The notes under the pieces: model-generated | Told to the model about the DNA's origin: nothing | Database searches by the model: none | Seen by the model: the letters and a program-made list of their open reading frames with translations, nothing else | Origin: an uncultured Hyphomicrobiales bacterium | Lineage (GTDB): Bacteria > Pseudomonadota > Alphaproteobacteria > Rhizobiales > Aestuariivirgaceae | Assembly: GCA_903951595.1 (NCBI GenBank) | Contig: CAJBCQ010000023.1 | Coordinates: forward strand, 1 to 32,604 | Direction of reading: 5' to 3' | DNA length: 32,604 bases | Translations under genes and position numbers: made by a program | Part shown: positions 1 through 32,604 of the stretch, in pieces | Layout: each line of letters begins with the position of its first letter | Position numbering within the stretch: the first letter of the stretch is position 1

Positions 1-835
1 CACCTGCCCATTCGCGCATTCCCATCGGCTCGCCTGCCCAGATGGCGGCGGTGAGGGTGCCGACGACGATTTCGGTCATGAATAACAGCCCGACCAAGCC
101 AGGGCTTAAATGGCGGGCACCATACATGCTGGTGAAATAGCCCGGCAGCATGATGAAGGCGGCAAAGGGCAAGAGCCATGGCAAAGCAGGGGTGATCTGG
201 GCCATGTCCGGCATTTCAGCCCACATGTTTGGGCTCAGCACGAATAGCAGGGCGGCAGGCACGCCCCAGAGGGTGAAGCCGAGCGACATGTCGATGGGGT
301 CTTTGTCATGCGAGCGGCGCAGGCGCACGGCGGCATAGGCCCAGATCATGCCCGCACCCAGCCCCATCCAATCGCCAACATTATGCGGCAGGCCGATGCT
401 GCCACCTTCGCCGAACATCACCAGAAGGCCCGCAAAAGCCAGTGCCATGGATAGCCAGCGGGCGGTGGTGATGGTTTCGCCCAGCAACAGGCGGCCGAGT
501 AGGGTGCTCCACAAGGGGGTCAGGTAGAAAAGCAGAATGGCGCGGATAACTTCGGTACGCAGCACGGCTTCGGCATAAAGAACCATCGAGAAAATGGCGA
601 TCGCACAGGTCATATGCGCCTGCCAGCCCATCCGCATCAGCGGGCCTGCCCGCCAGAACGCTAGTGGCAGGCAGAGAATCGCTGGGGCGAGGAAGAATAG
701 GGTGCTGGCCCATGATGGGCTTATGCCGAGCCCGGAAAGGCCGCGCAGGGGCAGCCAGAACAGTCCCCAGACCACGCCAGCATAGGCGCAGCCGAGACTG
801 GCCAGAAGTTCACGGCTGGCGAGAGCTTTTTGCAT
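1..835 (-). CDS. DMT (EamA) family transporter, 3' end cut by window edge
   Basis: The reverse strand is open from the ATG at 833-835 to the left edge, giving 278 residues without a stop. The translation begins MQKALASRELLASLGCAYAG and is almost entirely hydrophobic, with about ten membrane segments in two EamA-like halves. The second half ends in a stretch reading TEIVVGTLTAAIWAGEP, which resembles the last conserved block of EamA proteins, so only some 15-25 residues should be missing. The family exports or imports small metabolites across the inner membrane; the substrate cannot be read from sequence. A weak GGGAAAAGG ribosome site precedes the start. The gene is divergent from mgtE with about 70 bp between them. 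Family call is secure, substrate unknown. Confidence 0.85.
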   Translation of the reverse strand, partial: MQKALASRELLASLGCAYAGVVWGLFWLPLRGLSGLGISPSWASTLFFLAPAILCLPLAFWRAGPLMRMGWQAHMTCAIAIFSMVLYAEAVLRTEVIRAILLFYLTPLWSTLLGRLLLGETITTARWLSMALAFAGLLVMFGEGGSIGLPHNVGDWMGLGAGMIWAYAAVRLRRSHDKDPIDMSLGFTLWGVPAALLFVLSPNMWAEMPDMAQITPALPWLLPFAAFIMLPGYFTSMYGARHLSPGLVGLLFMTEIVVGTLTAAIWAGEPMGMREWAG

Positions 836-906
836 TGCCTTTTCCCGGTTCCAGACTAGCTTCACCTTGGCATTGAAGTAGCTGCATCGCACGAATTGGA
901 AACGGC

Positions 907-2289
907 ATGGCGGAATTACTTACCGACACCCCGGTGCATGACGAAGAAGGCGCGCTGACGGCCCAGTTCGTCGGTGCGGTTTCCGGCGCGCTGGTGGCTG
1001 GCGAAGCCAAGCCCCTGCGCGGGCTGGTGCGCGATCTGCATGCCGCCGACTTGGCCGACCTGATCGAGGCGTTGGAAGCGCCAGAGCGCGTGCAGCTTAT
1101 TGCCATGCTGGGCCGGGGTTTTGATGCCGAGGCGCTGGCCGAACTGGATGAATCGGTGCGCGATGAGCTGATGGAGGCCTTGCCGCCGGATGTGATTGCG
1201 TCGGCTATCCGCAAGCTCGATACGGACGACGCGCTTTATCTGATCGAAGACTTAGACAGTGCCGACCAGCAGGAAATTCTAGCCAAGGTGCCCGCCGAAG
1301 ACCGCTCCACGCTGTCGCGCGGCCTTGATTATGCAGAAGATTCCGCCGGCCGCCTGATGCAGACCGAATTCGTGGCGGTGCCTGCAAGTTGGACGGTTGG
1401 CCGCACGATTGACTATGCGCGCACCGAAAGCGATCTGCCGGAGAATTTTCTCGAAGTTTATGTCATTGATGTCGGCTTCCACCTCATCGGTACGGTGCCG
1501 GTCAGTCGGCTTTTGCGAAATCCGCGTGACAAGCGCATCGCTGACATCATGGATACCGAGCAAACGGTGTTCAATGTTACGGATGAACAAGGTGACGTGG
1601 CCTACAAATTTGAACAGTACAATCTCGTTTCGGCGGCCGTGGTGGATGAAACCAATCGGCTTGTGGGTGTGTTGACGGTTGATGACATCGTGGATGTGAT
1701 CCGTGAGGAAGCCGAAGAAGACATCTTGCATCTGGGTGGCGTGAGTGATGCCGGGATTTCAGATTCCGTGATGGATGCCACCCGCTCGCGCTTTTCGTGG
1801 TTGTTCCTCAATCTTTTGACGGCGGTTCTGGCAAGCTGGGTGATCTCGTGGTTTGACGCCACGATTGAGCAGATGGTGGCTTTGGCGGTTCTCATGCCGA
1901 TTGTGGCTTCTCAGGGCGGCAATGCCGGCACGCAGACCATGACGGTTGCCGTGCGCTCGCTGGCGACGCGCGAATTGACACCGCTCAATGCGGTGCGGGT
2001 TGTCATACGTGAAGCTTCGGTGGGGCTTATCAACGGCTTGTTATTTGCCGTCATCATCGGTCTGTTTGCCGTTTGGTGGTTTGGCAGCGATGGGCTAGGG
2101 CTTATTATCGGTGCGGCCATGATTATCAATCTGGTGGCCGCGGCTATGGCGGGTATTCTTATTCCGCTGACGCTGGACAGGTTTGATATTGACCCAGCCA
2201 TTTCATCCGGCGTGTTTGTGACGACCGTGACCGATTGCGTGGGGTTCTTCGCGTTTTTGGGGCTTGCTTCGCTGTGGCTCAGCGCTTGA
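907..2289 (+). CDS. mgtE: Magnesium transporter MgtE
   Basis: This 460-residue protein has the full MgtE architecture. An acidic superhelical MgtE_N domain covers about 36-137 (repeated AxxLADLIEAL-type helices), a CBS pair covers about 140-265, and five membrane segments make up about 290-458. The membrane part contains the family signature around MPIVASQGGNAGTQT, the pore-forming region. MgtE is a Mg2+-gated Mg2+ channel in the inner membrane; the N and CBS domains sense cytosolic Mg2+ and close the pore. Length is normal (about 450). The ATG at 907 has GGAAA a few bases upstream. The upstream gap of about 70 bp is too short for an M-box Mg2+ riboswitch, so control is probably post-translational. 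Confidence 0.95.
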   Translation: MAELLTDTPVHDEEGALTAQFVGAVSGALVAGEAKPLRGLVRDLHAADLADLIEALEAPERVQLIAMLGRGFDAEALAELDESVRDELMEALPPDVIASAIRKLDTDDALYLIEDLDSADQQEILAKVPAEDRSTLSRGLDYAEDSAGRLMQTEFVAVPASWTVGRTIDYARTESDLPENFLEVYVIDVGFHLIGTVPVSRLLRNPRDKRIADIMDTEQTVFNVTDEQGDVAYKFEQYNLVSAAVVDETNRLVGVLTVDDIVDVIREEAEEDILHLGGVSDAGISDSVMDATRSRFSWLFLNLLTAVLASWVISWFDATIEQMVALAVLMPIVASQGGNAGTQTMTVAVRSLATRELTPLNAVRVVIREASVGLINGLLFAVIIGLFAVWWFGSDGLGLIIGAAMIINLVAAAMAGILIPLTLDRFDIDPAISSGVFVTTVTDCVGFFAFLGLASLWLSA

Positions 2290-2293
2290 AAGC

Positions 2294-2698
2294 TTAGGCG
2301 GCGCGGCTTGCGTCTGTTACGGCAGTGTCAGCCGACCAGCCATCGGCCATAGCACCCAAGTCTGCGCCGATCGCGCTGATGAGGCGTTCCAGCGTGTCGA
2401 GGGCTTCGGCTTCGGGCAGCATGAGGAAGGTTAGGGTCAGCTCCGTGGTCATGCCGTTCATTTGCGCCGTCTGGCCCACATTGGCGCTGAAAAAGGCTGG
2501 CAGGCCTTCGGCGCGGAATGCCAGTTCCATGGCGCTTTCTTCGGAGGGAAGCATAAGATGGATGGTGAGCGGTCGTTCTACGGAAAGATCAAGCCCGATT
2601 GCTTGCCAGACGGAGATAACCTGCTCGCCCATCTCCTCCTCACGGATGACGAAATGCTTGTTCAGGAGCGTGCGGAGATTTGCGACAAAGCGGGACAT
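2294..2698 (-). CDS. Small RraB-like protein (ribonuclease E inhibitor family, tentative)
   Basis: The 134-residue soluble protein starts at ATG 2696-2698 with AGGTGA about 10 bases upstream. Its pattern fits the RraB/DUF695 fold: an N-terminal helix, then GLDLSVERPLTIHLMLP, an alternating strand-helix middle, and a terminal ADGW motif. In E. coli RraB a similar DGW block closes the domain. RraB-type proteins bind RNase E and change its activity, but that role is not established for distant alphaproteobacterial homologues. The gene converges on mgtE with only 4 bp between stops. It is divergent from the FAD oxidoreductase across a 70-bp gap holding a CtrA-like box. Family assignment rests on motif resemblance only and could be wrong. 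Confidence 0.55.
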   Translation of the reverse strand: MSRFVANLRTLLNKHFVIREEEMGEQVISVWQAIGLDLSVERPLTIHLMLPSEESAMELAFRAEGLPAFFSANVGQTAQMNGMTTELTLTFLMLPEAEALDTLERLISAIGADLGAMADGWSADTAVTDASRAA

Positions 2699-2722
2699 TC
2701 AGGGTCACCTAAGTTGTATCGT

Positions 2723-2757
2723 TTGACAATTACACCCGAAAGTTAATGAGTCGTTAA
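2723..2757 (+). promoter_or_regulatory. TTGACA element and CtrA-like box with internal GANTC
   Basis: The gap between the RraB-like gene and the FAD oxidoreductase holds a perfect TTGACA at 2723-2728. A TTAA-N7-TTAA box lies at 2743-2757, whose spacer contains GAGTC, a CcrM (GANTC) methylation site. TTAA-N7-TTAA is the classic full CtrA site of alphaproteobacteria. A matching -10 at normal spacing is poor (TAATGA after 15 bp). The box ends 11 bases before the ATG at 2769 and about 45 bases from the divergent start. Confidence 0.4.
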
Positions 2758-2768
2758 GGGCCAAGTGA

Positions 2769-3833
2769 ATGACCAAGAAAAAAGTATTAATTATTGGGGC
2801 GGGCATCCTTGGTGCGTCACTGGCTTGGCATTTGAGCCGGGAGGGGGCGCAAGTCAGCGTTGTGACGGCCAATCCGCCCGGCGCGGTGGCGACAGCCAAT
2901 AGCTGGGCGTGGATCAATGCCAGTTGGGGCAATCCAGAAGCCTATTTCCGTTTCCGCCTTGAAAGCATGAACCGCTGGAAGCGGCTGGCGCAGGAAGTGC
3001 CGGGGCTGGGTTTCAATCCCTGCGGCAGCCTGACCTATGATCTGGATGAACCGGCCTTGCGCCGCTTTGTGGCTGAACATGCCCGCTGGGGCTATCCGGT
3101 CAGGCTTGTGGAGCCGGATGAAATCGCGCGGCTGGAGCCGGGGCTCGTCACCCCGCCGCCGCTTTCAGCCTTTGCGGAAGCTGAAGGTGTGGTGGAACCC
3201 GTGCAGGCCACCCATGCGCTTTTGGCGGATGCGGGGGTGCAGGTTTTGGTGGCGGAGGTGCATGGCGTTTCCGTTCGCAATGGTCGCGTTGCGGGCATTA
3301 TGACGGGCGAAGGTTTCGTTGCGGCCGATGAAGTGATTGTCGCGGCTGGCGCGCAATCGGCCCGCCTCATGGCAACGGCGGGTGTGGAGATCAAGCTGGA
3401 AACGCCGGGCGGGGTGCTGGTGCATACTGATATTCTGCCGCCTGTGCTGTCGCGCCTTGTCGTGTCGCCGCGCATCCATATGCGCCAGACGGCAGAGGGG
3501 CGCATCGTTGGGGGTACTGATTTTGGTGGATCGCCAATTGAGGCGGGGCCGGACAGGATTGCCGAGGAAATGATGGCGCTGATCCGCCAGATGGTGCGCG
3601 GGGCGCAGAACGCGCAGATGCATCGCTATAGCGTGGGTTACAGGCCAACGCCGGGGGATGGGTTACCGATCATCGGGCGGCCTGCCCATGTGGCGGGGCT
3701 TTATCTCGCCGTCATGCACTCAGGTGTGACGAACGCGCCTGCGGTGGGGGCCTTTGTGGCCGAGGAAATTCTCACCGGCGAGCGGGATGCGCTGCTGGCT
3801 CCCTTTGGACTGGAGCGGTTCAGCGCGGGGTGA
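2769..3833 (+). CDS. FAD-dependent oxidoreductase (DAO/DadA family)
   Basis: The 354-residue protein opens with a dinucleotide-binding fold, KVLIIGAGILGASLAWHLSR, with the GxGxxG loop at residues 11-16. It ends with the FAD-domain closing block around RPTPGDGLPIIGR and HSGVTNAPAVG, typical of the DAO superfamily (D-amino-acid dehydrogenase, glycine/sarcosine oxidase). Such enzymes oxidise the C-N bond of amino acids using FAD. Length suits a single-subunit oxidase without extra domains. The ATG at 2769 is used. The last 14 bp overlap the convergent HutD gene. The exact substrate is unknown, and no dedicated partner gene lies beside it. Confidence 0.8.
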   Translation: MTKKKVLIIGAGILGASLAWHLSREGAQVSVVTANPPGAVATANSWAWINASWGNPEAYFRFRLESMNRWKRLAQEVPGLGFNPCGSLTYDLDEPALRRFVAEHARWGYPVRLVEPDEIARLEPGLVTPPPLSAFAEAEGVVEPVQATHALLADAGVQVLVAEVHGVSVRNGRVAGIMTGEGFVAADEVIVAAGAQSARLMATAGVEIKLETPGGVLVHTDILPPVLSRLVVSPRIHMRQTAEGRIVGGTDFGGSPIEAGPDRIAEEMMALIRQMVRGAQNAQMHRYSVGYRPTPGDGLPIIGRPAHVAGLYLAVMHSGVTNAPAVGAFVAEEILTGERDALLAPFGLERFSAG

Positions 3834-4338
3834 TGGTGGCGATGATGAAGGTGCCAACGGTGGAAGCGGTGATTGCCTCATCGGCAAGCCAGCTGTCACC
3901 GCTTGCCGTATCGTGAACCAGCATCGTGCTGGCTTTGGGGCAAGCGAAGGCATGGCCTGCGGTAACTTTTTGGCTCCGCAAGGTTCCGGTGGCTGCATCG
4001 CGCGCGATCATCAGGTTGAAATCCTGAACCGGGCCGTTGGTGAGAATGCCCTCGATCTGCCATTCGCCGGGGAAGCTTTGCGGTGTGAAGGCGGTATCCA
4101 GCGGCAGCGTGCCATGCGCGCCTGCTTGGAGTTTCATGCCGTTACCTTTCAGCATGAGGATGTGACGATCATAGCCATCAAAACGTGAAAAAGGGCCGGA
4201 GGAGGCCACTTCGGCAATGCTTACACGCCAGATGAACGGGCCTTCGGCTTGCGGGTGGCGGGCGATTTCGGCGGTGCTGCCGCCGCCATTTTTCCATGGC
4301 ATGAGGATGCAGGATGATTTGGGGATATGGCGGATCAA
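3820..4338 (-). CDS. HutD/Ves family cupin protein, TTG start
   Basis: The 172-residue protein matches HutD/Ves by its opening block MPWKNGGGSTAEI (residues 13-25), followed by FIWRVSIAEV, a GPFSRFDGYDR stretch and a GNGM turn. The family has a double-stranded beta-helix (cupin) fold; HutD is linked to histidine-use genes and Ves to cold response, but the biochemical activity is unsettled. The start is a TTG at 4336-4338 with GGAAGAG seven bases upstream; no ATG lies upstream in frame, and the internal ATG at residue 13 would cut into the conserved block. The TTG overlaps the TGA of the CDF gene (TTGA), so translation is probably coupled. No hut genes are nearby. Confidence 0.8.
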   Translation of the reverse strand: MIRHIPKSSCILMPWKNGGGSTAEIARHPQAEGPFIWRVSIAEVASSGPFSRFDGYDRHILMLKGNGMKLQAGAHGTLPLDTAFTPQSFPGEWQIEGILTNGPVQDFNLMIARDAATGTLRSQKVTAGHAFACPKASTMLVHDTASGDSWLADEAITASTVGTFIIATITPR

Positions 4339-5714
4339 TGCGGGGCTCTTCCGATGGGTTCAGCATGGGCGATCACGCGGCGCACATTTGGCAGTTTCTT
4401 GCGAAGCGCGTCTTCCAAGGCATCCACTGCCTCATGCACGGCCTCCACGGTGTGCGCGCCGGGGAAGCGGCAATGATAGCTCACGAACAGCCCGTGTTCA
4501 TTGGCGCGCACGCGGATTTTGTGAACATCGGTCAATGGCTTGCGGGTGGCGGCCAGTTTCTTGAGCTGGGTTTCCACCAGTTTGGCGGATTTTGCATCCG
4601 CCTCGGTGCCTGTGATGCCGGAGGGGTGCAGCGGCTCGATATGGCTGTCGATTTCAATATCGCCGCCCAGCTCGTCATGAATGGCGCGTTCCAGATCGGT
4701 TGCCACCTCATGTGCATCCTTGAGGGCCATGTCGCCATCCATCTCAAGATCGAAGCTCAGCGCGGTGCGGCCTTCGAGGTGTTGGGCGGTGAGGTGATGA
4801 ATGGCAAGACCGCGGCGGCGGGCCTGTAGCAACACCTTGTCAAAAAGGGTTTCGTCATCAATGGCCACGCCATTGGCGGTGACGGAAATATCGCCATTCG
4901 GATAGTGCTTGCGGATGGTTTCGGCGAATTTCGCCTTGATGACGGCCACTTCATCCAGCGGCAAGGTGCGGCGCACGTTGATATCGACGTCGATGAACAG
5001 GGTGGCACCGCCGGGGCGCACGCGGCAGCGGGTCAGGCCCATCACGCCATCGGATTGCCGGGCCAGTTCCGTGATGCTTTCGAGGGCACCTTGGGGGGCA
5101 GCATCCAGAAGCGTGTCGAGGGTACGCTTGCCCAGCTCCCAGCCCGCCTTTGCGATAAACAGAGAAACGATCAGGGCGGCCACGGCATCGGCCCATGCAA
5201 AGCCGAGCCAAACCGCGCCAAGGCCCAGCAGAACCACCAGCGAACTCCACATGTCGGAGGTGAAGTGCAGGGCGTCTGCTTCCAGTGCCGCACTGTTCGT
5301 CTTGCGCGCCACTTTTCGCAGGGCACGGCTGCGGTTCAGATCGATGAGGATGGTGGCGGCAATGATGGCGGCGGCCCACCAGGTCACTTCCACTTCCGCA
5401 TGGCCGGTGTAAAGGCGGTGGATCGCCTCCCAAGCCACCCAGCCGGTCGTGAGGAACAATAGGCCCGTCGCGATGAGGGCTGATACGCTTTCGACCTTTT
5501 CATGGCCGAAATGATGGGTTTCATCCGGTGGCTGGTCCGAATAGCGCACCGCCACCCATGTGATCACGGTGGCACCCATGTCGATGGTGCTGTGGACGGC
5601 TTCTGACAGGATGCCCAGGCTTCCTGTGAAAATGGCCGCGACGATCTTGCTGCCAGCCAGAACCGTACTTGCCAAAATAGAGATGAGGGCAACACGTTGC
5701 TTTTCATTGATCAT
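4335..5714 (-). CDS. Cation diffusion facilitator with tandem C-terminal domains
   Basis: The 459-residue protein has the CDF membrane domain (six segments, about 8-205) and a long cytoplasmic tail. Metal-site residues are visible as His41-x3-Asp45 in TM2 and His150-x3-Asp154 in TM5, with HHFGHEKVE at about 67-75 in the loop. The HD-HD set is the one associated with Zn2+ preference in characterised CDFs. Usual CDFs have about 300 residues and one ZT-dimer domain; here about 250 residues follow the membrane part and appear to hold two ferredoxin-like dimer units (about 210-285 and 375-455) with a linker between. It exports divalent metal by proton antiport. AGGAGA precedes the ATG at 5714. The downstream HutD gene overlaps its stop. 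Confidence 0.88.
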   Translation of the reverse strand: MINEKQRVALISILASTVLAGSKIVAAIFTGSLGILSEAVHSTIDMGATVITWVAVRYSDQPPDETHHFGHEKVESVSALIATGLLFLTTGWVAWEAIHRLYTGHAEVEVTWWAAAIIAATILIDLNRSRALRKVARKTNSAALEADALHFTSDMWSSLVVLLGLGAVWLGFAWADAVAALIVSLFIAKAGWELGKRTLDTLLDAAPQGALESITELARQSDGVMGLTRCRVRPGGATLFIDVDINVRRTLPLDEVAVIKAKFAETIRKHYPNGDISVTANGVAIDDETLFDKVLLQARRRGLAIHHLTAQHLEGRTALSFDLEMDGDMALKDAHEVATDLERAIHDELGGDIEIDSHIEPLHPSGITGTEADAKSAKLVETQLKKLAATRKPLTDVHKIRVRANEHGLFVSYHCRFPGAHTVEAVHEAVDALEDALRKKLPNVRRVIAHAEPIGRAPH

Positions 5715-5736
5715 GGGCTTCTCCTAGGTCGTTGAT

Positions 5737-6996
5737 ATGCTGCATTGCGGCATCAGACAAGCCTTGGTTGTTGGGGCCGGTCGGGCCATAAGACTGGCCA
5801 TGGTCGTTCACTCCGATTCAGCCGCTGGCAATGCTGTTCCCCGCCGTACCGGGGCGATGGCTTTGGCGCTTTTGTTTTTGGTGGAGTCGATGGCGCGGGC
5901 CAGCGTTTCTACCGTGGTGGCCGTGCAGGCCTTTGATCTGGTGCAGGACGCGCAGAAGGTTTCCATGCTCTTCACGGGTGTGGGAATTGTAGCACTTTTC
6001 ACCTCTCTGATGATCCCGATGGCATTGCGGCACGTGCCGCGTGGGCAGGTTTATGCCGGGGGTGCCATGTTGATGCTGGTGAGTGCGTTGGCTTTCGCCA
6101 GCTTCACGCTGCCGGGGCAGATGGCGGGCATGTTGCTGCGCGTTGTGGGGGCGGCCTGTCTCAATATCACGCTGAGCCTGTACATCATGGATCACATTAA
6201 GCGTCAGGAGCTGGTGAAATCCGAGCCCCTGCGGCTTACGCTTTCCACCGCGAGCTGGACGATTGGACCTTATCTCGGCATCTGGCTCTATACCGATTAC
6301 GGGCCGTGGGCACCGCATGCGGTATCTGGTTTCTGGTGCATCGTGTTGCTGGGGCTGTTCTGGTATCTGGGGGTTGAGGCTGGTGCGCGGCGGGCGAGTT
6401 CTTCCTCATCCCATCCCTTGCGCTCGGTTAGCCGCTTTGTGGCGCAACCTCGGTTGCGCTTGGCGTGGATGGTCGCTTTCTCGCGCTCGTGTTTTTGGAC
6501 GGTGTTTTTTGTCTATTCGCCCTTGTTGCTGCTGACATCGGGATTGAGTGCCAAGGCGGGGGGCTTGCTGGTTTCGCTCGGCAACGTCACGCTGGTGACG
6601 GCACTCCTTTTCGGAAGACTGGCGCAGAAGGTGGGCGTTCGCAGCGTGATTGCCGGTGCTATGATTGTTTCGGCTGTGCTGAGCCTGTTTGCGGGGCTGA
6701 GTGGGCTTTACGCCATGCCCGTGCTGGCGGCGGTGCTGCTATGGGTGGCGACCATTGCCGCTTCGGCACTGGATGGCGTGGGTGGTATTCCTTTCTTGCG
6801 TTCGGTGCGCGTGCATGAGCGGGCGGAAATGTCTGGGGTATATCGCACCTATCTCGATTTTTCCGAGCTGTTGCCGAATGTGATTTTCAGTGTGGCATTG
6901 TTGATGATGCCCATTGCCGGGGTGTTCATCATTCTGGCGGTGTGGCTGGCGCTGGCGGGTTGGGTTTCCTGGCGTTATTTGCCACGCTCCATGTAA
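5737..6996 (+). CDS. MFS transporter
   Basis: The protein of up to 419 residues has about twelve hydrophobic segments in two halves joined by a basic loop near residues 215-235 (ARRASSSSS), the general layout of the major facilitator superfamily. Basic residues in the 8-9 loop (GRLAQKVGVRS) fit the family's conserved loop. The substrate cannot be inferred. Start choice is uncertain: 5737 gives an odd non-hydrophobic leader; ATGs at 5800 and 5857 lie just before TM1 and lack strong ribosome sites too. With the 5737 start only 22 bp separate it from the divergent CDF gene, so a later start would leave room for promoters. It stands alone, with 61 bp before the rhodanese gene. Confidence 0.8.
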   Translation: MLHCGIRQALVVGAGRAIRLAMVVHSDSAAGNAVPRRTGAMALALLFLVESMARASVSTVVAVQAFDLVQDAQKVSMLFTGVGIVALFTSLMIPMALRHVPRGQVYAGGAMLMLVSALAFASFTLPGQMAGMLLRVVGAACLNITLSLYIMDHIKRQELVKSEPLRLTLSTASWTIGPYLGIWLYTDYGPWAPHAVSGFWCIVLLGLFWYLGVEAGARRASSSSSHPLRSVSRFVAQPRLRLAWMVAFSRSCFWTVFFVYSPLLLLTSGLSAKAGGLLVSLGNVTLVTALLFGRLAQKVGVRSVIAGAMIVSAVLSLFAGLSGLYAMPVLAAVLLWVATIAASALDGVGGIPFLRSVRVHERAEMSGVYRTYLDFSELLPNVIFSVALLMMPIAGVFIILAVWLALAGWVSWRYLPRSM

Positions 6997-7057
6997 GTCG
7001 CTTTGCTGGGCGAGTTGTAGGGTCTATCATTGCGTTTGTTGGAGGAGGATTGCCGCC

Positions 7058-7477
7058 ATGAGCGCATCCAAAATTACCACTGGATACAAAGCCTTGCTGG
7101 CCGAAGCGGAGAAACGGATTCAATCTGTTGAACCAGCCGAGGTGATGGCGCAGGCGGATGATCCATCCGTGCTGATCGTTGATCTGCGCGACATACGCGA
7201 AATTGAGCGCGAGGGGCGTATTCCGGGGTCGTTCCATGCGCCGCGCGGCATGCTGGAATTTTGGATTGATCCTGACAGCCCCTATTTCAAACCGGTTTTC
7301 GGTGAGGAGCGTAAATTCATCTTCCATTGCGCCAGCGGTTGGCGCTCCATATTGGCAACCGACATTGCCACCCGCATGGGGCTTTCACCTGCCTATAATC
7401 TTGCAGGCGGCTTTGGTGCGTGGAAGGCGGCTGGTGGGCCTATTGAAACTGTTACTCCCAAGGAGAAGAAATCATGA
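7058..7477 (+). CDS. Single-domain rhodanese-like sulfurtransferase
   Basis: The 139-residue protein starts at ATG 7058, preceded by a strong GGAGGAGG. It has one rhodanese domain (about 25-130): VLIVDLRD near 38-45, GRIPGSFHAPRG at 53-64, and the active-site loop CASGWRS with Cys91 as the presumed persulfide cysteine. The loop length of six residues after Cys is typical of sulfur (not phosphatase) members. Such proteins move sulfane sulfur between thiol donors and acceptors in the cytoplasm. The stop overlaps the start of the Rid gene (ATGA), implying co-translation and a shared process. An upstream in-frame extension to 6914 is open but covers the end of the MFS gene and is not used. Confidence 0.88.
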   Translation: MSASKITTGYKALLAEAEKRIQSVEPAEVMAQADDPSVLIVDLRDIREIEREGRIPGSFHAPRGMLEFWIDPDSPYFKPVFGEERKFIFHCASGWRSILATDIATRMGLSPAYNLAGGFGAWKAAGGPIETVTPKEKKS

Positions 7478-7872
7478 TCGGCACTCGTCATTCTTCCGGT
7501 TCGACTTTTGAGTCACTGGCAAGCTATTCGCGCGTGGCGGTGGTGCCGGATGCGGGTGGGGATTGGCTGTTCGTCTCTGGCACGACTGGTTTTGACTACC
7601 GCACCATGACCATTCAGGATGATCTGGAAAAGCAAACCCATCAGTGCTTCCACAATATTCAAGTGGCGTTAGAGAAAGTGGGCGCAAGCCTCAATAATGT
7701 CGTGCAAATCCGCGTTTACCTCGCGCGGCGCAAGGACTTTGCGACGGTGGCACCAATCATCGGCCAATATATGCACGCGGCACGACCGGCCAACACGACC
7801 TTGGTGGCGGATTTCGTGGATGAGAGCATGAAGATCGAAATTGAGGTAACCGCGCGCCGCGCGCCGGGGTGA
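7474..7872 (+). CDS. Rid family protein (YjgF/YER057c/UK114), catalytic Arg absent
   Basis: The 132-residue protein has the Rid fold: LFVSGTTGFD at 32-41, the helix QTHQCFHNIQVALEKVG at 54-70, VVQIRVYLARR at 76-86 and the closing strand KIEIEVTA. RidA hydrolyses reactive enamines/imines with an arginine (Arg105 in E. coli) in a PARSC-like segment. Here the aligned segment reads PANTTLV, with Asn107 at that place. Members lacking this arginine belong to Rid subgroups that do not show RidA imine deaminase activity, so the role is probably binding or another reaction. It is translationally coupled to the rhodanese (ATGA). The end is 5 bp from convergent hicB. Confidence 0.87.
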   Translation: MIGTRHSSGSTFESLASYSRVAVVPDAGGDWLFVSGTTGFDYRTMTIQDDLEKQTHQCFHNIQVALEKVGASLNNVVQIRVYLARRKDFATVAPIIGQYMHAARPANTTLVADFVDESMKIEIEVTARRAPG

Positions 7873-7877
7873 GCGAG

Positions 7878-8273
7878 CTAGGCGGCTTCAATCACCTTGC
7901 GGACCGCGCTGATCAAAAGGCCGGAACGGGTATAGCCGTGGCTTTCGGCGTAGTGATCCACCTTGCGGAGCATGTCTTCGGGCATGGATATATTCACGCG
8001 GACGGATTTTGAAGTTTCGCCGGCAGGTATGAGCAGCATGGCGATTGGCTTTTCAGCCTCATATTCAGCCACGAGCTGATCCATGGAGGAGGGTGCTGGC
8101 ACCGGTGTGCCATCTTCATTCATGCCGGCTATGTGGAGTGCTAAGGCCTCTATGGCCAATGAACGGGCTTCTTCCAATGTTTGGCCAACCGTGATGCAGC
8201 CGGGTAGGTTGGGAAAGCTCACGCCATAGCCTGTGTCGGTGTCTTTGTGGATGAAGGCGACAAAGTTGCTCAT
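7878..8273 (-). CDS. hicB: HicB antitoxin with ribbon-helix-helix DNA-binding domain
   Basis: The 131-residue protein has the HicB partial RNase-H-like fold at the N-terminus (YGVSFPNLPGCITVGQTLEEA, residues 16-36). The C-terminal ribbon-helix-helix segment covers about 91-131 (VRVNISMPEDMLRKVDHYA, then RSGLLISAVRKVIE). HicB binds and blocks the HicA mRNA interferase, and the RHH domain represses the operon. It lies 5 bp after hicA, in the usual toxin-first order. The ATG at 8271-8273 starts the conserved HicB beginning directly. A 14-bp inverted repeat at the hicA start is the probable operator. The gene converges on the Rid gene with a 5-bp gap and no terminator. Confidence 0.92.
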   Translation of the reverse strand: MSNFVAFIHKDTDTGYGVSFPNLPGCITVGQTLEEARSLAIEALALHIAGMNEDGTPVPAPSSMDQLVAEYEAEKPIAMLLIPAGETSKSVRVNISMPEDMLRKVDHYAESHGYTRSGLLISAVRKVIEAA

Positions 8274-8278
8274 GGGGC

Positions 8279-8470
8279 TTATCTCAGTTTCATACGGGCT
8301 TGTTTCTCGATGCTGCGTAGCGTGCGAAGTGGAATGTCTTTTCTGGGGTGAGGCACCGTTACTCGCCCCGGTTTTTCGGGATGTTTGAACTGCACGTGAC
8401 TGACCACTTGGGCCACCTGCCGCCAGCCGTTCGCTTCCAACGCTGCAATCATCTCGCGACTAACTTGCAT
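8279..8470 (-). CDS. hicA: HicA mRNA interferase toxin
   Basis: The 63-residue protein has the HicA double-stranded-RNA-binding-like fold: an N-terminal helix (SREMIAALEANGW) and a core strand SHVQFKHP with catalytic His25, then GRVTVPHPRKDIP and the C-terminal helix. HicA cleaves mRNA and stops growth when HicB is lost. Compared with the common KGSHHQF and LGTLRSILKQAGL blocks, this copy has VVSHVQF and LRTLRSIEKQARMKL. The catalytic histidine is kept, but several usual glycines are replaced, so activity may be altered. The ATG at 8468-8470 directly abuts an inverted repeat, and the promoter predicts almost no leader. No Shine-Dalgarno sequence is visible. Confidence 0.9.
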   Translation of the reverse strand: MQVSREMIAALEANGWRQVAQVVSHVQFKHPEKPGRVTVPHPRKDIPLRTLRSIEKQARMKLR

Positions 8471-8503
8471 GTGTATTTATACACAAAAATGTGCTGAAGT
8501 CAA
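8471..8503 (-). promoter_or_regulatory. hicAB promoter with operator overlapping -10
   Basis: On the minus strand TTGACT (8503-8498) and TATAAA (8481-8476) are separated by 16 bp, a near-consensus sigma70 promoter. GTGTAT-TT-ATACAC, a perfect inverted repeat at 8471-8484, covers the -10 and touches the hicA ATG. Transcription should begin about at 8469-8470, at the start codon. The repeat is a natural target for the HicB ribbon-helix-helix domain. Confidence 0.7.
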
Positions 8504-8574
8504 CTTCGATGCACGCGCTTGCGTGATGGCGGTGATCGTTTCACAATCCTGCGCTGCAAACAGGGAAAAGCACT

Positions 8575-9231
8575 ATGGATCGTCTGCATCTGGTTATCGG
8601 GAATAAGAATTATTCGTCATGGTCGCTGCGGCCTTGGATTGCGCTGAGGGAGAAGGGTGTTGAGTTCACCGAAACATTGATCCCGCTCGACATGCCGGAT
8701 ACGGCCAAGATGATCGTGGCGGAAAGCCCGGCCGGTCGGGTTCCGGTGTTGAAGCATGGGGGGCTGGTGGTTTGGGAGTCGTTGGCCATTCTGGAATATG
8801 CCGCCGATGTTTTTCCCGATCGTGGGTTTTGGCCAGAGGGGCCGAAGGCGCGGGCGATTGCGCGCAGTGCGGCCAATGAGATGCATGCCGGTTTCATGGC
8901 TTTGCGCGGGGCCTGCCCGATGAATCTGCGTCGGGCGCGTAAGCCTGTGGCGATGGACAACAAGGTGCTTGCGGATGTGCGGCGCATTGAGGCGCTTTGG
9001 GCCTACTGCCGCAGTACTTATGGCCAAAACGGGCCGTTTCTGTTCGGTGCTTTCAGTAATGCAGATGCCATGTACGCGCCTGTCGTGACGCGCTTGGACA
9101 CATACGACATTTCTGTTTCAGCCCAGACGCGGGATTATATGGAGGCTGTGATGGACACCGCCTCTTTCAAGGCTTGGAAAGAAGCGGCCTTGCAGGAAAC
9201 TTGGATTGTGCCTTCGGATGAAGTGGATTGA
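8575..9231 (+). CDS. Glutathione S-transferase family protein (first of tandem pair)
   Basis: The 218-residue protein has an N-terminal thioredoxin-like domain (about 1-80) and a helical C-terminal domain (about 90-210). The N-terminal motif NKNYSSWSLRPW (residues 10-21) places the presumed glutathione-activating serine around 14-15; PAGRVPVL supplies the cis-proline that holds glutathione, and WESLAILEY is the gamma-glutamyl-contact block. This resembles the YfcF-like/GST_N_3 group. It may conjugate or reduce electrophiles in the cytoplasm; the substrate is unknown. AGGGAAAAG precedes the ATG at 8575. The next gene is a paralogue starting 0-3 bp after this stop. Confidence 0.88.
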   Translation: MDRLHLVIGNKNYSSWSLRPWIALREKGVEFTETLIPLDMPDTAKMIVAESPAGRVPVLKHGGLVVWESLAILEYAADVFPDRGFWPEGPKARAIARSAANEMHAGFMALRGACPMNLRRARKPVAMDNKVLADVRRIEALWAYCRSTYGQNGPFLFGAFSNADAMYAPVVTRLDTYDISVSAQTRDYMEAVMDTASFKAWKEAALQETWIVPSDEVD

Positions 9232-9234
9232 GTG

Positions 9235-9888
9235 ATGGCTGATTTGAAGCTCTATATCGGCAATAAGTGCTTTTCTTCTTGGTCCTTGCGGCCCTGGATG
9301 GCGCTGAAAATGGCTGGAATTGCGTTCGTCGAGGAAGTGATCCGCCTGCGCCAGCCGGATACGAAAGCCAAGATTCTCAAAGTTTCACCGCATGGCAAGG
9401 TGCCGCTGCTGGTGCATGGTGAGGTGAAGGTTTGGGAAAGCCTCGCCATTTTGGATTATATCGCGGATGCTTTTCCGCAGGCAAAGCTGTGGCCAGCGGA
9501 TCCGGTCGCGCGTGGCTTGGCGCGTTCCGTGGCTGCGGAAATGCATGGCGGTTTTGCTGATTTGCGGAATCAATGGGGCATGAATTTACGCAAGCCTCGC
9601 ACGCATAAGCCCTTGGTTGATGCCGCCATCGCGCAAGGCGCGCGTATTGAAGCAATTTGGGAAGAATGCCGCGCAAAGCATGGTGCTGGCGGGCCTTTCC
9701 TGTTCGGTCAATTCACGTGTGCGGATGCCATGTATGCGCCTGTTGTCTCTCGCTTCCACACTTATGGCGGTGAACTGTCGCCCGTGACGCAAGCCTATTG
9801 CGATGCCATGTTGGCAACGCCTGCCATGCGGGAATGGTTTTCGGATGCCGCAAAAGAAAGCTGGCCGGAGCCGGATCCCTTCGAATAA
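9235..9888 (+). CDS. Glutathione S-transferase family protein (second of tandem pair)
   Basis: The 217-residue protein has the same layout as its upstream neighbour: NKCFSSWSLRPW near residues 8-19, PHGKVPLL with the cis-proline, WESLAILDY, and a helical C-terminal half with FLFGQFTCADAMYAPVV. Shared blocks along the full length show a tandem duplication followed by divergence. I chose ATG 9235; a GTG at 9232 directly after the upstream TGA is also possible and adds one residue. Translation is likely coupled to the first GST. Substrates are unknown; the pair may form a heterodimer or have split substrate ranges. It ends 52 bp before the Mrr gene. Confidence 0.87.
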   Translation: MADLKLYIGNKCFSSWSLRPWMALKMAGIAFVEEVIRLRQPDTKAKILKVSPHGKVPLLVHGEVKVWESLAILDYIADAFPQAKLWPADPVARGLARSVAAEMHGGFADLRNQWGMNLRKPRTHKPLVDAAIAQGARIEAIWEECRAKHGAGGPFLFGQFTCADAMYAPVVSRFHTYGGELSPVTQAYCDAMLATPAMREWFSDAAKESWPEPDPFE

Positions 9889-9940
9889 ATTTTTACAAAT
9901 GCTTATGATAGGCTTTCTGCTTTTATAAGCGGGGCCTGTC

Positions 9941-10768
9941 ATGCCAATTCCTGATTATGCTGCTTTGATGTTGCCGATGTTACGGCGTGCGGCGAAGGCG
10001 CAAAACGGCATTGCTGCGCGTGAAATTACGCAGGCCTTGGCGGCGGAGATTGGTCTTTCATCCATTGAAGCGGCCCAAAAGCTGCCGAGCGGTGACACCC
10101 GGCTGTTTGATGTGAGGGTGCAGTGGGCGCGAAGCTATCTTGAGGAATCCGGGCTGCTGGATGCAGGCGATGGCAATATCCGCATAACGCTTGCTGGGCT
10201 TGATTTCCTCAGACGGTCGGATGCGCCGGGGGTGCCGGAAGGTCAGGTCAGCCATATTGAACGCATCAGCGAGCATCATGGCCTGCATCGGCAGGAACTT
10301 GCGGTGGAATTGCTGCGGCGCGTGCATGGCATGAGTCCGGCGTTTTTTGAGCAGCTCATTGTCGATCTGCTGTTGGCGATGGGTTACGGTTCCACGCGGG
10401 CTGGCATTGCAAAGCGGCTCGGGCGTTCCGGGGATGGCGGCATTGATGGTGAAATCATGCGCGATGAGCTGGGACTTGACCGCATTTATGTGCAGGCCAA
10501 ACGCTATGCGCCGGGGTCGTTTGTGCCGATTTCCGAGGTGCGGGATTTCGCGGGGGCGCTGGATTCACGACGCGCAGAGGCCGGTGTTTTTGTAACGACC
10601 GCCGACTTTCCCGATACGGCACGGGATTTCGTGGAAAAGGTTCGAACCCGCATTGCGCTGGTGGATGGGGCGGAGCTGGCCCGGTTGATGCTGCGCCATG
10701 GCATCGGGGTGCGGCTGGTGCGGTCTTATGCGGTGCATCATTTGGATGGGGATTACTTCCGCGAATAG
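9941..10768 (+). CDS. mrr: Mrr-type restriction endonuclease (type IV)
   Basis: The 275-residue protein has an N-terminal winged-helix Mrr_N domain (about 5-95) and a PD-(D/E)xK nuclease domain (about 125-255). Catalytic positions are visible as Asp169 in SGDGGIDGEI and Gln185-Ala-Lys187 in IYVQAKRY, with Glu137 in a preceding helix. Mrr cuts methylated DNA and in E. coli also acts under high pressure or foreign methylation. There is no methyltransferase beside it, as expected for a type IV enzyme. The ATG at 9941 follows a 52-bp gap containing GCTTAT (9901-9906) and ATAAGC (9925-9930), a weak inverted repeat. DUF1489 follows after 17 bp on the same strand. Confidence 0.9.
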   Translation: MPIPDYAALMLPMLRRAAKAQNGIAAREITQALAAEIGLSSIEAAQKLPSGDTRLFDVRVQWARSYLEESGLLDAGDGNIRITLAGLDFLRRSDAPGVPEGQVSHIERISEHHGLHRQELAVELLRRVHGMSPAFFEQLIVDLLLAMGYGSTRAGIAKRLGRSGDGGIDGEIMRDELGLDRIYVQAKRYAPGSFVPISEVRDFAGALDSRRAEAGVFVTTADFPDTARDFVEKVRTRIALVDGAELARLMLRHGIGVRLVRSYAVHHLDGDYFRE

Positions 10769-10785
10769 ACAGGCTAAAAGGCCCC

Positions 10786-11205
10786 ATGACTTTGCATATC
10801 GTGAAATTATGCGTGGGCGTTTCGGGCCTTGAAGAATTCGAGGAATGGCGCGCTTATGAAAAAGCCGCACGGCGCAAGATGGATCATGTGACCCGCATGT
10901 TTCCCAAGCGTGCCGATGAGGTGCTGGATGGCGGCTCAATCTATTGGGTCATCAAAAGCATGATCTTGGTGCGCCAGCCCATTGTGGGCTTGAAGGCGGT
11001 GACGGGGGCGGATGGCATTGAACGCTGCCGGATGATTTTCGACAGTGACTATGTGCTTGTGCGGCCAACGCCCCGAAGGGCGTTTCAAGGCTGGCGGTAT
11101 TTGGATGCAGCAGATGCGCCGCCAGATTTGGCGAAGAGTGGTGCGGGTGCTGCCGATATGCCAGAAGCGTTGCGCGCGGAATTGGCGGCGTTGGGGTTGT
11201 TGTAG
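10786..11205 (+). CDS. DUF1489 family protein
   Basis: The 139-residue protein matches the alphaproteobacterial DUF1489 family by its opening LHIVKLCVGV, the THVTRMFPKR-like stretch (HVTRMFPKRADEVLDGGS), YWVIKSMILVRQPI and the RPTPRRAFQGWRYL block. No enzymatic motif, signal peptide or membrane segment is visible; the protein is probably cytoplasmic and soluble. The function is unknown. It follows mrr by 17 bp and ends 7 bp from convergent panC. The family is widespread in alphaproteobacteria, so proximity to mrr probably carries no functional meaning. Confidence 0.85.
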   Translation: MTLHIVKLCVGVSGLEEFEEWRAYEKAARRKMDHVTRMFPKRADEVLDGGSIYWVIKSMILVRQPIVGLKAVTGADGIERCRMIFDSDYVLVRPTPRRAFQGWRYLDAADAPPDLAKSGAGAADMPEALRAELAALGLL

Positions 11206-11212
11206 AAGCGGT

Positions 11213-12049
11213 CTAAACCGCGATATTGTCGATCAACCGCGTCTTGCCCAGCCAAGCGGCGGCGAGCAGGCGTAAGGGTTGGTCGAATGTTTCCACGCGG
11301 GCCAAATTCTCCGCGCTGCGGGCTTCCACATAGTCCACGCGGAAATCAGTGAGGCTTGCGGCGGCCTTGGTGGTGGCTGCATTGGGTGAGGTGCCATTGC
11401 GGATGGCGTCTGCGGCTTGTGTCAGCGCCTTGTAAATCGCCACCGCTTTGGTGCGTTCATCGGCACTTAAATAGGCATTGCGTGAGGACATCGCCAAGCC
11501 GTCGGCCTCGCGGATTGTGGGTACTGGCAGCACCTTGATCGGAATATCCAAATCCGCTGCCATGCGGGTTACGACCTGAAGCTGCTGGTAATCCTTCTGC
11601 CCAAACATCGCAAAATCGCATTGGCATTGGTTGAACAGCTTGGTGACGACGGTTGCCACGCCTGCGAAGAAATCAGGCCGGAAGCGGTCTTCCAGTCCAG
11701 CGGTGGCGGGGCCGGATAGGCTGACCGTAGTGGCGAAGTTGGGTGGATACATAACCTCGGGCGCGGGGGCATAAAGCAGATGGGCGCCTGCGCTTTCAAG
11801 CTTGGCGGCGTCGCCCGCCTCATCGCGCGGATAGCGGCTCAAATCTTCATTGGCGGCGAATTGCTTGGGGTTCACGAATAGGGTGGCTACCGCCCGGTCG
11901 GCGTTTTGCAGGCCTTGGCGCACGAGGGTGAGGTGGCCTTCGTGCAATGCGCCCATGGTTGGCACCACAGCGGAGGTAAGCCCTGCCTTGCGCCAGCCGC
12001 CGGTAACATCTCGCAATTCGGCAATGGTGCGGACGATTTGTAGGGTCAT
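11213..12049 (-). CDS. panC: Pantoate--beta-alanine ligase
   Basis: The 278-residue enzyme joins pantoate and beta-alanine using ATP to make pantothenate, the coenzyme A precursor. Visible motifs are VPTMGALHEGHLTLV (HxGH nucleotidyl-transferase signature, residues 29-43), FVNPKQF, FGQKDYQQL and LAMSSRNAYLS, the standard PanC blocks. Length is normal. The ATG at 12047-12049 overlaps the TGA of putR (ATGA), so the gene is probably co-transcribed and coupled with the proline regulator; an open extension to 12247 lies within putR and is rejected. No panB or panD lies in the window. It converges on DUF1489 with a 7-bp gap. Confidence 0.95.
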   Translation of the reverse strand: MTLQIVRTIAELRDVTGGWRKAGLTSAVVPTMGALHEGHLTLVRQGLQNADRAVATLFVNPKQFAANEDLSRYPRDEAGDAAKLESAGAHLLYAPAPEVMYPPNFATTVSLSGPATAGLEDRFRPDFFAGVATVVTKLFNQCQCDFAMFGQKDYQQLQVVTRMAADLDIPIKVLPVPTIREADGLAMSSRNAYLSADERTKAVAIYKALTQAADAIRNGTSPNAATTKAAASLTDFRVDYVEARSAENLARVETFDQPLRLLAAAWLGKTRLIDNIAV

Positions 12050-12555
12050 GACTTTTTCCGCTTCGATACGGGCCGGGTGAGGGGCAGGAGCGAGGTTTCC
12101 TTCACTTCCTCCATCACGAAATAGGAATGGGTGTTCTCCACCATCGGCAGCGCACCGATGACGCCGCCCAGCAAATCGCGATATTCCTGCATATTGCCCA
12201 CCCGCACCTTCAACAGATAATCGAATCCACCCCCTACCATATGGCATTCCAGCACCTGCGGCACAGGGCGGATGGCGCGGTTGAAGGCGATGAGGGAAGT
12301 TTCGTCGGTGGATTTAAGCTGCACGGTGACAAAAACGAGCAGGGCTTGGCCCAAGGCGGCTGGGTTGAGGCGGGCGTGGTAGCCTTGGATCACGCCTTCC
12401 TGTTCCAGACGCCTGAGCCGCAGGGTGGAGGGGGTGGCCGAAAGGTTCACCCGCTTGGCCAGTTCCACGACAGGAAGGCGCGCTTCGGATTGCAGGGCTT
12501 CCAACATGGCCAAATCGATTGGGTCTAAATTCGCTGGTTTTGCATCTTCTGACAT
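12046..12555 (-). CDS. putR: Lrp/AsnC family regulator, probable PutR
   Basis: The 169-residue protein has an N-terminal helix-turn-helix (about 10-62, LDPIDLAMLEALQ then LAKRVNLSATPSTLRLRRLE) and a C-terminal ligand-binding RAM domain (about 75-155, with GGFDYLLKVRV). In several alphaproteobacteria PutR, an Lrp-type protein, binds proline and activates a divergent putA; the same arrangement is seen here. The ATG at 12553-12555 has AGGGAA upstream; an open upstream extension to 12678 crosses the intergenic region and is rejected. panC overlaps its stop. The basic tail ends SKRKKS. The gene name rests on context and family, not on a direct comparison. Confidence 0.85.
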   Translation of the reverse strand: MSEDAKPANLDPIDLAMLEALQSEARLPVVELAKRVNLSATPSTLRLRRLEQEGVIQGYHARLNPAALGQALLVFVTVQLKSTDETSLIAFNRAIRPVPQVLECHMVGGGFDYLLKVRVGNMQEYRDLLGGVIGALPMVENTHSYFVMEEVKETSLLPLTRPVSKRKKS

Positions 12556-12570
12556 ATGTATTTCCCTATT

Positions 12571-12603
12571 TTTTGTGACAAGATAGAGGAAATTCTCACA
12601 AAA
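12571..12603. promoter_or_regulatory. Inverted repeat between putR and putA, candidate PutR operator
   Basis: TTTTGTGA at 12571-12578 and TCACAAAA at 12596-12603 form a perfect 8-bp-arm inverted repeat with 17 bp between arms, in the 121-bp gap between the divergent starts. The arm centres are 25 bp apart, roughly two and a half helical turns, which suits a dimeric or multimeric Lrp-type protein. I could not assign a clear -35/-10 for either gene. Confidence 0.5.
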
Positions 12604-12676
12604 TACACGAATTTTGGCGGGAAGCCCTTTGCGGCTTGCGGCATAATGGGTGGTGAGGATTTCTGGGGGTTTCACC

Positions 12677-15600
12677 ATGAATATCGCATTGCCGGGCCGT
12701 CAGGCCATTGCCGCCAAACTGTTTGCTGATGAAGCCACTGTGGTTCGCGAGCTTTCGGCCAAGGCGCGGCTTTCGGCTGAGGAGGGGCGCAGCACGACAG
12801 AGCTTGCCACCCATCTCGTGCAGGCGGTTCGCAAGAACCGGCAGAAGCAGGGCAGCATTGATGCCTTCATGCAGGAATACTCGCTCTCGTCGGAAGAAGG
12901 CGTGGTGCTGATGTGTCTGGCGGAGGCGTTGCTGCGTATTCCTGACGGGGCCACCGCCGACAAGCTGATTGCGGACAAGATCGGCGGCAAGGATTGGCAG
13001 AGCCATATCGGGCAATCGGACTCGCTATTTGTAAATGCCTCTGCCTGGGGCTTGATGCTGACGGGCAAGTTCATTGAGTTGGGCAATGCCAAGCTGGATG
13101 TGGCTGGGTTTCTGAAGCGTTTGGTCAGCCGTTCTGGCGAGCCGGTGATCCGGCAGGCGATGAAGCAGGCCATGCGGATCATGGGCAAGCAATTCGTGCT
13201 GGGCCGCAGCATTGAAGAAGCACTTGCTGTCGCCAAGCCTTTGGAGAGCCAAGGCTATCGCTTCTCCTATGACATGCTGGGTGAAGCGGCGATGACGATG
13301 AAGGATGCCGATCGTTATCTGGCTTCTTATCATGCCGCCTTGCAGGCGGTGGCGAAGGCGGCGGGGCCGAATGAGGCTGGCGTATTTGGCATGCCTTCCA
13401 TCTCGGTCAAGCTATCGGCTTTGCATCCCCGCTATGAAGTGAAAACACAAGGCCGCGTGATGGCCGAGCTTCGCCCGCGCGTGATGGAATTGGCACTGGC
13501 GGCGAAAGCCGCTGGCATTGGCATTACGATTGATGCTGAGGAAGTGAACCGGCTTGATCTTTCGCTGGAGCTGTTCGGTTCGATTGCAGCGGATCCGGCT
13601 TTGCAGGGCTGGGATGGTTTGGGGCTGGCGGTGCAGGCTTATTCCAAGCGCGCCTTTGCGGTCATTGAATGGCTGGCCGAACTTGGTACGCGCACGGGTC
13701 GCCGCTTGCCGGTGCGCCTTGTGAAGGGCGCTTATTGGGATACGGAAGTAAAGCGGGCGCAGGAGAATGGCTATGCGGCCTATCCGCTGTTCACGCGGAA
13801 GGTTTCAACGGATGTCTCTTATCTCGCTTGCGCGCGCCTCATGCTGGCGCGGCGAGATGTGTTTTATCCGCAATTTGCCACCCACAATGCCCAAACCTTG
13901 GCGGCTATTAGCGTGATGGCGGGCAATGATCGCAGCTTTGAATTTCAACGCCTGCATGGCATGGGCGAGGCGCTTTATGATGAGGTGGTGGGGGCCGACA
14001 AGATGAGCCTGCCCTGCCGCATTTATGCGCCAGTGGGAAGCCATGAAGATCTGCTCGCTTATCTGGTGCGCCGTTTGCTGGAAAACGGAGCCAACACATC
14101 GTTCGTCAATCGGCTTGCCGATGACGATTTGCCCATTGATTCCATCATTGCCGATCCTGTCGAGGAAGCCATGTCACTCAAGGAAATTCCCCATCCGCGT
14201 ATTCCGCAACCTGCTGCCATTTTCGCGCCGCGCTTGAATTCCAAGGGTCTGGCCTTGTGGGAGGATAGCGTGCGGGCTGATTTGCTGGTTGCGATGAAGA
14301 AGGAACTGGCGGCGGGCTTTACGGCTGGGCCGCTTGTTGCGGGGCATAAGGCGCAGGGTTCGGCCATCGATATCACCTCACCGCATGATCGTTCGGTGAA
14401 GGTTGGTAGCGTGATTGAAGCTGATGATGCGGCTGTTGAGGCGGCTTTGGCATCCACCGCCAAGGCGGCTTTTGCTTGGGATGGGCTGGGTGGTTCGGCG
14501 CGCGGCGATATTCTGGAAAAGGCGGCTGATCTTTACGAGCAATCTACAGCTAAATTCGTGGCGTTGCTGGTGCGGGAAGCGGGCAAGAGCATGGACAATG
14601 CCATGGCCGATTTGCGCGAGGCGGTGGATTTCTTACGCTATTACGCCGCGGAAGCGCGCAAGCATTTTTCTGCGCCAGTGCTGATGGCTGGCCCGACGGG
14701 TGAGCGTAATGAGATGAGCTTGCATGGGCGCGGCGTGTTTGCTTGCATCGCGCCGTGGAATTTTCCGTTGGCAATCTTCACGGGCCAAGTCGCTGCGGCT
14801 TTGGCGGCGGGTAATGCGGTGATTGCCAAGCCTGCCGAGCAGACGCCGCTGATTGCTTTTGAAGCGGTGAAGTTGCTGCATAAGGCTGGTGTTCCGGGGC
14901 AAGCCTTGGCGTTGCTGCCGGGGGATGGCGCGCGCATTGGGGCGAAGTTGTTGGCGGATCCGCGCTTGTCGGGAGTAGCTTTCACGGGGTCGAATGAAAC
15001 CGCTTCGATCATCAACCGCGCGCTTGCCAATCGGTCTGGCCCGATTTTGCCGCTCATTGCGGAAACGGGGGGCATGAATGCGATGCTGATGGATTCCTCG
15101 GCTTTGCCGGAACAAGCGGTGCGCGATGTGGTGGCGTCTGCCTTTGATAGCGCCGGGCAGCGTTGCTCGGCAGCGCGGCTGTTCTTTTTGCAGGAAGATG
15201 TGGCTGATAAGGTGATCCCCATGCTCGCGGGTGCCATGCGGGAATTGAAGGTGGCTGATCCGATGGATTATGCAACCGATGTCGGTCCGGTGATTGACGA
15301 GGAAGCCCGCCAAGGGCTTGAGGCGTACAAGGCCAATATGAAGGCCCATGCCAAGCTGATTGCCGAAGTGCCGCTGGATGATTCCTGCGCCAAGGGAACC
15401 TATGTCGCGCCGGCGGCTTATGAGCTTTCCGACCTGTCGCTGCTCAGTCGTGAAGTTTTCGGCCCCATTCTGCATGTCATCCGCTTCAAGGGAGCCAAGC
15501 TTGGTGAGGTTTGCGATCAGATCAACGCCAAGGGCTTTGGTCTGACGCTGGGTCTTCACACCCGCATTGAGCGGACGGTGGAGGAGGTTCGCGCGCGCAT

Positions 15601-15811
15601 GCGGGTGGGTAACATGTATGTGAACCGCAACCAGATTGGCGCGGTGGTTGGCGCGCAACCCTTTGGTGGTGAAGGGCTTTCGGGCACAGGGCCGAAGGCG
15701 GGTGGGCCGCATTATCTGTTCCGCTTTGCAACCGAGCGGGTTTGCTCGGTGGACACGACGGCTTCGGGCGGTAATGCCGCGTTGATGTCTATGGAGCCTG
15801 TGCAGGGGTGA
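12677..15811 (+). CDS. putA: Bifunctional proline dehydrogenase / P5C dehydrogenase
   Basis: The 1044-residue protein oxidises proline to glutamate in two steps. An N-terminal alpha domain leads into the FAD-linked proline dehydrogenase barrel (to about 470; blocks RLVKGAYWDTEVKRAQ and FATHNAQTLA). The aldehyde dehydrogenase domain follows (about 520-1010; IAPWNFPLAIFTGQ, FTGSNETA, Glu796 in AETGG, catalytic Cys830 in AGQRCSAA). Length indicates a type A PutA without the extra C-terminal domain. The ribbon-helix-helix DNA-binding domain of E. coli PutA is missing, so it cannot self-repress; this fits control by divergent putR. I chose ATG 12677 with GGGGG upstream rather than the GTG at 12650. 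A peripheral inner-membrane location is expected. Confidence 0.95.
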   Translation: MNIALPGRQAIAAKLFADEATVVRELSAKARLSAEEGRSTTELATHLVQAVRKNRQKQGSIDAFMQEYSLSSEEGVVLMCLAEALLRIPDGATADKLIADKIGGKDWQSHIGQSDSLFVNASAWGLMLTGKFIELGNAKLDVAGFLKRLVSRSGEPVIRQAMKQAMRIMGKQFVLGRSIEEALAVAKPLESQGYRFSYDMLGEAAMTMKDADRYLASYHAALQAVAKAAGPNEAGVFGMPSISVKLSALHPRYEVKTQGRVMAELRPRVMELALAAKAAGIGITIDAEEVNRLDLSLELFGSIAADPALQGWDGLGLAVQAYSKRAFAVIEWLAELGTRTGRRLPVRLVKGAYWDTEVKRAQENGYAAYPLFTRKVSTDVSYLACARLMLARRDVFYPQFATHNAQTLAAISVMAGNDRSFEFQRLHGMGEALYDEVVGADKMSLPCRIYAPVGSHEDLLAYLVRRLLENGANTSFVNRLADDDLPIDSIIADPVEEAMSLKEIPHPRIPQPAAIFAPRLNSKGLALWEDSVRADLLVAMKKELAAGFTAGPLVAGHKAQGSAIDITSPHDRSVKVGSVIEADDAAVEAALASTAKAAFAWDGLGGSARGDILEKAADLYEQSTAKFVALLVREAGKSMDNAMADLREAVDFLRYYAAEARKHFSAPVLMAGPTGERNEMSLHGRGVFACIAPWNFPLAIFTGQVAAALAAGNAVIAKPAEQTPLIAFEAVKLLHKAGVPGQALALLPGDGARIGAKLLADPRLSGVAFTGSNETASIINRALANRSGPILPLIAETGGMNAMLMDSSALPEQAVRDVVASAFDSAGQRCSAARLFFLQEDVADKVIPMLAGAMRELKVADPMDYATDVGPVIDEEARQGLEAYKANMKAHAKLIAEVPLDDSCAKGTYVAPAAYELSDLSLLSREVFGPILHVIRFKGAKLGEVCDQINAKGFGLTLGLHTRIERTVEEVRARMRVGNMYVNRNQIGAVVGAQPFGGEGLSGTGPKAGGPHYLFRFATERVCSVDTTASGGNAALMSMEPVQG

Positions 15812-15833
15812 GTTGCATCCCTATATTGGGGCC

Positions 15834-16526
15834 ATGACACGCGACAAGCAGCTGGCAGCCTCGGATTCGGTGGATGCCTTTTTGGAGAAGCTCAAATCCG
15901 TGCCGCCTGCGGGGGCGGCGGGGCGTGGGCGGCTGATTTTTGGTATGGATGCCACCATGAGCCGCCAGCCCGCTTGGGATCGCGCGCTTTCCATTCAGGC
16001 CGACATGTTCAACGAAACGGCCCGCATTGGCGGGCTGGATGTGCAGCTTGTCTATTTTCGCGGTATTCGTGAATGTCGGGCTTCGAAGTGGGTTTCTAAC
16101 CCGGAAGCCCTGTCGCGCCTGATGACGGGCATAGCGTGTGAGGGCGGGTATACACAGATCGGCAAGTTGCTCGGTCATATCGCCAAGCAAGCGGGTACCG
16201 CGCGGGTGAGTGCGGCGGTTTTTGTGGGCGATGCGATGGAAGAAAGCATTGAAGAAATAACGCTGAGGGCAGGTGAGATTGGCTTGCTGGGGGTGCCCGT
16301 TTTCGTTTTCCAGGATGGCAATGATCCGACTGCTGAGGCGGCCTTCCGCCAGATTGCACGGCTGACGCGCGGGGCTTATTGCCGATTGGGAGCGGGTTCG
16401 GCGGCGGAGCTGCGCGCGCTTTTGTCGGCGGTGGCGGTTTATGCGTCTGGTGGCATGAAGGCGCTGTCCGATCATGCAGCGGCCAAGGGTGGTGCTGCGG
16501 CAAAGCTCATTGGGCAGATGCGCTAA
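15834..16526 (+). CDS. VWA-like protein
   Basis: The 230-residue protein has a von Willebrand A-like pattern: RGRLIFGMDATMSRQP (residues 31-46) contains DATMS (39-43), resembling the DxSxS metal-ion site. It is followed by helices, VQLVYFRGI, a GGYTQIGKLL stretch, SAAVFVGDAMEES and VFVFQDGND, which alternate strand and helix as in a Rossmann-like fold. There is no signal peptide or membrane segment, so it is probably cytoplasmic. The function is unknown. ATG 15834 is preferred over a TTG at 15813, though the ribosome site (GGGG very close) is weak. The J-domain gene follows 2 bp after its stop, implying an operon, and putA ends 22 bp upstream. Confidence 0.75.
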   Translation: MTRDKQLAASDSVDAFLEKLKSVPPAGAAGRGRLIFGMDATMSRQPAWDRALSIQADMFNETARIGGLDVQLVYFRGIRECRASKWVSNPEALSRLMTGIACEGGYTQIGKLLGHIAKQAGTARVSAAVFVGDAMEESIEEITLRAGEIGLLGVPVFVFQDGNDPTAEAAFRQIARLTRGAYCRLGAGSAAELRALLSAVAVYASGGMKALSDHAAAKGGAAAKLIGQMR

Positions 16527-16528
16527 TA

Positions 16529-17218
16529 ATGTATCTTTTGGGTATCCTCATCGTGGCAGTGGCCTTCTTCTGGGCCTTGGGCCGATTTTCGCGTAGCAAT
16601 CCGGCCTCGATGGCCAAGCTGGTGCGGCGTATTGCGGGTGTGGCCTTGGTCGCTGCTGGCGGGTTCTTGACCTTGCGCGGTTTGGCGGTGGTTGGCGCGC
16701 CGTTGGTGGCCTTTGGGCTTGGCATGTTGGGCATGCCCTATGTGGCAGGCATGAATTTCCCCGGTCGTGGCCGCAAGCCGCCGCCGGGGCAGGTGTCGCG
16801 TGTGAATACCAAGCTTTTTGCGATGGAGCTGGATCACGATAGCGGCAGCATGGATGGCGTGGTGCTGTCGGGCGCGCGCAAGGGTGAGCGGTTGTCGTCG
16901 ATGTCGCTTGGCGATGTGCTTTCGCTGGCACCGCTGGCACAGCAGATGGGCGACCGCAGTTCGGCTTTGTTGCAGGCCTATCTCGACCGCGTGCATCCAG
17001 ATTGGCAGGAGCAGACGGGTGGAGCGCGCGCGGAAGTTCAGCACAATGGCATGAGCCGCACGGAGGCATTCATCATCCTAGGCTTGGCACCAGGGGCGGG
17101 TGAAAGCGAGATCAAGGCCGCGCACCGCAAATTGATGAAACAGCATCACCCAGACCGCGGTGGCAGCGCAGAGCATGCCGCGCGCATCAATGCCGCCAAG
17201 GAAATGCTGATCGGTTAG
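16529..17218 (+). CDS. Membrane-anchored J-domain protein (TIM14-like)
   Basis: The 229-residue protein has two or three hydrophobic segments at the N-terminus (about 2-17, 35-55, 57-75). A soluble middle follows (ELDHDSGSMDGVVLSG at 100-115, LLQAYLDRVHPDW). A C-terminal J domain spans about 176-229, with helix IKAAHRKLMKQHHPDR and HPD at 207-209. HPD stimulates the ATPase of an Hsp70 partner, here presumably DnaK. An N-terminal anchor plus C-terminal J domain is the layout of mitochondrial TIM14/Pam18, and alphaproteobacteria carry related proteins. ATG 16529 starts 2 bp after the VWA gene; an open extension to 16379 covers that gene and is rejected. The 3' end overlaps the convergent carboxypeptidase by 4 bp. 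Confidence 0.88.
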   Translation: MYLLGILIVAVAFFWALGRFSRSNPASMAKLVRRIAGVALVAAGGFLTLRGLAVVGAPLVAFGLGMLGMPYVAGMNFPGRGRKPPPGQVSRVNTKLFAMELDHDSGSMDGVVLSGARKGERLSSMSLGDVLSLAPLAQQMGDRSSALLQAYLDRVHPDWQEQTGGARAEVQHNGMSRTEAFIILGLAPGAGESEIKAAHRKLMKQHHPDRGGSAEHAARINAAKEMLIG

Positions 17219-18885
17219 CCGGACTGGCCGGGGGCGATGGGCAGGCAACCGAAGCCCTTCTTGGAAAGGGCGCGGCAGGCGCTGCGGGCTTCTTTTTGCG
17301 AAGCAAATCCGGCGAAGCGGGCGGTGTAGACGGTTTTGCCCTTCTGATCGGTTTTCAACGTCAGCGCATCCTTGCCGCTCAGGCCGGGCAGATCGAGCTT
17401 TTCGGCTTTTGCCAAACGCTTGGCCGCATCCGCTTCAGCTTTCCACGCGCCAATCTGCACCTGCCAACTATCCGAGGGCGGGGTAGTGGAAGCGGTTGCG
17501 AGCACCTGCGGCTCTTCAACAGCAGCAGGGGCGGGCGCGGGGGTGGTTTTTTCGACCAGTGCCGCCATGGATGGCAAAGCTGCCGCACTTGCCGTCTGTA
17601 CCGGTGCAAAGGCGCGGTAATCGCCCTTGTGCTCGCTGGTTGCCACGGGCCAAACCATCTCGCCTTCGGCAAAAATGGCCTTGGTGTCCTCGCGTGTTTG
17701 TTCACTTTCGCCGTCGATTGCCACGAGGGAGTTGGCAGCATCGGGTGATTGTTCCTCAACGACAACGGCCGTGAAAGTGGTGCCTTGGTCTAAGTCTGCG
17801 CCGTCTTCGGAATCGGTGACGTCTTCCGGCAATGCCTCAGGTGCTTCGGGGGCTTCGGGTTCATCGACCTTGGCTTCGATGACCTCCGGCTTGGCGCGCG
17901 GGAGGGGCACGGCCTTGGCGATATTTACCGGCGTTGCGGGCTTGGCGACGGGTTTGACTGCGGGTGGCACTTCTGCTTCTGCAACATCGGTAGGCTGGGC
18001 CTTTAGGCCCGGCGGCTTGCCCGCAAGTGTCGCGATCTTGCCGGTGCTGGAGCCGGGAACTTGTTTGAACAGTGGCTCCAACATGGAAATCATGTAGCGA
18101 TTGCGCGCACCGCCAGAGGGCGCGCCGATGACAACGCCAATCAGCCGCTTGTTACCGCGCACGACGGAAGTTGTGACGTTGAAGCCGGAAGAATTGATGA
18201 AACCAGTCTTGATGCCATCGGTGCCTTGAAGCTGGTTCAACAGCTTGTTGTGCGTGGCGATGGTTTTGCCGCGATAGACAAAGCTCTTGATCTTGAAATA
18301 GGGGTAATATTCCGGGAAATCGCGCTGGATGCGAAGCGATAGCGTGGCGATGTCGCGCGCGGTTGATATCTGGGCTTTGTTGGGCAGGCCGGATGCGTTG
18401 ACAAAGCGGGTGCGCGTCATGCCGAGGCTCTTGGCAACTTTGGTCATGCGCGCGGCAAAGGCTTTTTCACTGCCGGAGACGTTTTCGGCAATCACCACAG
18501 CCACATCATTGGCCGAGCGCGTGACGAGCGCCTTGATGGCAACATCGACAGTCACGGTCGATCCGGCCTTCAGGCCGAGCTTGGAGGGTTGTTGTTTGGA
18601 GGCCTTGGCGGAAACCTTTAGGCGGCTGTTCTTGTCCAGTCTCCCGGCTTTCATCTCCTGAAACAGCACGTAAAGCGTCATCACCTTGGTGATGGAGGCG
18701 GGGAAACGTTCGGCATCGGCATTGCGTGCCACCAGCACCTTGCCGGTATGGGCGTCCACCGCAATGGCCGAGAAACCGCGCTGGGCGGCAAAGGCGGGCA
18801 TCGGGGTGGTGACGATGATGGACACAACCAGAAGCAGCGACAGGCAGATACGCATGAAAGCTTGGATCGACATGCAGTACCTCAT
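17215..18885 (-). CDS. D-alanyl-D-alanine carboxypeptidase with C-terminal SPOR domain
   Basis: The 556-residue protein has a signal peptide (hydrophobic 11-30, likely cut after AFA at about 33) and a peptidase S11 domain. Catalytic motifs are SITK (Ser64, Lys67), SAN (124-126) and KTG (226-228). It removes the terminal D-alanine from peptidoglycan stem peptides in the periplasm. A long linker (about 285-470), rich in Ala, Pro, Glu and Val with PEAPEAPEA repeats, leads to a SPOR domain (about 475-550, WQVQIGAWKAEADAAKRL) that binds denuded septal glycan strands. This predicts septum-targeted trimming. Starts at 18885 and 18873 are both possible, each with a ribosome site. It is divergent from the phasin gene across 372 bp. 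Confidence 0.93.
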   Translation of the reverse strand: MRYCMSIQAFMRICLSLLLVVSIIVTTPMPAFAAQRGFSAIAVDAHTGKVLVARNADAERFPASITKVMTLYVLFQEMKAGRLDKNSRLKVSAKASKQQPSKLGLKAGSTVTVDVAIKALVTRSANDVAVVIAENVSGSEKAFAARMTKVAKSLGMTRTRFVNASGLPNKAQISTARDIATLSLRIQRDFPEYYPYFKIKSFVYRGKTIATHNKLLNQLQGTDGIKTGFINSSGFNVTTSVVRGNKRLIGVVIGAPSGGARNRYMISMLEPLFKQVPGSSTGKIATLAGKPPGLKAQPTDVAEAEVPPAVKPVAKPATPVNIAKAVPLPRAKPEVIEAKVDEPEAPEAPEALPEDVTDSEDGADLDQGTTFTAVVVEEQSPDAANSLVAIDGESEQTREDTKAIFAEGEMVWPVATSEHKGDYRAFAPVQTASAAALPSMAALVEKTTPAPAPAAVEEPQVLATASTTPPSDSWQVQIGAWKAEADAAKRLAKAEKLDLPGLSGKDALTLKTDQKGKTVYTARFAGFASQKEARSACRALSKKGFGCLPIAPGQSG

Positions 18886-19257
18886 GATTTCCGCTGGGGC
18901 GGGTGTAACCGGAAACGCTTATTCACCTTGAATGCCACAAAAACAACCATCGCTGCTATGCCTAAGGCAGGCAAAGTATGAATGCCATCCGGGACCGAAG
19001 ACAAGGATGTCAGGGCGAAGGTTAACACGTGTGGTTTTCCATGGGTGCGGGATGATCGTGCGGCGCTGGCGAACCCGGCGCGCTTCGGCGTTCATTATTT
19101 CAGAATCTTCCTTACTAGATGGTAAAGACAGGCCCGTTCCGGCCCCCTCCGAAAGAATTATATTGCAGCGCAATAATTCCGCTTGCAATTTATTGTGCAG
19201 CGCATATATTCCAATCCGAACGCAGCGTTTGGCTGCCTCTCATATCGGAGAAATCAG
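18886..19257. other. 372-bp divergent intergenic region (carboxypeptidase / phasin)
   Basis: No gene is convincing here; short open frames on both strands lack ribosome sites and family features. The right third (19161-19257) carries the phasin promoter with two TGCAGCGCA sites and a GGAG ribosome site. A perfect TATAAT on the minus strand (19162-19157) lies in the first site and could start a carboxypeptidase transcript with a leader of about 265 nt, but no good -35 accompanies it. In the left two thirds I see nothing I can name. Confidence 0.6.
19161..19210 (+). promoter_or_regulatory. Phasin promoter with twin TGCAGCGCA sites (candidate PhaR operators)
   Basis: TTGCAA (19183-19188) and TATATT (19205-19210) are 16 bp apart and form a plausible sigma70 promoter. 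The 9-mer TGCAGCGCA (TGC-N3-GCA) occurs at 19164-19172, inside the larger inverted repeat TATTGC-AGC-GCAATA (19161-19175), and again at 19196-19204, between -35 and -10. The copies are 32 bp apart, about three helical turns. PhaR, the polyhydroxyalkanoate repressor of alphaproteobacteria, binds TGC-rich sites at phasin promoters. Confidence 0.6.
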
Positions 19258-19596
19258 ATGATCAAGTCCTTTGAAGACGTGCAGAAGTTCAGCAAGGAAG
19301 GCTTTGAGGCCTACACGGCTTCCGCAGCTGCCATGACCAAGGGCATTCAGTCGATTGCCGCTGAAACCGCTGATTTCTCGCGCAAGTCGTTCGAAAAGAA
19401 CAGCAAGCTGCTGGAAGAAGTGGCTGCCGTGAAGTCGATCGACAAGGCTTTTGAAGTTCAGTCCGGCTTTGCCAAGGAAGCCTACGAAGCTTATGTCGGC
19501 CAGGTGACCAAGATCGGCGAAATCTACGCCGCTGCCGCTAAGGAAGCCTTCAAGCCCTTCGAAGCTACCTTTGCTCAGTTTACGGCTGCCAAGTAA
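19258..19596 (+). CDS. Phasin family protein
   Basis: The 112-residue protein is highly helical and amphipathic, with no cysteine or catalytic motif. Its blocks FEDVQKFSKEGFEAYTASAAA, then KGIQSIAAETADFSRKSFE and FAKEAYEAYVGQVTKIGE, are typical of the Phasin_2 family. Phasins coat polyhydroxyalkanoate granules and control their size and number. The start is ATG 19258 with GGAG eight bases upstream; an open extension to 19183 would include the promoter and is rejected. The gene is monocistronic, with a strong terminator at 19652. No PHA synthase lies in the window. The promoter sites suggest repression by PhaR when granules are absent. Confidence 0.92.
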   Translation: MIKSFEDVQKFSKEGFEAYTASAAAMTKGIQSIAAETADFSRKSFEKNSKLLEEVAAVKSIDKAFEVQSGFAKEAYEAYVGQVTKIGEIYAAAAKEAFKPFEATFAQFTAAK

Positions 19597-19651
19597 GGCT
19601 TCTTCAAGTTCAAGTTTCCTCCCTGGCGCACGCTTTTCGCGCCAAACTTCT

Positions 19652-19681
19652 AGCCCGGCGATGTATTTCGCCGGGCTTTTT
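19652..19681 (+). terminator. Intrinsic terminator of the phasin gene
   Basis: AGCCCGGCGA (19652-19661) pairs perfectly with TCGCCGGGCT (19668-19677) around a 6-base loop and runs into a T tract (19677-19681). It lies 55 bp after the phasin stop. Confidence 0.92.
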
Positions 19682-19710
19682 CGTTGTGCGGGCTGTGGAT
19701 GGCACGCCCA

Positions 19711-19741
19711 CTCGAAATCTTCGTTGAAAGCCCCATATAAT
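19711..19741 (+). promoter_or_regulatory. Candidate heat-shock (RpoH/sigma32) promoter for clpS-clpA
   Basis: CTCGAAA (19711-19717) differs at one base from the -35 CTTGAAA, and CCCCATATA (19731-19739) matches the -10 CCCCATNTA. The 13-bp spacer equals that of the E. coli dnaK heat-shock promoter. The -10 also contains TATAAT (19736-19741), but no sigma70 -35 is present at the right distance. Predicted transcription start is about 19747, leaving a leader of about 65 nt. Confidence 0.55.
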
Positions 19742-19811
19742 AACGGCACCATGCAAATCCGTTGGCGGTGAAGACCGGATAGGGCATTGTTTGCGAATGA
19801 GGATTGAATTG

Positions 19812-20135
19812 ATGGCCGGGAAAAGCCGGGGCGGGCGCGACGGTCAGTCCGGGGTCATCACCAAGACGGCACCGAAGACCAAAAAGCCTTCCATGTATAA
19901 GGTCTTGCTGCTGAACGACGATTACACGCCCATGGAGTTCGTGGTGCTGGTGATCGAGAAGTTTTTCAACAAGGGACGCGAAGAAGCCACACGTATCATG
20001 CTGCATGTCCATCAGAGGGGGGTTGGTATCTGCGGCGTTTACACCTACGAGGTGGCGGAAACAAAGGTGACGCAGGTGATGGATTTTGCCGCGCAGAACC
20101 AGCATCCGCTGCAATGCACTATGGAAAAGGAATAG
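19812..20135 (+). CDS. clpS: ATP-dependent Clp protease adaptor ClpS
   Basis: The protein has 107 residues from ATG 19812. The core is strongly conserved: [20 protein letters not shown], then AVH-type helix [24 protein letters not shown] and [10 protein letters not shown]. ClpS binds proteins with N-degron residues (Leu, Phe, Trp, Tyr) and hands them to ClpA; the NDDYTPMEF segment forms the binding pocket. ATG 19812 has GAGGA at 19799-19803 with 8-bp spacing; ATG 19797 and TTG 19791 are open alternatives adding 5-7 residues. clpA follows after 8 bp, so the adaptor and unfoldase are made together. Confidence 0.96.
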
Positions 20136-20143
20136 GAGCCCCC

Positions 20144-22573
20144 GTGCCAACATTTTCCCGCAGCCTTGAGCAGGCTTTGCACCGCGCGCTGTCACTGGCG
20201 AGCGAGCGGCACCATGAATATGCCACGCTTGAGCATTTGCTGCTGGCGTTGCTGGACGATTCGGATGCGGCGGCCGTCATGAAGGCATGCAGTGTGGATA
20301 TTGACGTGCTACGCCGTAATCTTGAAGGCTATATCGACAATGATTTGGCAAGCCTTGTTGTTGATGACAGCGATGGTTCCAAGCCGACCGCCGGATTCCA
20401 GCGCGTGATCCAGCGCGCGGTCATTCATGTGCAATCTTCGGGGCGTGAGGAAGTGACCGGGGCCAATGTGCTCATTGCCATTTTTGCCGAACGCGAAAGC
20501 CATGCTGCCTATTTCCTGCAAGAGCAGGATATGACGCGCTATGATGCGGTGAATTATGTTTCCCATGGCATTGCCAAGCGGCCCGGTGCCTCAGAGCCGC
20601 GGCCCGTGCGTGGTGTGGATCAGGATCAAGGCACCGAACAGGAGCAGGAAACGTCCAAGAAACAGGGTGAATCCGCATTGGATGCTTATTGCATCAACCT
20701 CAACAAGAAGGCTGAGGGCGGCAAGATTGATCCGTTGATCGGGCGCGCCACGGAGGTGGACCGCACCATCCAGATTCTGTGTCGGCGTTCGAAGAACAAC
20801 CCATTGTTTGTGGGTGATCCGGGTGTAGGCAAGACGGCCATTGCCGAAGGGTTGGCGCGCAAGATCATCAAGGGCGAAGTGCCGGATGTGCTGAAGGGCT
20901 GCACCATTTTCCAGCTGGATATGGGCACGCTGTTGGCCGGTACGCGCTATCGCGGAGACTTTGAAGAGCGCATCAAGGCGGTGGTCAAAGAGATTGAGCG
21001 CATGCCCGGTGCCATCATGTTCATTGATGAAATCCATACAGTGATCGGTGCGGGGGCCACCAGTGGCGGGGCGATGGATGCCTCTAACCTGCTCAAGCCT
21101 GCGCTTTCGGGCGGCCAGCTGCGTTGCATCGGCTCGACCACCTATAAGGAATATCGCCAGCATTTCGAGAAAGACCGTGCGCTGGTTCGCCGATTCCAGA
21201 AGATCGACGTAAACGAGCCTTCGGTTGAGGATGCGATTGAGATTCTCAAAGGCTTGAAGCCCTATTACGAAGACTTCCACAATGTGCGTTTCACCGATGA
21301 AGCCGTGAAAACGGCGGTGGAGCTTTCAGCGCGTTACATGAGTGACCGCAAATTGCCCGATAAGGCGATTGATGTGATCGACGAGACGGGTGCTTCGCAA
21401 ATGCTGCTACCGGCGGGCAAGCGCAAGAGCGTGATTGAGGTGGAGGACATTGAAGCCACCATCGCGACCATGGCGCGCATCCCACCCAAAACCGTGTCGC
21501 GCAATGATGCCGAAGTGATGCGCGAGCTTTCACGTTCGCTGCGGCGCGTGGTGTTTGGGCAGGATCAGGCAATTGATGCGCTGGCTTCGGCCATCAAACT
21601 GGCGCGTGCTGGCTTGCGGGAGCCGGAAAAGCCGATTGGTAGCTATCTGTTTTCCGGCCCCACAGGTGTCGGCAAGACGGAAGTTGCCAAGCAGTTGGCC
21701 GATACGCTGGGCGTGAAGCTTATCCGTTTCGACATGTCGGAATATATGGAGCGGCATTCGGTTTCGCGGCTGATCGGTGCGCCTCCGGGCTATGTCGGGT
21801 TTGATCAGGGCGGGTTGCTTACCGATGGCGTGGACCAGCATCCGCATTGCGTGCTGTTGCTCGACGAAATCGAAAAGGCCCATCCGGACCTGTTCAATAT
21901 TCTGTTGCAGGTGATGGACCACGGCAAATTGACGGATAACAACGGCAAATCGGTCGATTTCCGCAATGCCATCATTATCATGACGACGAATGCCGGGGCG
22001 GCGGACATGGCCAAGGAGGCCTTCGGCTTCACGCGCTCCAAGCGTGAGGGTGAGGATACCGAGGCGGTGAACCGCATGTTCTCGCCGGAATTCCGCAACC
22101 GCTTGGATGCCGTGATCGCCTTCGGCCATTTACCGACGGAAGTGGTCAAGCTGGTGGTGCAGAAATTCGTGCTTCAGTTGGAAGCCCAGCTTGCCGAACG
22201 GCAGGTCAATATCGAGCTTTCGGATGAGGCGGCGGATTGGCTGGTGGAGAAGGGCTACGACCAGCAAATGGGGGCGAGGCCGATGGGCCGGACCATCCAG
22301 GAATATATCAAGAAGCCGCTGGCGGATGAATTGCTGTTCGGCAGACTTGCCCATGGCGGCACGGTGCGGGTGATTGTGGAGACGGCCAAGGACGGAACTA
22401 AGTCTATCGGGTTTATCTACATTTCTCGCGAAGCCGAAAAGGCGCTGCCCAAGCCGGTGGTGCGTAAGGCGCTGCCGAAGCAGGTGAAGGTGGAGAAGCC
22501 TGCCAAGAAGGCGGTGAAGAAGCCAGCCGTGAAGGCGAAGAAGGTGGCGAAGAAACCACAAAAGGCCAGATGA
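20144..22573 (+). CDS. clpA: ATP-dependent Clp protease ATP-binding subunit ClpA
   Basis: The 809-residue AAA+ unfoldase starts at GTG 20144 with AGGAG five bases upstream and begins [16 protein letters not shown]. Clp_N repeats span about 1-145. The first AAA+ module has Walker A GDPGVGKT near 224-231 and Walker [10 protein letters not shown]; the second has GPTGVGKT near 505-512 and [11 protein letters not shown], then the C-terminal ClpB_D2-small domain. It unfolds substrates delivered by ClpS and feeds them to ClpP. E. coli ClpA has 758 residues; the excess here is mainly a lysine-rich tail from about residue 766 (16 Lys in the last 44). A terminator follows the stop. Confidence 0.97.
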
Positions 22574-22580
22574 ATAGAAG

Positions 22581-22607
22581 ATGCCCGGTGATGAGCCGGG
22601 CATTTTT
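22581..22607 (+). terminator. Intrinsic terminator of clpS-clpA
   Basis: ATGCCCGG (22581-22588) pairs with CCGGGCAT (22596-22603) around a 7-base loop, followed by TTTTT. It sits between the convergent stops of clpA and vapC and may partly serve both. Confidence 0.88.
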
Positions 22608-22610
22608 CTT

Positions 22611-23027
22611 TCACATCGGGTTCAAGGTTTCCACGCCATCGAAATCGCGCGTGTTGGCGGTGACGACGACGCAATCATGGGCGAGGGCGGTGGCGGCGAT
22701 GATGGTGTCTACGGCGTCGCGATTGTGACCCTTCGCGCGAGAGCCGACCATAAGTTCGGCCCAAATCTTCGCGGCCCCGCTATTGAAGGGCAGAATTCGG
22801 CCCGCGAACATGGCCTCAAGCCCGCCGGGGCCGTCGAACCAAGTGGTGAGCGTTTCCTTCTTGCGCCCCTGCGGGAGAGCAAGAATGCCGCGCCTGACTT
22901 CGGCCAGCGTCATGGTCGATGTGAAAAGGTTGACATCGGCCTGTTCCGACATCCAGCCGATAAGCTTTGGATAACGTTCCGGGCGTGTGATGGCGCTGAT
23001 GATATTGGTGTCGAGCAGGTATTTCAC
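22611..23027 (-). CDS. vapC: PIN-domain toxin (VapC/FitB-like)
   Basis: The 138-residue protein has the PIN nuclease fold: YLLDTNIIS with Asp6, LAEVRRGI with Glu43, AVDTIIAATAL with Asp107, and VTANTRDF with Asp128, the four acidic residues that bind Mg2+/Mn2+. The LAEVRRGI block and the NTRDF ending match the FitB-like subgroup. VapC toxins cut specific RNAs, commonly tRNA or rRNA sites; the target cannot be inferred. The start is a GTG at 23025-23027 that overlaps the antitoxin TGA (GTGA), so toxin synthesis depends on antitoxin translation. It lies next to the clpA terminator on the opposite strand. Confidence 0.93.
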   Translation of the reverse strand: MKYLLDTNIISAITRPERYPKLIGWMSEQADVNLFTSTMTLAEVRRGILALPQGRKKETLTTWFDGPGGLEAMFAGRILPFNSGAAKIWAELMVGSRAKGHNRDAVDTIIAATALAHDCVVVTANTRDFDGVETLNPM

Positions 23028-23317
23028 AGGTCAACTTCACGACCCGGATGACGTTCGCGGACAAATTCAATATCCGCGCCGGCCAGCGGCGATGCCAGCA
23101 AAAGTCGGAGCAGGCCACCCTTGGGGCTGTTCTCGGTGACCTTGGCAAGCTCCCGCCGCAACCGCTCCGCTTCTGGTCCGTTCTCTGAAAATTCGCGCGC
23201 AAGTGCCCGGATTCGTTGGGCATCGCCCTCGGGAACGACAACTTCTACCCGGCGCAACTTGCGTTCGGCAATGCGTTTCCGGTAGGTTTGGAGGGGTGTT
23301 TTGCGCTGCTCGCTCAT
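23024..23317 (-). CDS. Probable antitoxin partner of VapC
   Basis: The 97-residue protein begins at ATG 23315-23317 and is very rich in Arg and Glu. The segment RRVEVVVPEGDAQRIRALARE (about 24-44) looks like the strand-helix start of a ribbon-helix-helix protein. The C-terminal half (about 60-97) would wrap the toxin groove. It does not match a VapB/AbrB, Phd or standard FitA pattern that I recognise. Its role follows from its position: first gene of a two-gene operon, stop overlapping the toxin start, and an operator-like palindrome ATTTCCGGAAAT over its own start codon. An open extension to 23458 would cross the rpsB promoter and is rejected. Confidence 0.75.
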   Translation of the reverse strand: MSEQRKTPLQTYRKRIAERKLRRVEVVVPEGDAQRIRALAREFSENGPEAERLRRELAKVTENSPKGGLLRLLLASPLAGADIEFVRERHPGREVDL

Positions 23318-23353
23318 TTCCGGAAATGTATCCGGAAATCGGCTTGGCGGCAA
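23316..23353 (-). promoter_or_regulatory. vapC-module promoter and palindromic operator
   Basis: On the minus strand TTGCCG (23353-23348) and TACATT (23330-23325) are 17 bp apart. The perfect 12-bp palindrome ATTTCCGGAAAT (23316-23327) overlaps the -10 and the ATG. TCCGGAAAT recurs 12 bp away (23319-23327 and 23331-23339). Transcription should start near 23318, giving a leader of 0-2 nt. Confidence 0.55.
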
Positions 23354-23363
23354 GCGGTTTTGC

Positions 23364-23392
23364 TTGCCACCGCACCCAATTTCCCCTATAGC
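23364..23392 (+). promoter_or_regulatory. rpsB-tsf promoter
   Basis: TTGCCA (23364-23369) and TATAGC (23387-23392) are separated by 17 bp. The start would be about 23399, giving a leader of about 130 nt before rpsB. The -35 lies 10 bp from the -35 of the divergent antitoxin promoter. Confidence 0.6.
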
Positions 23393-23398
23393 CCGCCT

Positions 23399-23530
23399 CA
23401 CTAAATCCTCACGCGAGGTTTGGATTGGCTGCATGGAGATGCGTCTCCCACATAGCAACCTGTCCTTCCGGTGCCGGAATCCCGGTCACACCCTCGCGGC
23501 GGTTCAACCGGAAAATGGAGTATCCTAGGC
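23399..23530 (+). promoter_or_regulatory. rpsB mRNA leader with predicted hairpins
   Basis: The leader can form GGAGA-TGCG-TCTCC (23435-23448) and TTCCGG-TG-CCGGAA (23466-23479; the real loop must open the inner pair). A short element CGGTTCAACCG lies just before the ribosome site GGAG. S2 represses its own operon in several bacteria through such leaders, but I do not recognise a known motif here. Confidence 0.35.
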
Positions 23531-24343
23531 ATGGCTTTGCCCGATTTTTCAATGCGTCAGCTTCTCGAAGCCGGCGTCCACTTCGGCCACCAGACACATC
23601 GCTGGAACCCGAAGATGCAGTCCTACATTTATGGTGCCCGTAACGGCATCCATATTCTCGACCTCGCCCAGACCGTTCCGTTGCTGCATCAGGCACTGGT
23701 TGCCGTGCGTGACGTGGTGGCCGGTGGCGGTCGTGTGCTGTTTGTTGGCACCAAGCGCGTGGCTTCCGAGCCGATCGCGGAAAGTGCGAAGCGCGCAGCT
23801 CAGTATTACATCAATTCTCGCTGGCTCGGTGGCACGCTGACGAACTGGAAGACCATCTCCAATTCGATCAAGCGTCTGCGCCAGTTGGAAGAAATTCTCG
23901 CCAAGGAAGATGTTCGCCTGACCAAGCGCGAATTGCTCAACCTGACGCGCGAAAAGGACAAGCTGGAAGAAGCCTTGGGTGGCATCAAGGACATGGGCGG
24001 CACGCCTGACATCATGTTCGTGATCGACACCAATAAGGAACAGCTGGCCATCAAGGAAGCCAATCGGCTTGGCATTCCGGTTGTGGCCGTGCTCGACTCC
24101 AACTGCCATCCGCAGGGCGTGACCTATCCGATCCCCGGCAATGACGACGCTGGCCGTGCCATTTCGCTTTATTGCGATCTGATCTCGCGCGCTGCCATTG
24201 AAGGCATCAGCATGTCGCAGGGCCGTTCGGGCCGTGATTTGGGCGAATTGGAAAACCCGATGGCCGAAGCTCTGCCGGAAGGTGAAGAAGTTGCCGCAGC
24301 ACCTGCCGCCGAAAAGAAGCCGCGTCGCGGCAAGAACGCCTAA
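23531..24343 (+). CDS. rpsB: 30S ribosomal protein S2
   Basis: The 270-residue protein starts at ATG 23531 and begins [20 protein letters not shown], the S2 signature, with [20 protein letters not shown] and the second signature [21 protein letters not shown]2 binds the 30S head-body neck and helps dock S1. It is about 30 residues longer than E. coli S2 owing to a tail of Ala/Glu and a basic end (KKPRRGKNA), common in alphaproteobacteria. An open extension to 23471 lies in the leader and is rejected. tsf follows after a 116-bp gap holding a 12-bp hairpin. Confidence 0.98.
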
Positions 24344-24359
24344 TCTGACGCAACGAACC

Positions 24360-24387
24360 GGAACCGGTGCCCCGTGGCGCCGGTTCC
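24360..24387 (+). terminator. Hairpin between rpsB and tsf (probable attenuator)
   Basis: GGAACCGGTGCC (24360-24371) pairs over 12 positions, one of them G-U, with GGCGCCGGTTCC (24376-24387) around CCGT. Only a short T/C run follows, so termination should be partial. Partial termination between rpsB and tsf would lower EF-Ts relative to S2, or the hairpin may protect the rpsB 3' end. Confidence 0.6.
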
Positions 24388-24459
24388 TTCATCCCCAGCC
24401 CGTCTTGTGCGCCCTGAATGGCTGCCCGGCGGGCATTTCTGCAAAAAGGAGCATTGTTT

Positions 24460-25383
24460 ATGGCCGATATCACCGCAGCGATGGTGAAGGACCTGCGCGA
24501 AAAGACTGGCGCGGGCATGATGGATTGCAAGCAGGCGCTGGGCGCCACCAGTGGCGATATGGAAGCCGCCATTGACTGGCTGCGCGCCAAGGGGCTTTCC
24601 AAGGCTGCCAAGAAGTCGGGCCGCGTGGCGGCTGAAGGTTTGGTCGGTGTGGTTGCCAGCGGCACCACGGCAGCCGTTGTCGAAGTGAACTCCGAAACCG
24701 ACTTCGTGGCTCGCAATGAGAGCTTCCAGCACATGGTTGCCGAAATTGCTAAGCTGGCGCTGAAGGCCAATGGTTCGACGGAGATTCTCAAGACCATGCC
24801 GTTCCCCGGCTCGTCGCATGAAGTGGCGGCTTATGTGGCCGAACAGGTGGCGACCATCGGCGAAAACATGACCGTGCGTCGTACCGCTTCGCTTTCAGTT
24901 TCGCAGGGTGTGGTGGCTTCTTACGTCCACAATCAGGTTGCGCCCGGCCTTGGCAAAATCGGCGTTCTGGTGGCGTTGGAATCGGCTGGCAAGACCGATG
25001 AGCTGCAAGCCTTTGGCCGTCTGCTGGCCATGCATGTGGCTGCCGCCAACCCCGTTGCCTTGGATTTGGCCGGTGTGCCGCATGATGTTCTGGAGCGTGA
25101 AAAGGCCATTTTGGCTGAAAAGAACGCCGGAAAGCCTGAGAATGTGATGGAAAAGATCATCGCTTCGGGTCTCAAGAGCTATGCCAAGGAAGTCTGCTTG
25201 CTTGAACAGGCCTATGTGCATGACGGTGCAAAGTCCGTGGCGCAGGCCGTGAAGGAAGTGGAGGGCAAGGTTGGCGCTCCCGTGGCTTTGAAGGGTTTTG
25301 TGCGCTTCCAGCTGGGTGATGGCATTGAAAAGCAGGTTGACGACTTCGCCGCTGAAGTTGCCAAGGCCGCTTCCGGCGCTTGA
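24460..25383 (+). CDS. tsf: Elongation factor Ts
   Basis: The 307-residue protein recycles EF-Tu by displacing GDP. ATG 24460 follows AAGGAG at 10-bp spacing. The UBA-like N-terminal domain ([20 protein letters not shown], then KQAL) and the core motif [14 protein letters not shown] (about 69-82) are intact. Two core subdomains follow, with the coiled-coil region around 190-230. Length is slightly above E. coli (283) and normal for alphaproteobacteria. The upstream open extension to 24418 has no conserved residues. A strong terminator follows, separating tsf from pyrH. Confidence 0.98.
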
Positions 25384-25414
25384 GCCTCAAAAGGCTTGAC
25401 GAATTGAGCAAATC

Positions 25415-25442
25415 GGGGCCCCTTCGGTGGGGCCCCTTTTTT
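25415..25442 (+). terminator. Strong intrinsic terminator between tsf and pyrH
   Basis: GGGGCCCC (25415-25422), loop TTCGGT, GGGGCCCC (25429-25436), then six T. It ends only 12 bases before the pyrH ATG, so pyrH expression needs read-through or a promoter inside tsf. Confidence 0.93.
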
Positions 25443-25454
25443 ATTGGCGGAAAG

Positions 25455-26174
25455 ATGACAAAGCCTCATTTCAAACGGATATTGCTGAAGGTTTCGGGCG
25501 AAGTGCTGATGGGCGAGCAAGCCTATGGCATTGATCTATCAACGGTTCAGCGCGTGGCAGCCGAGATTGAGTCTGTCGCCAAGCTCGGCACGCAGCTTTG
25601 CATCGTGATTGGTGCCGGCAATATCTTTCGCGGTGTTGCGGGGGCCGCCAAGGGCATGGACCGGGTGAATGCTGATTATATGGGCATGCTCGGCACTGTC
25701 ATGAATGCGCTGGCGATGCAGGATGCGCTGAAGGCGCGGGGGCTGGATGCGCGGGTCATGTCGGCCATTCCCATGCCCACGGTTTGCGAATCCTTTTCGC
25801 GGGCGGAAGCATTGCGGCATTTGGAGCAGGGGCGCATCCTGCTGTTTGCGGGAGGCACGGGAAGCCCTTTCTTCACCACCGACACAACCGCGGCGTTGCG
25901 GGCTGCCGAGATGGGATGTGACGGGCTGCTCAAGGGCACAAGTGTCGATGGCATATACTCGGCTGATCCCAAGAAGGACCCCAAGGCTGAGCGGTTCGAG
26001 CGGGTTCATTATTCGCAAGTGCTCGCGCGCGATTTGAAGGTAATGGATGCCTCAGCGGTTGCGCTTGCGCGGGATAACCACATTCCGGTAATCGTGTTCT
26101 CCATACGCAAGGAAGGCGCGGTGTTGGAAGTGGCGCAAGGCAAGGGCCGCTTCACAATCGTGACTGACGGCTAA
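25455..26174 (+). CDS. pyrH: Uridylate kinase
   Basis: The 239-residue enzyme phosphorylates UMP to UDP. It has the amino-acid-kinase fold: [14 protein letters not shown] at the N-terminus, [10 protein letters not shown] for phosphate binding, [20 protein letters not shown], and [19 protein letters not shown]. Bacterial PyrH is hexameric and usually activated by GTP and inhibited by UTP. ATG 25455 follows GGCGGAAAG; the open extension to 25380 overlaps the terminator and is rejected. frr follows after 25 bp, the usual order for supplying nucleotides and recycling ribosomes. Confidence 0.97.
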
Positions 26175-26199
26175 AACAAATTCACGAGGAGTTGAACCC

Positions 26200-26766
26200 A
26201 TGGCCGATGCATCCAGCTTTGACATCAAGGAAATCCAGCGCCGCATGCATGGCGCTGTTGAGGCGCTGAAACATGATTTCGGCGGGCTGCGTACGGGGCG
26301 CGCTTCGGCATCCCTGCTCGATCCCATTCAGGTGGATGCCTATGGGGCCATGATGCCGCTGAACCAGTGTGCCACGGTGACGGTGCCTGAGCCGCGCATG
26401 CTTTCGGTGCAGGTTTGGGATCGCGGGCTTACCATTGCGGTTGAGAAGGCGATCCGCGTTTCCAATCTTGGGCTGAACCCGCAGACAGAGGGCCAGATCA
26501 TTCGCCTACGCATGCCGGAATTAACGCAGGATCGGCGCAAGGAGCTGACCAAGGTTGCCCATACCTATGCCGAAAAAGCCAAAGTAGCCGCGCGCAATGT
26601 GCGTCGGGATGGCATGGATCTTCTCAAGAAGCTCGAAAAGGACAGCCTTATCAGCGAGGACGATCAGCGCAAGAAGTCTGACGAGGTGCAGAAGTCGACT
26701 GACAACACCATGAAGGAAATCGACGCGGCCTTGGCGCACAAGGAAGCCGAAATCATGCAGGTTTGA
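26200..26766 (+). CDS. frr: Ribosome recycling factor
   Basis: The 188-residue protein splits the post-termination ribosome together with EF-G. The three-helix bundle shows [20 protein letters not shown] near 26-45, the loop domain with [18 protein letters not shown], and helix 3 with [15 protein letters not shown] and [17 protein letters not shown]. Length and motifs are standard. ATG 26200 has GAGGAG nine bases upstream. It sits 25 bp after pyrH and 23 bp before uppS, within one operon. Confidence 0.98.
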
Positions 26767-26789
26767 GGCGAGGCTGGGGTAATCAGACC

Positions 26790-27533
26790 ATGACATCCCA
26801 ACCGCCAGCCGGCGCTGTTCCCCGACATGTTGCCATTATCATGGATGGCAATGGTCGCTGGGCTAAGGCGCGGATGTTGCCGCGTTCAGCGGGGCATTTG
26901 GCGGGGGTGGAGACGGTGCGGCGCATCATCCGCCATTCGCGCGAGATTGGGCTTGAGCATTTGACGCTTTATGCTTTTTCGTCGGAAAACTGGTCGCGGC
27001 CGCCGGCGGAGGTGGGCTATCTGATGGGGCTTTTGCGGACGTTCATTCGCCGCGATGTTGTCGCTTTACACAAGGACAATGTACGCATTCGCCTCATCGG
27101 CGGTCGTGATGATCTTGAAAGCGGGCTTTCCGAGCTGTTTGATAATGCGGAAGTTAAAACCGCGCAGAACACGGGTTTACGGGTTACGGTTGCCTTCAAT
27201 TATGGAAGTCGCCAGGAAATTGCCAACGCGGCGCAGTTGGCCGCGCGCGCGGTTTTGGAGGGCAGGCTGAAGCCGGAGGAGATTACGCCCGATAGGCTTT
27301 CGGATTTCATGTATACCGCCGGAAGCCCTGATCCTGATCTGTTGATCCGCACGAGCGGCGAGAAGCGGATTTCCAATTTTCTGCTGTGGCAATGTGCCTA
27401 TACGGAGTTTGTGTTCGTGCCGGAAGCTTGGCCTGATTTTACCGGTGAGATCATGGATCGCGCCATTGGCGAATACATGTCGCGCGAGCGCCGCTTTGGC
27501 GGCTTGCCGCAGGCCAAGGCGGAAACCGCATGA
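26790..27533 (+). CDS. uppS: Undecaprenyl pyrophosphate synthase
   Basis: The 247-residue cis-prenyltransferase elongates farnesyl-PP to the C55 lipid carrier for peptidoglycan and O-antigen. Motifs are HVAIIMDGNGRWAK (catalytic Asp19), LTLYAFSSENWSRP, and the closing DPDLLIRTSGEKRISNFLLW. ATG 26790 is used; a TTG at 26763 lies in the frr end and is rejected. The ribosome site is weak (GGGGT at about 12 bases). The stop overlaps the cdsA ATG (ATGA), implying coupled translation. Confidence 0.97.
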   Translation: MTSQPPAGAVPRHVAIIMDGNGRWAKARMLPRSAGHLAGVETVRRIIRHSREIGLEHLTLYAFSSENWSRPPAEVGYLMGLLRTFIRRDVVALHKDNVRIRLIGGRDDLESGLSELFDNAEVKTAQNTGLRVTVAFNYGSRQEIANAAQLAARAVLEGRLKPEEITPDRLSDFMYTAGSPDPDLLIRTSGEKRISNFLLWQCAYTEFVFVPEAWPDFTGEIMDRAIGEYMSRERRFGGLPQAKAETA

Positions 27534-28363
27534 ATGGGCCTGCAATGACATCTGAAACGGCTTCATCCGGGCGTTGGCGTGACCTTGGGGTGCGCGGCCT
27601 TTCGGCGGCCGTGCTCATTCCAGTTGTGCTGGTGGATGTGTGGCTGGGTGAGTGGTGGTTTGTGGCCTTTGTGGCCGTGCTGATGGTTCTGTGCGCGCGC
27701 GAATATGTGCGGATGGCGGCGGTCGGGGATCGGTTGCAATTGAGTCTGCATGCGGCGGGTGCGATTGCTGGGGCTGTGCTGCCGGTTGCGGCGGGCGTTG
27801 CGGTGGCGTTGGCGGTGATCGCGAGCCTGTGGGTTTGCAGTGTGAGTGCCTATCTGCTGCAACGGCGTCGGCATGATCTGTTTGCGCTGTTGGGGCTTGG
27901 TTATGTTTCCATTCCAGCCCTTTCGCTGGTTGTGCTGCGGGCGGACCCGCAGGCGGGGCTCGTTTCCATCTATTGGCTGTTTTGTGTCATCTGGATGGCT
28001 GACACGATGGCCTATTTCGCCGGTCGCCTGATTGGAGGGCCGAAGCTTTGGCCGGCCATTTCACCGAAAAAGACATGGGCTGGATTGTTCGGAGCGATGG
28101 CAGGGGCGGTGATGGCCAGTGTGGCGGTGATTTTGGCCGCAGGGCTTTCCTTCAGCTTTTCGCTCATTGTGATGGCGGCAGTTCTGGCCGTGGTGGAGCA
28201 GGGTGGCGACCTTTATGAATCCGCGCTCAAGCGCCAGGCGGGGGTGAAGGATTCCGGCACGCTCATTCCCGGTCATGGTGGGGCGCTGGACCGGGTGGAT
28301 GGCTTGCTGGCTGCCGCAACGGCAGCTTGGGCGTTAAACATGATGGGACTTCTCAACTGGTAA
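27530..28363 (+). CDS. cdsA: Phosphatidate cytidylyltransferase
   Basis: The 277-residue integral membrane enzyme makes CDP-diacylglycerol, the precursor of all phospholipids. About eight hydrophobic segments precede the signature SALKRQAGVKDSGTLIPGHG, followed by GALDRVDG (about 235-262), with the invariant KDxG and PGHGGxxDRxD residues intact. The start overlaps the uppS stop (ATGA); an ATG at 27545 is an alternative. In many relatives dxr follows; here a 71-bp gap leads directly to rseP. Confidence 0.96.
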   Translation: MNGPAMTSETASSGRWRDLGVRGLSAAVLIPVVLVDVWLGEWWFVAFVAVLMVLCAREYVRMAAVGDRLQLSLHAAGAIAGAVLPVAAGVAVALAVIASLWVCSVSAYLLQRRRHDLFALLGLGYVSIPALSLVVLRADPQAGLVSIYWLFCVIWMADTMAYFAGRLIGGPKLWPAISPKKTWAGLFGAMAGAVMASVAVILAAGLSFSFSLIVMAAVLAVVEQGGDLYESALKRQAGVKDSGTLIPGHGGALDRVDGLLAAATAAWALNMMGLLNW

Positions 28364-28434
28364 TCCGCTTTGCCACTACCGTATCGCGAGCGCATGCCTA
28401 TATAGTTGATAAGTTCTGAATTGGAGGTTTGCCC

Positions 28435-29571
28435 GTGAGCTTTGTTTCCGCCATTGCTGGAGATGTTTACAATTTCGGCTTTTATGCCGTGTCCTTCATC
28501 TTCGTGCTCACCCTCATTGTTTTCGTTCACGAATACGGCCATTTCATCGTGGGGCGGTGGTGCGGCGTGAAGGCGGAAACCTTTTCCATCGGCTTTGGCC
28601 GCGAGATTGTGGGTTGGAGCGATAAGCAGGGCACGCGCTGGAAAGTGGGTTGGATTCCGCTTGGCGGCTATGTGAAGTTTGAAGGCGACGCCAATGCGGC
28701 CAGCATGCCTTCTACGCCGGAATTGGAGGCGCAGGCGCAGCGTTCAGCGACGAATTTCCACGGTAAGGCGGTTTGGCAGCGATCACTGGTGGTGGCGGCG
28801 GGGCCGATTGCTAATTTCATTCTGGCAATCGCCTTGTTTTCGATGGTGTTTGCGGTTGTTGGCGTGCCTGTCACCTCGCCGCAGGTAGACAAGGTTGTAG
28901 AGGCGAGTGCTGCCGAAAAAGCCGGCGTTCAGCCCGGCGACATCATTGTTTCGGTGAATGGCGAGGCCATTGAAACCTTTAGCGACATTCAGCGCATTGT
29001 GATGCCGCGCGCTGGCGAAGCCTTGCCGGTGGTGATTGAGCGCAAGGGCGAGGAAGTGCGCGTGACGCTGACGCCGCAGGCAACCGAAGTGGATGATGGT
29101 TTTGGCGGAAAGGTTCGCATTGGCCTGATTGGCGTCAGCAATGACCAAACGACGCGCAGTTTTGAGCGCAAGGGGCTCATCGAATCCCTGCAATTGGGCA
29201 CGCTGGAGACCTGGCGGGTGGTGGAGGGAACCGGGCATTTTATCGCCCGCATTTTCGCCGGACATGGCGGGGCGGACCAGCTGGGTGGGCCCATCGCCAT
29301 TGCCCAGATTTCCGGGCAGGCGGCTTCTCTAGGCTTTTACGAGTTGCTCCGCATGGCGGCCCTGCTGTCGGTAAGCATTGGCCTCATCAATCTGTTCCCC
29401 ATTCCCATGCTGGATGGCGGGCATCTGGTCTATTACGCAATTGAGGCCTTGCGGGGTAAGCCCGTGGGGGCGAAGGCGCAGGAAATCGGGTTCCGCATCG
29501 GCTTTGCCATGGTGCTGGCGCTGATGGTGTTTTCCACTTGGAATGACATCATGCGGATCACGCGGTTCTAG
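28435..29571 (+). CDS. rseP: RIP zinc metalloprotease RseP (site-2 protease, MmpA-like)
   Basis: The 378-residue inner-membrane protease starts at GTG 28435, which has GGAGG seven bases upstream; TTG 28429 is less likely. The HExxH site is HEYGH (His32, Glu33, His36) in TM1, and the third metal ligand is Asp327 in the LDG motif of NLFPIPMLDGGH. One PDZ domain lies at about 145-215 (AEKAGVQPGDIIVSVNG), fewer than the two in E. coli RseP but usual in alphaproteobacteria (MmpA of Caulobacter). It cleaves membrane anti-sigma factors, signal-peptide remnants or cell-cycle proteins. Four membrane segments are visible. Confidence 0.96.
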   Translation: MSFVSAIAGDVYNFGFYAVSFIFVLTLIVFVHEYGHFIVGRWCGVKAETFSIGFGREIVGWSDKQGTRWKVGWIPLGGYVKFEGDANAASMPSTPELEAQAQRSATNFHGKAVWQRSLVVAAGPIANFILAIALFSMVFAVVGVPVTSPQVDKVVEASAAEKAGVQPGDIIVSVNGEAIETFSDIQRIVMPRAGEALPVVIERKGEEVRVTLTPQATEVDDGFGGKVRIGLIGVSNDQTTRSFERKGLIESLQLGTLETWRVVEGTGHFIARIFAGHGGADQLGGPIAIAQISGQAASLGFYELLRMAALLSVSIGLINLFPIPMLDGGHLVYYAIEALRGKPVGAKAQEIGFRIGFAMVLALMVFSTWNDIMRITRF

Positions 29572-29706
29572 TGGTTTACGTAATGTAAAGGTGGGAAGGA
29601 ATACAACCAGATTCTTGGGTTTGCATCCTGGCCGAAACAGCGTAAAAGATGCTCTGGTATTCGGATTCTGCTCTTGACGGGGCGTCCTATTCTGAAGTGA
29701 GGACTA
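29572..29706 (+). promoter_or_regulatory. rseP-bamA gap with weak promoter candidate
   Basis: The 135-bp gap has no terminator. TTGCAT (29621-29626) and TAAAAG (29643-29648), 16 bp apart, could be a weak promoter for bamA. A small inverted repeat TTTAC-GTAAT-GTAAA lies just after the rseP stop. GTGAGGA precedes the bamA ATG. Confidence 0.3.
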
Positions 29707-32046
29707 ATGCGTCATCTCTCTGTTTTTAAAGCGTTTTCTGCCTTTTTGTTCGGTATCTGCCTGCTGAGTTCAGCGGTAGGGTTGGCAAGTGGCGTGGCGC
29801 AGGCAGCGGGGCTTTCGGCCATCGTTGTGCAGGGCAATCAGCGCGTTGAGGCCGATACGGTGCGCTCCTATATGCAGATCCAGCCCGGCGAAACGGTTAC
29901 AACCGACAAGATCGACGCCTCGGTGAAGGCGCTGTTCCAGACGGGGCTGTTCGCGGATGTAAAGATTAGCCAGAATGGCAGCCAACTTACTGTTGTTGTT
30001 GAAGAAAATCCGCTCATCAATAAGGTTGATTTCGAAGGCAATAGCGAGATCAAGCAAGACGCGCTGAGCAAGGAAGTGGAGCTGAAAGAGCGCCTGGTGT
30101 TCACCCGCGCCAAGGTCCAGTCCGATGTGCAGCGCGTGATTTCTCTTTATCGTCGCTCGGGCTATTTCGCTGCCCGTGTGGAGCCGAAGATTATCCGCCT
30201 GCCGCAGAATCGCGTGAATCTCGTATTCGAGATCGATGAAGGTGTTTCGACGCGCATCGCGCGCATCAATTTCGTCGGCAATAAAGCTTTCACGGACAGC
30301 CAGTTGCGCTCGTCCATCTCGACGGCGCAAAGCAGCTGGTGGAAGTTTTTCTCGACCTCCGACAATTATGATCCGGATCGGTTGAACTACGACAAGGAAT
30401 TGCTGCGCCGCTATTACCTCAAGAACGGCTATGCCGATTTCCGCGTGGTTTCGGCCAATGCTGAACTAGCGCCGGATGCGGAGAGCTTCTACATCAACTT
30501 CACGGTGGAAGAAGGTCCGCGCTATGAGATTGGCAATGTGTCGGTGAATACCGGCCAGACTTCGCTGGATGCCAAGTCGTTGGAAGCGGCCATCCGCACG
30601 CCTTCAGGCTCGCAATATGATGCCAGCCGCATTGATCGCACGGTGGAAGCCATTGCGGTGGAAGCCGGTAAGAGCGGTTTTGCTTTCGCCAAGGTGGATC
30701 CGCAAATCGAGCGTGATGCGGAAAACCGTAAGCTCAACATCGTCTACAATGTGCAGGAAGGCCCGCGCGTTTACATTGAGCGCATTGATATCCGTGGCAA
30801 TATTCGCACGCTGGATGAAGTGATCCGCCGCGAAATGCAGTTGGCGGAAGGTGATGCTTATAACCGCGTGTTGGTGGATCGTGCCCGCCGCCGCCTGATT
30901 GGTCTCAACTTCTTCCAGGCTGTTGATTTCCGGGAAGAGGCTGGATCTTCGGCGGATCGGCTTGTGCTGGTTCTTGAGGTTCAGGAAAAATCGACCGGCG
31001 CTTTCAGTGTCTCGGCTGGTTACTCCTCGGCTGAAACGCTGATTGCCTCGGTCGGTATTCAGGAACGCAACCTGCTGGGTCGGGGCCAGAACATCAATCT
31101 GAACACCACGCTGAGCTTCAAGCGCCAGACGGTGAACTTCGCCTTCACGGAGCCTTATTTCCTCGGTCGCCGCGTTTCGGCCGGTGTGGATGCCGTGATC
31201 TCGCGCAATGACCTCAAGGATGAAGCCTCTTACACGAATGAGCAGTTCGGTGGCGGCTTCCGCTTCGGTTTCAAGCTCGACGAAGACCAGTCTTTGACCA
31301 CGCGCTACAGCCTGATCCATCGTGACTTGCAGACAACCGACAGCGCGCCGGTTGCCATTCAGGAAGCGGAAGGCACTTCGGTTAAGTCTGCCGTTACACT
31401 TGGCTATGCGTTCGACACGATTGATAATCCGGCAAGCCCCACCTCCGGCTTCCGTATCAATCCGACGGTGGAACTGGCCGGGCTTGGTGGGGATGTGAAC
31501 TATGTGAGTGGCGAAATCTCGTCCTTCTATTTCCATCCGATAACCGAGGGTATCGTCTTCAAGCTGAAGGGTACGGGTGGCCAGCAGGCTGGGTTCAGCG
31601 GCGAGGATGTGCCGGTGCTCGATCGCTTCTATAAGGGCGGTGACAGTTTCCGCGGCTTCGCTTCCAGCGGCATTGGCCCGCGTCAGGAAAAGGAAGATGG
31701 CGGCAAGCGCAGCTCTATTGGTGGCACGACCTATGCCATTGGTACGGCGGAAGTTATCTTCCCGCTGGGTCTTCCGGAAGAATTCGGCCTATCGGGTTCC
31801 GTGTTCTCTGATTTCGGTACGCTGTTCGGTGCGCCGGAAGAAGAAGGCAAGGGCAAGTGTAACAATGCTGGCCTGAACACGGAATGCAGTGTTTGGGATA
31901 CGGCGGCTTTCCGTGGCTCGGCTGGTGCCGGTGTGACTTGGGAATCGCCCTTCGGCCCCTTGCGCTTTGATGTGGCTTATCCGTTCGCCAAGGCTGACTA
32001 TGATGAGACCGAGTATTTCCGGTTCAGCATCGGCAGCAAGTTCTAA
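29707..32046 (+). CDS. bamA: Outer membrane protein assembly factor BamA
   Basis: The 779-residue protein inserts beta-barrel proteins into the outer membrane. A signal peptide (hydrophobic about 9-30, cut near AQA-AG at about 33) is followed by five POTRA domains (about 35-430; first begins LSAIVVQGNQRVEADTV). The 16-strand barrel covers about 440-779, with the RGF motif of loop 6 in DSFRGFASSGIG near 647-658, and ends in a terminal Phe (SIGSKF) as required for Bam recognition. The ATG at 29707 has GAGGA upstream. Extracellular loops contain a CNNAGLNTEC pair that may form a disulfide. A terminator follows, then fabZ; lpxD is not between them. Confidence 0.98.
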   Translation: MRHLSVFKAFSAFLFGICLLSSAVGLASGVAQAAGLSAIVVQGNQRVEADTVRSYMQIQPGETVTTDKIDASVKALFQTGLFADVKISQNGSQLTVVVEENPLINKVDFEGNSEIKQDALSKEVELKERLVFTRAKVQSDVQRVISLYRRSGYFAARVEPKIIRLPQNRVNLVFEIDEGVSTRIARINFVGNKAFTDSQLRSSISTAQSSWWKFFSTSDNYDPDRLNYDKELLRRYYLKNGYADFRVVSANAELAPDAESFYINFTVEEGPRYEIGNVSVNTGQTSLDAKSLEAAIRTPSGSQYDASRIDRTVEAIAVEAGKSGFAFAKVDPQIERDAENRKLNIVYNVQEGPRVYIERIDIRGNIRTLDEVIRREMQLAEGDAYNRVLVDRARRRLIGLNFFQAVDFREEAGSSADRLVLVLEVQEKSTGAFSVSAGYSSAETLIASVGIQERNLLGRGQNINLNTTLSFKRQTVNFAFTEPYFLGRRVSAGVDAVISRNDLKDEASYTNEQFGGGFRFGFKLDEDQSLTTRYSLIHRDLQTTDSAPVAIQEAEGTSVKSAVTLGYAFDTIDNPASPTSGFRINPTVELAGLGGDVNYVSGEISSFYFHPITEGIVFKLKGTGGQQAGFSGEDVPVLDRFYKGGDSFRGFASSGIGPRQEKEDGGKRSSIGGTTYAIGTAEVIFPLGLPEEFGLSGSVFSDFGTLFGAPEEEGKGKCNNAGLNTECSVWDTAAFRGSAGAGVTWESPFGPLRFDVAYPFAKADYDETEYFRFSIGSKF

Positions 32047-32070
32047 AGGCTAGCGGCTTGATCGAAACGG

Positions 32071-32103
32071 AAACGGACGGCCTTCGCGCCGTCCGTTTTC
32101 TTT
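32071..32103 (+). terminator. Intrinsic terminator between bamA and fabZ
   Basis: AAACGGACGGC (32071-32081) pairs perfectly over 11 bp with GCCGTCCGTTT (32088-32098) around CTTCGC, followed by TTCTTT. It lies 25 bp after the bamA stop and 16 bp before the fabZ ATG, where lpxD stands in many related genomes. Confidence 0.85.
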
Positions 32104-32118
32104 GAAAAGGATAGGACG

Positions 32119-32592
32119 ATGACGACTGAAGCCCCGGCGACATTGCAGCAGGCTGACATCAACCGGATCATGCAGCTTTTGCCGCATCGCTATCCGTTTC
32201 TGCTGATTGACCGGATCATCGAGATGAATGGCGAGCAGTCGGGAACCGGCATCAAGAATGTGACCTATAACGAGCCTTTCTTCCCCGGTCATTTTCCCGG
32301 CAATCCCGTGATGCCCGGCGTCTTGCTGGTGGAGGCGATGGCGCAGACGGCAGGCGCGCTCGTCATGAATAACTTAGGTGGAGATGACGAAGGCCGGATC
32401 GTCTATTTCATGTCGATCGATAAGGCTCGTTTCCGCAAGCCGGTATTGCCCGGCCATACGGTGCATTTTCCGGTGAAGCTCATCCAGAAGCGCGCGCCTG
32501 TATGGCGCTTTTCGTGCGAGGCGCGGGTGGATGGTGCGCTGATGGCAGAGGCGGAAATCAGCGCCATGTTGATGGGCAAGCCAAAGACCTAA
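32119..32592 (+). CDS. fabZ: 3-hydroxyacyl-ACP dehydratase FabZ
   Basis: The 157-residue hot-dog-fold enzyme removes water from 3-hydroxyacyl-ACP in type II fatty acid synthesis. Catalytic residues are His58 in [14 protein letters not shown] and Glu72 in LLVEAMAQ; the start [13 protein letters not shown] is the standard FabZ block. ATG 32119 follows AAAGGATAGG. In most proteobacteria lpxA follows fabZ; only 12 bases remain in the window, so this cannot be seen. The adjacent terminator means fabZ needs read-through or a very close promoter. Confidence 0.97.
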
Positions 32593-32604
32593 CCAACGCC
32601 GCTG

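Follow-up and report, generated by a model that had tools for sequence, protein, structure and literature searches.

Does the absence of lpxD between bamA and fabZ at this locus reflect a gene that has moved, or a cell that no longer makes lipid A? The stretch of DNA analysed (the window, 32,604 nucleotides) is the whole of contig G000:C23 of the source genome G000 (2.72 Mb in 264 contigs, rated 100% complete), and the features around the site are collected in Table 1. An earlier note on this DNA had reported lpxD missing from this place and had proposed that either it has moved or the strain makes altered or no lipid A. The local absence is confirmed, as fabZ follows bamA after exactly 72 bases, both flanking genes score over their profile cut-offs and a gap of this size leaves no room for lpxD. 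Because the window is the whole contig and ends at 32604, the sequence 3' of fabZ is unreadable in G000. The gap folds with a minimum free energy of -27.9 kcal/mol (z -2.35; 5 of 200 shuffles fold equally well), and 11 of the 13 pairs of its hairpin form one Watson-Crick run. The 11-bp stem described previously is therefore there; its role as a terminator is plausible, although the hairpin at 32069-32100 is absent from the output of a consensus terminator scan, its U run sitting within the stem.

Table 1. Features at the 3' end of the window, with the evidence for each.
Feature	Position	Strand	Evidence or remark
cdsA, phosphatidate cytidylyltransferase, probable	27530..28363	+	NF008635 98.5 bits, under cut-off 385; position matches cdsA of L009 and L011
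rseP, RIP metalloprotease	28429..29571	+	TIGR00054 287.7 bits, cut-off 147.55
bamA, outer membrane protein assembly factor, on the left side of the deletion	29707..32046	+	TIGR03303 770.9 bits, cut-off 297.15
bamA-fabZ junction, 72 bases	32047..32118	+	site of lpxD (skp-lpxD in some relatives) in lipid A makers
Hairpin, 13-pair stem, possible terminator	32069..32100	+	folding of the 72 bases
fabZ, 3-hydroxyacyl-ACP dehydratase, retained	32119..32592	+	TIGR01750 190.2 bits, cut-off 155.15

The usual order from which this locus was thought to depart is real in its relatives. All six lipid A-making relatives examined around bamA have bamA-lpxD, and the longer bamA-lpxD-fabZ-lpxA order is found in L115 and, with skp, in L011. 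In lipid A makers lpxA-lpxI-lpxB lies 3' of fabZ, and it is not there in the members of the source lineage that can be read past this gene. In these, bamA-fabZ-gltA is what is left, with lpxD gone before fabZ and lpxA-lpxI-lpxB gone after it; the absence of LpxB and LpxI refers to this locus in relatives. One of the loci compared, L009, is identical to contig L116 of genome G018.

The loss extends well beyond the locus. A genome-wide search of G000 with PF04613 yielded no LpxD, so that the proposal that the gene has moved was not borne out; a normal lpxD elsewhere, the outcome that according to the earlier note would have spoken for a rearrangement, was looked for across the genome and not found. 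LpxC and KdtA were not found either, no LpxA scored over the cut-off (two TIGR01852 matches lie below it), and LptD is present by PF04453. For comparison we used 36 genomes of the source family (f1), including G000, and 24 genomes from 24 other families, among them f5, f7 and f15 with one genome each. LpxD (PF04613) was over the cut-off in 0/36 f1 genomes versus 21/24 of the others, LpxC (PF03331) in 0/36 versus 22/24, LpxA (TIGR01852) in 0/36 versus 21/24 and KdtA in 0/36 versus 19/24, and 18 of the 24 have all four. Matches under the cut-off were seen for PF04613 in G006, G017 and G027 and for PF03331 in G008. In f5 and f15, none of the four proteins scored over the cut-off. The four genes are also missing in genomes with few contigs (G017, 1; G021, 4; G014, 8; G012, 9), which excludes assembly gaps as the explanation. 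The idea of a loss limited to the source strain was likewise rejected, since 35 f1 relatives lack the same genes, and the stronger form of the second proposal, that no lipid A is made, is supported throughout the family.

An artefact of fragmented or mixed assembly, which the 264 contigs of G000 and a window stopping right after fabZ might suggest, has a negligible probability given that 35 relatives share the losses, one being a one-contig genome, and that gltA is visible past fabZ in relatives. It is also very improbable that this is a simple rearrangement in which the lipid A genes, lpxD included, lie elsewhere and lipid A is normal. Genes do move in this group, as fabZ does not adjoin bamA in G001 and G009 and some members lack dxr at its customary position. 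However, undetectably divergent copies of four enzymes would be needed to account for their lack in G000 and 35 relatives, and identical searches do detect these enzymes in most of the other families as well as in control genomes.

Not all of the lipopolysaccharide (LPS) machinery has disappeared. LptD (PF04453) was found in 34 of the 36 f1 genomes and also in f5 and f15, the search being without match in G015 and G028, and the idea that LptD disappeared together with lipid A was therefore rejected. The G000 protein scores 187.7 bits with PF04453 (cut-off 22.4) and far under the NCBIfam cut-offs (NF002997, 115 of 683; NF003358, 64.3 of 944), so that its probable identity as LptD rests on PF04453 and gene order. 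The permeases LptF and LptG are of two types, which form separate groups in trees (in one of 123 rows, ten rows from G021, G041, G049 and G054, either long-branched or duplicated, were left out and a second copy of a G049 row was kept). The classical type is found in 21/21 lipid A makers with a match. In all 36 f1 genomes LptF and/or LptG are nearest to the second type and none is nearest to the classical one, although G003 has a further pair whose divergence prevents firm typing (94 versus 32 and 77 versus 70 bits). Residues specific to each type were also noted, as a description only. The order lptF-lptG-lptD was seen in 14/14 inspected loci of lipid A makers, and no LptF/LptG match lies within 10 kb of LptD on the same contig in any of the 36 lipid A-less genomes having LptD. 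In the case of f15, the genome G049 retains one LptG of the classical group. The f7 genome G041, which groups with f15, has both LptF/LptG pairs, LpxC, KdtA, serine palmitoyltransferase (SPT) and a single LptD match, as would be expected of an intermediate.

The second-type permeases are linked to ceramide genes. In 20 of the 35 f1 genomes compared, and also in f5, SPT has at least one LptF/LptG match no more than 15 kb away. In the other 15 f1 genomes no such match is near it, often because a broken assembly places the genes on separate contigs, but in G002, with its 20 contigs, the separation is genuine; in G011, G021 and G033 only a single member of the pair is close to SPT and the other copies are divergent. 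SPT itself (NF047599) is over the cut-off in 33/36 f1 genomes and partial in 3/36; it is over the cut-off also in f5, f15 and f7, and in 0/21 of the remaining families. Thus every one of the 38 lipid A-less genomes (36 f1, f5 and f15) has an SPT sequence, 35 over the cut-off and 3 partial. In G000 it scores 581.7 bits (cut-off 500), and its best solved matches are the serine palmitoyltransferases 2x8u and 2jg2 (PDB). It belongs to a cluster on contig C86 together with a CerS-like protein, a carrier protein, a CerR-like protein, an acyl-AMP ligase (NF006624, 747.5; cut-off 600), a lipid-kinase-like protein, a CDP-alcohol phosphotransferase and an LptF/LptG pair. The genes for SPT, carrier, reductase and acyl-AMP ligase are grouped in 15 of the 16 f1 SPT neighbourhoods fetched. 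A GNAT-type gene occurs in 13/24 neighbourhoods, and its product in G000 is at the Pfam threshold (20.9 versus 20.7). Ceramide genes alone do not imply lipid A loss, because the lipid A maker G054 also encodes an SPT-like protein, which scores slightly below the NF047599 cut-off. Neither the ceramide genes nor the exchange of LptF/LptG had been anticipated by the earlier note.

Two further explanations have to be weighed. The retained LptD could still be carrying lipid A, or a glycolipid resembling it, made by unrelated enzymes; the persistence of LptD in nearly all f1 genomes does mean that some lipid is presumably exported. However, KdtA and the classical LptF/LptG are also gone, and an SPT sequence is present in every lipid A-less genome, so we regard this as improbable. 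Somewhat less so, but still unlikely, is that sphingolipids are minor and that phospholipid, hopanoid or ornithine lipid makes up most of the outer leaflet, LptD serving another purpose. Against it, SPT is over the cut-off, among 25 families, only in the three lipid A-less ones and in f7, and the retained permeases are of the kind linked to ceramide genes.

We favour instead, with a probability of about 0.78, that sphingolipids have replaced lipid A and are probably exported by LptF2/LptG2 via the old LptD, a reading that brings together what the genomes show: the missing genes, the scars, the genes for ceramide, the retention of LptD and the separate LptF2/LptG2 groups. These two names are borrowed from Caulobacter, by now also known as a sphingolipid maker. 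Lipid A synthesis would have been lost in the common stock of f1 and f5, the bamA-fabZ gap being one scar, with an apparent second loss in f15. At the locus, lpxD would have been removed from between bamA and fabZ and lpxA-lpxI-lpxB from between fabZ and gltA, fabZ being kept presumably because fatty acid synthesis needs FabZ; LpxC, KdtA and the LptD-linked lptF-lptG would also have been lost. Which lipid is made, whether it sits in the outer leaflet and what the Lpt machine carries are read from genes: the leaflet would most likely consist of ceramide-based lipids built by the C86 cluster. An ABC exporter may flip them across the inner membrane; LptF2/LptG2, whose genes lie next to those for ceramide, would load them onto the Lpt bridge, and the retained LptD would insert them into the outer membrane. 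More tentatively, at a little under even odds, LPS may have given way to sphingolipid twice within one order, with LptD kept and the inner-membrane gate swapped, LptF2/LptG2 setting the cargo and G041 being a living intermediate; LptD, and probably the bridge too, would then carry whatever cargo it is given.

According to passages of two 2024 papers, it is not known how bacterial sphingolipids are transported to the outer membrane (PMC11324152, PMC11087976), and the gate swap with two replacements, if true, would answer this question. The lineage represents a natural gene-exchange experiment, in which the classical LptF/LptG have vanished along with the lipid A enzymes and the Kdo transferase, while the ceramide-linked LptF/LptG type stays with LptD, giving candidate genes for transport. 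In the open-licence literature, no title or abstract was found describing this lipid A loss or transport by LptF2/LptG2, and part of a 2020 survey states that sphingolipids within this class appear restricted to Sphingomonadales (PMC7179689).

Several known systems resemble the one proposed here. Like the classical exporter LptB2FG-C-A-DE, G000 has an LptD (PF04453), in the order lptD-surA-pdxA-ksgA, and LptF/LptG of family PF03739, but the G000 permeases, which are the ones scored with the LPS equivalog models, stay under the cut-offs of both (TIGR04407, 209.6 of 230; TIGR04408, 194.3 of 240). Sphingomonas and its relatives (Sphingomonadales), which are LPS-free and carry glycosphingolipids, naturally lack lipid A and make sphingolipids, as set out in passages of PMC10964400, PMC11087976 and PMC11324152. 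Sphingomonas and f1 are alike in having SPT and no lipid A synthesis genes over the cut-off (LpxD, LpxC, LpxA and KdtA in f1), but the present lineage probably belongs to another order, a contig of G018 being identical to a record labelled by its depositor as a Hyphomicrobiales bacterium. Moreover, the sphingolipid genes of S. wittichii and Zymomonas are described in part of PMC11324152 as scattered, whereas those for ceramide are clustered in f1. Another likeness is found in Caulobacter crescentus, where the segment CC_1168-CC_1152 is described in the same source, again in part, as holding aasR, cerR, acpR, spt, cerS, CPG genes, a flippase and LptC2, LptF2 and LptG2, second versions of LptC, LptF and LptG (PMC11324152). 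The C86 cluster has similar gene kinds, including its own LptF/LptG pair; compared by description, its acyl-AMP ligase, carrier protein, epimerase-type reductase and GNAT-type protein fit by family, size and place as candidate counterparts of aasR, acpR, cerR and cerS. Caulobacter has LPS, however, while no classical LptF/LptG pair was found in f1. Finally, Caulobacter mutants survive without lipid A through anionic sphingolipids (Zik et al. 2022, as described in part of PMC10964400). There, as proposed from genes for f1, a sphingolipid supports life without lipid A, but what is a laboratory condition of one strain in Caulobacter is apparently here the fixed state of whole families that by nature seem able to do without lipid A.

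The family of the window's genome (f1, 36 genomes) has lost its lipid A genes and bears scars of this loss in its gene order; it keeps LptD, carries ceramide genes and has exchanged one type of LptF/LptG for another. The claimed lpxD gap between bamA and fabZ is confirmed, as is its length of 72 bases, by the coordinates of the two genes. The terminator with an 11-bp stem proposed for this spacer stands in part: there is a hairpin of 13 pairs, 11 of them as a perfect run, and the folding of the 72 bases has a z of -2.35, with equal stability in 5 of 200 shuffles, but its U run sits inside the stem and the consensus terminator scan did not pick it up. As the window is a complete contig, the gene 3' of fabZ is unreadable in this genome (2.72 Mb in 264 contigs, completeness rating 100%).

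Among the fetched loci, L011 (a Rhizobiales record in whose genome LpxC was found) has the order rseP-bamA-skp-lpxD-fabZ-lpxA-lpxI-lpxB, and L009, whose BamA is 59% identical to that of the window, has rseP-bamA-fabZ with no lpx match; in both, gltA and gltX follow on the opposite strand (all gene names in L011 are by reading). Both lipid A blocks flanking fabZ are gone in L009. Around bamA, lpxD was seen in none of the 22 f1 loci inspected and, in the same comparison, came after bamA in all six loci of lipid A makers, that is, genomes with lipid A genes. fabZ adjoins bamA in 19 of the 22 and also in the related families f5 (G039) and f15 (G049). The exceptions are two genomes of genus g2, one with gltA directly after bamA and fabZ not adjoining (G001, L055) and the other with neither gene within 1.5 kb of bamA (G009, L057), and G013, where bamA is truncated at the contig end with nothing readable beyond. 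Longer stretches show fabZ-gltA-gltX, plus comEC where their reach suffices, the fabZ-gltA interval being ~2.4 to 2.5 kb longer in G017 and G006. Between cdsA and rseP, the window (28363-28429) lacks the dxr gene that is found there in L009, L011 and several f1 members; dxr is likewise missing from this place in G004, G006, G012, G017 and G021 and present in G002, G007, G014, G018, G039 and G049. Elsewhere in the window (8575-9888), two adjacent, mutually similar ORFs of 218 aa, glutathione S-transferase-like by reading only, are possibly a tandem duplication.

The earlier note had considered that lpxD had moved or that lipid A was altered or absent. Relocation is rejected, since PF04613 (LpxD) has no match across the window's genome. 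The second interpretation is supported and can be extended: in the searches for lpxD, lpxA and lpxC, nothing reached the cut-off in this genome or the rest of f1. Over the curated cut-offs, LpxD, LpxC (PF03331), LpxA (TIGR01852) and KdtA (PF04413) are found in 0/36 f1 genomes versus 21, 22, 21 and 19, respectively, of 24 genomes taken one from each of 24 other families of the order, 18 of which have all four over cut-off. Sub-cut-off matches were obtained for PF04613 in G006, G017 and G027 and for PF03331 in G008, and weaker TIGR01852 matches, as expected for a repeat-type protein, were obtained for the majority of genomes (two matches in the window's own) and for all 14 controls. All four proteins are missing in f5 and f15, and KdtA was also undetected in G040, G042 and G058. 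In family f7 (G041), LpxC and KdtA are present and no LpxD, LpxA or BamA was found; because BamA is also not found there, its LpxD/LpxA locus is probably missing from the assembly. Assembly gaps are ruled out as the cause of the absences, because G017, G021, G014 and G012, in one to nine contigs, are equally without these genes.

The search for lptD that the earlier note had suggested had a positive outcome: LptD (PF04453) is present in 34/36 f1 genomes, G015 and G028 giving no match, as well as in f5, f7 and f15. In the window's genome it lies in the setting lptD-surA-pdxA-ksgA and scores far under the cut-offs of two NCBIfam LptD models. The pair lptF-lptG is immediately upstream of lptD in all 14 lipid A maker loci inspected and in none of the 12 LptD loci from lipid A-less genomes, the contig of the window's genome beginning at lptD. 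Of the 36 genomes that lack lipid A genes and have LptD (34 f1, f5 and f15), none shows an LptF/LptG match within 10 kb of LptD on the same contig. A stretch of G017 (L188, C1:3050000-3063500) contains a second LptD copy followed by a mere surA fragment, with resolvase-like and transposase-like ORFs in the vicinity (by reading only).

One of the 16 aminotransferase-family matches in the window's genome is a serine palmitoyltransferase (SPT; NF047599, 581.7 bits for a cut-off of 500), with 2x8u and 2jg2 as best solved-structure matches. NF047599 exceeds its cut-off in 36 of the 60 genomes, namely 33/36 f1 (G008, G034 and G035 have strong partial matches), f5, f7 and f15, and in 0/21 other families, the nearest outsider being G054 with 467 bits. 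The SPT gene lies on contig C86 in a cluster of 14 genes (see table). Of 20 SPT neighbourhoods retrieved, some of which end early, 17 contain spt, carrier, reductase and ligase together; lptF and lptG are also present in 13 and weakly in a fourteenth (G054). Among 24 neighbourhoods (L148-L167, L203-L206), 13 have the GNAT-type gene and three a nearly full-length ABC exporter match. G054 makes lipid A and belongs to another family; in its stretch (L166, C1:190500-210000), the distant SPT lies within ~9 kb of a CerS-like gene (37%) and of two divergent LptF/LptG genes, which may represent a ceramide cluster of a second kind.

Features of the bamA-fabZ junction and of the ceramide cluster in the window's genome
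Feature	Place	Position	Remarks
bamA	window	end 32046	identity by curated models
hairpin	window	32069-32100	
fabZ	window	start 32119	identity by curated models
ABC exporter	C86	gene 1	NCBIfam cut-offs unmet among 25 models shown
GNAT-type protein	C86	gene 2	putative ceramide synthase
nucleotidyltransferase	C86	gene 3	
phosphoesterase	C86	gene 4	
HIT-like protein	C86	gene 5	named by reading only
lptF, lptG	C86	genes 6-7	
CDP-alcohol phosphotransferase	C86	gene 8	
lipid-kinase-like protein	C86	gene 9	
protein without family match	C86	gene 10	
spt, carrier protein, epimerase-type reductase, fatty acyl-AMP ligase	C86	genes 11-14	opposite strand to genes 1-10

The two proteins of this cluster are the only PF03739 (LptF/LptG) members in the window's genome, and both are below the LPS equivalog cut-offs (209.6 vs 230 and 194.3 vs 240); 30/36 f1 genomes have exactly two. 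SPT has at least one LptF/LptG at a distance of up to 15 kb in 20/35 f1 genomes, f5, f7 and G054, and none in the other 15 and f15 (G008, with SPT in pieces, was left out). In a first tree (77 sequences, 19/36 f1 genomes), LptF of f1, f5 and f15 groups with the f7 copy that is linked to SPT (SH-aLRT 93) and the LptD-linked, classical LptF of 15 genomes forms another group (100); LptG splits likewise (99 and 99). Typing was extended to the remaining f1 copies and six further lipid A makers with profiles of the four groups, and every new f1 copy fell to the second type (LptF2/LptG2, names borrowed from Caulobacter), mostly with margins of hundreds of bits; the exception is an additional, very divergent pair in G003 (L228, C170) of no firm type (94 vs 32 and 77 vs 70 bits). 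By profile, extra copies in G004, G011, G016, G021, G026 and G033 are divergent LptF2 relatives. A 123-row tree agrees (LptF2 98, 41 rows; LptG2 88, 37 rows; classical LptG 99, 22 rows; classical LptF 86, or 93 once two very long rows are removed), and some positions split the types cleanly, such as LptG alignment column 92 (arginine in 15/15 classical and tryptophan in 22/22 second-type rows). Thus typed, 0/36 f1 genomes have a classical copy and 34/36 have LptG2 (partial LptF2 only in G008 and G027), and the classical type is found in every one of the 21 lipid A makers that gave a match (none in G058). G041 carries both, one pair adjoining LptD and another adjoining SPT. G049, without lipid A genes, has a second-type pair and a lone classical-group LptG, perhaps a relic, next to a very divergent PF03739 protein (L183, C197).

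In a PdxA+KsgA tree of 23 genomes (f15 row only 37% filled), f7 groups with f15 (99/97) and f5 with f1 (96/91), and a group of all four has lower support (83/77). Two changes of lipid A state are required on this tree, and one change was allowed in 0/200 bootstrap trees; a BamA tree supports f1+f5 (SH-aLRT 100) and leaves f15 unplaced. The simplest story is that ceramide genes with their own LptF/LptG would have arrived first, alongside a functional LPS, as in f7, and that lipid A, KdtA and classical LptF/LptG would then have been lost in f1+f5 and a second time in f15. A single ancestral loss with lipid A regained in f7 is a less simple possibility.

From gene linkage and co-occurrence we infer that a ceramide-based lipid would fill the outer leaflet and that LptF2/LptG2 may deliver it to the Lpt pathway, whose last component is LptD. 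Our searches of open-licence papers turned up no report of such a loss or exchange. According to published work, sphingolipid transport is stated as not known (PMC11324152), no sphingolipid flippase or transporter has been identified (PMC11087976) and, within the class, sphingolipids are apparently confined to Sphingomonadales (PMC7179689). In Caulobacter, a cluster with LptC2, LptF2, LptG2 and a possible flippase, proposed as sphingolipid carriers, has LptF2/LptG2 among ceramide genes, as C86 has lptF/lptG in one cluster with spt; Sphingomonas wittichii and Zymomonas reportedly carry orthologues at scattered places (PMC11324152). A bacterial ceramide kinase has also been described (PMC10331486). 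A lipid A-free, sphingolipid-based envelope is a kind already known, Sphingomonas being named as naturally lipid A-free (PMC10964400); the present analysis adds families apparently outside the known case, the synteny scars that the loss has left, a genome that appears to be intermediate, and a switch of LptF/LptG type that is consistent and accompanied by retention of LptD.
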